Positions 1 through 64,000 of a stretch of DNA of 64,000 nt are shown piece by piece; position 1 is the first letter of the stretch, and every line of letters starts with the position of its first letter. Source of the stretch: Acidobacteriota bacterium (GTDB lineage Bacteria > Acidobacteriota > Thermoanaerobaculia > Multivoradales > Multivoraceae); NCBI GenBank assembly GCA_029263415.1, contig JAJCXN010000005.1:62001-126000 (forward strand), in the 5' to 3' direction. Made by a program: the position numbers and the translations under genes. The notes under the pieces are model-generated. The model saw only the letters and a program-made list of their open reading frames with translations. It searched no databases and was not told the origin of the DNA.

Positions 1-103
1 AGGTAGGCGACGAGGTGATCTCACCTAGCAACTGGTTGATTTGGCGCTCTGAGCGGTCCAACCATTGGCGCCAAGTGTCGAACGGATCGGATTTCTGCGC
101 CAC
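1..103 (-). CDS. Partial: N-terminus of a PHA-synthase-associated-like protein
   Basis: The first 34 codons of a minus-strand gene run off the left edge of the window. A GTG start at 101-103 is preceded by a good ribosome binding site (GAGGAGAG, a few bases upstream). The peptide begins VAQKSDPFDTWRQWLDRSER and continues with INQLLGEITSS. The Asp-Pro-Phe-x-x-Trp-x-x-Trp pattern followed by an amphipathic helix resembles the start of PhaE-type poly(hydroxyalkanoate) synthase subunits and related granule-associated proteins. That assignment rests on a short stretch and is tentative. The existence of the gene is better supported than its function. Confidence 0.45.
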   Translation of the reverse strand, partial: MAQKSDPFDTWRQWLDRSERQINQLLGEITSSPT

Positions 104-248
104 GGTCACTCTCCTCAGTTAGCTTGGGCCCCATCGACCGTCAACGAGCGGAAGCCATTCTTCCGATGCAAACGATGGGTGCCCGATCTTACGCCAATCC
201 GACCTTGCCGTTCTCACCACCCGTTAGTTCGGTGAAGGTGGCACAAGC

Positions 249-1631
249 TCAGGCCGGAGGAAGCACCCGACCCGGGTTGAGCAGGTTCTGAGGATCGAGC
301 GCTTGCTTGATCCTTCGCATCAGCTCTAGCTCGTTCGGTCCGCGAGTGATGTGCAGGTGAGACTGTTTCTCTAGTCCAACACCGTGCTCCGCGGACACGG
401 AACCGCGACGCGCGGCCAGAGGCTCATAGACGCACGCCTCAACCGCCTCACGAACCTCAGTACCACGCTCACCCACGCCTACAATGACGTGCAGATTGCC
501 ATCGCCTAAATGACCAAACACCACTACCGTGCCGTTGGGCCAGCGGTCGCTGACCTTCTCTTTGATCTCAGCGACGTAGGCCTCCATGTCAGCGATACCG
601 AGCGAGACGTCGAAGGTGTAGATCGGCCCAAGCCGGTTCATGTGCTCAACAGCATCCCTAAACCCCCAGATACGAGCACGCTCCGCGGGCGTGGTAGCCA
701 GCACCGAGTCTTCGATTAGGTCGCGCTCCATGCAGTCGCCCAAGACATCGCGAAACCGTTCACCATCTTTCTTTGGATCACCTCCGTGCGCCTCGAGGAT
801 GACGTAGTAAGGGAACCCGTGATCCAACGGTGGCTGATGCTCTGACGGAGCCGTGGTGGTCAGCTCATAGAACTCCGGCCACAGAACTTCGAAGGCACTC
901 AGGGTGGGACCCAGACCATCTTGAACTGCACTTAGCAGCTGCAGGACATCGTCGAACGCGTTGAGAGCCGCAAAGCAAGTGTTCACAGATTGAGGTCTGG
1001 GTTGCAGCCGTAGGACGACCCGCGTCACCACCCCCAAGGTACCTTCTGAGCCGATGAAGTACTGCTTGAAGTCGTAGCCCGCGTTGTTTTTGAGCATCTT
1101 GGAGAGATCACTGACGATGGTGCCATCTGCCAACACCGCTTCAATGCCGAGCACCTGCGCTCGAGTCATGCCATACCGAATGACGTGGTTGCCACCAGCG
1201 TTGGTGGCAACGTTGCCGCCAATGGTGCATTGGGCGCGACCGCCTAGGTCCACAGGGTACTTGAGGCCTGCCGACTCTGCTGCTTGTTGGACGCTCTCAA
1301 GGGTCGCTCCAGCCTGCACTGTGATCGTCCGACTTGTTGTGTCGATCTCTTCAATCTGGTTCATCCGCTCCAACGACAAGACCACTTCGCCCGCTAGGGC
1401 AACGGAGCCCTTAACTAGGCCAGTAAGCCCGCCCTGGGTCACCACCGGCCGTCCGGCAGCGGAACACAACCTCAACACTTTGGCGACCTGCTCGGTCGAG
1501 CGAGGCCTGATGACAGCATCAGCTTGGCAAGGACCAGCAACGTCCCACGCAGCTGGTCGCGCCTTGACCGCGTCACCGACGAGCAGATCTTGCTCAAGTA
1601 CTACTTCGGCCAACTGTTGTTCGAGCGTCAT
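249..1631 (-). CDS. FAD-linked D-2-hydroxyacid dehydrogenase (GlcD / D-lactate dehydrogenase family)
   Basis: Flavoprotein of about 460 residues that should oxidise a D-2-hydroxyacid (glycolate, D-lactate or D-2-hydroxyglutarate) to the 2-oxoacid. The N-terminal half is a type-4 FAD-binding domain with the conserved GGNVATNAGGNHVIRYG stretch. The C-terminal half is the FAD-oxidase C domain with GHLGDGNLH (metal/substrate histidines) and the family signature SAEHGVGLEKQ. It ends in the usual LDPQNLLNPG. The start chosen is the ATG giving MTLEQQLAEV, which has AGAAGG upstream. An in-frame ATG at 1679 would add 16 residues without a clear ribosome binding site. It appears monocistronic. The exact substrate cannot be read from sequence. 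Confidence 0.9.
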   Translation of the reverse strand: MTLEQQLAEVVLEQDLLVGDAVKARPAAWDVAGPCQADAVIRPRSTEQVAKVLRLCSAAGRPVVTQGGLTGLVKGSVALAGEVVLSLERMNQIEEIDTTSRTITVQAGATLESVQQAAESAGLKYPVDLGGRAQCTIGGNVATNAGGNHVIRYGMTRAQVLGIEAVLADGTIVSDLSKMLKNNAGYDFKQYFIGSEGTLGVVTRVVLRLQPRPQSVNTCFAALNAFDDVLQLLSAVQDGLGPTLSAFEVLWPEFYELTTTAPSEHQPPLDHGFPYYVILEAHGGDPKKDGERFRDVLGDCMERDLIEDSVLATTPAERARIWGFRDAVEHMNRLGPIYTFDVSLGIADMEAYVAEIKEKVSDRWPNGTVVVFGHLGDGNLHVIVGVGERGTEVREAVEACVYEPLAARRGSVSAEHGVGLEKQSHLHITRGPNELELMRRIKQALDPQNLLNPGRVLPPA

Positions 1632-1761
1632 GGGTCGCACACCTTCTCTCCGGATCTTCTCGGAAAACATTGCTGCCACACGATCTCGGGACTCAAGGCG
1701 GTGGCTAAGGGGCGGATTGTAGCCAACCCAGTTTCAAGCCTGCGATGCGGAGGGGCAAATT

Positions 1762-2559
1762 CTACGCGTCGACATCGACGATCACCGGCGCATGGTCCGA
1801 AGCGATCATCCCGTCCTTCTTCTTGCGGTAATCACGGTCAGTCCAAACTTTCGCTGCCCGCCCGGCAACCCCGCGCGATCCGAGCAGAAAGTCGATCCGC
1901 AATCCTTGATTCTTGTGAAACGCCCCCGCCCGATAATCCCACCATGAGAACTGGTTGCCCTCGGGCTCAACCACTCGATACAGATCCTCGAGACCTGTAG
2001 CGAGCAATCTTTGAAATCGGGTGCGCTCGTCCTCGGTATGAAAAATGCCTCCGGCAAGTAGGTCCTCGCTCCAACTATCGAGCGAGTCCGGGCACAGATT
2101 GAAGTCACCGCACAGGATCTGGTGGTCAACGCTGCGAGCGCTCTGCCGAAGGATTAGGGCCTCATACCAGTCCAGCTTGAGCTGAAAGTCCGCGTGCGCG
2201 AGGTGTTTGCCATTCGGGCAGTAGACCGTACAGAACTCGAACTCACCAAGCCCTCCGTCGCTTGGGTCAACAAACCGAGCGCTGAGCAACCGCGACCCCA
2301 GATCCTCCTGACCGAGAAGTCCGCGTTCGACATCAAACGCCCGCATGCTGCGGGACAAGATCGCTACTCCGTTCCAACTCTTCTGACCGTGAACTGTTGC
2401 TTGATAGCCCAGGCTCTCCAGTTCGCGGTGCGGAAAACTGGGGTCGTCGAGTTTGAGTTCTTGTAAGCCGACCAAATCTGGCTGTCGATCCTCGAGCCAA
2501 AGCGCAAGGTAGTCCAGCCGCGCTCTCAGTCCATTGATGTTCCAGGTGGCAATGCGCAT
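1762..2559 (-). CDS. xthA: Exodeoxyribonuclease III
   Basis: AP endonuclease / 3'-5' exonuclease of the exonuclease III family, 265 residues (E. coli XthA is 268). It acts in base excision repair, cutting at abasic sites and cleaning blocked 3' ends. The endonuclease/exonuclease/phosphatase motifs are all present: ATWNINGLRA with the metal-binding Asn, QELKLDD with the metal Glu, YCPNG, CGDFNLCP with catalytic Asp/Asn, and the terminal SDHAPV with the catalytic Asp-His. AGGAGAG lies just upstream of the ATG. It reads in the same direction as the two membrane-protein genes upstream but is separated from them by about 180 bp, so it probably has its own promoter. Confidence 0.95.
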   Translation of the reverse strand: MRIATWNINGLRARLDYLALWLEDRQPDLVGLQELKLDDPSFPHRELESLGYQATVHGQKSWNGVAILSRSMRAFDVERGLLGQEDLGSRLLSARFVDPSDGGLGEFEFCTVYCPNGKHLAHADFQLKLDWYEALILRQSARSVDHQILCGDFNLCPDSLDSWSEDLLAGGIFHTEDERTRFQRLLATGLEDLYRVVEPEGNQFSWWDYRAGAFHKNQGLRIDFLLGSRGVAGRAAKVWTDRDYRKKKDGMIASDHAPVIVDVDA

Positions 2560-2740
2560 TGACGATGCTCTCCTAGGAGCTAGATGAGAGATTCAGTGAT
2601 GTTTGCTTCGTTGTCCTTGCATGCGATCTTGTACCCGAGCAGAGCTCGAGCACAAGCATCCGAGCGGTGCTCAAACAAAAACCCACGCGGAGCACGCGAG
2701 GCTAGAGCACGGCCAGCGTTGACGAGCATCGCAGGACTTA

Positions 2741-4156
2741 TCAGCCACGCCCCAACGACCGTTGTGAGCTGAGGGCAATCATCACCGCGACCAAGGTCAC
2801 TGGCATCAGGTGAAACACCAGCCGTGGAAAACTCGACAGAACCCAGAACGTGGTGTTCTGCTCACCACCGAAGTAGGTAAACAAATAGAACCCGAGCTGC
2901 AGAGCAGGTAGCAGGACCAAGATTCGAAGCCCACCGACCGACGCTGGCGGCCGAGCCAGCAGCAAGACCGGAACTGCAACAATCAGCCAGGCAAGACCGC
3001 TCCAACTCGAAAGGCTCAACGCCTGCGGTAGCGCGTCGAGAGTGCTGCGCACGCGCTCGACGTTCGGCACGCCAAAATTGCTTGATTGAAACAGGTCGTG
3101 CCGGTAGACGTTACCGAGCCACCAAGCTCCCACCACCAGCGGCAGAGCCCACAGTCGCCACGCGGTCAAGATGGTGAATAGCCGCGACTCCAGTGAGCCT
3201 CGGCGTCCCGCTTCGTTACGCTTTGCAAGCACCAAGCCGCTAGCGACGCTCAATGCAAACACGGCGAGCGGCACACCTTCGATCTTGGTCGCTACCGCAA
3301 GCGCTGCCCAGACTCCGATCGGCAAAAGCCGATCGCTCAGATCATCGCTTTGGCCTTTCGTCCAGGTCGGACTTGCCAGCAAGAGAAGCCGCCTCGACAA
3401 GCCGGTCGCGCTGAGCCCGAAGAGGATGTCCGCCGCGCCCGCCTGTTCGTGCGCCATCGAAAACGCCATCAGCACAAGACTTACCGTGGCGACCCCGGCG
3501 GCGAACTGCCAGCTGTCGAGAGCCCAGCTGTCACCAGCAGCGTCCTGCAAGATAGATCGTGCCTCCAGAACTAGCAGCGCAGCCGCCGCAACGCTCAGCA
3601 GCATCAACGACGTCTCGGACCAGGTGCCAGCGATCGTCGCGGTGGCGCCGTAAACGCTTGACACCAGCAAGGGGTAGTCCGGGTGCAAGTAACCCGCCCC
3701 TGTGCGCTCCAGGAAGGCCCAATCGATCGCACCCAACTCGAAGAAGCGACGACCTTTGACGCCCCAGTGGTAGACGAAGTCCGGTGACATCGAGCGCAGG
3801 GTGAAGGCTGACCAGGCGAACAACCCGACGCCCATTGCAGCCATCCACTCGCCCCACGACCAAGGTTGGATGCTGCGCTGCGCCCTTGGATTTTGCACGC
3901 TTCGTGCCACACCATGTTTCCCTGTCCGTTCCAGCACGAACGCTAGCGCCGCCGGCAGCAGAACGGTCACCGGCGACCACGAGACCCCCACCAGATCCAG
4001 TAGTTGCAACCAAGCACCGAGAATCACCAGACCGAGAGCGAACGACTCGCCCAGCTCAGCGCGCCCACGAGCGAGGCGCTGCATCGCGGCACCTCCGAGC
4101 CAGATAGCCAAGACAATCAACGCGATTGCGGCAGCCCAAGGGCGCAGTTCCACCAT
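2741..4156 (-). CDS. Polytopic membrane protein, possibly glycosyltransferase-like (GT39-type fold)
   Basis: A 471-residue integral membrane protein with about ten hydrophobic helices, beginning MVELRPWAAAIALIVLAIWL. A loop after the fourth helix carries SPDFVYHWGVKGRRFF and later HPDYPLLVSSVYG. Both resemble the substrate-binding loop region of lipid-linked-sugar glycosyltransferases of the GT39/ArnT type, but no diagnostic catalytic motif is certain. It follows the 179-residue gene by 6 bp, so the two form an operon and may act together at the membrane. The glycosyltransferase idea is inference from topology and Asp-containing loop character; a generic conserved membrane protein is the safe call. 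Confidence 0.7.
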   Translation of the reverse strand: MVELRPWAAAIALIVLAIWLGGAAMQRLARGRAELGESFALGLVILGAWLQLLDLVGVSWSPVTVLLPAALAFVLERTGKHGVARSVQNPRAQRSIQPWSWGEWMAAMGVGLFAWSAFTLRSMSPDFVYHWGVKGRRFFELGAIDWAFLERTGAGYLHPDYPLLVSSVYGATATIAGTWSETSLMLLSVAAAALLVLEARSILQDAAGDSWALDSWQFAAGVATVSLVLMAFSMAHEQAGAADILFGLSATGLSRRLLLLASPTWTKGQSDDLSDRLLPIGVWAALAVATKIEGVPLAVFALSVASGLVLAKRNEAGRRGSLESRLFTILTAWRLWALPLVVGAWWLGNVYRHDLFQSSNFGVPNVERVRSTLDALPQALSLSSWSGLAWLIVAVPVLLLARPPASVGGLRILVLLPALQLGFYLFTYFGGEQNTTFWVLSSFPRLVFHLMPVTLVAVMIALSSQRSLGRG

Positions 4157-4162
4157 AGCTGC

Positions 4163-4702
4163 TTACCGCCCAGGCTCGAGAAGCGACGTATCCAAGGTCA
4201 ACCGTCCGGTTCCTTCGAGTAGAACTCGCTCTGGCCCACGGTCGCGATCGAGGCCGGTCAGGGCCATCAACGACGACTCCCCGTTAGTCGTGATCCGGTA
4301 CGCCGGCAACTTCGATGGGTCCAACAGGTTCTGACGCCGCACAATAGTGTGGTGAGGCAACGCGTACGCACACCACATGGTCAAGAAGAACTCGTCCGCT
4401 GGGTCGACACTTGCAGCATCAACCAGAATCTCTGAACCCTCGGGGACGCGCGCACCCACCGCTTCGAAGAACTCCTGCCATTGCTTCACCTGCATCGTCC
4501 CTGATCGCCACAAGAGCGCGGGACCCAGACGCGTCGATCCTGGCCGATGCGCAACATCGCGGACTCGCAGAGCCATCGCGACGAGGGACCACAACAACAG
4601 CACTCCAAGAGCAATACCTGCGACTCGCGATCTCAGCGGAGAGCGCGAGCTAGTAGCTTGTTCGGACAACTGGTCACGGTCGGATTTCGGCAGTTCGATC
4701 AC
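4163..4702 (-). CDS. Single-pass membrane protein of unknown function
   Basis: A 179-residue protein with a hydrophilic N-terminus, one transmembrane helix (about residues 28-46, GIALGVLLLWSLVAMAL) and a soluble domain of roughly 130 residues predicted outside the cytoplasm. The soluble part contains EGSEILVDAASVDPADEFFL and YALPHHTIVR. This resembles the extracytoplasmic tails of membrane glycosyltransferase partner proteins, though I do not recognise a named family. It is the first gene of a two-gene operon with the polytopic membrane protein 6 bp downstream. It is divergent from moeB across a 209 bp region that must carry both promoters. Confidence 0.65.
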   Translation of the reverse strand: MIELPKSDRDQLSEQATSSRSPLRSRVAGIALGVLLLWSLVAMALRVRDVAHRPGSTRLGPALLWRSGTMQVKQWQEFFEAVGARVPEGSEILVDAASVDPADEFFLTMWCAYALPHHTIVRRQNLLDPSKLPAYRITTNGESSLMALTGLDRDRGPERVLLEGTGRLTLDTSLLEPGR

Positions 4703-4911
4703 AGGCTAAGACTAGGCCTCGGTAACATTCCCTAATGCGGATGAGAACTCGACCGCAACTGAGGTGCGGTGCACCCGATGCCTGATCCAAGAGATAGCAT
4801 CGGTGCGCAGGCTAGGCCCACGGGTTCCGTGAACGCTCCTAGCCTTCGGTGGAGAGACTCTAGCCTCTACCGTAGCTTCTGAATCAACCCACAACCGTAC
4901 GCACAACCTCA

Positions 4912-6054
4912 ATGACTTCATCGGAACTCACTCCCCGCGAGATCGAGCGCTACAGCCGCCACCTGATCCTGCCCGAGATCGGCAGCAGCGGCCAGCGCAA
5001 GCTCAAAGAAACGCGAGTTCTAGTGGTGGGCGCGGGCGGCCTAGGATCTCCGCTGACGATGTATCTCGCTGCAGCCGGTATCGGCACTCTGGGTCTGGTC
5101 GACTTTGATCAAGTCGAAGCCTCCAACCTTCACCGCCAAGTGCTTTACACCGAGTCCGACATAGGTCGCCCTAAGCTCACCGCCGCGATCGAACGGCTGG
5201 CGGGGGTCAATCCCCACACCGAATGCGTGCCTCACCCGGTGAAGCTTGATCGAACCAACGCGCTCGAGATCATCGAGCGGTACGACATCGTAGTCGACGG
5301 CACCGACAACTTCCCCACCCGCTACCTAGTCAATGACGCTTGCGCGCTCGCCGGCAAGCCCAACGTGTACGGCAGCATCTTTCGTTTTGAAGGTCAGGTA
5401 TCGGTGTTCTCGGCAGCCACGGGCCCGTGCTATCGCTGCTTGTTCGCGGAACCACCACCGGCAGAGCTGGTGCCGTCTTGCGCTGAAGGCGGCGTCTTGG
5501 GTGTGCTGCCTGGCATCATCGGCTCGCTGCAAGCGAATGAGGTGATCAAACTCGCTGCAGGTATCGGAGACAGCATGATCGGCCGACTTCTCTTGTTCGA
5601 TGCACTGCGCATGCGCTTCCACGAGGTCAAACTCAAGAAGAACTCGAACTGCCCGCTCTGCTCTGCTACACCGTCGATCACCGAACTGATCGATTATCAA
5701 CAGTTCTGCGGCGTGACCAACGAGGCTGATCTCGAACCGGTCGCAAACGTACCGCCGCCAACAGCGGCAAAGTGGCTCGAAGAACGGACCGCTGGGCTGC
5801 TTGACGTGCGCACCAAGGAAGAGCGAGATATCGCGCAGATCGCAGGGGCCATCTCGATCCCGATCGGTCAACTTGAGCAACGACTCCAAGAGCTTGATAC
5901 CAGCAAGCGCTGGATCGTCCATTGTCACAAGGGCCCGCGATCCACTCGGGCAACCCGAACTCTAGCCTCTTCCGGCTTCGCTGATGTCTTCAACCTGGAT
6001 GGGGGCATCGACGCTTGGTCGCAAGAGGTCGACCCGACCATCGCGCGCTACTAG
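4912..6054 (+). CDS. moeB: Molybdopterin-synthase adenylyltransferase fused to rhodanese (MoeB/ThiF-rhodanese)
   Basis: E1-like enzyme of 380 residues that adenylates the C-terminus of a ubiquitin-like sulfur carrier (MoaD or ThiS type) and, through its rhodanese domain, could also help sulfurate it. The N-terminal ThiF domain (about 1-245) shows the ATP loop VGAGGLGSPL, NLHRQVLYTESDIGRPK and DGTDNFPTRYLVNDAC. The zinc-binding cysteine pairs CYRC and CPLC are present. The rhodanese domain (about 275-378) has the active-site loop HCHKGPRST, whose cysteine is intact. This architecture occurs widely in bacteria and in eukaryotic MOCS3/Uba4. No other cofactor-synthesis gene is adjacent, so pathway assignment (Moco, thiamine or thiolation) is open. 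Confidence 0.9.
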   Translation: MTSSELTPREIERYSRHLILPEIGSSGQRKLKETRVLVVGAGGLGSPLTMYLAAAGIGTLGLVDFDQVEASNLHRQVLYTESDIGRPKLTAAIERLAGVNPHTECVPHPVKLDRTNALEIIERYDIVVDGTDNFPTRYLVNDACALAGKPNVYGSIFRFEGQVSVFSAATGPCYRCLFAEPPPAELVPSCAEGGVLGVLPGIIGSLQANEVIKLAAGIGDSMIGRLLLFDALRMRFHEVKLKKNSNCPLCSATPSITELIDYQQFCGVTNEADLEPVANVPPPTAAKWLEERTAGLLDVRTKEERDIAQIAGAISIPIGQLEQRLQELDTSKRWIVHCHKGPRSTRATRTLASSGFADVFNLDGGIDAWSQEVDPTIARY

Positions 6055-6064
6055 AATTCGACCC

Positions 6065-6490
6065 ATGTCGTCCACCTACCCAGCGGAGATGTTTCGGCCA
6101 GCCTCTGGTGCTCGGGCTTCAACCGGCGTTCTGACAGTCGAGGCTCACCAGCTGCGGTTCGTCTCTAGCACCGAGGAGAACGCTGCGGCAGAGCAGCTGT
6201 TGCTGCCAACGCGAGGGCTTGGTTGTCGCTTGAGTGGATACGACAACCGTACCTTCTTCTTCACCCATGTCACTGCCGAGGGAGCTGAGGTCGCGGTCAA
6301 GGACGCCTCGATTATTCAAGATCCCGTGCTTCAGGGCCATACGGTGTTTCAAGAGGCTCGCCGCGTTGGTCGCGCAACCCATCGGCGCTTCTGGGGATGC
6401 GTCGCACTGTTGGCTCTCGGTGCTTTGATGGTACTCGCGACGGTGGGCACAGCGGCAGCCCTGCTGCTTGGCTGGTTGATCGGCGGGTGA
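6065..6490 (+). CDS. Orphan N-terminal region of an M48-type metallopeptidase (catalytic domain missing)
   Basis: A 141-residue protein starting 10 bp after moeB. The first 100 residues have the pattern of the soluble domain found in front of many M48 membrane peptidases (DUF7092-like): LLLPTRGLGCRLSGYDNRTF, then FTHVTAEG and KDASIIQDPVLQ. It is followed by a basic stretch and one transmembrane helix (CVALLALGALMVLATVGTAAALLLGWL). In full-length family members the HExxH peptidase domain follows that helix. Here a stop codon comes immediately after it, and only 172 bp remain before the next gene, with no HExxH in any frame. It is either a truncated remnant or a stand-alone membrane-anchored sensor domain. 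Family assignment is from memory of the pattern. Confidence 0.6.
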   Translation: MSSTYPAEMFRPASGARASTGVLTVEAHQLRFVSSTEENAAAEQLLLPTRGLGCRLSGYDNRTFFFTHVTAEGAEVAVKDASIIQDPVLQGHTVFQEARRVGRATHRRFWGCVALLALGALMVLATVGTAAALLLGWLIGG

Positions 6491-6575
6491 ATTCGGAACG
6501 TGGCGAGCCACCCAGGCCAGTCATGTAGGCCAGTCACCATGCGTCGGCCATTTCGACGACTCGGCCGCCAACCCA

Positions 6576-6605
6576 TTGCCTCTTCGCAATATGCTGCGAT
6601 AACAT
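6576..6605 (+). promoter_or_regulatory. Candidate sigma-70-type promoter for the small secreted protein
   Basis: TTGCCT at 6576-6581 and TAACAT at 6600-6605 are separated by 18 bp and lie about 60 bp upstream of the ATG at 6663. The -35 region is embedded in a short inverted repeat (ATTGC, six bases, GCAAT). The match to consensus is moderate, so this is a suggestion only. Confidence 0.3.
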
Positions 6606-6662
6606 AGAGATCGTTCGGCCACCCGAGCACATTCTCTTCCCTTTCTCGTCCCAGAGTGTCCC

Positions 6663-7088
6663 ATGATTTCTCTAGCTCTTTCCCTGATTGCCACGATCAG
6701 CCTCGCTACTCCGCCTAGTAGCGCCTCACCGACCAATAGCGTAGCCCCCGACTCCAAGCGGACCGGGACGGAATCTGCCGTGGTGCCACCGGCCTTCCCT
6801 GAGCAAGCGAGCGCGCGTGGAGACGATCTGATCTTCGCTGACGACTTCGAGACGGGCACCCATCGGTGGAGCTTCGCTTCTAGCTTTTCCCAAACGGGAG
6901 TCGGAGAGATGTTCGATCTAGAGAACTGCAACATCTCCCCAGGCGACTACATCTTCACTGCTCAAGCAGACAACAGTGCCGGTAGCTACGCCATCTCTTA
7001 TCCGGTAACGGTGACCGAAGTCCCGTGCGCAGATCGACCTGAACTTTGCAACGAATACGCGTTCGGGACACCAACCATCTCGCCGTAA
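6663..7088 (+). CDS. Small secreted protein with FADDFETG motif
   Basis: A 141-residue protein with a typical Sec signal peptide (MISLALSLIATISLATPPSSA), so it is exported. After a Pro/Ser/Thr-rich linker it contains DDLIFADDFETG followed by HRWSF. This resembles the IF-x-DDFE-[ST]G-x-x-x-W sequence recurring in secreted proteins of Acidobacteriota and Lysobacter-like bacteria. Four cysteines in the last half (NCNI, PCADRPELC) could form disulfides. Its stop lies in the first copy of a 15 bp tandem duplication. It is convergent with the UPF0173 hydrolase gene. Function is unknown. Confidence 0.65.
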   Translation: MISLALSLIATISLATPPSSASPTNSVAPDSKRTGTESAVVPPAFPEQASARGDDLIFADDFETGTHRWSFASSFSQTGVGEMFDLENCNISPGDYIFTAQADNSAGSYAISYPVTVTEVPCADRPELCNEYAFGTPTISP

Positions 7089-7102
7089 ACCATCTCGCCG
7101 TA
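7073..7102. repeat. 15 bp tandem duplication across a stop codon
   Basis: The sequence AACCATCTCGCCGTA occurs twice head to tail (7073-7087 and 7088-7102). The first copy contributes the last codons and, with the following A, the TAA stop of the small secreted protein. The second copy ends just before a G, giving TAG. This looks like a recent local slippage duplication with no effect on the protein. Confidence 0.8.
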
Positions 7103-7186
7103 GCTCGACGCTCGCCTCTGGCTGCCACTCTCTGCCTCGGCTGCCACTATCCGTCGGAACGTGGCCACGTGGCCTTAGGCTTTAGG

Positions 7187-7852
7187 CTAGGCTAGCAACG
7201 TGTCTTCCGCCGCCATCACACGCACTTCGACCCCATCGGGAGCGAAGGTAGCCGCGTCCTGACTCAGCCCGGGCCAAGTATCGTAGTGAATCGGCACCGC
7301 TATCTTGGGCTTGACCAGTTCCGCCGCACGAGTTGCTAGCTCAGGCCCCATGGTGAATCGATCTCCGATCGGCACCAAGGCGACGTCCGGCTGATAGATC
7401 TCCCCGATCAGCGCCATGTCGGAGAACAGCGCCGTATCCCCCATGTGGTAGACGGTCTTGCCGCCCATGTGGACGACTAGTCCGCATGGCATTCCCATGT
7501 ATCGGCCTTCAAACGAAGAGGAATGGAACGCTTGAGTGAACGCGATCCATCCGAAATCGGTGTCGATCTTTCCACCCGGGTTTCCTGGGTTGGTGTTCTC
7601 GTGCCCTTGTTCGCCAAAGTAGTTGCAGATCTCAAACGCCGCAATCACGTTTGCGTCATTGGCCTTAGCAATGCCAACGGCGTCACCCATATGGTCTTCG
7701 TGTCCGTGGGTGAGCGCCAGGAAGCCACACTCAACCTCGTCAGCAGTGCGCTTGGCAACCGGGTTGCCAGTTAGGAAGGGATCGATCGCCAGTGTCTGCG
7801 TCCTGTCACTGAGCAGAAAGCCTGAGTGACCGAGGAAGGTGAGTTCGAGCAT
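7187..7852 (-). CDS. Metal-dependent hydrolase, UPF0173 family (metallo-beta-lactamase fold)
   Basis: Cytoplasmic MBL-fold hydrolase of 221 residues, a normal length for UPF0173. It starts LELTFLGHSGFLLSDRTQTL and carries DPFLTGNP, the metal-binding LTHGHEDHMGD (HxHxDH), VYHMGDTALFSDM with the bridging Asp, and the terminal VPIHYDTWPG histidine. These match the UPF0173 pattern closely. The physiological substrate of the family is not established. The gene lies 55 bp downstream of an unrecognised gene in the same direction and may be cotranscribed with it. Confidence 0.9.
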   Translation of the reverse strand: MLELTFLGHSGFLLSDRTQTLAIDPFLTGNPVAKRTADEVECGFLALTHGHEDHMGDAVGIAKANDANVIAAFEICNYFGEQGHENTNPGNPGGKIDTDFGWIAFTQAFHSSSFEGRYMGMPCGLVVHMGGKTVYHMGDTALFSDMALIGEIYQPDVALVPIGDRFTMGPELATRAAELVKPKIAVPIHYDTWPGLSQDAATFAPDGVEVRVMAAEDTLLA

Positions 7853-7907
7853 GAGTACTCTCCGAAAAATTCTTGTTCTATGAAAGGGGGATTCTTGGAA
7901 GCAAGTC

Positions 7908-8645
7908 TCAGCGACTCACTGAGGGCTCCGCCGGCCACCGCAAAGGCCGTCGCGAGCCAGCAAAATTGACCGACTGCAAGTCGTCGTCTACCTGGCGAAG
8001 AATACGGAATCGTTCGGTGTCTGCAACCAAGACCTCACCATATTCTTCGGTACCAACAAATAGGCGCTCACGATCATCCAGCCGTAGCGAATCGAGGAGC
8101 ACGCGTGGATTCTGACCACTGACCAGCACTGCGATGACTTCAGCGTCTTCGCCCTCCCGCACCACTTCCAGCCGCCGCGCTCGTAGCGGGGACACCACAG
8201 CATCCAAGTAGCTCTTGTCCCACCAGCCATCGTTCACCTTGTACTCAAAGGCCCACCGTCCGACTTCAGCCTCGTAGTACAGGTGTTCGAGAAAGAAGTC
8301 CTTAGTCCGCTCAGCCACCGGCTGTCCACGCCAGGTCCATCGCTGCTCCTCGTCCACTCGGATCATGTCGTAGTGGAACCGATCGGCCGCTTGCTCCCAG
8401 GAGACACCCTGCGCCAAGGCGCGCGCCAGCGGCGCGGGAAAGTAGAGCGCAGGACCAGCGCACTGCTCCGCCACTCGTGCTGCGACCGCCACGCTCCCCT
8501 CATCAAATTCGAAACCCCGCAGTCGACGAAGGCCTGCGCTGACGAGTGGATCGTTAAAGCGCGCCTCGAACGAGAAAACCAAGTGCACGCCGCGCTCCCG
8601 CGCCTTGCGCGCTGCCTCAACGACCCGTTCTACTTCGTCTTTCAA
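7908..8645 (-). CDS. Conserved protein of unknown function
   Basis: A 245-residue soluble protein rich in charged residues, with no signal peptide or membrane helix. The start is a TTG at 8643-8645, chosen because a strong GGAGGTG ribosome binding site sits just upstream. The N-terminal half is helical (VERVVEAARKARERGVHLVF). The middle has several aromatic clusters (DEEQRWTWRGQPVAERTKDF, VNDGWWDKSYLD). The C-terminal part looks like beta structure (EVIAVLVSGQNPRVLLDSLR). I do not recognise the family. It is divergent from dnaE across 146 bp and upstream of the UPF0173 gene. Confidence 0.6.
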   Translation of the reverse strand: MKDEVERVVEAARKARERGVHLVFSFEARFNDPLVSAGLRRLRGFEFDEGSVAVAARVAEQCAGPALYFPAPLARALAQGVSWEQAADRFHYDMIRVDEEQRWTWRGQPVAERTKDFFLEHLYYEAEVGRWAFEYKVNDGWWDKSYLDAVVSPLRARRLEVVREGEDAEVIAVLVSGQNPRVLLDSLRLDDRERLFVGTEEYGEVLVADTERFRILRQVDDDLQSVNFAGSRRPLRWPAEPSVSR

Positions 8646-8791
8646 ACCACACCTCCAAGGGCCAAGGTACCACTGAGCGCAGGGAAGTTAACCAAACTCA
8701 AACACCTCCTCCCACACCGAGCTTCGCCTGCTAATGTCGAAGCCACTCTGAGACCTTCACCTCGTCGATCGAGCGGCACCCCACAGCACCC

Positions 8792-11700
8792 ATGCCAGCC
8801 CCCAACTTCGTTCATCTTCACCTTCACTCCGAGTATTCACTGCTCGACGGCGGCAACCGCATCAAGCCGTTGATAGCGAAGGTCAAGGAGCTCGGCATGG
8901 ACGCTGTAGCCCTGACCGATCACGGCAATCTCTTTGGTGCGGTCGATTTCTACACCACCTGTAGGAACGAGGGTATTAAGCCGATCCTCGGTATCGAGGC
9001 CTACGTCGCCCCGGACGTCAAAACAAAGACCAGCGATCGCACCTTTAAGGAACAGCAAGGGGTTGCAGACGGTGGTTTCCATTTGGTGCTGCTGGCTGAG
9101 AACAACGCTGGCTGGAACAACCTTCTCAAGCTGAGTTCAGACTCGTTCATCGAGGGCTTCTACTACCGGCCCCGGATGGACAAGGCCACGCTCGACCAGT
9201 GGAGCGAGGGCCTGATTGCGATCAACGGGCACCTTGGCTCGTCGATCGCCTACTACCTCAGGCAATACGAGACCAGCGGGAACCAGGACTACTACGAAAA
9301 GGCCAAGGTCGAGGCTCAGTGGCATGCAGACACCTTCGGAACCAACGCCAACGGCGAATCCTGCTTCTTCTTAGAACTCCAGCGCCACGAGACCCCGGAT
9401 CAGCACGCCATCAACCCCCACCTGGTTCGGCTGTCTGAAGAACTCGGGCTGCCATTGGTGTGCGACAACGACGCTCACTTCCTGACCGCTGACGACTGGG
9501 ACTCTCACGACACCTTGGTCTGTGTTTCCACCGGCAAATCCAAGTACGACGACTCGCGGCTTAAGTACCCGAAGGATCTGTTCGTGCGTTCACCAGAGCA
9601 AATGGACGAGCTCTTCTCGGATATCCCCGAAGCGCTCGCTAACTGCCGCAAGATCGCTGATCGCTGCAATGTGGAGCTGGACTTCTCTGCCAGCCATGCA
9701 CCCGTGGTCGACATTGTTCGACGCGACCCCTCAAGCGATTTTTCCGAAGACGCAGTCGAGGGTTCGAGTACATGGTTCCAGCGCTTCTGTTCGACCTATG
9801 AACTGCTGCCGGTCGATGACCAGGCCGACTCTGCCGCCGATGGCGCAGACGCAGAACCTGGAAAGACCCTCGAACAACGGGAAAGGGAATGCGACCAAGC
9901 GCTTCGCGAACTGTGCGAAGCGGGCCTTCTCTGGCGCTACGACCGCGAGGAAATCACCGCCGCTCATCGCGCACGCTTAGACCGGGAACTCGGCGTGCTC
10001 TCTGACAAGCGGATCAGCGCCTACTTCCTGATCGTGTGGGACTTCGTCTGTGAGGCACGGCGACGTGGCATTCCGGCCATGGCTCGTGGCTCCGGTGTGG
10101 GCACCATGGTGGGCTACCTCCTGGGCCTGTCCAATGCTTGCCCAGTGCGCTACGGCCTGCTGTTCGAACGCTTCACCGATCCAGACCGCAGCGAATATCC
10201 GGATATCGATATCGACCTTTGCCAGGACGGTCGCGCCGAGATCTTGGACTACGTGCGCGAAAAATACGGCTACGTCGCCCAGATCATCACCTTTGGAACC
10301 ATGAAGGCGCGGGCTGCAATCCGCGATGTCGGCCGTGTGCTTGAGCTGCCGCTTCCCGACGTCGACAAAATCTGCAAGCTGATCGGGGATCAGCTCGGCG
10401 TCACCATCGATCAAGCACTCGCACAAGAGCCAGACCTAAAAGCTCTGTGTCGCGATGAACAAGTTCAGCAAGTGGTGGATACCGCGCGCGCGCTCGAAGG
10501 CATCACGCGTCACAGCGGCGTGCACGCAGCGGGCGTCGTGCTTGCCACTCAACCGCTCGAAAACCTAGTTCCCCTAGCCTCGGCTAAGCCGAGTGCGAAG
10601 AAGGACACCGGCAAGAACGGGCAGGCTACAAAAAAGACCAAGGAACAGAACGTTCTGGTCACCCAATGGGACGGTCCCACAGTCGAGAAGATGGGTCTTC
10701 TCAAAATGGATTTCTTGGGTTTGAAGACACTGTCGGTGTTGGAACGTGCCTGTCAACTCGTGCGCGAAACCATCGGCGAGGAGACCATCCGCGCAGCCAC
10801 GGGTATCACCAAGATGACCACCGACCCGTTGGATCTTGACCGCATCAACTTTGCCGACGAAAAGGTGCTATCCATGTACCAACGCGGTGAGAGCGTTGGC
10901 ACCTTCCAGTTCGAGTCGGACGGAATGCGCAACTTGCTGCTCAAGATGCGACCCGATCGCCTCGAAGACTTGGTTGCTGCGAACGCGCTCTTCAGACCCG
11001 GCCCGATGGCGCTGATCGACGACTACTGCGATCGCAAACATGGCCGACAAACCGTGCCTGAAGTGCACGAGATTGTCGATCGTTTTACCGCCGAGACCCA
11101 CGGCATCATGATCTACCTAGAGCAGGTCATGCAGATCGAGCACGAGCTGGGCGGCATTCCCCTGCGCGAGGCCTACTCGCTGATCAAGGCGATTTCGAAG
11201 AAGAAGCAAAGCACTATCAACGCGTCCAAAGCGCGTTTCATCCAAGGGTCCAACGACAAGGGTATGCCCCGTGCTCAGTCAGAGCGGCTGTTCGATCTGA
11301 TCGAGAAATTCGCTGGCTACGGTTTCAACAAGTCCCACTCCGTTGGCTACTCGATCCTGGCCTTTCAAACCGCGTTCATGAAGACCGCCTTCCCCATCCA
11401 GTACATGGCGGCGGTGCTGACCTACGAAGCCGACAACACGGAAAAACTCAGGATCTACCTGGACGAGTGCAAGCGGGTCGCTCTACCCTCATCCGAGGTC
11501 GCTAGCGATGAAGCGCAAGGCGAGTTCAAGCGCGGCTGCGAAGTCAAGCCGCCCGACGTCAACCTCTCGCGGGTCCGCTTCCATGTGGTCTACGAAGACG
11601 GAGAGGAGCAAACACCGTGGAACGGCCACATCCGTTTCGGCCTCTCGGCGGTGAAGGGCGTCGGCGCCAAAGCGGTCTACGCCATTCTTGAAGCTCGCGA

Positions 11701-12727
11701 TCAAGATGGCCCGTTCACCAGTCTGTTCGAGTTCTGTGAGCGGGTGCCGATGAACGTCGTCAACCGATCAACGATGGAAGCCTTGGTCCGCGCCGGCGCA
11801 TTCGACTCCTTGCACAGTGCAGAACAGCGTGCAGCCATGATCGACGCCCTTGAAGGCGCCATCAACAGCGGCCAACGGGCGGCAGCCGACCGTGAAAGCG
11901 GCCAGTCGAGCCTGTTCGGCGGCGCTGACCCGAACTCCGGAGACGAGGGCGCCATCGCCGAGGCAAAGTTACCCAGCACCGACCCTTGGCCGATGAAAGA
12001 ACAGCTCAAATACGAGAAGGCGGCCCTAGGTTTCTTCGCGAGCCACGATCCGCTCGACTTTTATGGCGAGACGCTCGATCGACTTTCGAATGCCAGCACC
12101 GCTCACGTCGCTAAGCTCGAAGCCGACATGGAGGTCGTCGTGGGCGCCATGGTGCAAAGCATGCGCACGATCCGAACCAAGAAGGGCCGTACCGCCGGGC
12201 AGCGGATGGCCATGCTCACTTTGCAAGACCGCCACGGCAAGCTCGACGCGGTGGTGTTCTCGGATCTATTCGAGCAACAAGGAAGCGATCTCGAGGAGGA
12301 CGGGATCTTCTTCTTCCGCGGCCGCATTGATCGCCGGCGCGAGGAACCAAGTCTGGTTGTCTCAAGCTTTGTTCCGCTCGAACAGGCTGAGATGAAACTG
12401 ACCCGGCGCCTGCAGATCGTGCTCAGCGCCAAGGCAACTACCGAAGAACCCGCGGCGGTTCAAGAAGCACTCGAGGAACTTAAGACTTTCCTACGTTCCC
12501 AGCGCAAGTACGCCAACGGTACCGCTGTCGATATCGCGTTCTCGATCGAACTCGACGGCCGCAGGATCAAGACCTCCGGCACTGATCTGCGCATCCCATT
12601 GCGCCACGGCCTGCGCGAGGAAATTGAGGAACGCCTCGGCGATCTCGGCCACTGCGAACTGGTCGGACCAGGCGAACCGCATTTTGCCGCGCCAGAACCG
12701 AAACCCTGGGAGCGGGCAACCGCGTAG
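8792..12727 (+). CDS. dnaE: DNA polymerase III alpha subunit
   Basis: Catalytic subunit of the replicative polymerase, 1311 residues against about 1160 for E. coli DnaE. The PHP domain opens with FVHLHLHSEYSLLDGGNRIK and retains TDHGNLFGAVDFY and CDNDAHFL, so its metal site looks intact and could support proofreading. The C-family palm carries ARGSGVGTMVGYLLG and PDIDIDLCQDGR with catalytic aspartates. The fingers and beta-clamp-binding regions follow, then a helix-hairpin-helix and a C-terminal OB-fold (LTLQDRHGKLDAVVFSDLF). Extra length comes partly from an acidic linker near residues 335-365 and a Lys-rich insertion near 596-632 inside the palm/thumb region. It is probably transcribed alone. 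Confidence 0.97.
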   Translation: MPAPNFVHLHLHSEYSLLDGGNRIKPLIAKVKELGMDAVALTDHGNLFGAVDFYTTCRNEGIKPILGIEAYVAPDVKTKTSDRTFKEQQGVADGGFHLVLLAENNAGWNNLLKLSSDSFIEGFYYRPRMDKATLDQWSEGLIAINGHLGSSIAYYLRQYETSGNQDYYEKAKVEAQWHADTFGTNANGESCFFLELQRHETPDQHAINPHLVRLSEELGLPLVCDNDAHFLTADDWDSHDTLVCVSTGKSKYDDSRLKYPKDLFVRSPEQMDELFSDIPEALANCRKIADRCNVELDFSASHAPVVDIVRRDPSSDFSEDAVEGSSTWFQRFCSTYELLPVDDQADSAADGADAEPGKTLEQRERECDQALRELCEAGLLWRYDREEITAAHRARLDRELGVLSDKRISAYFLIVWDFVCEARRRGIPAMARGSGVGTMVGYLLGLSNACPVRYGLLFERFTDPDRSEYPDIDIDLCQDGRAEILDYVREKYGYVAQIITFGTMKARAAIRDVGRVLELPLPDVDKICKLIGDQLGVTIDQALAQEPDLKALCRDEQVQQVVDTARALEGITRHSGVHAAGVVLATQPLENLVPLASAKPSAKKDTGKNGQATKKTKEQNVLVTQWDGPTVEKMGLLKMDFLGLKTLSVLERACQLVRETIGEETIRAATGITKMTTDPLDLDRINFADEKVLSMYQRGESVGTFQFESDGMRNLLLKMRPDRLEDLVAANALFRPGPMALIDDYCDRKHGRQTVPEVHEIVDRFTAETHGIMIYLEQVMQIEHELGGIPLREAYSLIKAISKKKQSTINASKARFIQGSNDKGMPRAQSERLFDLIEKFAGYGFNKSHSVGYSILAFQTAFMKTAFPIQYMAAVLTYEADNTEKLRIYLDECKRVALPSSEVASDEAQGEFKRGCEVKPPDVNLSRVRFHVVYEDGEEQTPWNGHIRFGLSAVKGVGAKAVYAILEARDQDGPFTSLFEFCERVPMNVVNRSTMEALVRAGAFDSLHSAEQRAAMIDALEGAINSGQRAAADRESGQSSLFGGADPNSGDEGAIAEAKLPSTDPWPMKEQLKYEKAALGFFASHDPLDFYGETLDRLSNASTAHVAKLEADMEVVVGAMVQSMRTIRTKKGRTAGQRMAMLTLQDRHGKLDAVVFSDLFEQQGSDLEEDGIFFFRGRIDRRREEPSLVVSSFVPLEQAEMKLTRRLQIVLSAKATTEEPAAVQEALEELKTFLRSQRKYANGTAVDIAFSIELDGRRIKTSGTDLRIPLRHGLREEIEERLGDLGHCELVGPGEPHFAAPEPKPWERATA

Positions 12728-12891
12728 TGGTGGAATAGAGTTCGGCGATCCGGGCTGGAACGTCAGCCCCTCCACAGCACCAAACCCGACGCTTCGGACT
12801 CGCGTGAATCGCCAGCCGGCGTCAATCACCGCCCAAACCGACCTGCTATTCTCCGACTTGCCGCCGTGCTTGCCCGCAGTGCCCTCTACAC

Positions 12892-12929
12892 TCCCAAAAC
12901 GGCGCTTGACAATCCCAAAACGGTGCTTG
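12892..12929. promoter_or_regulatory. Tandem direct repeat upstream of the desaturase (operator candidate)
   Basis: Two 17 bp copies, TCCCAAAACGGCGCTTG (12892-12908) and TCCCAAAACGGTGCTTG (12913-12929), differ at one position. Their starts are 21 bp apart, two turns of the helix, about 60-95 bp before the desaturase ATG. Same-face direct repeats in this position are what a dimeric or cooperative regulator would bind. A TTGACA-like hexamer (12906-12911) overlaps the first copy, but I see no good -10 at normal spacing. Confidence 0.45.
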
Positions 12930-12986
12930 GCCTGAACGCACCTGAGCCTCACTTCGCCTCGAACACACTGAAGGATCCAACCCTGT

Positions 12987-14237
12987 ATGAGCACGACCGA
13001 AAACGGACCTATCGCGCCCGACCAGCGCCAAGCCCATCTCGCCAAGGCTAGCGAATGGCAGGACGGCGACATCCACATCGAGAAGATCAACTGGGTCACC
13101 AGCGTCTTCCTTGTGGTTACAGCGATCATCGGACTATCCGCGCCTTGGTTCTACATTCCTCGATTCGGCTTCGGCTGGATGGAGGCGACCCTGTTCTTGA
13201 CCATGTTCATCGCAGGCGGCCTGAGCATCACTGCGGGCTACCATCGGCTGTTCTCGCATCGCACTTATCAGGGTGCTTGGCCAGTTCGGTTGCTCGCGGT
13301 CCTATTCGGCGCATCCACATTTCAAATGTCGGCACTCGCTTGGTCGAGCGAGCACCGCTACCACCACAAGTACACCGACATGGACGGCGACCCGCACGAT
13401 CCACACTCGATCCACCGAGGGTTTTTTTGGGCTCATGTCGGCTGGCTCTTGGTCCGCGTTAACCCGCGCCTCCAGCACACCAACGTCGAAGACCTGCGTC
13501 GCGACCCCATTGTGATGTGGCAAGACCGCTACTACGTCGTGATTGCCAGCGTCATGGGCTTCATCATGCCGATGGCGGTGGGCGCGCTGTGGGCGACCCA
13601 ACTTGGTTCGACCGCTGGCCACGGAGTCTTTGCCGGTTTTCTCTTTGGTGGCTGCCTCAGGGTCGCCGTGCTCCACCACTGCACGTTCTTCATTAACTCG
13701 CTGGCCCACATCATCGGCAAGCAGCCGTACGACTCCACCAACACCGCTCGCGACAGTGGCCTGCTTGCCTTCTTCACTTTCGGCGAGGGATACCACAACT
13801 ACCACCACGCCTTTCAAACTGACTATCGCAACGGCATCAAGGCATGGCATTTCGATCCCGCCAAATGGGCGATCTGGACCGCTAGCAAGGTTGGCCTGGC
13901 CAAGAACCTACGCCGTGTGCCACTCGAGACGGTGAAGCTCGCTCAACTCCGAGAGAAGCGAGCCAATTTGGAGAAGAAGCTCGAACGGAAGAACCTTGAG
14001 TCGGTGATGGACTCCTGGCGCCCAACCTTAGATGCTCTCGAAGCGCGCCTGGAGGAGCTACACCTCGACTTTCGCCGCCAACTCGTTCGCTACACCCAAG
14101 CCAAGAACGCCAAAATCGAACAGCAACGCGAGCTACTCCTTGAGATACGAAGCGACATGCGCGAAGCACGCCGTCAGTTCAACGAGTGCTTCAAGGACTG
14201 GCGCAGGATGCACCGGCAAGCACTTACATCTCGTTAG
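12987..14237 (+). CDS. Acyl-CoA / delta-9 fatty acid desaturase with C-terminal coiled coil
   Basis: Membrane di-iron desaturase of 416 residues that should introduce a double bond into an acyl chain (stearoyl-CoA delta-9 type). Two hydrophobic helix pairs flank the three histidine boxes HRLFSHR (H86 onward), HRYHHK and EGYHNYHHAF, plus the NSLAH motif. The final 110 residues are highly charged and heptad-like (REKRANLEKKLERKNLE, EARLEELHLDFRRQL) and form a predicted coiled coil. AAGGA precedes the start. It is the first gene of an operon (desaturase, cupin, two acyl-CoA dehydrogenases) with gaps of 14, 9 and 9 bp, which suggests membrane-lipid remodelling coupled to acyl-chain oxidation. Confidence 0.92.
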   Translation: MSTTENGPIAPDQRQAHLAKASEWQDGDIHIEKINWVTSVFLVVTAIIGLSAPWFYIPRFGFGWMEATLFLTMFIAGGLSITAGYHRLFSHRTYQGAWPVRLLAVLFGASTFQMSALAWSSEHRYHHKYTDMDGDPHDPHSIHRGFFWAHVGWLLVRVNPRLQHTNVEDLRRDPIVMWQDRYYVVIASVMGFIMPMAVGALWATQLGSTAGHGVFAGFLFGGCLRVAVLHHCTFFINSLAHIIGKQPYDSTNTARDSGLLAFFTFGEGYHNYHHAFQTDYRNGIKAWHFDPAKWAIWTASKVGLAKNLRRVPLETVKLAQLREKRANLEKKLERKNLESVMDSWRPTLDALEARLEELHLDFRRQLVRYTQAKNAKIEQQRELLLEIRSDMREARRQFNECFKDWRRMHRQALTSR

Positions 14238-14251
14238 CCCGCCGCTCCTCA

Positions 14252-14734
14252 ATGACCAGCAAACGAACCAGCGGCCCGCTGGGCGGCACCTCTATCCCTG
14301 CAGGCGCGGCTCAGCCCGAAGGCGACGGCATCCTGGTTCTCAGGGCCAGCACGAACTGTCGCGACTGGAACGGCATCCACTACAAGACGGGCTTGTCGCG
14401 TAGCAACGTTGGCGCTCAAAGGTTGTCGATGAACGTCGCGACCATTCCGCCGGGCGCGATCGCCGCTGCTCACATTCACGTCGACTTTGAACTGATGCTT
14501 TACATCTTGGAAGGCAATGTCCGCCACTACTATGGTGAAGACCTCCAACAAGTCGTCGACAACAGCGCCGGTGACTTTCTCTTCATCGAGCCAGGGATCC
14601 CGCACGAAGTGCATAACCTCTCGGCAACCAACAACGTGGTCGCAGTGGTCGCTCGTTCCGATGCCGATGAGTGGCAGAACATCACTCCTTACGAGGCAAG
14701 ACGTCCACTTCCACAAGTCAAACCGTCTACCTAA
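14252..14734 (+). CDS. Cupin-domain protein
   Basis: A 160-residue single-domain cupin. The first cupin motif is visible as PGAIAAAHIHVDFELMLYIL plus EGNVRHYYGE, and the second as AGDFLFIEPGIPHEVHNLSA. The metal-binding residues (His-His-Glu and the later His) are present, so it probably binds Fe, Mn or Zn. The start chosen is the ATG giving MTSKRTSGPLGG, 14 bp after the desaturase stop. Neighbours suggest a role in lipid or acyl-CoA metabolism, but cupins are too diverse to name a reaction. Confidence 0.8.
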   Translation: MTSKRTSGPLGGTSIPAGAAQPEGDGILVLRASTNCRDWNGIHYKTGLSRSNVGAQRLSMNVATIPPGAIAAAHIHVDFELMLYILEGNVRHYYGEDLQQVVDNSAGDFLFIEPGIPHEVHNLSATNNVVAVVARSDADEWQNITPYEARRPLPQVKPST

Positions 14735-14743
14735 CCGAAGCCT

Positions 14744-15898
14744 ATGAAAGCACCTCAACGACATCTTCACTTCAGTCAAGCGAGCTTGCCTCCACACCTG
14801 CTCGAGTTTCGACAAGAGATCCGGCAACTGCTCACCGCTGAGAGAGCCGCAGGCACATGGGACCCCAACCCCTCTTCTTGGGGCGCGTACAACCAGGATC
14901 TGTCTAGAAAACTCGGCGAGCGCGGATGGATTGGTCTGACTTGGCCCAAAGAGTACGGCGGCGCTGAACGCTCCTATCTGGATCGCTACGTCCTAACCGA
15001 GGAACTGCTCGCGGCCGGTGCACCCGCCGGCGCCCACTGGGTCGCCGATCGTCAGAGTGGGCCGCTGGTTCTGAACTTCGGCACTGCGGATCAAAAGCAG
15101 CGCTTTTTACCTCCGATCACCCGCGGCGAATCATACTTCTGTATCGGCATGAGCGAGCCCGACTCCGGCTCTGACCTCGCTTCGATTCGCTCCCGCGCGG
15201 TTGAGGTACCTGGCGGCTATCACCTAAGCGGCACCAAGATCTGGACGTCATGGGCGCACAACGCACACTTTATTATCGTGCTGTGCCGCACCGAATCGGC
15301 ATCTGAGAATCGCCACGCCGGCATGAGCCAGCTGATCGTCGACCTCTCCGCGCCCGGCATCGCCATGAGCGGCATCACCAATATCGCCGGTCAGCGCGGA
15401 TTCAACGAGATCGTGTTCGACAACGTGTTCGTCCCTTCAAATTGCCTCTTGGGCGCTGCGGGCAACGGTTGGGCGCAGTGCACATCTGAGCTTGCCTACG
15501 AACGGTCGGGACCAGAACGATTCTTGACCAACTTCTTACTACTGCGGGGGTTGATCGACCTCTTGGGTCGCGAAACCAACGCGGATGCGCAGCGCCAAGT
15601 GGGCCGGCTGGTCGCTCGGGTGTGGGCGCTGCGACAAATGGCGATCTCAGTGGCTTCAATGCTCGAGGCCGGCGATTCGCCGATGATCGAAGCGTCCTTC
15701 ATCAAGGATCTCGGCACTGCGTTGCAGCAGGAGCTTCCCGATGCCATCCGCAACATCGTCTCCGCACACGGACAACGCGACCTCGCCTATCTAGCCTCAA
15801 TGCAAGAGGCTCTCTTGGTCTCGCCCGCCTACACCATTCAAGGCGGCACCACTGAAATCCTCCGCGGCATCATCGCTCGCGGACTCAAGCTGCGGTAG
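14744..15898 (+). CDS. Acyl-CoA dehydrogenase family protein
   Basis: FAD-dependent acyl-CoA dehydrogenase, 384 residues. It has the N-terminal helical domain (LPPHLLEFRQEIRQLL), the active-site strand WPKEYGGAERSYLDRYVLTEE, the FAD-binding MSEPDSGSDLASI with SGTKIWTSWAHNA, and the C-terminal helical domain ending YTIQGGTTEILRGIIARGL. The TQR/GTTEI signature and overall length fit the family. It is immediately followed by a shorter homologue. Such adjacent unequal pairs are known in sterol side-chain oxidation (for example ChsE1-ChsE2) to form alpha2beta2 heterotetramers, which is the likely arrangement here. The substrate is unknown. Confidence 0.9.
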   Translation: MKAPQRHLHFSQASLPPHLLEFRQEIRQLLTAERAAGTWDPNPSSWGAYNQDLSRKLGERGWIGLTWPKEYGGAERSYLDRYVLTEELLAAGAPAGAHWVADRQSGPLVLNFGTADQKQRFLPPITRGESYFCIGMSEPDSGSDLASIRSRAVEVPGGYHLSGTKIWTSWAHNAHFIIVLCRTESASENRHAGMSQLIVDLSAPGIAMSGITNIAGQRGFNEIVFDNVFVPSNCLLGAAGNGWAQCTSELAYERSGPERFLTNFLLLRGLIDLLGRETNADAQRQVGRLVARVWALRQMAISVASMLEAGDSPMIEASFIKDLGTALQQELPDAIRNIVSAHGQRDLAYLASMQEALLVSPAYTIQGGTTEILRGIIARGLKLR

Positions 15899-15907
15899 GC
15901 CCTGACT

Positions 15908-16957
15908 ATGGATCAAGTCACCAAACTCCTACTCGATACAGCTCAGAGCCTCTTTGCTGACGGCTGCGAGACCGATATACAAAAGGCCGCCGAAGAAGGC
16001 GTCTTGCCCAAAGAGCTGTGGCAAGCGATCGAAGACAACGGCCTCACTCAAGCTCTGGTGCCCGAGGCGTCGGGCGGAGTCGACGTAGGGCTTCCCACCG
16101 CTTGCGCTGTCCTGCGGGTTGCTGGGGCCTTTGCACTCCCGCTACCGTTGGCGGACACCATGCTCTCAGCAGCAGCACTCGCCCACGCAGGCTTCGAGGT
16201 TCCAACTGGGACGTTGGCATTGGCCTCCGGCAACCTGACCGTCAACGACGGCCAAATGAGTGGAACGGCGGTCGCCATTCCATGGCTGCCTGCAGCCGAT
16301 CACATTGTTCTAGTCGCCACCGGCTCCGAAGGCACAGGCACCTTTGTATCTCTTGCAACCAGGAGCAAGCTGGAGCAAGCCATCGTCGCAAGCAAGGATC
16401 CCGCCGGCGAGCCCATTGGTGATCTCGATCTCAGCAAGTCTGCTGACGTCTCACTCCTGGTGAATCAGTGCACGCTGTCGGCCGACTGGATATTCCACAC
16501 GGCCGCAGTCATGCGAGTTAGCCTGATCGCGGGTGCTCTTGATCGAGTGCTTGACCTGTGCATTGACCACGCCACCACTCGCGTTCAGTTCGGGCGGGCA
16601 GTTGCCAAGTTCCAAGCCGTACAAAACTTGATCGCTATCCTCGCGGGTGAAACCGCTGCCATCGGTGTGAGCGCTCCAGCAGCCGTTGATTCCTGGAATA
16701 CTGCTGAAGATCGCTTTTCAGTCGCGTGCGCGAAGACCCGGGCCAGCGAAGCGGCGGGTAGGGCCTCGCGCATCGCTCATCAGGTCCACGCGGCCATCGG
16801 CTATACCGAAGAGCACATTCTCCATCGGTTCACGCGGAGGCTCTGGAGCTGGCGCGATCAGTACGGAGACGAAACGTACTGGAGTGAACGGGTAGGCTCA
16901 GAGACTCAGCTGGTGGGCGGCGATGGGCTGTGGCCACGTCTGACCCAGAACGGCTAG
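15908..16957 (+). CDS. Acyl-CoA dehydrogenase family protein (short partner subunit)
   Basis: A 349-residue acyl-CoA dehydrogenase homologue, shorter and more divergent than its upstream neighbour, starting 9 bp after it. The N-terminal helices and VPEASGGVDVGLPTACAVLR are recognisable. The middle beta domain is reduced and lacks the canonical SGTKIW-type loop. The C-terminal domain keeps TTRVQFGRAVAKFQAVQNL and HQVHAAIGYTEEHILHRFTR. The FAD-contacting residues therefore look incomplete, which fits a heteromeric partner that shares an active site with the larger subunit. Partnership is inferred from gene order and known ChsE-type pairs. Confidence 0.85.
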   Translation: MDQVTKLLLDTAQSLFADGCETDIQKAAEEGVLPKELWQAIEDNGLTQALVPEASGGVDVGLPTACAVLRVAGAFALPLPLADTMLSAAALAHAGFEVPTGTLALASGNLTVNDGQMSGTAVAIPWLPAADHIVLVATGSEGTGTFVSLATRSKLEQAIVASKDPAGEPIGDLDLSKSADVSLLVNQCTLSADWIFHTAAVMRVSLIAGALDRVLDLCIDHATTRVQFGRAVAKFQAVQNLIAILAGETAAIGVSAPAAVDSWNTAEDRFSVACAKTRASEAAGRASRIAHQVHAAIGYTEEHILHRFTRRLWSWRDQYGDETYWSERVGSETQLVGGDGLWPRLTQNG

Positions 16958-17115
16958 TCGGCCAAACACGCTCCCCCAGACGCGGCCCCCAGCGGGCGGG
17001 CCCACCTTGACCGGCCCCACCTGACTTGCCGAGACCCGTCAACCTCGGGGAACCAGTCGGCACATCTTCGGTCTAACTTGAGGTTCGAACCCAGTAGCTC
17101 TATCCGAGTAGTCAG

Positions 17116-19137
17116 CTAGGGCGTGGCTGGGCTCCACGTCTTGGGCACTTGACCGCTCGGCGGCCCTACCTCGTTGCAGGGCAGCGCGATGGTAAAGGTT
17201 GTACCTTGCTCGGCGCTTGTGGTGCAAGCAATACCACCACCCAGTTCACGGGTCAGTTCTCGGACCATCGCCAATCCAAGACCTGAGCCACCTTCCCGAC
17301 CAGAATAGAACGGCTCGAACATCCGTTCGCTCACTTCGGGCTCGATGCCTGGTCCGTTGTCAGCAACCTTCACCAGAATCGTCTTACCGGCGGCAACGCC
17401 AAACGAGTTGTTCGGCGGCACGGTGACCACCTCAGTGGACAGCGTGATGACGCCATCTCCCGTCAGCGCCTGCTTGGCGTTCAAAGTCAGGTTGATCACG
17501 ATCTGCTCGATCGAGCGCTTTTGTCCCAACACGGTCAGATCGCCGGTTCCCAGCTCGCATTCGAGACGAATTCTCTTCGGGCAGATGCTGCGCAACAAGA
17601 GTTCAATTCCGGCCAATGCGTCATCGACCCGAACCAAACGATCATCGAGCCGCACAGACGGCCGAGCGACCCGGAGCCCTTGATTCAGCAAACCAGCACT
17701 GCTCAGAGCAACCTCTTCGATCTGCTTTGCGTACTCAAGCAACGCTGGATCATGCCCTTCAAGTAGACGTCCCATGAGCGCGGCGCTGGACGAAATCGCG
17801 GTTAGGTAGTTCCGCATGTCGTGCGATACGCCTTGGACCAGCTGCGTACCGAGTTCAGCACCAGAGGCGCGTTTCTCAGCTTCGACCTGCTCAGTGATGT
17901 CAATCAGAGACACCAAGAACTGACTGCGACGAATCACCTTGGTCGCACCTGGAATTCCGATCAGGCTTGCCTTGCAGCGCACCCAAACCGAGGCTCCAGG
18001 GGTCCCATCATCGCCCCGCTTGGATAGTTCGAAGACACGCTCCCTGCCGTCGTAAACCTGCGAAAAATGGTTGGTGTTCTCATCCCTACCGGAAACTGGC
18101 TTGAGAACGTCATCGATATGTTGACCGTGGACGTCGCCTAAGCGAATGCCAAGTGCGCGCTCAGCGGCAGGGTTCATTGCGTTCATCCGCCCGCGGGCAT
18201 CCGCAAGGACAAAACCCTCAGCCATCCCCGAAAACAACGAGTTGTACATGGCCTCGTAGCGAGTCAACTGTTCGCGCAGTTTCACCTCTGCCGGAATCTG
18301 AACCTTGACGAACCCTTCTCGGACTGGCGCCTTGTACTGGGGGCCGCCCAAGCGAGCCAAACGCTGCAACTCGAGGTGCTCACCCGGTGCCACTTCGTCC
18401 AAGAGCTCGACCGACACTGGCTCACCGTCTTTGTTTCGCAGAAAGCAGAGACGCCCACCATCCGAGACCTTTGGGCGGAACGGAATAACGTTCGCTTCGG
18501 GACCATCGCCCATTTCGAGCAACGGTCGGCCATGAACTTCGGCCGGAGACTTGTAACCCAGGAGATCTGCGAACGCTTCGTTGCAAGCAATGATGTGACC
18601 TTGAGCCTCGACCCTGAAGAACGGCGAGGGCGAGTTCTGCCAGGTGTAGTCAAAGCGTTGTTGCAACGCACTCAGGTCTGCATCAAGGATCGTGCGCTGA
18701 AGGGCGCCGCGCAATGCCCGATAGATATTGAGCCCAGCTCGCTCCGGGGCCACGGTGTCTTGCCACATTAAGATCTCGGCTGCGCCATAGTCGAAGTAGC
18801 GCGCATGAATCTCAAGATCCATGCGATCAGTCAGGACAACGCAGGCGCAACGACGGTTGGTGTCTCGCATGGCGTGAACAATGCGGGAAATATCGCGGAA
18901 ACCGACGGCATCATCGATCAGGCAGAGCGAAGGACCTGCATCGACCAGCGAACTCTTGCACTGAGCGAGGTCGGTGAATGCGCTCGCCCTAAGTGAAGGC
19001 GGCAGTTCCTCGGCAGCAATCGCCAACAACCTGCGGATTCTGAGGTCCGCTGCGTCTGAGCACAGAACACCAGCAATCAGGGTGTTGCTCGCAGGGATCG
19101 GAAAACCGGCCCGTTGATTGTTGCTGTTGAAGGCCAT
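17116..19137 (-). CDS. PAS-domain sensor histidine kinase with degenerate receiver-like N-terminus
   Basis: Soluble hybrid-like histidine kinase of 673 residues. Residues 20-150 look like a response-regulator receiver (SLCLIDDAVG, VVLTDR, GAAEILMW), but the conserved lysine is replaced by tryptophan. Two PAS domains follow (about 165-275 and 295-410, the second with GFVLADARGRMNAMNPAAER). The dimerisation helix has the phosphoacceptor GVSHDMRNYLTAISSS. The HATPase domain has the N box (INLTLNAKQAL), DNGPGIEPE and GGSGLGLAMVREL. There is no transmembrane helix, so it senses a cytoplasmic signal. No response regulator is adjacent. It is divergent from the zinc-finger/repeat protein gene. Confidence 0.9.
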   Translation of the reverse strand: MAFNSNNQRAGFPIPASNTLIAGVLCSDAADLRIRRLLAIAAEELPPSLRASAFTDLAQCKSSLVDAGPSLCLIDDAVGFRDISRIVHAMRDTNRRCACVVLTDRMDLEIHARYFDYGAAEILMWQDTVAPERAGLNIYRALRGALQRTILDADLSALQQRFDYTWQNSPSPFFRVEAQGHIIACNEAFADLLGYKSPAEVHGRPLLEMGDGPEANVIPFRPKVSDGGRLCFLRNKDGEPVSVELLDEVAPGEHLELQRLARLGGPQYKAPVREGFVKVQIPAEVKLREQLTRYEAMYNSLFSGMAEGFVLADARGRMNAMNPAAERALGIRLGDVHGQHIDDVLKPVSGRDENTNHFSQVYDGRERVFELSKRGDDGTPGASVWVRCKASLIGIPGATKVIRRSQFLVSLIDITEQVEAEKRASGAELGTQLVQGVSHDMRNYLTAISSSAALMGRLLEGHDPALLEYAKQIEEVALSSAGLLNQGLRVARPSVRLDDRLVRVDDALAGIELLLRSICPKRIRLECELGTGDLTVLGQKRSIEQIVINLTLNAKQALTGDGVITLSTEVVTVPPNNSFGVAAGKTILVKVADNGPGIEPEVSERMFEPFYSGREGGSGLGLAMVRELTRELGGGIACTTSAEQGTTFTIALPCNEVGPPSGQVPKTWSPATP

Positions 19138-19205
19138 TCTGAATTCTTGGGGGCGGCCTAACCGGAGGGAAGAAATCAGCAGGAGGGCGAAAGCACCAAA
19201 ATACG

Positions 19206-19234
19206 TTGAAGACTAACGACCTACATCTTATACG
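19206..19234 (+). promoter_or_regulatory. Candidate sigma-70-type promoter (19337 gene)
   Basis: TTGAAG at 19206-19211 and TATACG at 19229-19234 are separated by exactly 17 bp in the divergent region between the histidine kinase and the zinc-finger/repeat gene. Transcription would start near 19241, about 95 bp before the TTG start at 19337. Each box matches the sigma-70 consensus at four positions. Confidence 0.45.
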
Positions 19235-19336
19235 CTTTTCACACTGAGCGCATGGCCCACTGGCGCGACCTAGCCGCTTGGATACACTGTGGTTACCAGT
19301 CGGTCCTGAGTTCTCAGCCACGAAGGGCACAACGCC

Positions 19337-20758
19337 TTGTCCTCAACTTCTCTCCCGCAACAGACCCCCAAATCGATCGAGCCCTTTTCGAACGATCATC
19401 CGAGCGCAGAGGCGCTGGACGCCTTCTCCGGCGGCACCCTCGACGGGCCAACGGCGATGAAGGTGTCTAACCACCTTCTACGTGATTGCGCGGTCTGTAG
19501 CGGAGCACTCAAGCAAGGATCACCGAGGTCTCGCGCCCCAATGGTCGAGGGTCTGACGCCCTGTGCGATTGCATGGGTCGAGCGGATGTTGACCAGGCCC
19601 TCTGAGCGGGTGGAACTAATTCTGGCCAACTCCCAACCGCCTCCGCCCAGCGCGGTCGCGCTGGCTCTGGTCCGCCTGGCATCGACGCCGTCGCTGGAGC
19701 GGCGACATGCCGAAACTACTCAAGGTAAGCACTCTGCACAGGCTGCGGTCGACCTGCTGAGACTGGCCTTGGACACCCTCGATGGCAAAGGCTTTTCACA
19801 CAAACCGATCGAGCAGACCGCCGATATCAGGGCACTCAAAGCAACCATCACCCACAACCTGTGCTCCGAGCTCATCGCGGAGCACTCAGTTGAGCCCGCC
19901 CTCCAGGCGCTCTTGAGGTTCGTCGACACTGCCCCTCTCGACCCGAGCGGTGAAAATGAAGAGCACGAGCGAGCGCGCGCTTGCCTCCTGCTGGCCACCG
20001 CCACCGTGCTGCGAGCAGCCGAGAAGGGGCCCTTCGAAATCGCCCCTGAACAGCGGTCTGCTCTACCTGCAGCTTGCGAGCGCTCAGCCTTGATCGAGGC
20101 TCAGCAACTACTAGCGAAGGTGGGCGAGGAGCGGCTCCACACAGAGTGCGTCGTGCGGCTCGCAGAGTTAATGCTGATCGACCCAGAGAACAAACCACCT
20201 AAGATCTCCGACCTGCCTGACTTGATCGAAGGTCTTACCCTGCACGCTAACCGGCTTGAAGCCGCCCGGGAATGTTTGGCTGAGCCACCTGAGGCACTGG
20301 AACTCATCGCTCGCCACTACTTGCTGACGGCTCAGAAAGCCAATCGTGACTTGACAGGTGCATTGGTTTGCTGCGCTTGGCTGGTGTCGGCATACGAAGC
20401 TCTTGGAGATCAAGACGGTCGATTGCTCATGGTGCTTGAGCGGGCTCGTATCCTGAGAGATCAAGGCGAGGCTGCGCGAGCGCTCAACGACTACGAAGAG
20501 GCTCGACGAGGCCTACTGCTAAGCGGCCAGGCCTCGCCGGCCGCGATCGCGACCCTTGAGGGCCTCGAGACACAGATGGAAGCGGAGCTCGCTGGAGGGT
20601 TCGACCTGAGCACCGGCCTGACTCCCGTTTTTGCCAGTGGAGCGATTGGTCCCCAGTCCCTCGCCTCCTTGCTGCTCCTGCGCGAATCCTACGTCGAAGG
20701 CGACGTAAACCCTGCGCAGATCCGACTCTGCCTCGAGTTCTTGTACCAACACATCTAG
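19337..20758 (+). CDS. Zinc-finger (anti-sigma-like) protein with helical repeats
   Basis: A 473-residue soluble protein. Residues 20-58 (HPSAEALDAFSGG, then SNHLLRDCAVCSGAL) follow the His...His-x3-Cys-x2-Cys spacing of zf-HC2 anti-sigma domains. The remaining 400 residues are helical repeats of TPR type (for example ALVCCAWLVSAYEALGDQDG, then ERARILRDQGEAARALNDY). This composition is common in Acidobacteriota beside ECF sigma genes, although the sigma factor in this window lies 20 kb away. The TTG start has GAAGG upstream. An ATG start at 19457 would remove most of the zinc motif. The M28 peptidase follows by 12 bp. The anti-sigma role is inference. Confidence 0.7.
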   Translation: MSSTSLPQQTPKSIEPFSNDHPSAEALDAFSGGTLDGPTAMKVSNHLLRDCAVCSGALKQGSPRSRAPMVEGLTPCAIAWVERMLTRPSERVELILANSQPPPPSAVALALVRLASTPSLERRHAETTQGKHSAQAAVDLLRLALDTLDGKGFSHKPIEQTADIRALKATITHNLCSELIAEHSVEPALQALLRFVDTAPLDPSGENEEHERARACLLLATATVLRAAEKGPFEIAPEQRSALPAACERSALIEAQQLLAKVGEERLHTECVVRLAELMLIDPENKPPKISDLPDLIEGLTLHANRLEAARECLAEPPEALELIARHYLLTAQKANRDLTGALVCCAWLVSAYEALGDQDGRLLMVLERARILRDQGEAARALNDYEEARRGLLLSGQASPAAIATLEGLETQMEAELAGGFDLSTGLTPVFASGAIGPQSLASLLLLRESYVEGDVNPAQIRLCLEFLYQHI

Positions 20759-20770
20759 GCTGAGCAAAAC

Positions 20771-21799
20771 TTGACTCAATGCTCCCTCAAAATAGAAAAC
20801 CAGACTTTGCTGCGAAAGGGTCGCAGACACCTGGGGCGCGGCCCGCTTTGTCTGATCTTGTCGCTGGCCGCGTGCCTCGCCTGCAACGCGCGCTTGCGCG
20901 AACCGAGCCTGCAACTTGAACCGAAGGATCGGGTCGACACCCTACGTGAGGATCTGGCGCTCTTAGCCTCTGATGCGCTAGAGGGCCGTGCAACCGGCAC
21001 TGAAGGCAACGCCAAGGCTCGGCAGTTCTTGATCGAACGCCTAGAGTCGCTCGGGGCTACCCCGTGGCAGAGCGCAAGCCTAGAACAACCCTTCGAGGTG
21101 GAGCGACGTCAGAGTGAGCCGACCGACGGCGTCAACGTTGTTGCAATGTTCCCCGCCACTCATTCCGACCCGGCCTCCGCTAGAGGCATCCTCGTGCTCA
21201 CCGCGCACTACGACCACCTCGGCGAGCGCAACGGAGAGATCTTCAATGGTGCAGACGACAACGCGTCCGGTGTCGTAGCGTTACTGGATATGGCTCGCCG
21301 AGCGTCCGAGTCTTCGACCCACAACGACGTCGTCCTCGCCTTCTTGGACGCCGAAGAGCTCGGACTTCAAGGCGCCCGCGCCTTCGTCGAAGCGCTCTCT
21401 GAAGAGGTACGCAAGCGCCTGCTCCTCAACATCAACCTCGACATGATCGGTCGCTCCGATGGCGGAGCGCTCTTCGTGGCAGGCACTAGCCACACCCCGG
21501 CTCTGCGGAACACGATGAACTCGATCGCCGTGAATAGCGCAATCGACCTACAACTCGGGCACGATACTGGCGGCGGTGCCAACGATTGGACGTTCTCGTC
21601 GGATCACGCAGCATTTCACCGTGCCGGAATCCCATTTCTCTACTTTGGTGTTGAAGACCACGACGACTACCACCGGCCCAGTGACGATTCCGAGCGGATT
21701 GACTATGAGTTCTTGGCACACGCGATAGACGTGGTCTGGCAGAGCACGCTGGCCTTCGACGCCCCCCACGCTGCGTCGATTTTGCGCGAGTTACGATAG
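20771..21799 (+). CDS. M28-family zinc aminopeptidase, predicted lipoprotein
   Basis: Secreted metallopeptidase of 342 residues, probably cleaving N-terminal residues from peptides in the periplasm. A basic N-terminus and LCLILSLAACLAC give a lipoprotein signal peptide. The co-catalytic two-zinc site of the M28 family is complete: TAHYDHLG, GADDNASGVVALLDMAR, DAEELGLQGARAF (catalytic Glu-Glu), NLDMIGR and YHRPSDD. The start is a TTG 12 bp after the preceding gene and no in-frame ATG precedes the signal peptide, so the two genes are likely cotranscribed. Confidence 0.9.
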   Translation: MTQCSLKIENQTLLRKGRRHLGRGPLCLILSLAACLACNARLREPSLQLEPKDRVDTLREDLALLASDALEGRATGTEGNAKARQFLIERLESLGATPWQSASLEQPFEVERRQSEPTDGVNVVAMFPATHSDPASARGILVLTAHYDHLGERNGEIFNGADDNASGVVALLDMARRASESSTHNDVVLAFLDAEELGLQGARAFVEALSEEVRKRLLLNINLDMIGRSDGGALFVAGTSHTPALRNTMNSIAVNSAIDLQLGHDTGGGANDWTFSSDHAAFHRAGIPFLYFGVEDHDDYHRPSDDSERIDYEFLAHAIDVVWQSTLAFDAPHAASILRELR

Positions 21800-21920
21800 G
21801 CTCAGGCTAACGACCTGGACCCATCCCTGCCTTTCAGTCGGACAAGCCGTCGCAGTTCCGCCGAGGGCCGTGAGGTCTAGGCCCCACTCAACTCACGCCC
21901 TGTGATGTCCCTGGTCAGCT

Positions 21921-23155
21921 ATGGATCGCACAAACAGCCCCGGCGCTAAGCGCTTTGTTACCGACTCGAGGGTACACCTTCAGTTCCCCGGCGAACCAGC
22001 TCCTCTCGAAGCGGCCCTAAACAACCTTTCGGAGGTCGGCATTTTTGTTGTGTCCGAAGTCAGCTATCCGGCGAGCACCGAGTTCAACTTCAGGATCAGC
22101 GGTGGCGAGGAAGACCTCGCGATCACTGGACGAGGACGCGTCGCGTGGCGACGGCAGCTAGCTGCTGGTGCCCATCGACCCGCAGGCATGGGGTGTGAGA
22201 TTCTCAGGCTAACCGAAGGAAGTCGTGCTGCTCTCAAACGGCGGTTGAATCAAAGCAACGATCCCGAGATCCTGCGCGAGCCGCCAGTCAGACAATCGCT
22301 GACCAAGGAGATCACTCAGCAGTCCCTTCAAGATGCTCTACTAACTCAGCGTGTCGAGCGGCCCGAGTACTTCCGAACCATGAGTGGCCCTCTGGATGGC
22401 AAGCAAACCGCGAGGAACCGCACCGCGCTTTGGATCGCCGGAGGTATCGCGCTGCTCGCCCTCGCCCTATTCGGACTGGTTACCAGCGGGCTCCTTCCCA
22501 ACCCCTTTGCAACCGAATCGCTCAGCGGCGCTGACGCCACAAACGGAGCCACCACCGCACCACCGATCGCAAGCCCAACGCCGTTGCGACCCGGCCCTTC
22601 GGTGCAAGTGCCAGCGGACCAGGATCCGTCGATTGGAACGCCCGCCGTTCCGGGTGCAGCTGCTACGGCTCCGACCGGAGATACGGCGGTCCACCTAAGG
22701 AGCAATCGACGCGCCCACTCAAACGCTGGCTGCAAGTAGGCCAACAACCGCAGACGCCGCACAGGGTGCAAGGAGCGCAAACGCGCCTGCCAGCGAACAC
22801 TCCCGTGCCACGGCGCTCAGTCTGGCCAAGGTTTGGTCTGCAGCTTGGAGCACTCAATCTGTCGACGACTACCTGAGCGTCTATTCCGACAGCTTCCAAC
22901 CTGCCAGCGGAACCCCGCGGGCCCACATGGCAGCGTGATCGCGCTGTCGAGCTACCTGCTAAGGCGCCCACCAACGTCAGGCTCGATGAGATCCGTTTCG
23001 AGGGAAGCGATAGCGAAGGCACGCATCGCTTCCCGCAGAGCTATCGCTCCGGCTCCATGGAGGAGGTGGTCACCAGGACCCTCCAGCTCCAACGCGAGCA
23101 AGGACAATGGCGGATTGCTTCAGAGGCATCGGTTTCGACCTCCAGACAGCCCTGA
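21921..23155 (+). pseudogene. PilZ-domain membrane protein with SnoaL/Cds6-like C-terminus, broken by two frameshifts
   Basis: The frame starting at 21921 encodes a PilZ-like domain (KRFVTDSRVHLQFPG, NNLSEVGIFVVSE, GRGRVAWRRQ), one transmembrane helix (ALWIAGGIALLALALFGLV) and a Pro/Ala linker, then stops at 22737-22739. Coding signal continues in the +1 frame from 22699: LSLAKVWSAAWSTQSVDDYL, then SVYSDSFQPASGTPRA. It shifts again near 22921-22930 to a third frame, WQRDRAVELP through QGQWRIASEAS, ending with TGA at 23153-23155. The rejoined tail matches the SnoaL-like C-terminal domain of Cds6/TPR proteins (W-x-x-AW, YLS-x-Y, F-x-P-x-G, W-x-I-x-x-E). Either the gene has decayed or the assembly carries two indels. 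PilZ domains normally bind cyclic di-GMP. Confidence 0.75.
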
Positions 23156-23331
23156 CCGGCAGCAGGATCGAAGCATCGAGCGGCGCTTGAGCTCTTTGGA
23201 GTTCTCCTGGTCCACGACACCTCGTAGCTACCCGCACGAGGTTGCTGGCTCCCCCCAATTCCTCGACCCCATTTTGATATGCTGAATTCCCATAGCGACT
23301 GTGGTCACACACTCAGCGTTCTTTCCCTGCC

Positions 23332-25995
23332 ATGCAATCCGTCAAAGCAAGCCATCCGGCACGCGTTCCAGCAACGCCAGTTGTCCGACTGATCCTTGGG
23401 TTCGCCCTAGCGGTGGCCTGTGCGGCGGCGCCAGCGACCGCAGAGTCTGTTGGACCCATCACCTTCGACGTGACAGGTGCCAACCCCGCAGGAACGTCGA
23501 TCAACGAACTCGTGATTGACAGCGTCGGAGAGATCAACATCGAGCCGGTCTCTTTCGGGTTCACCATCGACGGCTCACCGTCTGCCTCCGGTGCCCTAAG
23601 GTACGGCCCTCAGATCAGTACTGTGGCCAACGGATGGGGACTCGAGGGCCCGACCGAAGGCGTGCTGACGGTCGACTTCGGCGAAGAGATCATCAGTTTC
23701 ACCGCGGGTATGGTCCTGAGCTACCGAGAAAGTGAATCCGCTGTCATCTTGGCGACCGCGACCGACGCATCTGGCGCAGTCTTGGAGCAGCAGGTCTTTG
23801 GCACCTTCATCGCTGTCAGCGAGGAGAACCTATTCGCCGAGACCCTGATCGTGTTCGACACGCCACCGACGACGCGGACAGTCAGCTTCCAGATGAACTC
23901 CATCGCGCGTCGCTTCTTGTTCGACAATCTGACGTTTCAGACCACGCCTAGGCCTGTGCAACCACCCGACGAAGCGCGAGCCGTCGCCCTCGGGACCCTG
24001 CCAGAGGTGGCAGCTCTCGCGAGCGGCGATCTAGTGGCCGCCTGGCTTGAGCAACAGTACGTATATATCTCTATCCTCGATCAGCAGGGGGGTCTGGTCT
24101 ACGGTCCAAGACGTGCCGGTGTCAGTCCACGTATCGAGAGCGTTCCGGCCGTTCACGCTCTCGAAAACGGCGGGTTCGCCGTTGCATGGTACTCGGTCGC
24201 TGCAACCGTTAGTCCGGAATCCTCGGACGGAATATACCTGCGCGTTTTTGACGCCACGGGTAGCGCCAGTCAACCGCCTCGCCACCTCGCAGCAACCACT
24301 CTCGCGGCTCACAACAGCAGCATCGATATCTCGGAGGGTTCCACGCTGATCGCGGTCACTTGGGCCGACCATCGAACTTCTGGCACGCGCTTCCTATCCC
24401 CCGATGGTTCGATGGCGACGCCAAATCTCGGCAGCATTGGTGACCAGGAGCCTGAATGCGGTACGGGATCTGCCGAGATCGACGATCTGGTCCTACTCGT
24501 CTGGTGCGAGTCGTTTGCTCTAGACCCCGAAGAGGGCCAAACGCAAGCACCCGAGGTGGCCGTCATCGCCCGCTCGTTTTCAGCCGACGGTACTCCTGCT
24601 GGCGACCGCTTTGTGGTCTCCGATCGACTGCTGGGTGAGATCTCAGATCTCCAGGTGGTTGCACTACCAGCGAGTAACGGCGAGCCCGGACGGGTGGTCG
24701 CGGTTTGGCGTCAATCGAAGCAGTCGAATCAGCCAATCGTGTTTGCTCGACTCCTAACGTCGACTCACACGCTGACTCCAGTCCTCAAAGTGCAGCCGCA
24801 GGCCGATCCGTCGACCGACCAACCGAGGGTCAGCGCCAATCGAGACGGGGACTTCATCGTCACTTGGCGACGATCCCTAGAGGACGCTGCCCAGCCCGGT
24901 CATCCGCCCAGTGCCGCACATGAGATCCACGGGCGTGCCTACTATCGGTCGGGAGTTGCGGCATCGCCGAGCCAGCCGCTGCTCGTGGACGCTTCCATCG
25001 ACATCGTGACCTATTCATTGCAATGGACCATGGACCATCTTCAATTGGTTTGGGAAAACTCGGTTGACGCACTAACTCTTCAAGGGGTCTACCTCAGTAC
25101 GATTCCTCTGACCGCCAACGAAGACCACTGCACGTCGATGAGCGGGCATCTTTGCCTTGCGGAGGAGAGATTCAGGGCAACCGTGCAATGGCGCGACTTC
25201 ACCGGGGGCAGTGGCGAAGGCACCGCCATTCCTATGACCTCGGACACCGGCTACTTTTGGTTCTTCCAGGAAGGCACCGCGGACCTGGTCGTGAAGGTGC
25301 TAGATGGCACCGGCATCAATGGCAAGCACTGGGTGTTCTTCGGATCCCTAACCAACGTCGAATTCGACTTAGTGCTCGAAGACCGTCTATCCGGGCAGAC
25401 GAAGACGTACCACAATCCGGCGCTGCAGTTCGCCAGTGTCGGTGATACCAGTGCTTTCGATCAAGTCCAGCTGCCCGGGCAAGAGGGCCTCCACGACGCA
25501 CCTGAAGTGCGGCAAGTCGCAGGTTCCGAGTTCTGGCAACCCGAATCGCTGGACGTTGAACCCTCAGCCCAGGGCGTGTCGGCCCGCCCCACCTCGATGC
25601 CAGGAGCGGAGCAGGCTGTGTTCCAGCCGAACCAATCTGGCCAGACCTGCGAGGCAATCGCCGCTACGATTCCCGGCTCCGTTTGTGTCGACGACCGTTT
25701 CATTGCCTCCTGCGAATGGGAAGACTTCACCGACGGACAGGGCACAGGAGTCGGCCGTTCGCTGGCGCGCGACACCAGCACTTTCTGGTTCTTCCAACCC
25801 AGCAACATCGAGCTTATGGTGAAGATCCTCGACGGCCGTAGCATCAATGGCCATTTCTGGATCTTCTACGGCGCGCTCACGGATGTAGGCTTCACGCTGT
25901 CCATCGTCGACTCAGTGACGGGCGAGAGTAAAAGCTATACGAACCCTCTCGGCAACTTCGCCAGCGTCGGTGATCTCACTGCATTCTCCGGCTAG
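23332..25995 (+). CDS. Large secreted protein with two C-terminal Trp/Phe-rich modules
   Basis: An 887-residue exported protein with signal peptide (LILGFALAVACAAAPATA). The first 200 residues are a beta-rich domain (ITFDVTGANPAG, FDNLTFQTTP). The middle 400 residues look like beta-propeller or sialidase-like repeats (GDLVAAWLEQQ, GGFAVAWYS, GDFIVTWRRS). The C-terminus has two tandem modules of about 95-100 residues: one from CLAEERFRATVQWRDFTGG to FASVGDTSAF, the other from CVDDRFIASCEWEDFTDG to FASVGDLTAF. Both carry FWFF, VKxLDG, INGxxWxFxGxLT and T-x-xYxNP. This module recurs at the ends of secreted Acidobacteriota proteins. It is probably a surface-attached or secreted binding protein. 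The ligand is unknown. Confidence 0.8.
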   Translation: MQSVKASHPARVPATPVVRLILGFALAVACAAAPATAESVGPITFDVTGANPAGTSINELVIDSVGEINIEPVSFGFTIDGSPSASGALRYGPQISTVANGWGLEGPTEGVLTVDFGEEIISFTAGMVLSYRESESAVILATATDASGAVLEQQVFGTFIAVSEENLFAETLIVFDTPPTTRTVSFQMNSIARRFLFDNLTFQTTPRPVQPPDEARAVALGTLPEVAALASGDLVAAWLEQQYVYISILDQQGGLVYGPRRAGVSPRIESVPAVHALENGGFAVAWYSVAATVSPESSDGIYLRVFDATGSASQPPRHLAATTLAAHNSSIDISEGSTLIAVTWADHRTSGTRFLSPDGSMATPNLGSIGDQEPECGTGSAEIDDLVLLVWCESFALDPEEGQTQAPEVAVIARSFSADGTPAGDRFVVSDRLLGEISDLQVVALPASNGEPGRVVAVWRQSKQSNQPIVFARLLTSTHTLTPVLKVQPQADPSTDQPRVSANRDGDFIVTWRRSLEDAAQPGHPPSAAHEIHGRAYYRSGVAASPSQPLLVDASIDIVTYSLQWTMDHLQLVWENSVDALTLQGVYLSTIPLTANEDHCTSMSGHLCLAEERFRATVQWRDFTGGSGEGTAIPMTSDTGYFWFFQEGTADLVVKVLDGTGINGKHWVFFGSLTNVEFDLVLEDRLSGQTKTYHNPALQFASVGDTSAFDQVQLPGQEGLHDAPEVRQVAGSEFWQPESLDVEPSAQGVSARPTSMPGAEQAVFQPNQSGQTCEAIAATIPGSVCVDDRFIASCEWEDFTDGQGTGVGRSLARDTSTFWFFQPSNIELMVKILDGRSINGHFWIFYGALTDVGFTLSIVDSVTGESKSYTNPLGNFASVGDLTAFSG

Positions 25996-26064
25996 GCCGC
26001 TGGCAGCGAAAGCCACCGGGCGCCCGCGTTCCGAGCCCTATTGGCTTGGTAGGGTTCGGTTCCC

Positions 26065-27174
26065 GTGAACAGCACAACCCATCCCACTAGCTCCCGCGAA
26101 AGCCTGATGGCCTTCGGCTGGAACAGCTTCTTCGAGGATCAGCTCGACCAGATTGAAGACACCGACGGTCTCGAGGTCGGACGCATCGCCATCGAACTGC
26201 GAGGGGTGCTCGAGGTCATCACCGAGGCGGGCCAGGTCTCCGTTCGGGTTCCTGGCCGGATGCACCACGCTGCCAACACCGGCGGCGAGCTGCCTGCGGT
26301 GGGCGACTGGGTCTTGATCAAACCGCCACTTCGCGACGGCGAAGACGGCTGGGTGGAACACGTGCTTGAGCGACGTTCGAAATTCTCGCGCCAGGCGTCT
26401 GGCAACCGTACTCGTGAGCAGGTTGTGGCTGCCAACGTCGATCGCTTCTTGGTCATGATGGGCATCGATGGTGACTTCCAACCGCGCCGAGTTGAGCGCT
26501 ACTTAAGTTCCATCCGCGAGGGCGGTGCTGAGGTCAGCGTTCTGCTCAACAAGATTGACCTGACTGACAAGCTCGCCGCCTTCGAGCAGCAAGTGAGAGA
26601 TGTCGCGCCCGACACCCCGATCCATTTGGTCTCAGCCAAGAAAACCAAAGGGCTAGAGCAGCTCGAGCCGTACCTGGTTGCAGGGCAAACGCTGGCGCTC
26701 GTTGGATCTTCTGGCGTCGGAAAATCCACGCTCCTCAACCGCTTGATGGGGGCTGAGACCATGAAAACCGGCGGCGTCCGCGGTTCTGATGATCGCGGCA
26801 AGCACACCACCAGTCATCGTCAATTGATCCAACTGCCGAGCGGAGCTCTCCTGATCGACAACCCGGGCATCCGTGAGCTCCAGATGTGGCAGTCCGATGA
26901 CGGTCTCGAGGAGACCTTTACCGAGATTTCAGAACTTGCGAAGGATTGCCGTTTCGGGGACTGCCAACATCGAGACGAGCCCGGTTGCGCGGTCCAAGCG
27001 GCGCTTGCCGAAGGCAAGGTGACCCGAGCTCGTCTTCGCAGCTACTGGAAACTACGCACCGAGCAATCGAATCAATCAGAGCGCCAGCTACACCAGCAGC
27101 GCAACCGCGAAAAGCAATTCACCAAGATGATCCATCACACGGTGCGAGACAAGCACAAGGGGCGCTACAAGTAG
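26065..27174 (+). CDS. rsgA: Ribosome small-subunit-dependent GTPase A
   Basis: Circularly permuted GTPase (369 residues) that checks late 30S subunit maturation. An N-terminal OB-fold (ELRGVLEVITEAGQVSVRVP) precedes the permuted G domain in the order LNKIDLTD (G4), LVSAKKTKG (G5), GSSGVGKSTLLNRLMG (P-loop), G2 (KHTTSHRQL) and DNPGIRELQ (G3). A C-terminal zinc site (CRFGDCQHRDEPGC) and a basic tail complete the family pattern. The GTG at 26065 lies just after a hairpin and lacks a clear ribosome binding site. The ATG at 26107, giving MAFGWNSFFEDQ, fits family N-termini better and may be the true start. Threonine synthase follows by 5 bp. Confidence 0.93.
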   Translation: MNSTTHPTSSRESLMAFGWNSFFEDQLDQIEDTDGLEVGRIAIELRGVLEVITEAGQVSVRVPGRMHHAANTGGELPAVGDWVLIKPPLRDGEDGWVEHVLERRSKFSRQASGNRTREQVVAANVDRFLVMMGIDGDFQPRRVERYLSSIREGGAEVSVLLNKIDLTDKLAAFEQQVRDVAPDTPIHLVSAKKTKGLEQLEPYLVAGQTLALVGSSGVGKSTLLNRLMGAETMKTGGVRGSDDRGKHTTSHRQLIQLPSGALLIDNPGIRELQMWQSDDGLEETFTEISELAKDCRFGDCQHRDEPGCAVQAALAEGKVTRARLRSYWKLRTEQSNQSERQLHQQRNREKQFTKMIHHTVRDKHKGRYK

Positions 27175-27179
27175 TCCTC

Positions 27180-28364
27180 ATGACCGACCCTGTTCTAGAC
27201 CAAACTTGGGCTTGTGAGCTCCGCTGCTCCGCCACCGGCACAACTCATCCCCTGAACGAACCCGCCTTCCTGTCGCCGGCGGGCAAGCCGTGGTTGGTGC
27301 AGTACCAGCTAAGTCAGGCCAAGGGCGAAGCCCTTCGCCGAGCGCTGCCCCACCGGCCATGGAGCCTCTGGCGCTACCGCGAGTTGCTGCCAGTGATCGA
27401 TGCAACCGAGACCGCAAGAGTGGATCTTGGCGAAGGCGGAACGCCGCTGGTACCGCTGCGTCGCGCTAGCTCGTGGCTCCCGGAGGCTGAGGGCGTCGAA
27501 CTACTCCTCAAGCAAGAAGCACTCAACCCAACAGGTTCCTTCAAAGATCGAGGCCTTTCGCTTGCGGTCAATCGCGCTCGCGAACTCGGAGCCCGTGGCG
27601 TTCAGCTTCCCAGCGCCGGCAACGCCGCGATTGCCCTCAGTGCCTATGCGGCTGCTGCAGGATTGCCCGCGCGCGTGGCGATGCCGCGAGATACGCCGTC
27701 GGTGGTGATCGACCGCTGTCGCGAGGTCGGGGCCGAGGTCTTCACCGAAGGCTCAAGCTTGGTTGAATCGGGCGCCTTCCTCGCAGCCCAAGGCGACCAC
27801 GGCAACTTCTGGAACCTTGCTACGCTCAAAGAGCCCTATCGAGCCGAGGGCAAGAAGACCATGGGACTCGAGATCGCCGAACAGTTCAATTGGCAGCTTC
27901 CGGACTGGATTCTGTACCCGACCGGAGGTGGCACCGGCATCGTCGGCATGGCCAAAGCGTTTGATGAACTGGAGGGTCTCGGTCTGATTGGCAGCAAGCG
28001 CCCCCGCTTCGTCGTTGTGCAAATGAACGGCTGTGCTCCGATCGTGAGAGCGTTCGAGTTGGGTACCAGCCACGCCGAACCCTGGCAGGCCCCGAAGACC
28101 AAGGTCTGGGGCCTAAGAGTTCCAATAGCCGTCGGCGACTTCCTGATTCTCGACGCACTGAACAAAACCGAGGGCCGCGCGCTTGCGGTTGATGAAGATC
28201 GATTGCCAGAGGTGACGGAACGGTTCAGGACCCATGAGGGTCACCTGCTCGGTCCGGAAGGGGCAGCAGTTCTGTTGGCTCTCGAGCAGCTTCTTAGCGA
28301 CGGAACCATCGAACAGAACAGTCGGGTCGTGCTATTTCAAACCGGGCACCCGGCCAACTACTGA
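27180..28364 (+). CDS. thrC: Threonine synthase
   Basis: PLP enzyme of 394 residues that converts O-phosphohomoserine to threonine, the last step of threonine biosynthesis. It opens with a Cys-containing segment (WACELRCSATG), followed by LGEGGTPLVPL, the PLP-lysine motif NPTGSFKDRG (K122), SAGNAAIALSAYAAAAGLPA, and the phosphate-binding YPTGGGTGIVGMAKAF. These match the class I, short-form threonine synthases. The start is the ATG at 27180, only 5 bp after rsgA, so the two genes are probably cotranscribed even though their functions differ. Confidence 0.9.
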   Translation: MTDPVLDQTWACELRCSATGTTHPLNEPAFLSPAGKPWLVQYQLSQAKGEALRRALPHRPWSLWRYRELLPVIDATETARVDLGEGGTPLVPLRRASSWLPEAEGVELLLKQEALNPTGSFKDRGLSLAVNRARELGARGVQLPSAGNAAIALSAYAAAAGLPARVAMPRDTPSVVIDRCREVGAEVFTEGSSLVESGAFLAAQGDHGNFWNLATLKEPYRAEGKKTMGLEIAEQFNWQLPDWILYPTGGGTGIVGMAKAFDELEGLGLIGSKRPRFVVVQMNGCAPIVRAFELGTSHAEPWQAPKTKVWGLRVPIAVGDFLILDALNKTEGRALAVDEDRLPEVTERFRTHEGHLLGPEGAAVLLALEQLLSDGTIEQNSRVVLFQTGHPANY

Positions 28365-28399
28365 GAACCTGACGACCGGTCAGCTCCTCGAGACGCCGC

Positions 28400-29515
28400 A
28401 TGGCTCACGTTCTTCAACTGATCGACAGCCTCGCCTTGGGTGGGCTTGAGCGGGTCGCAGTCGACCTTGCCAACGGTCTTGCCCGTGCGTCGCTTGGCAC
28501 ACATTCCTCGTCTTTGTGCGCGACTCGCCTCGGAGGGCCTCTGGAGCAAGAACTCGAGGGCACCGTGCCTTCCTTGATCCTCGGCCGCCGCTCGACATGG
28601 GACTTGAGAGCCGCAAGGCGTTGCGCGCGCTGGGCCGCTGACGCGGATGTCGACATCCTTCACGCTCACGGTTCGAGCATCTGGTTTGGCAACCTATTGC
28701 TACTCACTTGGCCGGCTGGAACGCTTAAGCCTCGATTGCTCTGGCACGATCACTTCGGACGGTTTCAGATTGAACCGCGCAATCGTTGGCTCTATCGCGT
28801 TCTCACAGCCAAGGCCGCTGCCGTCTTGTCGGTCAACGAGATGCTAAAGGACTGGGCGATCGAAGAGCTTGGCAAGGATTCTGCCCACTGCCACTACGTG
28901 CCCAACTCCATCGATCTCTCGCGCTACTCAGCCGCCCCGCAGGACCCAGACGGCGCTGACGGCAGGCCTCTCGTCGTCGTCTGTCTAGCCAACTTGAGGC
29001 AGCAGAAGAACCATCAGCTCCTGATCGAAGCTTTCGCTCACGTCCGAGCCCAGAAACCTGAACTTGCGATTGAACTCCAACTGATCGGTAGCGCACCAGA
29101 GGACGGCGTCAAAGAAGCCCTTGAACGTCAGGTCGAAGCGCTCGAGCTTGGAGCCTCAGTTCACTTGCTAGGCGAGCGCACCGACGTGCCCCAGCTACTT
29201 CAAGCTGCAGACATTGGGGTACTGAGTTCATCCTCCGAGGGGCTACCACTCGCTTTGCTCGAGTACGGTGGCGCGTCCCTTGCGGTCACGGCAACAGCGG
29301 TCGGGCAGATCCCACAGGTGATCCGGAATGAATCGATGGGTCTGCTCGTCAACCCTGGTTCAGCCACTGCGTTGGGTGACGCGTTGATTCAGCTCGCTAG
29401 CGACGCCGTCCTCAGGCGACGCCTGGGCTCAGCCCTAAAGCAGCGCGTGGAGCGCGATTTCAGCCAGGAGGCAACGCTAGCGAGTGTGCTCGCAATCTAT
29501 GAATCCTTGACCTAG
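28400..29515 (+). CDS. Glycosyltransferase family 4
   Basis: GT-B fold retaining glycosyltransferase of 371 residues. The N-terminal Rossmann domain shows VLQLIDSLALGGLERVAVDLAN and DVDILHAHGSSIWFGN. The C-terminal nucleotide-sugar domain shows VVVCLANLRQQKNHQLLIEA, LLGERTDVPQLLQAADIGVL and SSSEGLPLALLEYGGASLAV, with the family Glu residues. It probably adds a sugar to an exopolysaccharide or glycolipid. No other polysaccharide genes are next to it. Its stop overlaps the convergent cupin gene by 4 bp. Confidence 0.9.
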   Translation: MAHVLQLIDSLALGGLERVAVDLANGLARASLGTHSSSLCATRLGGPLEQELEGTVPSLILGRRSTWDLRAARRCARWAADADVDILHAHGSSIWFGNLLLLTWPAGTLKPRLLWHDHFGRFQIEPRNRWLYRVLTAKAAAVLSVNEMLKDWAIEELGKDSAHCHYVPNSIDLSRYSAAPQDPDGADGRPLVVVCLANLRQQKNHQLLIEAFAHVRAQKPELAIELQLIGSAPEDGVKEALERQVEALELGASVHLLGERTDVPQLLQAADIGVLSSSSEGLPLALLEYGGASLAVTATAVGQIPQVIRNESMGLLVNPGSATALGDALIQLASDAVLRRRLGSALKQRVERDFSQEATLASVLAIYESLT

Positions 29516-30165
29516 GCCCGCACGCCGCCTGTTTTGATCCAGATCGTCGCCGGCTCCTTCGCCATCACCGACACCAGTTCGCCCTCCGGCAAACGAGCCC
29601 ACGCCCAGCGTGCAAACCGCTCACCATCGACCTCCACGGCCCCTTTGACCACCAGCATTTCGCAACCCGGGAGTTCACCCGAACTCGCCACCTGACGCGC
29701 TTCACCGTCAGTCAATTGAACCAGCTCCACCCGCTCGGTATCGGACTCGAACAGCACTCGGCTCTCGTCGCTTGGTTCAACGACCAGGCGGTCGCTCTCG
29801 GCCGTGTCCATCTGACGCAGCTTGACGAAGATCACACATCCGTCGGGGCAGTCTGGCGAGTGCTCAGAGCCAGGCGGATTTCGCACGTAGCTGCCTTCGG
29901 GGTACCGACCATGCTCGTCGCCAAAGGTGCCTTCGAGCACCAAGTACTCTTCCCCCAAATCGTGGTTGTGCGAGGAGAACACCGAACCCGGCGCGTAGCG
30001 GACTAAAGAGGTCGCACGCGCTACTTCCCCGCCGACGCGGTCCAGAGGGAAACGTTCAACTCCAGCCAATGGTGACGCATGCCAATCGCTCCCAACCTCA
30101 GGTCCATCGATGATCGGATGCGCACTCGCGCGCACAGTGAAATCCGCCCTTATCAAGTCGTCCAT
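29512..30165 (-). CDS. ChrR-like cupin protein
   Basis: A 217-residue protein resembling the cupin anti-sigma domain of ChrR, duplicated in tandem. The first barrel has YAPGSVFSSHNHDLGEEYLV and EGSYVRNPPGSEHSP, with His-His-Glu-His metal ligands. The second barrel (CEMLVVKGAVEVDGERFARW) has lost most of them. The N-terminal zinc-binding anti-sigma segment of true ChrR is absent, so it is more likely a metal-dependent sensor or enzyme than a sigma regulator. It ends tail to tail with the glycosyltransferase, overlapping it by 4 bp. Confidence 0.75.
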   Translation of the reverse strand: MDDLIRADFTVRASAHPIIDGPEVGSDWHASPLAGVERFPLDRVGGEVARATSLVRYAPGSVFSSHNHDLGEEYLVLEGTFGDEHGRYPEGSYVRNPPGSEHSPDCPDGCVIFVKLRQMDTAESDRLVVEPSDESRVLFESDTERVELVQLTDGEARQVASSGELPGCEMLVVKGAVEVDGERFARWAWARLPEGELVSVMAKEPATIWIKTGGVRA

Positions 30166-30223
30166 GAACCGTTCCTATTCTCATTGTTGAGCAGACGGAC
30201 TCTTTCAGCTGTCTAGCGCCAAC

Positions 30224-31054
30224 CTAGAGCAAATGCCGATGGCCTGGTCGCAGCAAGATACGTTGACTGACCGGCGCGAAGATGTCTTCGTGCTCAAGGT
30301 AGAGATAGTTGTTGACCTCGATCCGATCGCCATGCATGTGGATCAAATTGAACGAGTTCCTCGTCTTCTCGCGACCACGCCCGCGGCGGGATGTGGTGGT
30401 GCCGCTGTGGATCGTGAAAACCGCATGCTCAATCGGTTCTTCAACAAGAAAATCGCGTGAGTCGCCCACATAGGCACGGTGCAAATGACCGCCCAGGATG
30501 AGGTCAACTCCCAACTCTGCGAACCGTGCGAGGCCGCGTTTGCCGCCTAGCAACGGACCATCTCTGAGCGCGTCTGGGGCCGGGATGAACTGGTGATGGG
30601 CGACCAGAATACGAGCTGCACCCTCAGGGGCCTGCGCAAAAGCTCTCGCTGCAAAGTCGATTGACGACTGCCTCAATCGACCCCGAGTTACGGTCAAGTG
30701 CGGTGCTGTGGTGTTGATGCCGACCAGCACCGCACCATCCACCGTTACCGTCATTTCGAGCTCGGGGTGAATGTGCTCGCGATAGAGCGCATTCGGCTTG
30801 AGCAACCGTTCGAACAACCGATAGAGCGGCACGTCATGGTTGCCCGGCACCATCACCGTGGGCAATTGCGGAAGACTGTCTAGCAACGCACGAGCGTCCT
30901 TGAACTGTTGTTCCTTGGCGCGCTGGGTGAAATCACCACTCGCTACCAGAACATCTGCCCCGAGAGTGCTTGCGATCTTGACCAAGGCCTTAGCGGCCTG
31001 GGGTCTGAAGGGCGGGCCTAGATGAATGTCCGAGACATGAAGGATGGAGAGCAA
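30224..31054 (-). CDS. Metallophosphoesterase (calcineurin-like)
   Basis: A 276-residue soluble phosphoesterase with all five metal motifs: DIHLGPP, SGDFTQRA, PGNHDVPLYRL, VAHHQFIP and GGHLHRA. It belongs to the calcineurin-like/cyclic-nucleotide phosphodiesterase group. The substrate is not determinable. The start is a TTG at 31052-31054 with AGGAAG five bases upstream. A degenerate second copy of this start region and the first part of the gene lies about 240 bp upstream (see repeats). The cupin gene follows by 58 bp. Confidence 0.9.
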   Translation of the reverse strand: MLSILHVSDIHLGPPFRPQAAKALVKIASTLGADVLVASGDFTQRAKEQQFKDARALLDSLPQLPTVMVPGNHDVPLYRLFERLLKPNALYREHIHPELEMTVTVDGAVLVGINTTAPHLTVTRGRLRQSSIDFAARAFAQAPEGAARILVAHHQFIPAPDALRDGPLLGGKRGLARFAELGVDLILGGHLHRAYVGDSRDFLVEEPIEHAVFTIHSGTTTSRRGRGREKTRNSFNLIHMHGDRIEVNNYLYLEHEDIFAPVSQRILLRPGHRHLL

Positions 31055-31170
31055 TGGGGCTTCCTATTTGAATGGCGGGCGATCGATTACCGTGGCCACC
31101 AACCCAGATAGGGCTATGACCAAGCACTCGAATCATCTGACTGGGTGACTCGAACCTCAGAGTAGGTAGC
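30957..31170. repeat. Tandem duplication, copy A (metallophosphoesterase start plus intergenic)
   Basis: This stretch aligns along its length to 31199-31404 with small gaps. Shared landmarks include CGATCTTGACCAA, GAGCAATGGG, GCCACCAACCCAGAT and CTGGGTGACTCGAAC, at an offset of 240 bp at one end and 233 bp at the other. In this copy the left part is the functional start of the metallophosphoesterase gene. The right part (about 31076-31170) is a decayed relic of the DUF3604 gene's last codons, translating as SPIWVGGHGNR against SPIWVGGYGSR. Confidence 0.9.
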
Positions 31171-31198
31171 CCGGACCAGGCAGGGGTCATGACCGAGT

Positions 31199-31404
31199 CA
31201 GGGCCGAGAGCGCGATCTTGACCAACGCCTCGGCTGCCTGAGGCCTGAAGAGTACCGCCTGGATGAGTATTGAAGGCTTGCAGACTTGAAGAGCAATGGG
31301 TTTCCTGTACGGGCTATCGACTGCCGTAGCCACCAACCCAGATCGGGCTTGACCACGCACTTGAATCGTCTGCCTGGGTGACTCGAACGTAGTAGTAGTC
31401 ACCC
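31199..31404. repeat. Tandem duplication, copy B (DUF3604 3' end plus metallophosphoesterase relic)
   Basis: Partner of 30957-31170. Here the right part is the functional 3' end of the DUF3604 gene. The left part (about 31199-31300) is a decayed copy of the metallophosphoesterase start, in which FRPQAAEALVKIA can still be read beside the true FRPQAAKALVKIA. The copies show many substitutions and several indels, so the duplication is old. The arrangement is what a tandem duplication spanning the junction of two adjacent genes would leave. Confidence 0.9.
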
Positions 31405-33971
31405 TGGATCCGACTAGTGTCAGTGACCGAGAACGAGACATCCAGATCCCCCTTGCGAATCTGGTGTCTTAGCGTAACGGTGTCCTCGTAGACATCGAAG
31501 GGCAGGGCCTTGCTCACGACGCCGCGTTCCATCTCGCCAAGACTGAGCACGACCGTCGACGCGGGGAGAGTCGCCAACGGCCGATAGAGCGGTGGTGCAC
31601 CGCCAAACTCCGTAGCTTCGTCCAAGCTGAGTTGGACTCGGGTTGCAGCGCTCGCGCCGGCCAGGGTCATGCGGATTGAACTCAGATCGCCTCGGGTGTT
31701 GGTACTGAACTCGATCTTGTTTGGGTTCTCACTGTCGACCTTCATGGTCTGCACATCGAAGTTGAAGAAGTCGGTGGGATCCGCAGACAACAACCGAGCC
31801 CCTGTTACCTCAAGCGTTCCTCGCCATGGGCGCCAACCGCGAGGATTGTCACCGCGGTGCATGGGCACGGATTGGCTAGCAAAACTCACGACCACGACAT
31901 CTTCAGATCCGAAGCTCTCCGACTCACGGGTCAGGTAGTCCTTGTGCCAAAACACCTCGCCGTTCTTCACCACCGTGACAGTACTAATGGGTGCTGTGCC
32001 AACGACCCGACCCTTGATCCGCCGGCTCTCGCTGAACTCGGCGCGCTGCCCCATTCCGGTACCGTTGAGGTCCACATCGAGAATTATCCGTTCGCCAGTG
32101 GTGGCGTAGGCTTTGAGCTGCTTCATCGCGTCAAACAACGCGTCGGCGGTGACTTCGTCAGCGAGCACCGCGCCGAGGCCGCCTCGCTGCGACAGCCCTG
32201 CGCCCTTTGGTGCTGTGTACCCCGGTTGGCTCAGGTGGTTGTCGCTGGCAGCAGTGAAGCCCACCTGTTGGCCGTGGCTGAGGTACATCCGCCCGAACCA
32301 CTCGAAGGTGCCGTGCTGAGACATGATCTCAACCAGCGGCTGAAGCTTGGGATCGCCCAGGCGATAGTTGCCCGCTTGATGCGCGTGAGGGATGACCACC
32401 ACGTCTTTGGGATCGTGGTTTTTACGCAATCCAAAGTACAGCTCAGACAGTGTCGGATAGAACTGAGTGGCGACGCGATCGCGCCCCTGGGGAGTGCGGA
32501 ACAACACGTTGTGGTGCCCACCGGACAGGTTGCGTGTGGTCCACTCGTAACCTAGGAAGGCAACAAATCGGCCATCCTCTGAGTACTTGGCAACGTTGTT
32601 GCGCAGGACCTCCCATTCGAAATCGTCGGTCCAGATATCGTGCTCAGAGTGAGTGACGAAATCAAGGCGTGCGTCATCCTTCGCCCAAGTCATGAAACGA
32701 TCCGGGGTCCCGATGCCCTCTGCAAAGCCCGAGTGCCCGTGGGTATCTCCCCAGAACACACGCTGCGCCGCTGAGGACACAAGGATCGGATTCGCCTCAC
32801 CAACGATGACGCCATCGGCAGATCGGATGGTGATGCGTTGCACCCCCTCGTCGTTGAACCGAATGTTGCGCAACAGCTGGATCGCCTCATCACCCGCAGG
32901 CACCTCGCCGATGGCGACGCCATTCGCCTCCACTCGCCACTCGGGCGAGGGCCCTGTGGCTCGATTGAAGAACTGGTCTCGCGCGCGAATCGAGAGATCG
33001 AACGATTCACCCGGGCGCAACACCGATGGGCCAAACCCGCGCACGCCATGGAGTGCGCCGCCAACTAGCCGGATCGGCTGAATCGGCAGCGACAAAAGAT
33101 CGCCAGTTGCGTCGAGCCGCAGATATAGCGGAAAGGGCATCCGATCTGTTGACAGCGTTGGCATCAACAAGCCTCCGCCACCGCCAGACCGACCGCCGTA
33201 GGTCACAGTGACGGTGTCGCCCGGCACCAACCGGCCCTGAGCAACCTGAAAGAAGGGCACTGGAAGCGCTCCGCGAAAACCGCCGTGCATTCCGGAGAAC
33301 GGCACCGTGATCGCTTCGAAACGCACACCTCGATTGGAACTGGCGATGCTCAGATAGTGGTCGCCACTCGGATCGGTGGTCTGCAGGGGACCATAGTCAG
33401 CCATGAAGTGTCGCGTGATCGCAAGGCCGCCTCCCGCTTCGATCGCTCGCGAGCCCACAGTGTAGGTTTGCTGCACCGTTGCCATCGAGCGCACTTGAAA
33501 CGGTCCAAGAGTCGCCGTCAAGGCCCCAATTGCATCGGCTTCTTCATCGAGCAATGTGAGTTCACGGACGAAGGCGTCGACCCGTCCAGCAATTGTTGGT
33601 GTTGATCGACCACCCGCGCGCGCAAGCACAGTGGTGAGATTCACCGGCACATAGCGGCCATCAAGCGCAAAGGCATTGCCCCAATCCCAGAGAGTCAGGG
33701 CGCGCTCACGAATGTTCGAAGCGACGGTTGCAGTCCGTTCCACATCGGCCTTGAGTTGCTCTACCCGCTGACGAAGATCGGACGAGAGGTAGTCGGTGCT
33801 GCCCGCTTCCACCTGGTTTGCCGCTTGGCTCTCAAGAGCCGCAGCACCCAACGTCAACGAGAGTGCCATCGTGATCGCCAGCTGAACTGAGCTCCATCCG
33901 GGAAACTGTCGTCTCATCGTGCACCTCATCCCTCTACCACTCCGCTGAATCGCGGATCGACTCAACTCCAT
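31314..33971 (-). CDS. DUF3604-domain exported protein (PHP-like metal-dependent fold)
   Basis: A large exported protein (885 residues). An N-terminal hydrophobic segment (SVQLAITMALSLTLGAAALES) is preceded by an arginine-rich leader, so the true start may be an internal Met (residue 15 or 19). After a 350-residue beta-rich region comes the DUF3604 domain with PHP-like metal motifs: FWGDTHGHSGFAEG, DFVTHSEHDIW, VVVIPHAHQAG and FTAASDNHLSQPG. Such proteins are thought to be periplasmic or secreted metallohydrolases. The substrate is unestablished. The C-terminal codons lie in copy B of a tandem duplication. Confidence 0.85.
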   Translation of the reverse strand: MELSRSAIQRSGRGMRCTMRRQFPGWSSVQLAITMALSLTLGAAALESQAANQVEAGSTDYLSSDLRQRVEQLKADVERTATVASNIRERALTLWDWGNAFALDGRYVPVNLTTVLARAGGRSTPTIAGRVDAFVRELTLLDEEADAIGALTATLGPFQVRSMATVQQTYTVGSRAIEAGGGLAITRHFMADYGPLQTTDPSGDHYLSIASSNRGVRFEAITVPFSGMHGGFRGALPVPFFQVAQGRLVPGDTVTVTYGGRSGGGGGLLMPTLSTDRMPFPLYLRLDATGDLLSLPIQPIRLVGGALHGVRGFGPSVLRPGESFDLSIRARDQFFNRATGPSPEWRVEANGVAIGEVPAGDEAIQLLRNIRFNDEGVQRITIRSADGVIVGEANPILVSSAAQRVFWGDTHGHSGFAEGIGTPDRFMTWAKDDARLDFVTHSEHDIWTDDFEWEVLRNNVAKYSEDGRFVAFLGYEWTTRNLSGGHHNVLFRTPQGRDRVATQFYPTLSELYFGLRKNHDPKDVVVIPHAHQAGNYRLGDPKLQPLVEIMSQHGTFEWFGRMYLSHGQQVGFTAASDNHLSQPGYTAPKGAGLSQRGGLGAVLADEVTADALFDAMKQLKAYATTGERIILDVDLNGTGMGQRAEFSESRRIKGRVVGTAPISTVTVVKNGEVFWHKDYLTRESESFGSEDVVVVSFASQSVPMHRGDNPRGWRPWRGTLEVTGARLLSADPTDFFNFDVQTMKVDSENPNKIEFSTNTRGDLSSIRMTLAGASAATRVQLSLDEATEFGGAPPLYRPLATLPASTVVLSLGEMERGVVSKALPFDVYEDTVTLRHQIRKGDLDVSFSVTDTSRIQGDYYYVRVTQADDSSAWSSPIWVGGYGSR

Positions 33972-34037
33972 CGAATGCCAGAGGATACTGAGGTTGGCTC
34001 GAGATCACCAATCGGGCGCGACTGCTCTCAGCCGTCT

Positions 34038-36269
34038 CTAGCGGCGTCGACCCGGCCATAGCTTCTCCCACCAGCGGTCGCGACCGTCGCCATCCTCATC
34101 CGGGTTGTTGGGAACCCCATCAAGATCACCAAGCCGTCCACCGTGCTCAGCACGAATCTTGCTGCGAATCGACCCGATACTCCAACCCGTGAGGTTTGCC
34201 AAGCGCTGCGCCTCTTGCTCGAATCGGCGCTCCACTGCTGAGTAGTACTGCTGCGCCTCAGGGCACGTTGCTCCCTTGTAGGCATGTCGCAAAACGTATC
34301 GACCTTGGAAGTTGGTGCGATCCTTGGTTTCGTGAAACCGCAGGTCCTCCGGGAATGTGCGGCTGTTGTAGCGAACGTGAAGCCTCGTCACGAACACATT
34401 CTGCGCGCCGCCAGGTCGGTTCCCGTGCGCAGCGTCTCCAACCCAGAAGACACCCAAGTCTCGAAGTTCGTGCTGACTCAGAGGATCGGCAGCGCAGGGA
34501 TCGCACCACCCCATGTCCCAGGCGTACTCGAGAAACACACCCAGCGGCTCGCGTTCAACCTGTTGCGCAAACATGTCCTTGTAGAAGTCACCAAACTCTG
34601 CCTTCACGAAGGTCGGAATCTCCTCGCCACTCGGCAAGCGGATGGTCCGATAGTTGGTAGTTTCCACACGGCCATTGCGCGTCAGGGTGTAGACGAACAG
34701 CTCCTGATCACCGTCGGCGTTGAGCGTTCCCAGCCGGATCGGCAGCATGAACTTCGGCGACTCGAAAGCGATTTGCAGCGGTCGCAGAGTGTTGAATCCG
34801 AGGCGCGTCTGCTCTTCTAGGTTCACCTTGGCGACAAAGAACCGCATGCCCTGCCTGAGGTAGCTCCCTAGAACGCGGCTTGCCCCCTTGGGCAGGCGGT
34901 AGCCGTTTCTGGTGAGCCACGCTTCCAAACCATCGCTCTCGCGGGCCGAAAGAATCAGAATGTCGTACTCGCCTACGGTGTAACTGGCTTCGATCGTCAC
35001 GCCGTCCGCGTCTCGCTTTGCGGCTGGAGCCACTGACTTCTGTTCAGCGCGCACGCCACTCTCTGAGACGTAGCCGAGGGATCTGAGGCGGTTCACTGCA
35101 CAAGGATCAGGGTCGAAGTACTCAACCAGCCGAGGCGAAGTGTAGGCATCGAGGTGATCCAGCACAGCACGATCCGCCACATGAATCTGCCCTTCCTGCA
35201 GCAGCGTCGGGACTGGCACCACCATGGCGAATTCGGTCGGACTGCCGCGGAAGTCGTTCGACATGGTGATCACGGTGCGGTTTCCATCGCGCACCAACAC
35301 CACTTCTGAGGCTCGATTGAACAGTCCCGTGTCAGCCTTGGCGACATAGAAGCCGCAGAATGCTCGAACAGGCGGAGCCACGCTCAGGAGAGCGATCAGA
35401 ACGGTAGTGATTCCGAGAAGGCGCAAGGCTAATCGTGGAGGTCTCATGGAGAGTTTTCCTTTCGGTTGATTGTCAGTGGAGACATGAAGCGCAGCTCGAC
35501 GTGGTTCGAGCAGGCGATTGATCACGGGCACCGCCGGCATCGAGACAAACAGTGCCCACAAGAAGGCATTCGGCTGGTGAAGGCCATAGGTGATCGCGAT
35601 CGAGAGGCCCGCGATCCAGGAACCGAACGCGATGCGACCCGCGCGTGAACGCGGTGTGGTTGCAGGGTCCGAGATCATGAAGAAGGCGAACAGCAACAGC
35701 GTTCCGCTCTCGAGCGCGCGCGCCGGAATCGTAAGAGGATCGCCAAGCCACAGAGCCCTCGCGAACAGCGCTGTGGCATAGACGCCCAAAAATGTGAGAC
35801 TGATGTCGGCACGGCGCGCGCGAGTGGTCACCAGCAAACCCAGGCATGCAAACACCGTGAGCAACAATGAGGCGCTACCCCACTGGCCGGGCGAGATCCA
35901 AGCATCCTTAGTGCACAGCACAACCGCGATGATGCCGAGGTTGGCCGGGTTGAACACGTGGCGACCGTCGGCTCGCAGAAGGAACTTCGAGCCGATCGCG
36001 ATCGCCGCCGCACAAGCCATGGTGAGCGGCGACCCTGTGCGCAAGATCAACAGTAGCGCGAGGCTGGTGATCAACGGACTGCGAGCGTCGAACGGCAGGC
36101 CCACGAGTCGCGACCCCAACACCTGCACGAAGAGACCGACCCCTATGGTGATCGCAAAGCGTCCGACGTTCACTGGAAAGGCAAGCAGTCCGCCACCAAC
36201 CAACAACAGAATCGAGAGCGACACGATCTGGTAGTGCCGTGGATCAGTCCGTTTCAGATCGAGGTGCAT
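34038..36269 (-). CDS. RnfD/NqrB-like membrane domain fused in frame to a DUF2330 protein
   Basis: One uninterrupted frame of 743 codons. Residues 1-255 are about eight membrane helices resembling small RnfD/NqrB-like proteins (DARSPLITSLALLLILRTG, DGRHVFNPANLGI). Residues 275-743 are a DUF2330 protein that starts with its own signal peptide (MRPPRLALRLLG through APPVRAFCGFYVAK) and contains NDFRGSPTEFAMVVPVP and CADPLSQHELRDLG. The internal ATG at 35445-35447 has AAGGA nine bases upstream. In many genomes these two are separate neighbouring genes. Either they are truly fused here, or DUF2330 is made from the internal start (34038-35447) and the upstream gene lost its stop. In the +1 frame a TGA overlaps this ATG as ATGA. 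Confidence 0.75.
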   Translation of the reverse strand: MHLDLKRTDPRHYQIVSLSILLLVGGGLLAFPVNVGRFAITIGVGLFVQVLGSRLVGLPFDARSPLITSLALLLILRTGSPLTMACAAAIAIGSKFLLRADGRHVFNPANLGIIAVVLCTKDAWISPGQWGSASLLLTVFACLGLLVTTRARRADISLTFLGVYATALFARALWLGDPLTIPARALESGTLLLFAFFMISDPATTPRSRAGRIAFGSWIAGLSIAITYGLHQPNAFLWALFVSMPAVPVINRLLEPRRAALHVSTDNQPKGKLSMRPPRLALRLLGITTVLIALLSVAPPVRAFCGFYVAKADTGLFNRASEVVLVRDGNRTVITMSNDFRGSPTEFAMVVPVPTLLQEGQIHVADRAVLDHLDAYTSPRLVEYFDPDPCAVNRLRSLGYVSESGVRAEQKSVAPAAKRDADGVTIEASYTVGEYDILILSARESDGLEAWLTRNGYRLPKGASRVLGSYLRQGMRFFVAKVNLEEQTRLGFNTLRPLQIAFESPKFMLPIRLGTLNADGDQELFVYTLTRNGRVETTNYRTIRLPSGEEIPTFVKAEFGDFYKDMFAQQVEREPLGVFLEYAWDMGWCDPCAADPLSQHELRDLGVFWVGDAAHGNRPGGAQNVFVTRLHVRYNSRTFPEDLRFHETKDRTNFQGRYVLRHAYKGATCPEAQQYYSAVERRFEQEAQRLANLTGWSIGSIRSKIRAEHGGRLGDLDGVPNNPDEDGDGRDRWWEKLWPGRRR
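35448..35462 (-). promoter_or_regulatory. Internal ribosome binding site before the DUF2330 start
   Basis: Read on the minus strand, AAGGA lies nine bases upstream of the in-frame ATG at 35447. A signal peptide begins at that ATG, which suggests independent translation of the DUF2330 part from within the longer reading frame. Confidence 0.55.
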
Positions 36270-36314
36270 CTGCTTGGAGCCTCCGTTTGTTGTCTATGGC
36301 GAAGTGGCGGTTCA

Positions 36315-36332
36315 AAGAGCTCTCAGGCTCTT
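36315..36332 (-). terminator. Weak stem-loop downstream of the SDR gene
   Basis: AAGAGC and GCTCTT form a 6 bp stem around a six-base loop, followed on the minus strand by TTG. It lies about 170 bp past the SDR stop and upstream of the RnfD/DUF2330 gene. The T tract is short, so the assignment is weak. Confidence 0.3.
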
Positions 36333-36501
36333 CTTCCACTCCGTTAGACACACGAAGGCGTCCAGGGCGAAACCCCTTGTCTCTAAATACAATCGGTTCT
36401 GACCGGGCCAGCGCCCGAGCGACGGCCCAAGTCCAGCTGCGGCGCCGGCCGCTACCCAGCGACGCGACGCGAATGAACCCTAATCGCCTACCAAGAGCTA
36501 C

Positions 36502-37287
36502 CTAGCTCGGCGGGTGCAACAACCGACCTTCCATCCCACCCGCAACCATGATCGCTTGCCCGCTGACATGGCCGGCCAGCCGCTCTGACAAGAGATACAC
36601 AACCGTGCTCGCGACGTCTTGAGCGGTTGCCACTTTGCGCATGGGGATGGTCGCGGTTACTCGCTCGACCAGTGCCTTGTCTTCGAGGGCCGCTGCTGCC
36701 ATCGGCGTAGCCACCCACCCTGGATTGACCAGGTTGACCCGACCGCGCGGGTGCAACCGCACGATCTCATTCTTCATTGTCAGCATCAGTCCGCGCATCG
36801 CTGCCTTCGACGACGAGTAGTCGCCATGGCCTTCCTCACCAAATATTCCAGAGGTGGAGCCAATCAGCACGATCGCAGGGGCTGGTCCATCGGGCTTGAT
36901 GCCACGCAGAAACGCTCGGCAACAAAGAAACGCACTCTCGAGGTTGTTGGCCATGGTGTGACGCCACTGTTCGAGTGACATCTCGGAAATCGGCACCGAC
37001 TCCGGCGCCCAGAGCCCCGCGTTGACCACCAGTCCTGAGAGTTCGGCCTGGGAGGCAATCGTCGCAAACAGCTGGTCGACCTCGCTCTCAATAGACACGT
37101 CTGCTTGCACCACTCGAGCTGCATCGGCGCCGACCCGCTCTGCAACTTCGACTGCGCTCTTACGCTGACTACGATAGTGAATCCACGATCGCGCGCCGCA
37201 ATCGCTCAACTCATCAACAATGGCGCCGCCAATGCCACCCGAAGCGCCGGTCACCAGCACTTCGATAGCATCCAGTTCTGTTCTCAT
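36502..37287 (-). CDS. Short-chain dehydrogenase/reductase
   Basis: Classical SDR oxidoreductase of 261 residues. It has the cofactor loop VTGASGGIGGAI, the NAG motif (LVVNAGLW), the catalytic Ser (LIGSTSGIFG), YSSSKAAMRG with catalytic Tyr and Lys, and the NPGWVATPM loop. It resembles FabG-like 3-oxoacyl reductases. The arginine in HYRSQRKSA, where the second strand ends, suggests NADPH preference. The ATG at 37287 (MRTELDAIEVLVTG) is chosen, 22 bp after the nth stop. Longer frames would overlap nth. It is likely cotranscribed with nth and the AGCS symporter. Confidence 0.88.
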   Translation of the reverse strand: MRTELDAIEVLVTGASGGIGGAIVDELSDCGARSWIHYRSQRKSAVEVAERVGADAARVVQADVSIESEVDQLFATIASQAELSGLVVNAGLWAPESVPISEMSLEQWRHTMANNLESAFLCCRAFLRGIKPDGPAPAIVLIGSTSGIFGEEGHGDYSSSKAAMRGLMLTMKNEIVRLHPRGRVNLVNPGWVATPMAAAALEDKALVERVTATIPMRKVATAQDVASTVVYLLSERLAGHVSGQAIMVAGGMEGRLLHPPS

Positions 37288-37309
37288 CCTGTGCACCCAG
37301 AAGCCTGCT

Positions 37310-37969
37310 TCATGCTGTGATCTCAACACCGTTGCGCGGGCACTCACTCAAAGTGCACTCATCACACTTCGGCTTGCGTGCGTCGCACACCCTGCGCCCG
37401 TGGAGGATGATCGCGTGCGCTCCGAAGATCCATCGATCTTGCGGCAAGCGCGCCATCAGATCCTTCTCGACCTTAGGGGGTTTGGTCTCTTCGGTGATGC
37501 CCAACCGAAACGCGAGACGCTTGACGTGGGTGTCGACCACCACACCCAATGGCTTCTTGAACGCCGTGCCCAACACCACATTTGCAGTCTTGCGCGCGAC
37601 ACCGGGGAGTTCGAGCAGCTCCTCCATGGTCCGCGGCACTTCCCCGGCGTGCTTGTCGACCAGGATCTTGCAGGTATTCTGGACGTTCTTCGCCTTCTGT
37701 CGGAAGAACCCCGTTTGGCGAACATCGTCTTGGAGTTCAAGCAAGTCAACCTCGGCGAAGTCCTTTGCACTCTTGTACTTCTCGAACAACACCTCCCCCA
37801 CCATGTTGACGCGCACATCGGTCGACTGAGCAGAGAGAATCGTAGCGATCAGGAGCTCAAGCGGCGTGCGCCAATTGAGCTCGCAATCTGCGTCTGGATA
37901 GAGCTCCTCGAGCCCTTCGAGAAAACTCGCAATCTGCTGTTGCGTTGCTCGTTCGAACATTCCGCTCAT
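37310..37969 (-). CDS. nth: Endonuclease III
   Basis: Base-excision repair glycosylase/AP lyase of 219 residues (E. coli Nth is 211) that removes oxidised pyrimidines. It shows LLIATILSAQSTDVRVN, the helix-hairpin-helix LPGVARKTANVVLG with the catalytic lysine, and VDTHVKRLAFRLGI with the catalytic aspartate. The C-terminal iron-sulfur cluster cysteines follow the pattern CDARKPKCDECTLSEC (C-x6-C-x2-C-x5-C). The start giving MSGMFERATQQQ is chosen because GGAAG lies upstream. A longer frame would overlap the preceding symporter gene. Confidence 0.95.
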   Translation of the reverse strand: MSGMFERATQQQIASFLEGLEELYPDADCELNWRTPLELLIATILSAQSTDVRVNMVGEVLFEKYKSAKDFAEVDLLELQDDVRQTGFFRQKAKNVQNTCKILVDKHAGEVPRTMEELLELPGVARKTANVVLGTAFKKPLGVVVDTHVKRLAFRLGITEETKPPKVEKDLMARLPQDRWIFGAHAIILHGRRVCDARKPKCDECTLSECPRNGVEITA

Positions 37970-37997
37970 CGTTCTTCCATCCTGAAGTCGAACCCCA

Positions 37998-39350
37998 TCA
38001 ATCGAACTCACCGGCCTCGAGTCGGCGGAAATAGTCCTTGGCCGCGACCATGACCTTCGGCGCAAGCAGCAGGGTCACGATCATGTTGGGAATGGCCATC
38101 ATGGCGAAGGCGCTGTCGATGGTGTTGATCACTAGGCTCGAACTCCACATGCCGCCCAGAAAAAGGCCAGCCAAATAGAAGTATGTATAACCACCGGCAC
38201 GGCGTGCACCGAACAGGTAGGCAAAGCACCTCCGACCGTAGTAGGAGTAACTCACCATCGTGGTGACGGCGAACATTGAGATCACCAACACCAATAGGTA
38301 TCCCGACCAAGAGCCGAGCGCTGCTTCGAACGCAGCCGCCGTCAAGGAGACGCCGACCAAGCCTTCGGACGCCGCTGGCGCAGCCAGCAAGATCACCAAA
38401 GCGGTCAGGGTGCACACCACGATGGTGTCGATAAACGGGCCGAGCATTGCGACCAAACCCTCACGCACCGGCTCGTTGGTCTTTGCCGCACCGTGAGCAA
38501 GCGGCGCGGTACCAAGCCCCGCCTCATTGGAGAAGGCCGCGCGTTTCACGCCGACTTTGAGAACCTCACGAAACGCGATACCTGCTGCGCCACCCGCTGC
38601 TGCTTGACCAGTGAAGGCTTCAGTGAAGATGCGCACGAAAATGTCGGGAACAGCACCGAGTTGAGTGGAGATCAAAAGCAGGCTCAAACCTAGGTACAAC
38701 ACACACATGGCCGGCACCAAGCGAGCGGTGAACCGGCCAATCCGTTCGATGCCTCCAGCAGCGACGATCGCCACAAACACCGTCGCTGCGATCGACGTCC
38801 ACAGAGGGTCCACTCCGAGTTGCGTCTTCATGATCGAGGCCAGCTGGTTGGTCTGGAACATCGGCAAACAGCCGATCATGCCGAACGTCGCGAACATGAT
38901 CGCAAGCGGCTTCCAACGAGTGCCAAGGCCGACCTCGATCGAGATCATCGGACCGCCCTGCACCACTCCGAGTTCGTCCGGCTTGCGGTAGAGCTGGGAG
39001 AGCGTGCACGAAAAGAACTTGGTAGTCATACCGACAACGGCGGCCAGCCACATCCAGAACACCGCACCAGCCCCGCCTTGCTGGATGGCAATCGCCACAC
39101 CGCCGATGTTGCCCACTCCGACAGTGGCCGCGAGCGCCGTCGACAGCGCTTGAAAGTGACTGATCTGACCCGGATCTTGGTTCTTGTCGTACTTGCCAGA
39201 CAGAATCCGAATGGCGTGAGCAACGCGTACAAGCGGCTTGAGGCCTGAGAGAACGGTCAGGAAGAGACCGCCGCCGATAAGCAGGACGATCAGAGGCAAT
39301 CCCCAGGCGTAACCCACAAACGTGGCCATGAAGTTGGTTAATGCATCCAA
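37998..39350 (-). CDS. Alanine/glycine:cation symporter (AGCS family)
   Basis: Inner-membrane sodium- or proton-coupled amino acid symporter, 450 residues, with about eleven helices. The AGCS signatures are clear: GVGNIGGVAIAIQQGGAGAV, SQLYRKPDELGVVQGGPM, and SNEAGLGTAPLAHGAAKTNE followed by PVREGLVAMLGPFIDTIVVC. Closest in pattern to AlsT/DagA proteins transporting alanine or glycine. It is the first gene of a probable operon with nth (28 bp gap) and the SDR gene. Confidence 0.93.
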   Translation of the reverse strand: MDALTNFMATFVGYAWGLPLIVLLIGGGLFLTVLSGLKPLVRVAHAIRILSGKYDKNQDPGQISHFQALSTALAATVGVGNIGGVAIAIQQGGAGAVFWMWLAAVVGMTTKFFSCTLSQLYRKPDELGVVQGGPMISIEVGLGTRWKPLAIMFATFGMIGCLPMFQTNQLASIMKTQLGVDPLWTSIAATVFVAIVAAGGIERIGRFTARLVPAMCVLYLGLSLLLISTQLGAVPDIFVRIFTEAFTGQAAAGGAAGIAFREVLKVGVKRAAFSNEAGLGTAPLAHGAAKTNEPVREGLVAMLGPFIDTIVVCTLTALVILLAAPAASEGLVGVSLTAAAFEAALGSWSGYLLVLVISMFAVTTMVSYSYYGRRCFAYLFGARRAGGYTYFYLAGLFLGGMWSSSLVINTIDSAFAMMAIPNMIVTLLLAPKVMVAAKDYFRRLEAGEFD

Positions 39351-39992
39351 GACAAAAAGATCCTCTCGAGTCGTTTAAGGGGCAGTCTGCGAGGTTCAGG
39401 TGACGGTGATGTGCGGTTGCGCAGTTAGGCCCAATGGAGCGAGCCGGCCCATGGTACCCGTTCGCTCTCGCGCGGTGCGCCACCATCGGCAAGTCAGTTC
39501 CCTGCAATCTCGCCACTGTTTGATCCATTCCAGTTCTTCACTCCGTAAAAGCCGCGAAAGGCACCTTGCGGCATCAGCGCGCGGGCTATGAACGAAACGC
39601 TAAGGAAGCGCTGTTCTACGAACTCGGATTGCCCGCCGTTGGACTCTGAGTCGATCTACCAGCCCTGGTACATCACCGCGGGCGGCGCCTGTGTCACCGC
39701 GCACGTTCTCGGTCGATGGTGTTGATGAGGACCGTGGTCGCGGTGGCCGAATTGCCGCACTGCGGAGACCTTGCCGCACTGGGGAAACATCGTCGTGTGG
39801 TCCGTCACTCGCGAACCATCCGGTGGAAGTCCCCACCCAACTGGGCCGACGCTGATCAAGAGCCAATCATCCGAGCCATGGTGCTAGGAGCCATTAGGCT
39901 CTTGAGCAGTGCCCTTGACGCCCGTTGATCGCTAAGATCAAGTTGCTCGATCTTCCCCACGCACATCGATCACCATAGAGGAGGGTGGCACC
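39351..39992. other. Intergenic region, 642 bp, no gene recognised
   Basis: No reading frame here resembles a known protein on either strand. It must contain the promoter of the AGCS operon (leftward) and of the small membrane protein (rightward). There is a short direct repeat, TTGCCGCACTG, near 39753 and 39772. A perfect inverted repeat lies at 39925-39941 (TTGATC, five bases, GATCAA), about 50 bp before the 39993 start. The middle may be decayed coding sequence, but I could not identify its parent. Confidence 0.5.
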
Positions 39993-40358
39993 ATGCTCGA
40001 CTACATCCTTCGAGAATCGCTCGAACTCAGACTCTGGGTCTTTTGGATGATGGCGGTCAACCTCGGAGCGCTGTTCTTTATCAAGCGCGTCGAAGCGCGT
40101 TGGGCGCTCGCCGGGTTCATCTGTGCAGCGATCCTGATGGAGACCCTGGTTGCGGTGAACGGCTACAACCGTTTGCTCGGGACAGGACACCTGGTGTTCT
40201 GGACGCCGGCGATCTTGGCGATCTGGAGGCGTCGGGCGGAATGGCCGAAGGACGGAGCCTTCCCGATCTGGGTCAAGACACTGCTGTTAACTAACTGCGC
40301 TTCGCTCATCATCGACGCTATCGACGTCGTGCGCTATGTACTCGGTGATCGCGGCTAG
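39993..40358 (+). CDS. Small polytopic membrane protein of unknown function
   Basis: A 121-residue protein with four predicted helices (LWVFWMMAVNLGALFFI, WALAGFICAAILMETLVAV, GHLVFWTPAILAIW, TLLLTNCASLIIDAIDVV). GAGGGTGG lies just before the ATG. No family is recognised. It ends 39 bp before the ECF sigma gene in the same direction and could be part of its transcript. Confidence 0.65.
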   Translation: MLDYILRESLELRLWVFWMMAVNLGALFFIKRVEARWALAGFICAAILMETLVAVNGYNRLLGTGHLVFWTPAILAIWRRRAEWPKDGAFPIWVKTLLLTNCASLIIDAIDVVRYVLGDRG

Positions 40359-40397
40359 GCGCACGCTAGTTGGAGCCCCTCACACTCGTGCTACTCC

Positions 40398-40952
40398 ATG
40401 ACTGACAAGACCGTCACCGATCACCTACTCGCCGCTGCCAGCGAATCAGCAGACGAGGACGCACTCATCCGCGCGGTCTACGGCGAGCTCCGCAAAATGG
40501 CGCGCCACTACTTGCACAACGAGCACGAGCAACGCACCCTACAGACCACCGCCTTGGTCCACGAGGCCTACCTCAAGCTGGTTGGCAGCGAGAAGATCTC
40601 AGACCGCGGACGCGCCTACTTTTTCGGCGCTGCATCCCGCGCCATGAGGCAAGTCCTGGTCGATGCCGCGCGCAAGCGGCGCCGACACAAGCGGGGCGGA
40701 GGCGAACGCCCGATTTCTCTTGAAAACGTCGACCCAGGAGACGCGCGCCAAGGAGAACAGGTGCTGTGGGTCAACGAGGCGCTCGACCGCTTCGCCGAAG
40801 AGTACCCTCGCCACGCTAAGGTGATCGAATGCCGCTTCTTTGGTGGCCTCTCGGTGGACGAGACGGCACAAGTGCTAGAAGTGTCTTTGCGCACGATCAA
40901 GCGCGACTGGGCGTTCGCGCAAGCCTGGTTGTATCGAGAGTGGAGCACATAG
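40398..40952 (+). CDS. ECF RNA polymerase sigma factor (TIGR02999 / SigX6-like)
   Basis: An alternative sigma factor of 184 residues. Region 2 is LRKMARHYLHNEHEQRTLQT plus TALVHEAYLKLVG and GRAYFFGAASRAMRQVLVDA, all characteristic of the TIGR02999 subfamily abundant in Acidobacteriota and Planctomycetes. Region 4 is VIECRFFGGLSVDETAQVLE followed by VSLRTIKRDWAFAQAWLYRE. In those phyla the gene is usually followed by a serine/threonine kinase with repeats. Here no kinase or anti-sigma gene is adjacent, and the next gene is convergent. Its regulon is unknown. Confidence 0.93.
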   Translation: MTDKTVTDHLLAAASESADEDALIRAVYGELRKMARHYLHNEHEQRTLQTTALVHEAYLKLVGSEKISDRGRAYFFGAASRAMRQVLVDAARKRRRHKRGGGERPISLENVDPGDARQGEQVLWVNEALDRFAEEYPRHAKVIECRFFGGLSVDETAQVLEVSLRTIKRDWAFAQAWLYREWST

Positions 40953-41052
40953 GCGATGGTCCGAGATCCGAAGCTCGGAAGAGATGCCGAGCGCTGACCG
41001 TCGGCTCCTGGGCCCAAAGGCCCACCGAGAGAACGAACAAGCAAACGGAGCG

Positions 41053-41077
41053 CTCCCACCGGCGTTTCGCCGGGGAG
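41053..41077. terminator. GC-rich stem-loop between convergent genes
   Basis: CTCC-CA-CCGGCG, a TTT loop, and CGCCGG-GGAG form a ten-pair stem with a two-base bulge. A second hairpin lies at 41009-41024 (TGGGCC, CAAA, GGCCCA). Both sit in the 285 bp between the ends of the sigma factor and M16 genes. On the minus strand the larger hairpin runs into a T-rich stretch. It could terminate the M16 operon, or both transcripts. Confidence 0.45.
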
Positions 41078-41237
41078 CTGCCTCGAGCCAGAAGAGCCGC
41101 GCCGAACAGCCTGATCAGGCTACCTCTACAAAGCACCCACCCAGCGCTCTAGAGCACGGAACACCCAAAGACCAGGCGGCTGTGAGGCTCACGCTCATCG
41201 TCCTACGATTGCGTGAGAGCCTCCATCAACTCACCGT

Positions 41238-42749
41238 CTACGGCACTGGTTCCAGGGTCACCGGATCGCGTTCGGGCAACATGTTGGCATTGCCACCAAA
41301 GAACTGACCCATGGTCGCTCGACCATCAGCGTCGCCCTTCTCCACTTCCGCCCAGTCACCGACGACCAGGAAGACCATCTCCTCTGGCTTCAGGTACTTC
41401 TTCGCGGCTCGAAGAATGTCATCTGCTGAGACCTCATCCACGCGCTTTTGGTAGGTGTACCAATACTCGTGAGGCCGACCGAGATACTCGTCCTGTGCAA
41501 ACAAGCCCGCGATGGAAGCAGCCGACTCGAAGTTGCCTGGGAACGAATCGCGGAAGGCACCCTTGGCTGTTGTCAGTTCTCCGTCGGAGACCTTGCTGGT
41601 GCGAATGCGCTCCAGCTCTTCGTAGGCGATCTCCGCTGCGAAAGCAACTGTCTCGCTCTTCGACTGGTAGAACACCGCGAACTGACCGGCCCAGTAGTTG
41701 CTTAGGCCAAACTGCGAGCCGGCACTATAGGCAAGACCCTCGTCTGAACGAATGCGCTTGGTAATCCGAGAGGTGAATCCACCGCCGCCCAAGATCTCGT
41801 TCATCAGATCGGTGGCCATCTCATCTTTGGCCATCCAGTCCTTGCGCTGCGCGGTGAGCGACCCGATCTGCACTCGACCTTGAGGAATCTCCTTTTGTGC
41901 CACATAGACACCGGGCACGGGAACGTTGCGCGGCACCGGGGGTGGCCAGGGGACGTCCTTGGCACCCTCGTTGGTCCAGCCAGCAAGACGCTCGTCCAGC
42001 GCTTTCAAGACGGCTTGGGTATCAACGTCGCCAGAGACGGTCCAGATCATCGACTTCGGCCGCCAGTACGAGTTGTGGAACTCGGCTAGATCAGAGGTGG
42101 TAATGGAGGCAAGGCTCGCACCCGTCACATTGCGGCTCGAGAAATGTTCCTTGCCGTACATCAGCCATTGCCATTCGCGACGCGCAATGCTGCTGGCCTC
42201 ATCGTTGCGTTGCTTGAGGCGTTCGAGCCGATTGGTCTTCTCGGTCGCGAGGCGGACCTCATCAAAGGCCGGCTCTCGCATCATCGAAAAGAACAGATCC
42301 AAGCATTCGGCTTGCTGACTCGAAAGACAGTTGACGCTGGCACGACCTGAAGTGGTGCCGATACTGCTGCTGATGTTTGCAGCCAAGAAGGCTGCGCGCT
42401 CGTCGAACGCGCCACCATCGAGATCACCTGCTCCACCAAGGCGCATCATGGATCCGGTGAGTGCTGCCAGCCCAACCTTGTCTGCCGGTTCGAGGAACGA
42501 ACCAACGCGAACTCGGACACCGACGGTGAACAGCGGCAACGTCTTGTCCTCGACCACGTATGCGACCGAACCGTTGCTCAAGGTGTGGCGATACTGCTCC
42601 GCGCGTGGGATATCGAAATCCAGCTCGCCGTACTTCAGATCGTTAGGGTGCTTAGGTAGGGGTTGAGCGGTTGCGGCACTCGCCACAAGAACGCTCGCTA
42701 GAGTCAAAACGACCAAGGCTCTCAACGGGAAACTGTCGAAATGCTTCAT
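41238..42749 (-). CDS. M16-family peptidase-like protein, degenerate zinc site
   Basis: An exported 503-residue M16 protein (signal peptide LVVLTLASVLVASAATAQ). It has the two-domain M16 fold, with EDKTLPLFTVGVRVRVGS near the N-terminus and GFTSRITKRIRSDEGLAYS in the second domain. The HxxEH zinc motif expected near residue 95 is replaced by LTGSMMRLGG, so it should not be catalytic. It overlaps the upstream active M16 gene as TAATG, implying translational coupling. The pair resembles the catalytic/non-catalytic heterodimers of the processing-peptidase type. Confidence 0.9.
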   Translation of the reverse strand: MKHFDSFPLRALVVLTLASVLVASAATAQPLPKHPNDLKYGELDFDIPRAEQYRHTLSNGSVAYVVEDKTLPLFTVGVRVRVGSFLEPADKVGLAALTGSMMRLGGAGDLDGGAFDERAAFLAANISSSIGTTSGRASVNCLSSQQAECLDLFFSMMREPAFDEVRLATEKTNRLERLKQRNDEASSIARREWQWLMYGKEHFSSRNVTGASLASITTSDLAEFHNSYWRPKSMIWTVSGDVDTQAVLKALDERLAGWTNEGAKDVPWPPPVPRNVPVPGVYVAQKEIPQGRVQIGSLTAQRKDWMAKDEMATDLMNEILGGGGFTSRITKRIRSDEGLAYSAGSQFGLSNYWAGQFAVFYQSKSETVAFAAEIAYEELERIRTSKVSDGELTTAKGAFRDSFPGNFESAASIAGLFAQDEYLGRPHEYWYTYQKRVDEVSADDILRAAKKYLKPEEMVFLVVGDWAEVEKGDADGRATMGQFFGGNANMLPERDPVTLEPVP

Positions 42750-44533
42750 TAGTTTTTCTCTCCGTCGCTAGAGCTCTCAAGCTCAGCGATGCGCTCTTTG
42801 ATTTTCCGTGCCATGAACTGCATCGCCGGCTTCATCTCGTCAGGCACCTGATCCGCCTGGCCTTCGACCTGCCCGACAATCGCCTGCAGCTGCGCCACGT
42901 CGGTCATGCCAGTGAGCTGCTTCAGTTGCCCCAGAATCTGCTGCTGCTGCGCTGCGGGCAACGCAGCAAGCTCCGGCGGCACCGGTTCAGCAGATGTGCC
43001 TTCCTCACGGTAGTAGTGAGCAACAACTCTGCTCTGCGGCTCGAAGTACTTGTTGGCCACCCGCAGCACATCCTCGGCGGTGACTGCCTCGGTTCGGTCT
43101 GCGATCGTGTTGAGGTAGGTCCAGTCTCCTTGGCCTTCAAACAGTGCGAGCTGGATCATCACGAAGAACGGGTTCTCCAACGACCGAAAGGTGTCAGCCA
43201 AAAAGCCGTTCTTCACCCGCCGCAGCTCTTGATCGCCAACCGGCGTTTTCTGGAGCTCCGCGAGAACGGCTTCCCACCCAGCTTCTAGCTGCGGTGGGGT
43301 CGCTTCGCCCTTGGCCTCGGCGCTGAAGATGAAGGAACCAGCCCATTTACCCGAGTCCGGTCGAGTTCGAGCACTCGAGGCGGTCTCTGCCCCTTCGATC
43401 ATCGCCTTGTACAACCGGCCAGTGCGGTCATTGAGAACACCGCTTAAGACGTCCAGAGCATAAGAGTCAGCATGGCCAAACGGCACGGTGTGGTAGCGAA
43501 TTTCGACCTGCGGTGGGCAGTCGCACTCGCCCGACATGCGCTTCTCGGCCAGTTGCTCCATCTCGAGCGTGACCACATCAGGAGGCTCAATCTCGCCGCG
43601 AGGGATCCGACCGAAGTACCGCGTAGCGAGCTGCTTGGCTTCGTCCACCGTTATCTTTCCAACCAGCACGCCGGTGAGGTTATTGGGCGCGTAGTAGGTG
43701 TCAAAGAATTGATCCGCCTGTGCCTTGCTGATCACACGCAAATCCGACGGCCAGCCGACTATCGGCCACGAGTAAGGGTGCGATTGCCAGAACATCGCAG
43801 TCACCATCTCGTTGAATTTGCCCGTTGGTGTCGACTCGGTGCGCAGGCGGCGTTCTTCGTAGACGACATCGCGCTCTGAATAGAACTCCCGAAACACCGG
43901 GTTCAGCAGTCGGTCAGACTCCATCCAGAACCACAGCTCCGCTTTGTTGGCCGGAACAGTGTTGATGTAGACGGTGACGTCCTGGCTAGTGAAGGCGTTC
44001 ATAAAAGTGGCGCCCGCTTCGGTGTAGACCTGATCGAACTCGTCTTTGATCATGATCGCGCGCTGTTCTTCAACCAGCTTGTCGAACTCCTTGTTGAGCT
44101 CGATCAATCGCTCAGGGCGATTCTCGCTGTCATAGGGGCTTTCGATCTCACCAAGGCGCCAGGCACGCCGCAGCTCTGCGTAGACCTCGCGCACCTGCTC
44201 TTGAACCGCCTCTTGCTCGTCGATGATCTCCAGATCGCGATCGGCGTTAGTGGTGCCAATGGTGCGCGTGCCCTTGAACATCATGTGCTCGAAGAGGTGC
44301 GCAAGCCCGGTGATGCCGGGGCGCTCATCAGAAGAACCGACCTTGGCGACCCAAGCTGCTGCCACGGTTGCCATCTCAGGACGTTCGACAACCAGGAATT
44401 TCATTCCGTTGTCGAGCTCGAAGGTCTTGACCGGGACTTGAGCCGATGCGCCGTCCGCCGCCATGACCGGCACACAGAGTGCGCCGATAAGGGTCACGCA
44501 AGCGAGGAGCCGCGCGCTAGTAAGTCTGTTCAT
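42749..44533 (-). CDS. M16-family zinc peptidase (active subunit)
   Basis: An exported zinc protease of 594 residues with signal peptide (LLACVTLIGALCVPVMAADG). The inverted zinc motif is intact: H79-LF-E82-H83 within GLAHLFEHMMFKGT. A long charged helical insertion (about residues 95-150, DEQEAVQEQVREVYAELRRA) follows. The second domain has DVLSGVLNDRTGRLYKAMIE. The C-terminus adds a Gln-rich helical tail (AAQQQQILGQLKQLTG). It probably degrades peptides in the periplasm together with the degenerate M16 partner encoded downstream. Confidence 0.93.
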   Translation of the reverse strand: MNRLTSARLLACVTLIGALCVPVMAADGASAQVPVKTFELDNGMKFLVVERPEMATVAAAWVAKVGSSDERPGITGLAHLFEHMMFKGTRTIGTTNADRDLEIIDEQEAVQEQVREVYAELRRAWRLGEIESPYDSENRPERLIELNKEFDKLVEEQRAIMIKDEFDQVYTEAGATFMNAFTSQDVTVYINTVPANKAELWFWMESDRLLNPVFREFYSERDVVYEERRLRTESTPTGKFNEMVTAMFWQSHPYSWPIVGWPSDLRVISKAQADQFFDTYYAPNNLTGVLVGKITVDEAKQLATRYFGRIPRGEIEPPDVVTLEMEQLAEKRMSGECDCPPQVEIRYHTVPFGHADSYALDVLSGVLNDRTGRLYKAMIEGAETASSARTRPDSGKWAGSFIFSAEAKGEATPPQLEAGWEAVLAELQKTPVGDQELRRVKNGFLADTFRSLENPFFVMIQLALFEGQGDWTYLNTIADRTEAVTAEDVLRVANKYFEPQSRVVAHYYREEGTSAEPVPPELAALPAAQQQQILGQLKQLTGMTDVAQLQAIVGQVEGQADQVPDEMKPAMQFMARKIKERIAELESSSDGEKN

Positions 44534-44633
44534 TCAATGAGTCCTCTCGTGTCAACCAAAGAAGGCGACGTTGGCGTCGGCCAGTTGGCGATGGCGGTGT
44601 CTGAGGCGAGATGGGTGCCGACCGCAGCAGTTG

Positions 44634-44665
44634 CCGGTGTCAGCTGGAGCCGGTGTCAGCTGGAG
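44634..44665. repeat. 16 bp tandem repeat, two copies
   Basis: CCGGTGTCAGCTGGAG occurs at 44634-44649 and again at 44650-44665, followed by a partial third copy beginning CCGACGCTGG. It lies upstream of the M16 operon in a non-coding gap (44534-44817) that also holds a 6 bp hairpin (CGTACC, five bases, GGTACG) at 44752-44768. Confidence 0.8.
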
Positions 44666-44817
44666 CCGACGCTGGTGTGACTAGCGGCAAAAAAAAGACG
44701 AAACAGAGGCCGTCAGCCCAAAGGGGACCCCAGCCAGCAAAAGGCAACGGCCGTACCCGTCAGGTACGAGCACAACCACACAACGGTTTCGGAGATGTCT
44801 TAGTTCAGACCCTCTGA

Positions 44818-45306
44818 CTAGAACGACATCAGGTAGTCGTAGACAGCTTGCGCATCAGAGCGATTCATGCGGAAAGCAGGCATCGGGCTACGAGCCTCGG
44901 TGCCATTGGGCCGCATGCCGCTCATCAGAAAGTCGACGAACTCAGCCTCGGTGTATCCCGGGGCGTTGCGCAGATTAGGAGCAGTGAAGGCCCAACGAGG
45001 AGTTCCCTTGTAGGGACTCTTGAGCGGGATGGCGGCACCCGTGAACAAGCGATCGCCGACTAGATCGCCGCGACGACTGTTGCGCGGAGAGTGGCATTGC
45101 ACACACATGGCAACGTCGTTCGCAAGGTAGCGACCGCGCTCGGCTGAAGCGGTCGCTACAGGCGAGGCCGCATCGCCAGCATCAGCTTCTTGAGCGACGG
45201 CTGAACCGAGAGGCGACAAACCAAAGACCGGAACGGTCGCTGCGGCCACTGCGCACAGGCCGACAATGCAGAGGATCGGGATGAGGCGAGGCTTGAGCGA
45301 GAACAT
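44818..45306 (-). CDS. Exported c-type cytochrome
   Basis: A monohaem cytochrome c of about 162 residues with an N-terminal signal or anchor helix (LIPILCIVGLCAVAAATVPV). The haem motif is CVQCH within ANDVAMCVQCHSPRN. A distal methionine is available in GMRPNG or PMPAFRMN. The ATG giving MFSLKPRLIP is used because it begins the signal peptide, with GGAG upstream. It resembles the small cytochromes attached to alcohol, aldehyde or sorbosone dehydrogenases, but no such enzyme is adjacent. It is divergent from the AhpD-like gene. Confidence 0.88.
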   Translation of the reverse strand: MFSLKPRLIPILCIVGLCAVAAATVPVFGLSPLGSAVAQEADAGDAASPVATASAERGRYLANDVAMCVQCHSPRNSRRGDLVGDRLFTGAAIPLKSPYKGTPRWAFTAPNLRNAPGYTEAEFVDFLMSGMRPNGTEARSPMPAFRMNRSDAQAVYDYLMSF

Positions 45307-45637
45307 GATCGAAAGATCTCCAGAGATTGGACCAGGCGAGCGTGGTTGATTTTGTGCGCTCGGCGCGGTTTGAGGCTTTTGAGTGAGACGGCAGCGAATC
45401 AGGATCCGTATGGACTCAAGAGAACGCAGCACGTGCTCGGCGGACTCTACCAAGCTCGGCCCCATGTTTTCAGCAAACTCCTAGAGCTGTACGCAGGGTT
45501 GACCTCATCCAGAGGCGAGGAACTTGTCCCTCATAGCGGGCAGCTACACTCCCTTAGCCGAGATCTACCCTGGGACCAATATCCGCTCCCCTCACACTCC
45601 GATCTAACTCCGACCTCCAACAAGGACCAAAGACCAA
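45307..45637. other. Divergent intergenic region, 331 bp
   Basis: This lies between the cytochrome c gene (leftward) and the AhpD-like selenoprotein candidate (rightward). I see no gene in it. It must hold both promoters, but no pair of boxes at good spacing stood out. Confidence 0.5.
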
Positions 45638-46204
45638 ATGGCCTGGATAACGACCGTTTCCCCCGCCGAAGCAACCGGCCCACTGAAAAGGCTCTACCAA
45701 AGCGCTCTCGAGCGCGCTGGCAAAGTCTTTAACGTCATCAGAATTCAAAGCGTCCAACCCAAGACGCTTGCCGCATCGACCCGGCTCTACAGCGAGGTGA
45801 TGCAATCGCCCTCGAGTGCCTTAACGCGGGCCCAGCGGGAGATGATCGCAACCGCAGTCTCGAGGGCCAACGCCTGTCACTACTGAACTCGCGCGCACGG
45901 CGACGACCTCCGGGTTGAGGTCGCAAAGGAAAGTGGTAGTGAAGTTGCGGACAGAATCACCGAGGCCGTGATGACGGACTTCAATGAGGCACCGCTAGAT
46001 GAACAGGATCAAGCAATGTTGGTGTTCGCCATGGCCCTTACCGTCAATCCGGGAGCGATGGAGCGCAGCCATGTCGACGCACTCCGAGCTGCTGGGTTCA
46101 GTGACACGGCTGTCCACGACATCGTGCAAGTCACAGCGCTCTTCGCGTACTACAACAGAATCGCGGACGGCCTAGGCATTGACGACGAACCGGAGTGGCT
46201 CTAG
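45638..46204 (+). CDS. AhpD-like peroxidase-related protein with in-frame TGA (selenocysteine candidate)
   Basis: Read through the TGA at 45884-45886, this is a 188-residue carboxymuconolactone-decarboxylase/AhpD-fold protein of the peroxidase-related group. The segment REMIATAVSRANACHY-[TGA]-TRAHG aligns with the family's usual A-x-G-C-H-Y-C-x-x-x-H-G, so the TGA is exactly at the second redox cysteine and would give C80-H-Y-Sec83 followed by the conserved His. The frame stays open and family-like for 105 more codons (LDEQDQAMLVFAMALTVNP, VQVTALFAYYNRIADGLG) to a TAG. A SECIS-like hairpin follows the TGA. Expected role: peroxide or thiol-disulfide redox chemistry in the cytoplasm. A nonsense mutation is the alternative. 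Confidence 0.8.
45887..45926 (+). promoter_or_regulatory. SECIS-like stem-loop after the in-frame TGA
   Basis: CGACCTC (45904-45910) pairs perfectly with GAGGTCG (45917-45923) around the six-base loop CGGGTT. The loop begins 24 bases after the TGA. Bacterial SECIS elements lie within the coding region just downstream of UGA, with a short upper stem and a G among the first two loop bases. This hairpin meets those criteria and also carries the GGU that SelB prefers. Confidence 0.6.
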
Positions 46205-46205
46205 T

Positions 46206-46274
46206 GAGTCGACTGTCACTCGATTTGACAGGTCGACCACCGGTCGGCTCGACCAGGCGACCATCAGTCGACTC
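46206..46274. repeat. Nested inverted repeats after the AhpD-like gene
   Basis: A perfect 10 bp inverted repeat, GAGTCGACTG (46206-46215) and CAGTCGACTC (46265-46274), encloses a second one, GGTCGA and TCGACC. It starts directly after the stop codon of the AhpD-like gene and ends about 25 bp before the transglutaminase start. No T tract follows. It may act as a transcript-stabilising or attenuating structure. Confidence 0.55.
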
Positions 46275-46298
46275 CATCGAGCCCACTAGCAGCGGGGT

Positions 46299-48122
46299 GT
46301 GTTCTTGAATCGTGGTGTCTTAGGGGTGGCGGTCACCGCGTTCTGGTTATTGATGATGTTCTTTCTTGCTCGCTCCGAGCTGGTGGGCGGGTTCTTACGC
46401 GGAGATGTGGTGTTGGACCGCGCAGGGTGGATCGACCATCCGACCGAGAATTGGCTCACTATCCACGGCCCAGTCCCGCAGACCGAACTCCAGGATCCCT
46501 CCGCACCCGCATTCGGTCCACGCGTGGGTTACGCCCACATGAGCCAACGACCCATAGATCGCGATGGATCCGAGGGAGCTGAACTGACGCTCGACGTCCA
46601 GCTCGTCCTGCAACTGTTGGGGCGCCGGGCGGCGCTCGAGATTGAGGGCACTGCCTGGCGCGCACGCCACCAACGCTTGGCCCACATCGACTTCGCGATT
46701 CGCTCGGGCGAAGCCAACTTCGAACTGAATGGATCGATCGTCGATGACGCATTCACCGCCACCATCACCTCGGGCGGCGAGATCAGCGACTTCAGCGCGC
46801 GTTTGTCTGACAACGCCCTGTTCTCGACCGGATTTGGCACCGCGTTGGCTTTTCCTCCTCTTGAATTGGACGAACAGATCGTCTTGCAAAGCTTTGATCC
46901 GATGACCTTAAGAGCCACCCGCGCGGTTGTTCGCGCCATCTCCCGAGGTCAACTCGACCTGGACGGAACCAGCGTGGCAGCAACCCGCCTCGAAGTGCGC
47001 AGTAGCGGACTACGCACCATCGCCTGGGTCGACCAGGATGGGCAGGTCCTGCAGGCGACCACACCTCTTGGCCTCAGCGTGCGCAAGAGCACTCGAGAAC
47101 TTGCACTTCAAGCGTTCGATGGTTCCGACAACGCAACCGAACTACTTCGAATCACTGCGGTCAAGCCCACCGGGATCACTCCACAACGCGGAGCGCAACG
47201 CCTCACGGTGCGCATTCCGGGTGTCGCAGGCTTCGAGGATCTCAGTGACTGTTGCGATCCAGCACTCGGCGCCTTCACAGGGGACCCCATCTCTGGCAGT
47301 GTCCCCGTCCCTGTCACCATCACCGTGCCCGCCACCGCAGACGCAATCGCTGCAGCGCAAGCTGGCCAGGAGACCCTGGCCATCCCGCTCGACTGGAGGC
47401 AACGACTCGAACAAGACGGAAGCTTCACTTTCCTCGCCTCTTCTCTGCCCAACAGTTCTCTGCCTAACGCAGACCCTTCGAGACCTGCAGACTCAGCGCT
47501 CACGAATGCACCAACCGCCAGCGCGCTTGGCTCAGATGCGTTCATCCAGGCGGATCATCCGAAGATCCGGCAACAGGCCGAGGCCATCGTACAAGCAGCA
47601 GCAGACGACCTCGCTAAAGCGTTTGCACTGCACGATTGGGTGTTCGAGCGCCTCGACAAGGAACCCGTACTGAGCCTCCCCTCAGCGCTCGAGGTACTCA
47701 ACAGCCGCCGCGGCGACTGCAACGAACACACCATCCTCTACACCGCCTTGGCTCGTTCAGTTGGGCTGCCCACTAGGGTCGCAATCGGACTGGTGTGGAG
47801 CGCGGTCTATGACGGCTTCTACTACCACGCATGGCCAGAAGTCTGGATCGCGGAGAACCCGGAGAACCCGGAGAACCCGGAGAACGCTGACGACGCGGCG
47901 AGCAACGCTGAGGGCCCCGGTTCCTGGATCGCGTTGGATCCCACACTTGGCCAACCGCTCGCCGACGCCACCCACATCAAGCTGCTCGAAGGCAGCATCG
48001 ATCAGTGGCCACAGTTGCTTCCATTTCTCGGACAGATCCAAATCGAAGTGCTCGAAGCCTCGAACCAACCGCTTTCCAATCCACAGTCTCCAACCCGTAG
48101 ATCGACGCCGAGTCCCCAATGA
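46299..48122 (+). CDS. Membrane-anchored transglutaminase-like protein
   Basis: A 607-residue protein beginning at a GTG, with one N-terminal transmembrane helix (GVAVTAFWLLMMFFLA) and a large soluble part. The transglutaminase-core triad is visible near residues 465-545: Cys in NSRRGDCNEHTILYTALARS, His in GFYYHAWPEVWI, and Asp in WIALDPTLGQ. A short Glu-Asn-Pro repeat is inserted between the His and Asp motifs. It overlaps the ABC ATPase gene by ATGA, so it is translationally coupled to an ABC exporter. Function could be protease-like or cross-linking at the cell surface. Confidence 0.88.
   Translation: MFLNRGVLGVAVTAFWLLMMFFLARSELVGGFLRGDVVLDRAGWIDHPTENWLTIHGPVPQTELQDPSAPAFGPRVGYAHMSQRPIDRDGSEGAELTLDVQLVLQLLGRRAALEIEGTAWRARHQRLAHIDFAIRSGEANFELNGSIVDDAFTATITSGGEISDFSARLSDNALFSTGFGTALAFPPLELDEQIVLQSFDPMTLRATRAVVRAISRGQLDLDGTSVAATRLEVRSSGLRTIAWVDQDGQVLQATTPLGLSVRKSTRELALQAFDGSDNATELLRITAVKPTGITPQRGAQRLTVRIPGVAGFEDLSDCCDPALGAFTGDPISGSVPVPVTITVPATADAIAAAQAGQETLAIPLDWRQRLEQDGSFTFLASSLPNSSLPNADPSRPADSALTNAPTASALGSDAFIQADHPKIRQQAEAIVQAAADDLAKAFALHDWVFERLDKEPVLSLPSALEVLNSRRGDCNEHTILYTALARSVGLPTRVAIGLVWSAVYDGFYYHAWPEVWIAENPENPENPENADDAASNAEGPGSWIALDPTLGQPLADATHIKLLEGSIDQWPQLLPFLGQIQIEVLEASNQPLSNPQSPTRRSTPSPQ
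47853..47888 (+). repeat. 9 bp coding tandem repeat (Glu-Asn-Pro)
   Basis: GAGAACCCG is repeated three times with a fourth, diverged copy, encoding ENPENPENPENA between the catalytic His and Asp motifs of the transglutaminase domain. It is a likely site of length variation between strains. Confidence 0.85.
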
Positions 48123-48877
48123 TCCGCGCTCAAGCCTTGATGAAACGCTACGGCGATAAGACCGCCGTCAACAACCTCGACCTCGACATTCCGGCTGGGG
48201 AGTTCTTCTGCTTTCTCGGGCCCAACGGCGCTGGAAAGACCACCACCATCAAGATGCTGACGACCTTGGTTAGACCGACCCAGGGCGCCGCCTTCATCGG
48301 TGGCTATGACGTGCAAAGTCACCCACTCGAAGCCAAAGCTCAACTCGGCTATGTACCCGACCACCCCTTCCTTTACGACAAGTTGACTGGCCAAGAATTC
48401 ATGCGCTTCGTTGGCGGACTGCACCGCATGGATGAGCGCCGGTACACAGAACTGAGTGGAGACCTCTTGGAGCGCTTTGAGATCTCCCACGTCGCCAACC
48501 AGCTGATCGAAAACTACAGCCACGGCATGCGCCAGAAGCTATCTTTCGCGTCGTGCTTCTTGCACGAACCGAAGGTGGTCATCGTCGACGAGCCGTGGGT
48601 CGGCCTGGATCCAAAGAACATCCACAGTGTGAAGCGGTATCTAAAGGAAGAAACCAAGAAAGGTCTGACCGTGTTCATGTCGACGCACACCCTGTCGATC
48701 GCCGAAGAGGTCGCCGACCGCATTGGCATCATCCATGAAGGTCGACTACTCAGTCTTGGCACGGTAGACGAGATCAAGGCGCTCGCCGCAAGACCCGGAA
48801 CACTTGAAGACGTCTTCCTCGAACTGACCCGCACCGACGAAGAGACGCCTGTGGATCGAGACCTCACCGACGCATGA
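48119..48877 (+). CDS. ABC transporter ATP-binding protein
   Basis: ABC-type ATPase of 252 residues. It has Walker A GPNGAGKTTTIKML, signature motif NYSHGMRQKLSFASCFL, Walker B VVIVDEPWVGLDP and the switch histidine (STHTLSI). It resembles ABC-2 exporter ATPases (CcmA/NatA type). ATGA overlaps join it to the transglutaminase upstream and the permease downstream, making one coupled operon. Confidence 0.95.
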   Translation: MIRAQALMKRYGDKTAVNNLDLDIPAGEFFCFLGPNGAGKTTTIKMLTTLVRPTQGAAFIGGYDVQSHPLEAKAQLGYVPDHPFLYDKLTGQEFMRFVGGLHRMDERRYTELSGDLLERFEISHVANQLIENYSHGMRQKLSFASCFLHEPKVVIVDEPWVGLDPKNIHSVKRYLKEETKKGLTVFMSTHTLSIAEEVADRIGIIHEGRLLSLGTVDEIKALAARPGTLEDVFLELTRTDEETPVDRDLTDA

Positions 48878-50571
48878 ACCCGATCGTCGCCATTGTCCGC
48901 GCCAAGCTCCTCATGGCACGCCATTGGATTGCCTCGGTGCGCACCGAGTCCAAGCTCAAGGTTGCCTTCGTTTCGGTCTCGGCAATCGCCCTTTGGCTCG
49001 GCACCTTCGGTGCGACCTTCGGCCTGCTCGAACTGCTCCAGCGGTTTGCCACCAGCTTCTTCGGCGTGGCGGATAGCGGCCTGATGGATGTGCTCCTGAC
49101 CCGCATGCTGTCGGTAGGCGCTCTTGCGATTCTCATGATGCTGGTGGTCTCGAACGTCCTGGTGAGCTTCGCCACCATCTATCGCGCCAAGGAGGTGATC
49201 TACCTTGTCCAAGCGCCCATCTCGAGGGCTGAGTTCTTCTTAGGGCGCCTGTGGGAATGCGGCTGGATGAGTTCTTGGGGCTTAGTCGCAGTTGGCTCGC
49301 CGATCTTGCTCGCTTATGGTCTCCATCGCGAGGTTGGCTGGTCGTTCTACGCGGCCTTGGCGCTGTTCTTCCCTACCTTCGTCGCCATCCCCACAGCGAT
49401 CGGCGCAATCGTCAGCACAGTCTTGGTTCGTGGGCTGGCCACCCAACGCAGAGGCTTATTGATCGGGCTTGGCCTACTAGCCACAGTCCTTCTCTTCCTC
49501 TTGTTTCGCAGCAATGGTGCCCTCCCTGACTTCAGCGAAGCCGAAAGCGTGCAGGCGATCTCCAGCATCCTAGGGCGCGCCGACCAACCACTGCTTCCCA
49601 GTTATTGGTTGTCTGAGGGTCTCTTGAGCGCCGCGGTCGGCGACCTTCGTCGAGCCGGCTTTTTGTGGCTAGTGATGGCCGCCAACGCCGCCTTCTTCAT
49701 CTGGTTGGCGACGGTCATCTCCGAACGCTGGTTCTATCGCGGTTGGACTGCGCTGCTTGCCTCGGACGAGCAGCGTGGGCCTGCAGAAGCGGGCGGATTC
49801 CTGCGTCATATCGACACCCCCCTGCGTTTGCTCCAAGACCCAATGCGTAGCCTGGTTTCCAAAGACTTCAAACTGTTCTGGCGCGATCCGGCCCAGTGGA
49901 GCCAGTTCTTGATTTTCTTTGGTCTGATGGCACTCTATGTAGCCAACATGAAGCGGTCCGGCGGGATGGCCGGTGAAGAGCGTTTCCGACCGTGGATCGC
50001 GATCCTCAACATGGCGGCCAGCATGTTGGTTCTGTCGACCCTGACGACACGCTTCGTCTTTCCTTTAATCAGCCTCGAAGGACGACGCTTTTGGATTCTC
50101 GGTCTCGCGCCCTTGACCTTGCGCCGCTTGGTTGTACAAAAGTTCCTGTTGAGCGTCTTCACCTGCTCCCTATTCACCGTTGGCCTTGCCCTCTTGACCG
50201 GCTGGCGTCTTGAGCTTTCTCGCTTCGAGTTCTCGATCACATTGTTCGGCGCCATCTCGGCGACTCTTGCGCTGTCGGGCCTCGCGGTCGGCTTAGGCAG
50301 CCTCTACCCCAACTTCCGCGAAGACAACCCAGCCCGCATCATCTCAGGGCTCGGCGGTACGCTGAACTTCATCTTGAGCCTGGTCTTCATCGTCGCCGTG
50401 GTGACCTTGCAAGCATTTGCTGTGCAATGGCATGCCAACACCAATGCCGGTGACTCCGCTCGAACCACCGGGGCCGTGATCGCCGTGTCGCTGGTGGCTT
50501 TACTGACTCTGGCGACCGCCCTGGTGCCTCTACGGCTCGGCCTCCGCAACCTGAGGAGGCTCGACTTCTAG
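48874..50571 (+). CDS. ABC-2-type transporter permease
   Basis: A 565-residue integral membrane protein with about twelve to fourteen helices, for example LKVAFVSVSAIALWLGTFGATFG, and YAALALFFPTFVAIPTAIGAI. A large central cytoplasmic loop contains LVSKDFKLFWRDPAQWSQFL, a motif typical of ABC-2 permeases (KDxKxxxRDPxQW). It is the partner of the ATPase encoded just upstream, overlapping by 4 bp. The exported substrate is unknown. Coupling with a membrane transglutaminase-like protein suggests a cell-envelope role. Confidence 0.9.
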   Translation: MNPIVAIVRAKLLMARHWIASVRTESKLKVAFVSVSAIALWLGTFGATFGLLELLQRFATSFFGVADSGLMDVLLTRMLSVGALAILMMLVVSNVLVSFATIYRAKEVIYLVQAPISRAEFFLGRLWECGWMSSWGLVAVGSPILLAYGLHREVGWSFYAALALFFPTFVAIPTAIGAIVSTVLVRGLATQRRGLLIGLGLLATVLLFLLFRSNGALPDFSEAESVQAISSILGRADQPLLPSYWLSEGLLSAAVGDLRRAGFLWLVMAANAAFFIWLATVISERWFYRGWTALLASDEQRGPAEAGGFLRHIDTPLRLLQDPMRSLVSKDFKLFWRDPAQWSQFLIFFGLMALYVANMKRSGGMAGEERFRPWIAILNMAASMLVLSTLTTRFVFPLISLEGRRFWILGLAPLTLRRLVVQKFLLSVFTCSLFTVGLALLTGWRLELSRFEFSITLFGAISATLALSGLAVGLGSLYPNFREDNPARIISGLGGTLNFILSLVFIVAVVTLQAFAVQWHANTNAGDSARTTGAVIAVSLVALLTLATALVPLRLGLRNLRRLDF

Positions 50572-50613
50572 GTCCCCTCCAAGAGAGTTCGATCCAACTC
50601 CAGACGTCCCGAC

Positions 50614-50627
50614 CTACCGGTCGGTAG
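50614..50627. promoter_or_regulatory. Palindromic operator candidate upstream of the beta-oxidation operon
   Basis: CTACCGGTCGGTAG has perfect 6 bp arms around a two-base centre. Its composition resembles TetR-family operators of the ACCGACCGGT type that control fatty-acid degradation genes in several phyla. It lies about 140 bp before the first acyl-CoA dehydrogenase. No regulator gene is nearby. Confidence 0.45.
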
Positions 50628-50727
50628 AACTGCTGCTAGGATTCGCTACAACGATCAACAACCGCGGTCGCCATTCAGCCCTCTCCGAGCCAAGACCCAG
50701 CCCTACGGGCAAACGCGGTACGCTGCA

Positions 50728-50739
50728 CGGTTCGAACCG
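50728..50739. promoter_or_regulatory. Second palindrome (CGGTTCGAACCG) before the beta-oxidation operon
   Basis: A perfect 12 bp palindrome 26 bp upstream of the ATG at 50766, between the first palindrome and the GAAGGGAG ribosome binding site. It could be an operator or a hairpin in the leader. Confidence 0.35.
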
Positions 50740-50765
50740 CACCACTCCAGAAGGGAGCCACACCG

Positions 50766-51881
50766 ATGAATTTCGACTTCTCCGATGCCCAAAAGGCCCT
50801 GAAGAAACAGACCCGAGACATGCTGCGCAGCGCCTGCGACCTGACTGTGCCGAGGCGTGTCTTTGAAGACTCGTCCGAGTCCTACTCAAAAGACGTCTGG
50901 GCAGCCCTGGTCGACATGGAAGCGCCCGCCACTGCGATCCCTGAGGAGTACGGCGGCATCGGCTTCGGTTACCTCGAGCTGTGTGCGGTCGCCGAGGAGG
51001 TTGGTCGATCACTTGCACCAGTGCCCTTCTCGAGTTCGGTTTACCTTGCCACTGAAGCGATTCTGATGGCCGGTTCAGAAGAACAAAAGAAGGAATTCCT
51101 ATCCAAGCTCGCGACCGGAGAAGCTATCGGAACCTTCGCCCTCTCAGAAGGCCCGGGCCTGGTCACCGCCAATAGTCTCTCAGTCACTTACGCTGGCGGC
51201 AAACTACAAGGCACTAAGTCCCCAGTCCCCGACGGTGATATCGCCGACTTCGCGGTCGTGGTGGCTGAAGGCACGACCGGTTCCTGCCTTGCCCTGGTCG
51301 ACCTCACCGGAGATGGAGTGAGTCGCAAGCCAGTCGACACCGTCGACCCCAGCCGCTCCCACGCCGCGATCACCTTCGACGGCGCACCCGCTCAACTGCT
51401 TGGCAGTGAAGGCGCAGGCTGGGATCTCAAGAACCGCGTATTCGATCGAGCTGCGATTCTGTTCGCAATGGAGCAACTCGGCGGCGCCGACGCATGCCTT
51501 CAAATGGCAGCCGACTACTCTCGCGGCCGCTATGCTTTTGGACGGCCCATCGGCTCGTTCCAAGCCATCAAGCACAAGCTTGCAGATGTCTACATTCGCA
51601 ACGAGCTGGCGCGAGCCAACAACTATTACGGCGCTTGGGCCCTCTCCACTGACGCAGCTGAGCTGCCGATGGCGGCGGCAGCAGCCCGAGTCGGCTCGAT
51701 CGAGGCGTATCAGTTCGCCTCCAAGGAGAACATCCAAACCCACGGTGGCATCGGCTTCACCTGGGAATCGGATTGTCACCTCTTCTACCGTCGCTCAAAG
51801 CTTCTGAGCCTGTCGATCGGTAGTGCCCGTGTGTGGAAGGACCGATTGGTCAGCGCCCTCGAATCTCGCAACGCAGCCTAG
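50766..51881 (+). CDS. Acyl-CoA dehydrogenase family protein
   Basis: FAD enzyme of 371 residues, first gene of a beta-oxidation operon. It opens FDFSDAQKALKKQTRDML and has IPEEYGGIGFGYLELCAVAE. A divergent middle segment (TFALSEGPGLVTANSL) replaces the usual TEP-x-x-GSD. YAFGRPIGSFQAIKHKLAD and THGGIGFTWESDCHLFYRRS complete the C-terminal domain. The weak FAD loop suggests it works as the smaller subunit of a heteromer with the next gene, as in other paired acyl-CoA dehydrogenases. A strong GAAGGGAG precedes the start. Confidence 0.9.
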   Translation: MNFDFSDAQKALKKQTRDMLRSACDLTVPRRVFEDSSESYSKDVWAALVDMEAPATAIPEEYGGIGFGYLELCAVAEEVGRSLAPVPFSSSVYLATEAILMAGSEEQKKEFLSKLATGEAIGTFALSEGPGLVTANSLSVTYAGGKLQGTKSPVPDGDIADFAVVVAEGTTGSCLALVDLTGDGVSRKPVDTVDPSRSHAAITFDGAPAQLLGSEGAGWDLKNRVFDRAAILFAMEQLGGADACLQMAADYSRGRYAFGRPIGSFQAIKHKLADVYIRNELARANNYYGAWALSTDAAELPMAAAAARVGSIEAYQFASKENIQTHGGIGFTWESDCHLFYRRSKLLSLSIGSARVWKDRLVSALESRNAA

Positions 51882-51894
51882 GAACCAATAGACA

Positions 51895-53124
51895 ATGGAT
51901 TTCAACGACACTCCCCAGCAAGCTGCCTTCCGCACCGAGGTGCGTTCCTGGCTCGAAGCGAATGCCGAACGCAAAGTCGAAGGCAAACGTGGACTCAATC
52001 GCCGCATCGATTCCGAGAAGGGTCTTGCCATCGCCAAAGTCTGGCAAGCCAAGAAGGCCGCTGCGGGCTACGCCTGCCTCGGCTTCCCTGAAGAGTACGG
52101 CGGTCAAGGTCGACCATTGTTTGATCAAATCGTCTACGACCAAGAGGAAGAGCAATTCGACGTTCCACGGTCCTTCTTCGCCATTGGTCTCGGCATGTGC
52201 GCACCGACGATGATGACCTACGCTACCGAGGAACAAAAGCAACGCCACATTCCACCCATGGTTAGCGGCGAAGAGGTTTGGTGTCAGCTGTTCTCAGAGC
52301 CTAGTGCTGGTTCTGATCTCGCAGGCCTCGGCACCCGCGCCGTGCAAGACGGCGACGACTGGGTGATCAACGGACAGAAGGTTTGGACCTCTGGCGCCCA
52401 CTACTCTGATTGGGGCATCCTGGTCACCCGCCACGACCGCTCGCTGGCCAAACACAAAGGCCTCACCTTCTTCTTCCTCGACATGAAGTCGCCGGGCGTT
52501 GAAGTGCGACCGATCAAGCAGATCTCGGGTGCTTCGGATTTCAACGAGGTCTACTTCACCAACGTCCGTATCCCCGACTCGCAGCGCCTGGGCGGTGTTG
52601 GCGACGGCTGGACCGTGTCGCTCACTACTTTGATGAACGAGCGACTCGCGGTCGGTGGCGCACCACCACCAGATGCCATGGACTTGTTCAAGCTGGCGGC
52701 CTCGACCCAACTCGAAGACGGCGAACCTGCCCTGGCTGATCGTGCGGTCCGAGAGAAGGTTGCCGATTGGTATGTACAGGCTGAAGGTCTACGCCACATC
52801 CGCTCGCGTGCCCTGACCGCTTTGTCCCGCGGCGAGGCACCAGGGCCCGAAGCCTCCATCTCCAAGGTGGTGTCCGCACCCAAACTACAAGACATCTCCG
52901 CTTATGGCATGGACCTGCTCGACATTGGTGGTTCGATCATTGGCGACGAGGCTCCAGCTGACTCGGCATTTCAGAACGGGTATCTCTACGCGCCCGGTTT
53001 GCGCATCGCCGGTGGCACTGACGAGATCTTGCGCAACATCATCGCGGAGCGCGTACTCGGATTGCCCGGAGATATCCGGGTCGATCGCGACAAGCCGTTC
53101 GAGGACATACCCACCGGACGCTGA
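51895..53124 (+). CDS. Acyl-CoA dehydrogenase family protein (FAD-complete partner)
   Basis: A 409-residue acyl-CoA dehydrogenase starting 13 bp after the previous one. It has the complete FAD loop [40 protein letters not shown], and the C-terminal [19 protein letters not shown]. It probably forms a heterotetramer with the upstream subunit and catalyses the first oxidation of beta-oxidation on a so far unknown acyl-CoA (long-chain or ring-derived). Confidence 0.93.
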
Positions 53125-53243
53125 GCCGGCGGTCCCGGCTCGCAAGAGCGCACAGACCGGCACCTACAGCGTCAACCCCAAAGACTAAAACCAGCACTAG
53201 CACCAGAGCTGGAACCAACGCCAAACATCGAACGGAGCACACC

Positions 53244-54452
53244 ATGACTGACGCATTCATCTACGACGCGGTCCGGACCCCACGTGGTCGCGGCAAGAAG
53301 GACGGCAGCCTGCACGAAGTGACGGCGCTCGAACTCGGCACCCAAGTGCTCGAGAACCTGCGCGACCGCAGCGAGCTCGACACCGCTAACATCGACGACG
53401 TCATCTTTGGCTGCGTCAGCCCAGTGGGCGAGCAAGGCACCGACATCGCCCGCATGAGCGTGCTCAACGCCGACTACGAGGAGACGGTAGCCGGTGTTCA
53501 AGTCAATCGCTTCTGCGCATCAGGCCTTGAGGCAGTGAACATGGCGTCGGCCAAGGTCATGTCAGGCGAGGCCGACATGGCGATCGGCGGCGGCGTTGAA
53601 TCCATGAGCCGCGTGCCCATGGGTTCCGACGGCGGCCCGATGGCGAGCGACCCAGAGTTCGCTATGAAGACATACTTCGTGCCCCAAGGCATCAGCGCTG
53701 ACCTGATCGCCACCAAGCATGGTTTCTCGCGCAACGACGTTGACGCATACGCGGTCGAGAGCCAGAGCCGCGCAGATGCGGCGTGGAAGGCCGGCAGATT
53801 CTCCAGGACAATCGTCCCGGTCACAGACCGCAACGGCATCGAAGTGCTCGCTCACGACGAGCACATGCGGCCCGGCACAACCGTCGAAAGCCTTGAATCG
53901 CTGCGGCCCGCGTTTGCCGACATGGGCAAGCAATACGGTTTCGACGCGGTGGCCATGCAGCGCTACCCTGAAGTCGCCGCAATGGAGCATGTTCATCACG
54001 CAGGAAACTCTTCGGGCATCGTCGATGGTGCTGCTGGCGTCTTGGTCGGCAATGAGGCCATCGGCCAGAAGCTCGGTCTCAAGCCGCGGGCACGAATCCG
54101 GGCCATGGCCTCGATCGGTTCAGAGCCATGCATCATGTTGACCGGCCCGGAGAAGGTCACTGCCAAGGTGCTCCAGCGCGCTGGCATGACCAAGGACGAC
54201 ATCGACATCTGGGAACTCAACGAGGCGTTTGCATCGGTAGTCCTGCGCTACATGCAAGCGCTCGACCTCGACCACAGCCAGATCAACGTCAACGGCGGCG
54301 CGATCGCAATGGGCCATCCATTGGGAGCCACCGGTGCGATGATCTTGGGCACCGTCTTGGATGAGCTTGAGCGCACCGGCAAGAGCACCGCCCTCGCTAC
54401 CCTCTGCGTTGGTGCGGGCATGGGTACCGCCACCGTGATCGAGCGGGTTTAA
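53244..54452 (+). CDS. Acetyl-CoA C-acyltransferase (thiolase)
   Basis: Degradative thiolase of 402 residues that cleaves 3-ketoacyl-CoA to acetyl-CoA and a shortened acyl-CoA. Catalytic residues are present: C91 in [18 protein letters not shown]358 in [12 protein letters not shown], and C388 in [17 protein letters not shown] precedes the ATG. The hydratase/dehydrogenase gene follows after 3 bp, so the pair likely forms the FadA-FadB/J type complex. Confidence 0.95.
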
Positions 54453-54455
54453 GCA

Positions 54456-56657
54456 ATGGACAACTGGAAACTCGACACCATCGACGGCGTTGCCGTGCTC
54501 TCTTGGGACATGCCAGGGCGCTCGATGAACGTCTTGAACGAAGGTTCGATGTCGGAGTTCGCTGAGGCGATCGAGACCCTGGTTGCAGACGACGCCGTTG
54601 AGGGCATCGTCATCACCAGCGGTAAAACTGACTTTGCAGCGGGCGCCGATCTCACCATGCTCGGCGGCTCTTCCGCCAACGCAGAGGGGGCCCTCCCAAA
54701 AGATCGAGCGAAAGCGCTGTTTGAACAAAGTCATCAGCTCAATCAACTCCTACGCCGACTCGAAACGTGTGGCAAGCCGGTCGCAGCCGCAATCCCCGGA
54801 ACCGCACTCGGTGGCGGACTCGAAGTCGCTCTCGCTTGTCACTATCGAGTTCTCGCCGACAACCCCAAGGCTCAAGTGGGCCTGCCCGAATCGAAGGTTG
54901 GGCTGATGCCTGGCGCCGGTGGTACCCAGCGGCTGCCTCGAATGCTGGGCGCGATGCAGTCGCTCCCGCTCATGCTGCAGGGCAAGAGCCTGCGCAAAGA
55001 CGCAGCACTCGCCATGGGCGTGGTCAACGAAGTCGCTCCGGCTTCAGAAATCGTCGCCAAAGCGACAGCGTGGATCAAGTCGAAACCTGAGGCAGTGCAA
55101 CCGTGGGACAAGAAGGGCTACCGCATTCCCGGCGGCGGTCCCTACTCCAAGTCTGGCGCGCCGATCTTCATGATGGGCACCGCCATGTTGCGCAAAGAGA
55201 GCTACGGCAACTACCCCGCTCAAGAGGCGATTCTCCAAGCGGTTTACGAAGGCCTGCAGGTGCCCATGGAGGCAGCGCTACGAATTGAATCGCGCCTGTT
55301 CACCAGCCTCCTGCTCGACCCAACCTCGCGCAACATGATTCGCTCCCTGTTCTTGTCGATGCAAGAGCTCGGTAAGGGCGCTCGCAGACCTCAAGGTGTC
55401 GCCCCCACCAACTGTCAGAAGCTCGGCATCTTGGGCGCAGGCATGATGGGCGCCGGTATCGCCTACGTTTCGGCAAAGGCCGGTATCGAGTGCGTGTTGT
55501 TGGACCGCGACCAAGCGAGCGCGGATAAGGGCAAGCAGTACTCAGCCGACCTGCTAGACAAGCTCATCTTGAAGAAACGGTCGACCACAGCAAAACGCGC
55601 GCAACTTCTCGACCTGATCCACACCACCTCTGACTATGCAGATCTTGCGGGTTGCGACCTAGTGATCGAAGCGGTATTCGAAGATCGCGGCATCAAGGCC
55701 GATGTGACCAAGAAGACCGAAGCGGTGATCAACGAAGACGCGATCTTCGCATCGAACACCTCGACGCTGCCCATCACTGGTTTGGCCGAGGCCTCGATCC
55801 GACCTGAGAAGTTCGTAGGCATTCACTTTTTCTCGCCGGTGGACCGGATGGGCTTGGTGGAGATCATCGTTGGCGAAAAGACCGGCGACGAGGCGCTCGC
55901 CGCCGCAGTCGACTACGTTGGCAAGATCCGCAAGACCCCGATCGTGGTCAACGATAGTCGCGGTTTTTACACCAGTCGCTGCTTCGGCACCTATGTGCAA
56001 GAGGGACTCGAGATGCTGGCCCAAGGTGTCTCCCCGGCCCTGATCGAGAACGCGGGTCGCCAAACCGGTATGCCCCGAGCTCCGCTCGAGATGAACGACG
56101 ATGTGGCACTGGATCTTTCATACAAGGTCGGCATGCAGACCAAGAAGGATCTCGGCGACGCATGGATCGAGACGCCGGTCACCGGCATCATCGAGAAGAT
56201 GGTTGTCGAGCTGGAGCGTTTCGGTCGGAAGAACGGCAAGGGCTTCTATGACTACCCGGAGGGTGCCCCAAAACATCTGTGGAAGGACCTCACCGACTTG
56301 GTCAAAGAGCAAACTGGCAACGAGCAGCTCGCCGAGCAACCGGACGTTGAACACCTCAAACAGCGCCTGCTCTATCGTCAAGCGATCGAGGCGTCCCGCT
56401 GCTTCGAAGAGAAGGTCGTTACCGACGTGCGCGACGCCGATGTTGGCGCCATCTTGGGGTGGGGTTTCGCTCCTTGGAGCGGCGGCCCACTGTCGTTGAT
56501 CGACACCGTGGGAGTTGCACGGTTCGTCGAGGACTGCGATGCACTCGCTGCCACTTACGGGCCGCGTTTCGAGCCCGGTGGGTTGCTGCGCGAGATGGCG
56601 GCGAATGGCGAGAGCTACTACGGTCGGTTCAATCCGAGTCAGGTGGCCGCGGCCTAG
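54456..56657 (+). CDS. Bifunctional enoyl-CoA hydratase / 3-hydroxyacyl-CoA dehydrogenase (FadJ/FadB-like)
   Basis: A 733-residue multifunctional beta-oxidation enzyme. The N-terminal crotonase domain (about 1-200) has GKTDFAAGADLTML (oxyanion hole) and VGLPESKVGLMPGAGGTQRL with a catalytic Glu. The NAD-binding 3-hydroxyacyl-CoA dehydrogenase domain has LGILGAGMMGAGIAYVSAKA, HFFSPVDRMGLVEI with the catalytic His, and VNDSRGFYTSRCF. Two C-terminal helical domains complete the FadJ layout. It is the last gene of the operon, after two acyl-CoA dehydrogenases and thiolase, so all four steps of the spiral are encoded together. Confidence 0.95.
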   Translation: MDNWKLDTIDGVAVLSWDMPGRSMNVLNEGSMSEFAEAIETLVADDAVEGIVITSGKTDFAAGADLTMLGGSSANAEGALPKDRAKALFEQSHQLNQLLRRLETCGKPVAAAIPGTALGGGLEVALACHYRVLADNPKAQVGLPESKVGLMPGAGGTQRLPRMLGAMQSLPLMLQGKSLRKDAALAMGVVNEVAPASEIVAKATAWIKSKPEAVQPWDKKGYRIPGGGPYSKSGAPIFMMGTAMLRKESYGNYPAQEAILQAVYEGLQVPMEAALRIESRLFTSLLLDPTSRNMIRSLFLSMQELGKGARRPQGVAPTNCQKLGILGAGMMGAGIAYVSAKAGIECVLLDRDQASADKGKQYSADLLDKLILKKRSTTAKRAQLLDLIHTTSDYADLAGCDLVIEAVFEDRGIKADVTKKTEAVINEDAIFASNTSTLPITGLAEASIRPEKFVGIHFFSPVDRMGLVEIIVGEKTGDEALAAAVDYVGKIRKTPIVVNDSRGFYTSRCFGTYVQEGLEMLAQGVSPALIENAGRQTGMPRAPLEMNDDVALDLSYKVGMQTKKDLGDAWIETPVTGIIEKMVVELERFGRKNGKGFYDYPEGAPKHLWKDLTDLVKEQTGNEQLAEQPDVEHLKQRLLYRQAIEASRCFEEKVVTDVRDADVGAILGWGFAPWSGGPLSLIDTVGVARFVEDCDALAATYGPRFEPGGLLREMAANGESYYGRFNPSQVAAA

Positions 56658-56725
56658 CCACCGAGGTGGCGAGCGCCAAAGTAACACCGCTTCCCCAGGC
56701 GTAGCTCACGCTGCCATATGACCGA

Positions 56726-56770
56726 GTCGCCCGTTTCCTGAAGCAGGCCGCGGGCGGGCTTTCTTGTTCT
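56726..56770 (+). terminator. Probable terminator of the beta-oxidation operon
   Basis: GCCCG and CGGGC pair around an inner hairpin (CCTG, AAG, CAGG), and GGGCTTTCTTGTTCT follows. It lies about 75 bp past the fadJ-like stop. The T tract is interrupted, so strength is uncertain. Confidence 0.45.
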
Positions 56771-56927
56771 AAAGATGCCGGTGATCGCTGCTCGTGGCGT
56801 AACCGCAAAGGGGAAGTTACGCTCGTTCCCGGCTCCGGGCAGTCTCATCCCGTCGTAAACTAGACAGCTCTGACAGATGGGCTGCGTCTAAACCCCATCG
56901 ACCCCAACCTTAGGACCGAGGATAGAG

Positions 56928-58961
56928 ATGACGATGCCAGACCGTGGAACACACCCGAGCCTAATCAACCCAGCCTGGCATAAGCAAAGCCAAACAAGCC
57001 TGGGTGCCACCCGCACCATCAGCCGGGCCGTCTCGGTCGCCATCTGCTTGGTAGCTCTCACTAGCGGCGCAGCCACGGCTCAGCGTAAGCCGATCGTCCC
57101 GTGGCCCCAACCCGCTGACCTTGGCGAGTTGTCATTGGAGGTGCGCGCACTGGCTCAGGAAGCCACGCGTCCAGAGTTCTCAACCTTCACCGACTTCAAG
57201 TTCGAGAACCGCCGCGAGCAGACCGGCATTCGCTTCGTGCACAACATCACCGAAGACGGCGGAAAGCTGTTCAAGGCGGTGCACTACGATCACGGCAACG
57301 GAATCATGGTTGCTGATTTCGATGGCGATGACTTGATCGATTTATTCTTCGTCGACCAGCTTGGCCAGAACGAAATTTGGGGCAACCTTGGCGAAGGACG
57401 CTTCGAAGATCGAACGCCTGGATCGGGCCTTGAATTGCCAGGCAATGTCTACGCCACGGCGGCCATCGCTGACATCGACAATGATGGTGACCCAGACATC
57501 TTCTTGACCACGGTTAGAACTGGCAACCACTTGCTGCTCAACGACGGTACCGGCAAGTTCACCGACATCTCCGAACAGGCTGGGCTGTCCTACGTCGGCC
57601 ATTCCTCCGGCGCAGTCTTCTTCGACTATGACAACGATGGACTGCTCGACCTCTTCTTGTGCAACGTCGGCAACTACACCCACGACCAACGAGGCGTGGG
57701 CGGCTACTTCCTCGGCCGCCAGGACGCCTTCAAGGGACACAACTTCCCAGAGCGCACTGAGGCCAGCATCCTTTACCGCAACCTCGGCGCGGGCCGCTTC
57801 GAAGACGTCTCCGAAGCGACCGGACTGGTCGAGACCGGTTGGAACGGCGATGCCACCATCGCCGACGTCAACGGAGACGGGTTCACGGATCTCTACGTCA
57901 CCAACATGCAAGGGGACGATCACCTTTGGCTAAACCAGGCCGGCAAGCGGTTCGTCGAAGCGACCGATAAACACTTCCCGAAGAACCCATGGGGAGCCAT
58001 GGGCGTCAAGTTCTTCGACTGGAACAACGACACCCGACTCGACCTCATGTTGACCGATATGCACTCGGACATGAGTCGCGAGGTCTTCCCCGGCTACGAA
58101 AAGCTCAAGTCCTTCATGCTCTGGACAGAAGACGACTACCTTACGGACGGTGCCGCCAACAACATCTTTGGTAATGCCTTCTGGCAGGCCAACGGCGATG
58201 GCAGCTACTCCGAGATCTCAGACCAGATCGGTGCGGAAAACTACTGGCCGTGGGGCCTATCAACCGGTGATCTCAACGCAGATGGTTTCGAAGACATGTT
58301 CATCGCCAGCGGCATGAACTATCCCTACCGCTACGGCATCAACACCGTACTCATCAACGATGAGGCCAAGACCTTCCGCGACGCAGAGTTCATTCTCGGC
58401 ATCGAGCCTCGGCGCGGCAATCGCAACCGTAAGCCGATGTTCGATCTCGCCTGCGGCGGCGCCGATAGCGACCATCAGATCTGCAAGGACATGCTGCGTG
58501 CAACTTATGCTGTGGGTGAACCGGTCTTGCAGAACAACATGCAGTTCACCGTGGCCGGCACCGTCGGCACCCGCTCTTCGGTGATCTTCGATCTCGATCA
58601 AGACGGAGACGTGGACATCGTCACCAACGAGTTCAACGATCCCCCTCAAGTCTTCATCAGCAACCTCGCATCCCAGCGGCAAGTCAATTGGCTTGAAGTC
58701 AGTCTCACCGGCACGACTTCTAATCGCGACGCCATCGGTGCAACCGTCACCGCGTTCGTTGGCGAACGGAAGCTGACTAAGTACCACGACGGCAAATCGG
58801 GTTACCTCTCGCAGAGCGGATCGCACCCGATCTATTTTGGCCTGGGCGAAGCGACCGAGGTCGATCGAATCGAAGTCGCCTGGCCGTCAGGGACCAAACA
58901 GACCGTTCGTAGTGGCATCACGGTTGGTGCGCGCCTGGATGTGACCGAGCCCGACTCCTAG
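56928..58961 (+). CDS. FG-GAP/VCBS repeat protein with ASPIC/UnbV domain
   Basis: Exported protein of 677 residues with a signal peptide after a short leader (AVSVAICLVALTSGAATAQ). A seven-bladed propeller is indicated by calcium-binding repeats such as VADFDGDDLIDLFF, DIDNDGDPDIFL, DYDNDGLLDLFL and DVNGDGFTDLYV. The C-terminal ASPIC/UnbV domain has NWLEVSLTGTTSNRDAIGAT, then GKSGYLSQSGSHPIYFGLGE and WPSGTKQTVR. Such CRTAC-like proteins are abundant in Acidobacteriota and act at the surface or periplasm. The ligand is unknown. It looks monocistronic. Confidence 0.9.
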   Translation: MTMPDRGTHPSLINPAWHKQSQTSLGATRTISRAVSVAICLVALTSGAATAQRKPIVPWPQPADLGELSLEVRALAQEATRPEFSTFTDFKFENRREQTGIRFVHNITEDGGKLFKAVHYDHGNGIMVADFDGDDLIDLFFVDQLGQNEIWGNLGEGRFEDRTPGSGLELPGNVYATAAIADIDNDGDPDIFLTTVRTGNHLLLNDGTGKFTDISEQAGLSYVGHSSGAVFFDYDNDGLLDLFLCNVGNYTHDQRGVGGYFLGRQDAFKGHNFPERTEASILYRNLGAGRFEDVSEATGLVETGWNGDATIADVNGDGFTDLYVTNMQGDDHLWLNQAGKRFVEATDKHFPKNPWGAMGVKFFDWNNDTRLDLMLTDMHSDMSREVFPGYEKLKSFMLWTEDDYLTDGAANNIFGNAFWQANGDGSYSEISDQIGAENYWPWGLSTGDLNADGFEDMFIASGMNYPYRYGINTVLINDEAKTFRDAEFILGIEPRRGNRNRKPMFDLACGGADSDHQICKDMLRATYAVGEPVLQNNMQFTVAGTVGTRSSVIFDLDQDGDVDIVTNEFNDPPQVFISNLASQRQVNWLEVSLTGTTSNRDAIGATVTAFVGERKLTKYHDGKSGYLSQSGSHPIYFGLGEATEVDRIEVAWPSGTKQTVRSGITVGARLDVTEPDS

Positions 58962-59007
58962 ACACAACGCACTCTCGACTCGACGCAGGCTACGGTAGCG
59001 TTCGACG

Positions 59008-59406
59008 ATGCAAGCACCGAACGCCCCCACAAACCGGCCAGCGCCCGTCCAGTCGTGGTTCGGCGTACGGCTCGCGGTCTTTGCGGTTGTCGCGGGCTTC
59101 TCTTGGCTGTTCTTCATCAACTTCTGCCACCTGGTCTACCAATGCGGCTGCGAATCGCTGTGGGCCGGGGCAGCGACCCAATGCAATATCCACCACGCTG
59201 TGGGGCCGCACTGTCCTTGGTGCGTCGACGACTGGAGCGGCGCGGTGGTGTTGGCGTTTGCCACCGCTAGCCAAGCTGCGTTCTTGTTCGCACCCGGTGG
59301 TCTCGCTTTGGCTGCGCGGGTGGTCGGTAGCGCTCTATCGCTACCGATCGTCGGTGGCATCTTGGCGGCAATCTTCGGGATTGCTCGCGGCTACTGGAGC
59401 GTTTGA
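59008..59406 (+). CDS. Cys-rich small membrane protein of unknown function
   Basis: A 132-residue protein with two or three helices. After the first helix (FAVVAGFSWLFFINF) a short external or internal loop contains CHLVYQCGC...QCNIHHAVGPHCPWC, six cysteines and three histidines within about 40 residues. This is reminiscent of a metal or haem/iron-sulfur site, or of vitamin-K-epoxide-reductase-like redox loops. I recall similar conserved proteins in Acidobacteriota, but no name. The next gene starts about 57 bp later in the same direction. Confidence 0.65.
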   Translation: MQAPNAPTNRPAPVQSWFGVRLAVFAVVAGFSWLFFINFCHLVYQCGCESLWAGAATQCNIHHAVGPHCPWCVDDWSGAVVLAFATASQAAFLFAPGGLALAARVVGSALSLPIVGGILAAIFGIARGYWSV

Positions 59407-59463
59407 ATTGTCCCGCTTGAAGTGTCAGCGTTTGAGGTATCAGGCCGTTCCCCAGAGCCGACC

Positions 59464-60168
59464 ATGACCACCACCGCAGCGGGCACAGACACCGGCCGCA
59501 AGCACATGGGAGGTGGCGAGTTCTTGAGCAAAGCGGCACCACCCTTCAGCTTTCTGGTCGAGTCTCAGCACGAGAAACCACACTGGCGCTCCCACGACCC
59601 TGGCGATCAAGTGCGCGCCGCATTCGCTGGCACGCCAGTGGTGATCGACGGCGACATCTACGAAGTGGCCCAGCACCAACTGCCGGACCCCACCAAGGGT
59701 TCAAGGGAGCATCGCTACTTCCTGCAACCATGGGACGATTCGCATCCACTGCGAGGCCCTTACTCCGAATACTCGATCGAGACGTTGCGCGCGGAGCGCG
59801 CCGCAGTCAAGCAGGCGCACCAGCAGGGTGCGCTCGGCACCCGGCTGCACCTGTTCGGCGTGCTAGTTGCCCTCTTGCCGGCGCGCGATCAACAGAGGCT
59901 CTACCAGGACTATGGTTTCGACGCCGTGTTCTGGACCCGCTGGTCAGCTGTGGTTTGTACCTTCTTGTGGTTCGCCGCCGGCATCGTGACGATCCGCGAC
60001 ATACCCACCGCGCCCAGCGAACTGCTGGCGTTGTTGGTGATCGCGGTGTTCTTGATTGAACAGTTCTTTAGACGCGCACGGGCGATGAACGGCGAGCCCT
60101 GCGGCTCGATGCTGGGTTACGTTCTTCGTGTCCTCTTGCCGCGATCTATGCGCGCCCGTGAAAGATGA
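59464..60168 (+). CDS. Membrane protein of unknown function
   Basis: About 234 residues. The first 130 are soluble (GDQVRAAFAGTPVVIDGDIY, EHRYFLQPWDDSHPLRGPYS). Two hydrophobic helices follow near the C-terminus (AVVCTFLWFAAGIVTI, ELLALLVIAVFLIEQFF), ending in an Arg-rich tail. The ATG at 59464 is preferred. A GTG at 59422 would add 14 residues without a better ribosome binding site. Its last 52 bp overlap the convergent MBL-hydrolase gene. Family not recognised. Confidence 0.6.
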   Translation: MTTTAAGTDTGRKHMGGGEFLSKAAPPFSFLVESQHEKPHWRSHDPGDQVRAAFAGTPVVIDGDIYEVAQHQLPDPTKGSREHRYFLQPWDDSHPLRGPYSEYSIETLRAERAAVKQAHQQGALGTRLHLFGVLVALLPARDQQRLYQDYGFDAVFWTRWSAVVCTFLWFAAGIVTIRDIPTAPSELLALLVIAVFLIEQFFRRARAMNGEPCGSMLGYVLRVLLPRSMRARER

Positions 60169-61253
60169 GCCCCATGAAAGGTAACCAGCGTCTGGCGTTC
60201 CCCGAACTGCGGCGGTACGAACCGTCCTTCGTCGGCGGCGAGAGCCGACGACGCCCGCACTAACCGCTCTTCGGGTTCATCGACATCTTCGTCGGTCAAT
60301 TGAAACGTGGCGCAGTGCATGCCGACGCTGAGCGGACACTTCAATGTCCGGTGGATCAGAACAGCCTCCTCAGGATTAACGTGCACAGGAGCCATGAACC
60401 AGCGCGGGTCATAGGCTCCAATCGGCAGGAACGCGAGATCTGGACGCCCGTTGGTCTCATGAATCTCGCGGAACAAAGCTTCATCCCAGCCGGTGTCACC
60501 GCAGAAGTAGACGTTCGCCTGGCCCTCGTTCACCTTTCCGGTGATCCAGAAACCACCCCACAGGGTTCGATTGCGATCAAGCAGGCCGCGCGCGGAGAAG
60601 TGCTTTGACGGAGTGAACTGAATCTTAAGACCGCTTCGCTCAGGTGTCTGCTCAAGCACGCACGTCGACCACCAATCGAGCTCCGTCACGCGATCGATCT
60701 GCCAGCCCCGTAGATGGTCTCCCACACCTCGGCCGGTCACAAACACGGGATCGTGGTACGCCTGCAGCCGTTTCAAAGTCGGCCGATCGCAGTGATCGTA
60801 GTGGTTGTGGCTAACCAGCACGATGTCAATCGGCGGCAGAGCCTCAAACGCAACCGCAGCCGGTCTCACACGGCGGGGTCCCAGCCACGACACCGGCGAG
60901 CAACGCTCGGACCAAATCGGGTCAAGCAGGATATTGGTCAATCCCAGCTGGAGCAGCACCGTCGAGTGCCCCACCATCACCCAAGACACTTCTCCGCTGT
61001 CACCGCGCTCCGGTACCGAAGTGAGGATCTCCTGTTCGCATGTCTTGGGCCAGCGAGCCGCACGTCGAGTCAATGCCCACTTCAATGCGGGGAGGAACCC
61101 GTTGGTTGAAAACGGTTGGCTGGCAGCGTCTTCGGCCAGCCTAGTACTGGCAAGTTCGGGCTTGATGAGCACCGGACTAGCGAGCCGCCTGCTCTCGCTA
61201 TGCGTACCGCTGTCGCTACGGGGACCGGCGTTCTGAGTGCTGTGTTGTTTCAT
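60117..61253 (-). CDS. MBL-fold metallohydrolase, NAPE-PLD / RomA-like
   Basis: Zinc hydrolase of 378 residues of the NAPE-PLD-like (UlaG/RomA) branch of the metallo-beta-lactamase superfamily. It has WVMVGHSTVLLQLGLTNILL, DPIWSERCSP, the metal motif VSHNHYDHCDRPTLKRL, VYFCGDTGWDEALF and LPIGAYDPRWFMAPVHVNPE. Close relatives are annotated as outer-membrane-regulation protein RomA or phospholipase-D-like enzymes. The substrate is not certain. The 3' end overlaps the neighbouring convergent gene by 52 bp. A divergent 91 bp gap separates it from the TPR lipoprotein. Confidence 0.9.
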   Translation of the reverse strand: MKQHSTQNAGPRSDSGTHSESRRLASPVLIKPELASTRLAEDAASQPFSTNGFLPALKWALTRRAARWPKTCEQEILTSVPERGDSGEVSWVMVGHSTVLLQLGLTNILLDPIWSERCSPVSWLGPRRVRPAAVAFEALPPIDIVLVSHNHYDHCDRPTLKRLQAYHDPVFVTGRGVGDHLRGWQIDRVTELDWWSTCVLEQTPERSGLKIQFTPSKHFSARGLLDRNRTLWGGFWITGKVNEGQANVYFCGDTGWDEALFREIHETNGRPDLAFLPIGAYDPRWFMAPVHVNPEEAVLIHRTLKCPLSVGMHCATFQLTDEDVDEPEERLVRASSALAADEGRFVPPQFGERQTLVTFHGAHLSRARIDRGKRTRRT

Positions 61254-61344
61254 AGGAGACCGTAGAGTACGCAGACGGTGAATGGTGGGATCGCGATCAT
61301 AGTCGTAAGATCGTCGGACTCAGGGCCCCTATAGCGAGCAGACC

Positions 61345-62478
61345 ATGCGATCAATCACTCTCATCCAACCAGCACCAAGCCGACTCAAGCTCACAACGGC
61401 AGTGCTTCTGATCGCGGCGCAAGCGACCGCCTGCAGCAGAAGTGTTGATCCACCGCTCGAAGCCACACCGGCGAGCCAAGCTCGCCGACTGGTAGTCGAA
61501 GGGCGCGCACTGCTCGCCACCCGCAAACCACAAGACCTGATCGCCAGCCGCGATCTCTTCGAGAAAGCGATCGCGCTCGACGCCAATGCTCCGGACGCTT
61601 GGGCAAGCGCTGCCAACGCGTCAGCTCTAATCGGTCTCTACTCGCTCTCACCGCCTCAAGAGACTATGCCCAAAGCTCTCGAAGCAGCCAAGCGCGCACT
61701 CGATCTCGACCCGGACCAAAGCACAACATGGGCCTCGTTGGGGCTCGTCCAGTACCTCTACAGCTGGGATTTCAAAACGGCAGAACAGTCGTTTCAAAGA
61801 GCGCTCGAGCTGGATCCAGGCGCCGGTGGCGTTCGCCATTGGTACGCCATGATGCTGTCGGCACTCGCTCGACACTCAGAGGCGATTGCTCAGATTGAGA
61901 GGGCCGTGGAGCTCGAGCCCGACTCGCGCTTGCTCAACACCAAGCTGGGCACTGTACTTTCCGCGGCCAATCGACTCGAGCGCGCCGAACGCGTACTCAC
62001 AGCGGCGGAGCAACGCTTCGAGGGTTATTCCTTGATTGGCCGCGAGATCGGCTTCCTACGCCTTCGTCAACACCGATACGACGACGCAGTCACCGCCTTT
62101 CGCGGGGCGCTCCGAGGTACGGGAGCCAACCAAGACTGGCGCACATCCGGCAACAGCAAGACCATTGGCGCCTTAGCTCATGCACTAGCGGCCGGTGGCG
62201 ATCTCGCGGGCGCTCTCGACCTGGCGGAGCTGCTCGCAACCCGGCGCAACACAGAGTACGTTCCGGCGATGGTGATCGCCCACGCCTACGCAGGTCTAGC
62301 TCACGCAGATGGCAGCTATTCGAGCAGAGCATTCGGCGAACTTGAACGGGCCCTGAGCGACCGAGACCCAGGTCTCGTCTACCTCTACACCAAGGCGGGC
62401 TTCAGTCGCCTTGACCCCGAGCAGCTCGACTCCGTGGCCCAACGAATCTTCGGTGTAGCTCGCGATCGATCACCCTAA
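61345..62478 (+). CDS. TPR-repeat lipoprotein
   Basis: Predicted periplasmic lipoprotein of 377 residues. The signal peptide ends in a lipobox (LLIAAQATACSRS, lipidated Cys). The remainder is tetratricopeptide repeats, for example ALDANAPDAWASAANASALI, ALDLDPDQSTTWASLGLVQY, SFQRALELDPGAGGVRHWYA and AVELEPDSRLLNTKLGTVL. It probably acts as a protein-interaction scaffold. It lies 121 bp upstream of the transpeptidase gene in the same direction, which might hint at an envelope role. Confidence 0.88.
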   Translation: MRSITLIQPAPSRLKLTTAVLLIAAQATACSRSVDPPLEATPASQARRLVVEGRALLATRKPQDLIASRDLFEKAIALDANAPDAWASAANASALIGLYSLSPPQETMPKALEAAKRALDLDPDQSTTWASLGLVQYLYSWDFKTAEQSFQRALELDPGAGGVRHWYAMMLSALARHSEAIAQIERAVELEPDSRLLNTKLGTVLSAANRLERAERVLTAAEQRFEGYSLIGREIGFLRLRQHRYDDAVTAFRGALRGTGANQDWRTSGNSKTIGALAHALAAGGDLAGALDLAELLATRRNTEYVPAMVIAHAYAGLAHADGSYSSRAFGELERALSDRDPGLVYLYTKAGFSRLDPEQLDSVAQRIFGVARDRSP

Positions 62479-62599
62479 GGCTCACCCGTCAACTGCAGCC
62501 AGAGCCAAGGCTTGCTACCATCAGCACGCCGGGCTCTCGCCAGCGCCGTTGGGCGCCGCGCCTGATCCGAACCACAGAAAGATCAGTAGCCCTGAACCG

Positions 62600-64000
62600 A
62601 TGCCGCCCACGACTCAAGACCCGGCTAGAACGCCCGCGCGCCAAGCGCGGGTGATCCACACGACGGTGCCAAGAGCCTCATCGCCGGAGCGACAAGCGAA
62701 CATCCGGGCGCGCATCGGCCGGCTAGTGCTGATGTGCCTGCTCGTCCTCGGCGCCCTGATGACGGTGTTCGCCACTCACTACGTGGAGAAACGCGGCGAC
62801 GCAACGCTCGCGCGCGCCCAACGACTGCTCTCCGGACATCCTGTTGCAGACGACCTGATACAGGCTCCCGCCCTGTTACCTATTGCTCTGCGTGAGATGC
62901 TGATTGGTGGTCGAACTGAGCAAGCCCTCCTCACCCTACGCCAGCTCCCACAAGCCCAGCGCGCGCAGGCAGCTAAGTTTGAGGTCGCCGCACTGCTCGA
63001 GTCGGGCGACATTGATCGTGCAAGAACGCTTTGGCTGGGTGTCACCGACCTAGGGGGCAAGAACTCGCCCTTTCACCGGCGTATTGGGCGGGGCCTACTC
63101 GCGCTTCAATCCGGCGACCGAGCCGCTCTCTTCGATCGCAACGGTGCGCCGGTTGCCTACCGTTCGGGTGACGGTCGAGTTCGACTCAATGATGAGATCG
63201 ATCCTCATGTGCTACCCGAATCGTCATTGGCTGCTCTTCCGGAACTGGGAGGAGCCCGACTAACACTCGACCTCGCCCTCAGCGAAGAACTGCTGCAAGC
63301 ACTGCGCGATCGCGTCCAGCGGCGAGTGCAAGGTGGTCTGGTCATCCTGGATGCCAACAACGCTGCATTGCTGGCGGCAATCACCACCGCGCCGACTAAC
63401 GGCTCACTCGCTCACGACTTCTTGCTATCCACCCGCGAGCCAGCGTCGATCGCCAAGCTGCTGACCACCAGCGCTGCGCTTAGGGCCGGATTCAACCCCA
63501 ACACAGAGATCAGACGTAACCGCTGTACGGGTGCAGTCCTGCTGGACGGGCAGCCGCTCTATTGCTCAAGAATCGGTGGCAAGCTCAGCGGCCTGAACCA
63601 TGCGATGGCAACTAGCTGCAACGTGGCTTTTGCGCTGCTCGGCAAACGCCTCGGGGCCGGGCGCTTGATCGATGAGTACCGCAGATTTGGTTTCGCTGAC
63701 GACGCCCAGCGTGAACAACCGCTCTACGGCCATCTTCTTGACACTCACCCGAACGAACGCGAGATGGGCGATCTCTCCATCGGCCTCAACCAAGTGGAGA
63801 TCACCCCGCTGCATGCTGCGGTCATGGCTCGCACTTTCGTCGACGGGTACCTGCGGACCCCTCACCTGCTGGTCGCACGCGACGGGCTGTTGGGACTCTC
63901 GCCGCAAACGGCTGAGATCGATCGCGCCAATCGCGACCTCCTGGGCCGCATCCCGGCTCCTCTCGCCTACCGCGACGGCGAACACCCGCTCTTGATTCCG
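62600..64000 (+). CDS. Penicillin-binding protein, transpeptidase domain (partial, runs off the end)
   Basis: The first 467 codons of a peptidoglycan transpeptidase; no stop occurs before the window ends. After a basic cytoplasmic N-terminus there is one transmembrane anchor (LVLMCLLVLGALMTVF). A helical region with TPR-like character follows. The transpeptidase domain has VQGGLVILDANNAALLAAI, the active-site serine motif S283-I-A-K286 within EPASIAKLLTTSAALRAG, and the second motif S339-C-N within MATSCNVAFALLGKRLG. The KTG box should lie beyond the window. It is a monofunctional PBP that cross-links peptide stems in the periplasm. Confidence 0.88.
   Translation, partial: MPPTTQDPARTPARQARVIHTTVPRASSPERQANIRARIGRLVLMCLLVLGALMTVFATHYVEKRGDATLARAQRLLSGHPVADDLIQAPALLPIALREMLIGGRTEQALLTLRQLPQAQRAQAAKFEVAALLESGDIDRARTLWLGVTDLGGKNSPFHRRIGRGLLALQSGDRAALFDRNGAPVAYRSGDGRVRLNDEIDPHVLPESSLAALPELGGARLTLDLALSEELLQALRDRVQRRVQGGLVILDANNAALLAAITTAPTNGSLAHDFLLSTREPASIAKLLTTSAALRAGFNPNTEIRRNRCTGAVLLDGQPLYCSRIGGKLSGLNHAMATSCNVAFALLGKRLGAGRLIDEYRRFGFADDAQREQPLYGHLLDTHPNEREMGDLSIGLNQVEITPLHAAVMARTFVDGYLRTPHLLVARDGLLGLSPQTAEIDRANRDLLGRIPAPLAYRDGEHPLLIP

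Follow-up and report, generated by a model that had tools for sequence, protein, structure and literature searches.

The window analysed here, a stretch of 64,000 nucleotides from an Acidobacteriota bacterium, almost certainly carries a gene for an AhpD-like thiol/selenol oxidoreductase of the peroxidase type, a member of the CMD superfamily in which selenocysteine (Sec) is the second residue of the redox centre (Table 1). The reading frame opens with ATG, is interrupted by a single TGA at codon 83, and continues in frame for a further 105 codons to a TAG. When translated with readthrough, the merged protein matches the TIGR01926 ('peroxidase-related') model over its full length (residues 2-186 against profile positions 1-178, E = 1.6e-44, 151.8 bits against a curated cut-off of 81.8) and also matches Pfam CMD. 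Both in the TIGR01926 alignment and in the alignment with homologues, the TGA falls on the second cysteine of the CxxC motif, giving C80-H-Y-U83. The first-pass annotation had read this locus as an otherwise intact AhpD/CMD gene with a single TGA at the second redox cysteine, and the one continuous 188-residue frame bears this out. It had also expected standard gene calling to split the gene. This is indeed the case, since translation with table 11 yields two separate open reading frames, one of 82 amino acids (45638-45886) and one of 78 amino acids (45968-46204).

Table 1. Features of the predicted selenoprotein gene in the window
Feature	Position	Strand	Basis
AhpD-like (TIGR01926, PF02627) gene, predicted selenoprotein, 188 residues with U83, stop codon TAG	45638..46204	+	Translation, profile matches
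UGA predicted to encode selenocysteine (U83) at the second redox position of the CxxC motif	45884..45886	+	TGA in the same column in 27 close homologues
Cys80 (TGT), at the start of the CHYU centre	45875..45877	+	Invariant in 22 aligned homologues
Invariant Glu68, corresponding to the proton-relay Glu of AhpD	45839..45841	+	Alignment; roles as in PMC3141380
Invariant His87, corresponding to the relay His of AhpD	45896..45898	+	Alignment; roles as in PMC3141380
bSECIS-like hairpin within the coding sequence: stem 45904-45910 (CGACCUC) / 45917-45923 (GAGGUCG), loop CGGGUU 45911-45916	45904..45923	+	

The active site has the motif E68-X11-C80-H-Y-U83-X3-H87, in which E68, C80, position 83 and H87 are all invariant across 22 aligned sequences. 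In AhpD the corresponding Glu, Cys and His form part of a proton relay (PMC3141380). An AlphaFold2 model of the window protein (pLDDT 95.8) has an all-helical AhpD-like fold, which agrees with the solved structures 3c1l, 6k40, 2prr and 2oyo at TM 0.84-0.89. These peroxidase-related AhpD proteins, at about 27-33% identity, have the same fold and the CxxC at the same place, but they have Cys in the U83 column where the window protein has the predicted Sec. AhpD of M. tuberculosis (1gu9, 1knc, 1lw1) is a weak global match to the model (E about 0.015-0.05). The two share an active site formed by a hairpin of two helices that bears Glu, Cys, Cys and His (PMC3141380), but the chain topology differs and the mycobacterial protein likewise has Cys in place of the predicted Sec.

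We propose that the organism's own SelA, SelB, SelC and SelD would insert Sec at the UGA, directed by the hairpin just downstream. His87 and Glu68 would then activate U83 for attack as a selenolate, and Cys80 may resolve it as a selenenylsulfide; by analogy with AhpD, the order would be attack by U83 and resolution by the thiol of C80. The outcome could be the reduction of a peroxide by the protein itself, or the protein might serve as a reductant partner. The window protein may thus have peroxidase activity, and as a peroxidase it may be the more reactive for its Sec.

It is also possible, if somewhat unlikely in our judgement, that this is a true selenoprotein of the CMD superfamily whose redox role is not that of a peroxidase, a reading that is compatible with Sec decoding. 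Such roles exist, as the debrominase Bmp8 shares the fold (its structures have TM 0.75-0.76 to the model), and the genes around the selenoprotein gene suggest no peroxide substrate. On one side lies a gene for a cytochrome c-like CxxCH protein, adjoining two M16 peptidase genes, and on the other a gene with a transglutaminase core, followed by those for an ABC ATPase and a permease. Against this, the nearest solved relatives are called AhpD, peroxidase-related or antioxidant defence protein, although these are largely putative names. The gene order is conserved in a relative's locus (L062), and also in two others (L024 and L040) within the reach of their shorter loci. The cytochrome c-like gene (44818-45465, minus strand) encodes a CVQCH motif, has no Pfam match at E 0.001 and is kept in close relatives.

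The selenoprotein reading is also supported by the RNA structure downstream of the UGA. A 7-bp stem begins after a spacer of 17 nt and closes a small apical loop that contains a G, and a hairpin of this form just 3' of the UGA is what characterises a bSECIS element. In 27 distinct sequences the stem positions pair in 98.9% of cells, as against 28-50% in slid controls. Two stem pairs show compensatory changes, one being G-C in 13 sequences and C-G in 12, the other C-G in 20 and U-A in 5. Altogether 17 cells are changed on both sides of the stem, and none of 500 shuffles reached the observed share of pairing or the observed covariation score. Among all 38-nt stretches of the gene, the most stable one starts at the base directly after the TGA. 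Taken by itself, the stability of the window hairpin does not differ significantly from that of shuffles of its composition (z -0.98), and the evidence for the hairpin therefore rests on its position and covariation. Some of the covarying bases also change the encoded amino acids (Asp/Glu with Ala/Gln), so constraint on the RNA and constraint on the protein are not fully separable. In a small control of four Cys homologues from the relatives, no common hairpin was found at this place. An Rfam search of the window gave no match.

A Sec codon at this position implies a Sec-decoding system, as the first-pass annotation had predicted, and all of its parts were found in the same genome, a draft of 6.89 Mb in 60 contigs that is 99.2% complete. 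In a profile search of the genome selA (457.7 bits), selB (329 bits) and selD (249.2 bits, joined over two pieces of one 833-aa open frame) all scored over their curated cut-offs. A tRNA-Sec (71.1 bits) was found on a contig other than that of the window and is called by ARAGORN as tRNA-SeC with anticodon tca (UCA); there is no tRNA within the 64-kb window itself. The best tRNA-Sec and SelB hits stand clear, well above the weaker matches seen in the genome, and such weaker matches are expected from tRNA-Ser and from other translational GTPases. The tRNA-Sec gene lies near the end of its contig (G000:C28; L001 148-244, minus strand), and a stretch at about 1-80 of the same locus appears to repeat the flank and the 3' part of the tRNA. 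The selD frame (L021, on contig G000:C23) has extra sequence upstream of selD and could represent a fusion of the kind described for Ndh-SelD proteins (PMC2398784).

This machinery also bears on whether the UGA might be decoded as another amino acid, whether through reassignment of the codon to Trp or Gly across the genome or through near-cognate readthrough. Any decoding of the UGA would give the full-length product, but many relatives terminate this same gene with TGA, and UGA is therefore a stop elsewhere. The tRNA-Sec with its UCA anticodon together with selA, selB and selD, the Cys at this position in the solved relatives, and the hairpin at the place of a bSECIS element all speak for Sec, and we consider decoding as another amino acid very unlikely.

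Conservation of the UGA among relatives provides further evidence for Sec. A search of 99 genomes, the organism's own and those of relatives, found a match to the window protein in 56. All 27 close homologues aligned (L024-L050; 45-67% identity) have TGA in the same CxYU column, and the same is true of L010, L051 and L052, which are more distant. Named genome records gave six loci, five of which have TGA in the U83 column, the sixth, a Thiohalocapsa sequence of 31% identity, having Cys. Two of the five (L062 and L065) have a matched protein stretch identical to that of L024 and L025 and probably come from the same genomes, which leaves L063 and L064, taken from named MAGs, and the 50%-identical L066 as independent additions; these agree in having TGA. 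The nearest named record is a MAG labelled Thermoanaerobaculia, but other relatives bear the labels Polyangiaceae and Nannocystaceae. In close pairs the amino-acid identity is 0.84-0.91 before the TGA and 0.81-0.89 after it, and differences are most frequent at third codon positions, the pattern to be expected of a translated frame. The protein-like conservation, together with the translation, upholds the earlier claim that coding continues past the TGA for 105 codons to the TAG. In one genus of the same family (21 genomes; G001 and G004-G023), selA is over the cut-off in 19, is found as two pieces in one and gives a marginal match in one; a close orthologue of the window gene was found in none of the 21, and a few have weak TGA-bearing matches.

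Read with the standard bacterial code, the gene is indeed split by its in-frame TGA, as it would be in a pseudogene in which a chance nonsense mutation had struck the redox Cys codon and the two halves were decaying. Close relatives might then be expected to show random stops and frameshifts, but they keep the TGA at the same codon instead. The same TGA in 27 close homologues across many genera and families, the constraint after the TGA, the TGA at the equivalent position in the genome's two other CMD genes and the complete Sec machinery make such decay highly improbable, and the first-pass argument that a TGA at the redox cysteine is not a matter of chance is well founded. A sequencing or assembly error, with TGC or TGT read as TGA, has nothing in its favour beyond the draft state of the genome and is in practice excluded, because the same codon occurs in independent assemblies of different species.

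Our search of the genome found three proteins of the CMD family, and the genes for all three have TGA at the equivalent site; no Cys version was found in the genome. The second is another TIGR01926 gene (L010 1483-2040, minus strand, contig G000:C38) with its TGA at CHYU, followed by the hairpin CGACGC-GGGCU-GCGUCG. The third (L072 1465-2025, plus strand, contig G000:C51) has the motif CPFU, with the TGA at L072 1714 and a stem CGCUGCC/GGUAGCG after it, and it matches NF053654, a YciW-related (seleno)protein model, at 259.8 bits, under the cut-off of 310. We speculate, with considerable doubt, that the whole CMD/AhpD complement of this lineage has been turned to selenium, possibly with a non-peroxide substrate. 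If true, one class of redox chemistry would depend strongly on selenium. A scan of the window for split genes, in which the sequence before and after a TGA both had to show coding signal, turned up one weak candidate at 59404 that looks like two adjacent genes in the same frame; the scan cannot exclude further cases, because its strict thresholds missed even the gene at 45884.

The AhpD-like CxxU selenoprotein family is already catalogued, and good evidence places the window gene in it as a new member. As the first pass stated, such proteins are known from metagenomic surveys, namely as an AhpD-like CxxU selenoprotein of COG2128 in the Sargasso Sea survey of 2005 (PMC1088965) and as 'AhpD-like 1', with 299 sequences, in the GOS survey of 2008 (PMC2398784); a 2026 review has the entry AhpD-like, TIGR01926, CxxU (PMC13188914). 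The window gene shares with the Sargasso and GOS proteins (COG2128/TIGR01926) the family model, the CxxU motif and a bSECIS-like hairpin after the UGA. It differs in being set in one draft genome with the whole decoding machinery, and it adds the conservation of the UGA and the covariation of the hairpin across relatives. A related AhpD-type (seleno)protein, the 'hypothetical protein 1' of the Sargasso survey, is described by the model AhpD_rel_CFYUT (NF041238). This model has 357 positions as against 188 residues in the window protein, which matches its later part at 73.2 bits, far under the curated cut-off of 175.

Because the family was already known, our analysis contributes an annotation and a clean set for comparison, and no new mechanism. 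The window gene is a genome-anchored selenoprotein that standard gene callers break into two fragments. Its relatives are mostly Sec-competent as judged by selA, which is over the cut-off in 90 of 99, and for the same reason the presence or absence of selA is of little use as a contrast. The set of homologues is a ready test bed for what Sec contributes to AhpD-like enzymes.
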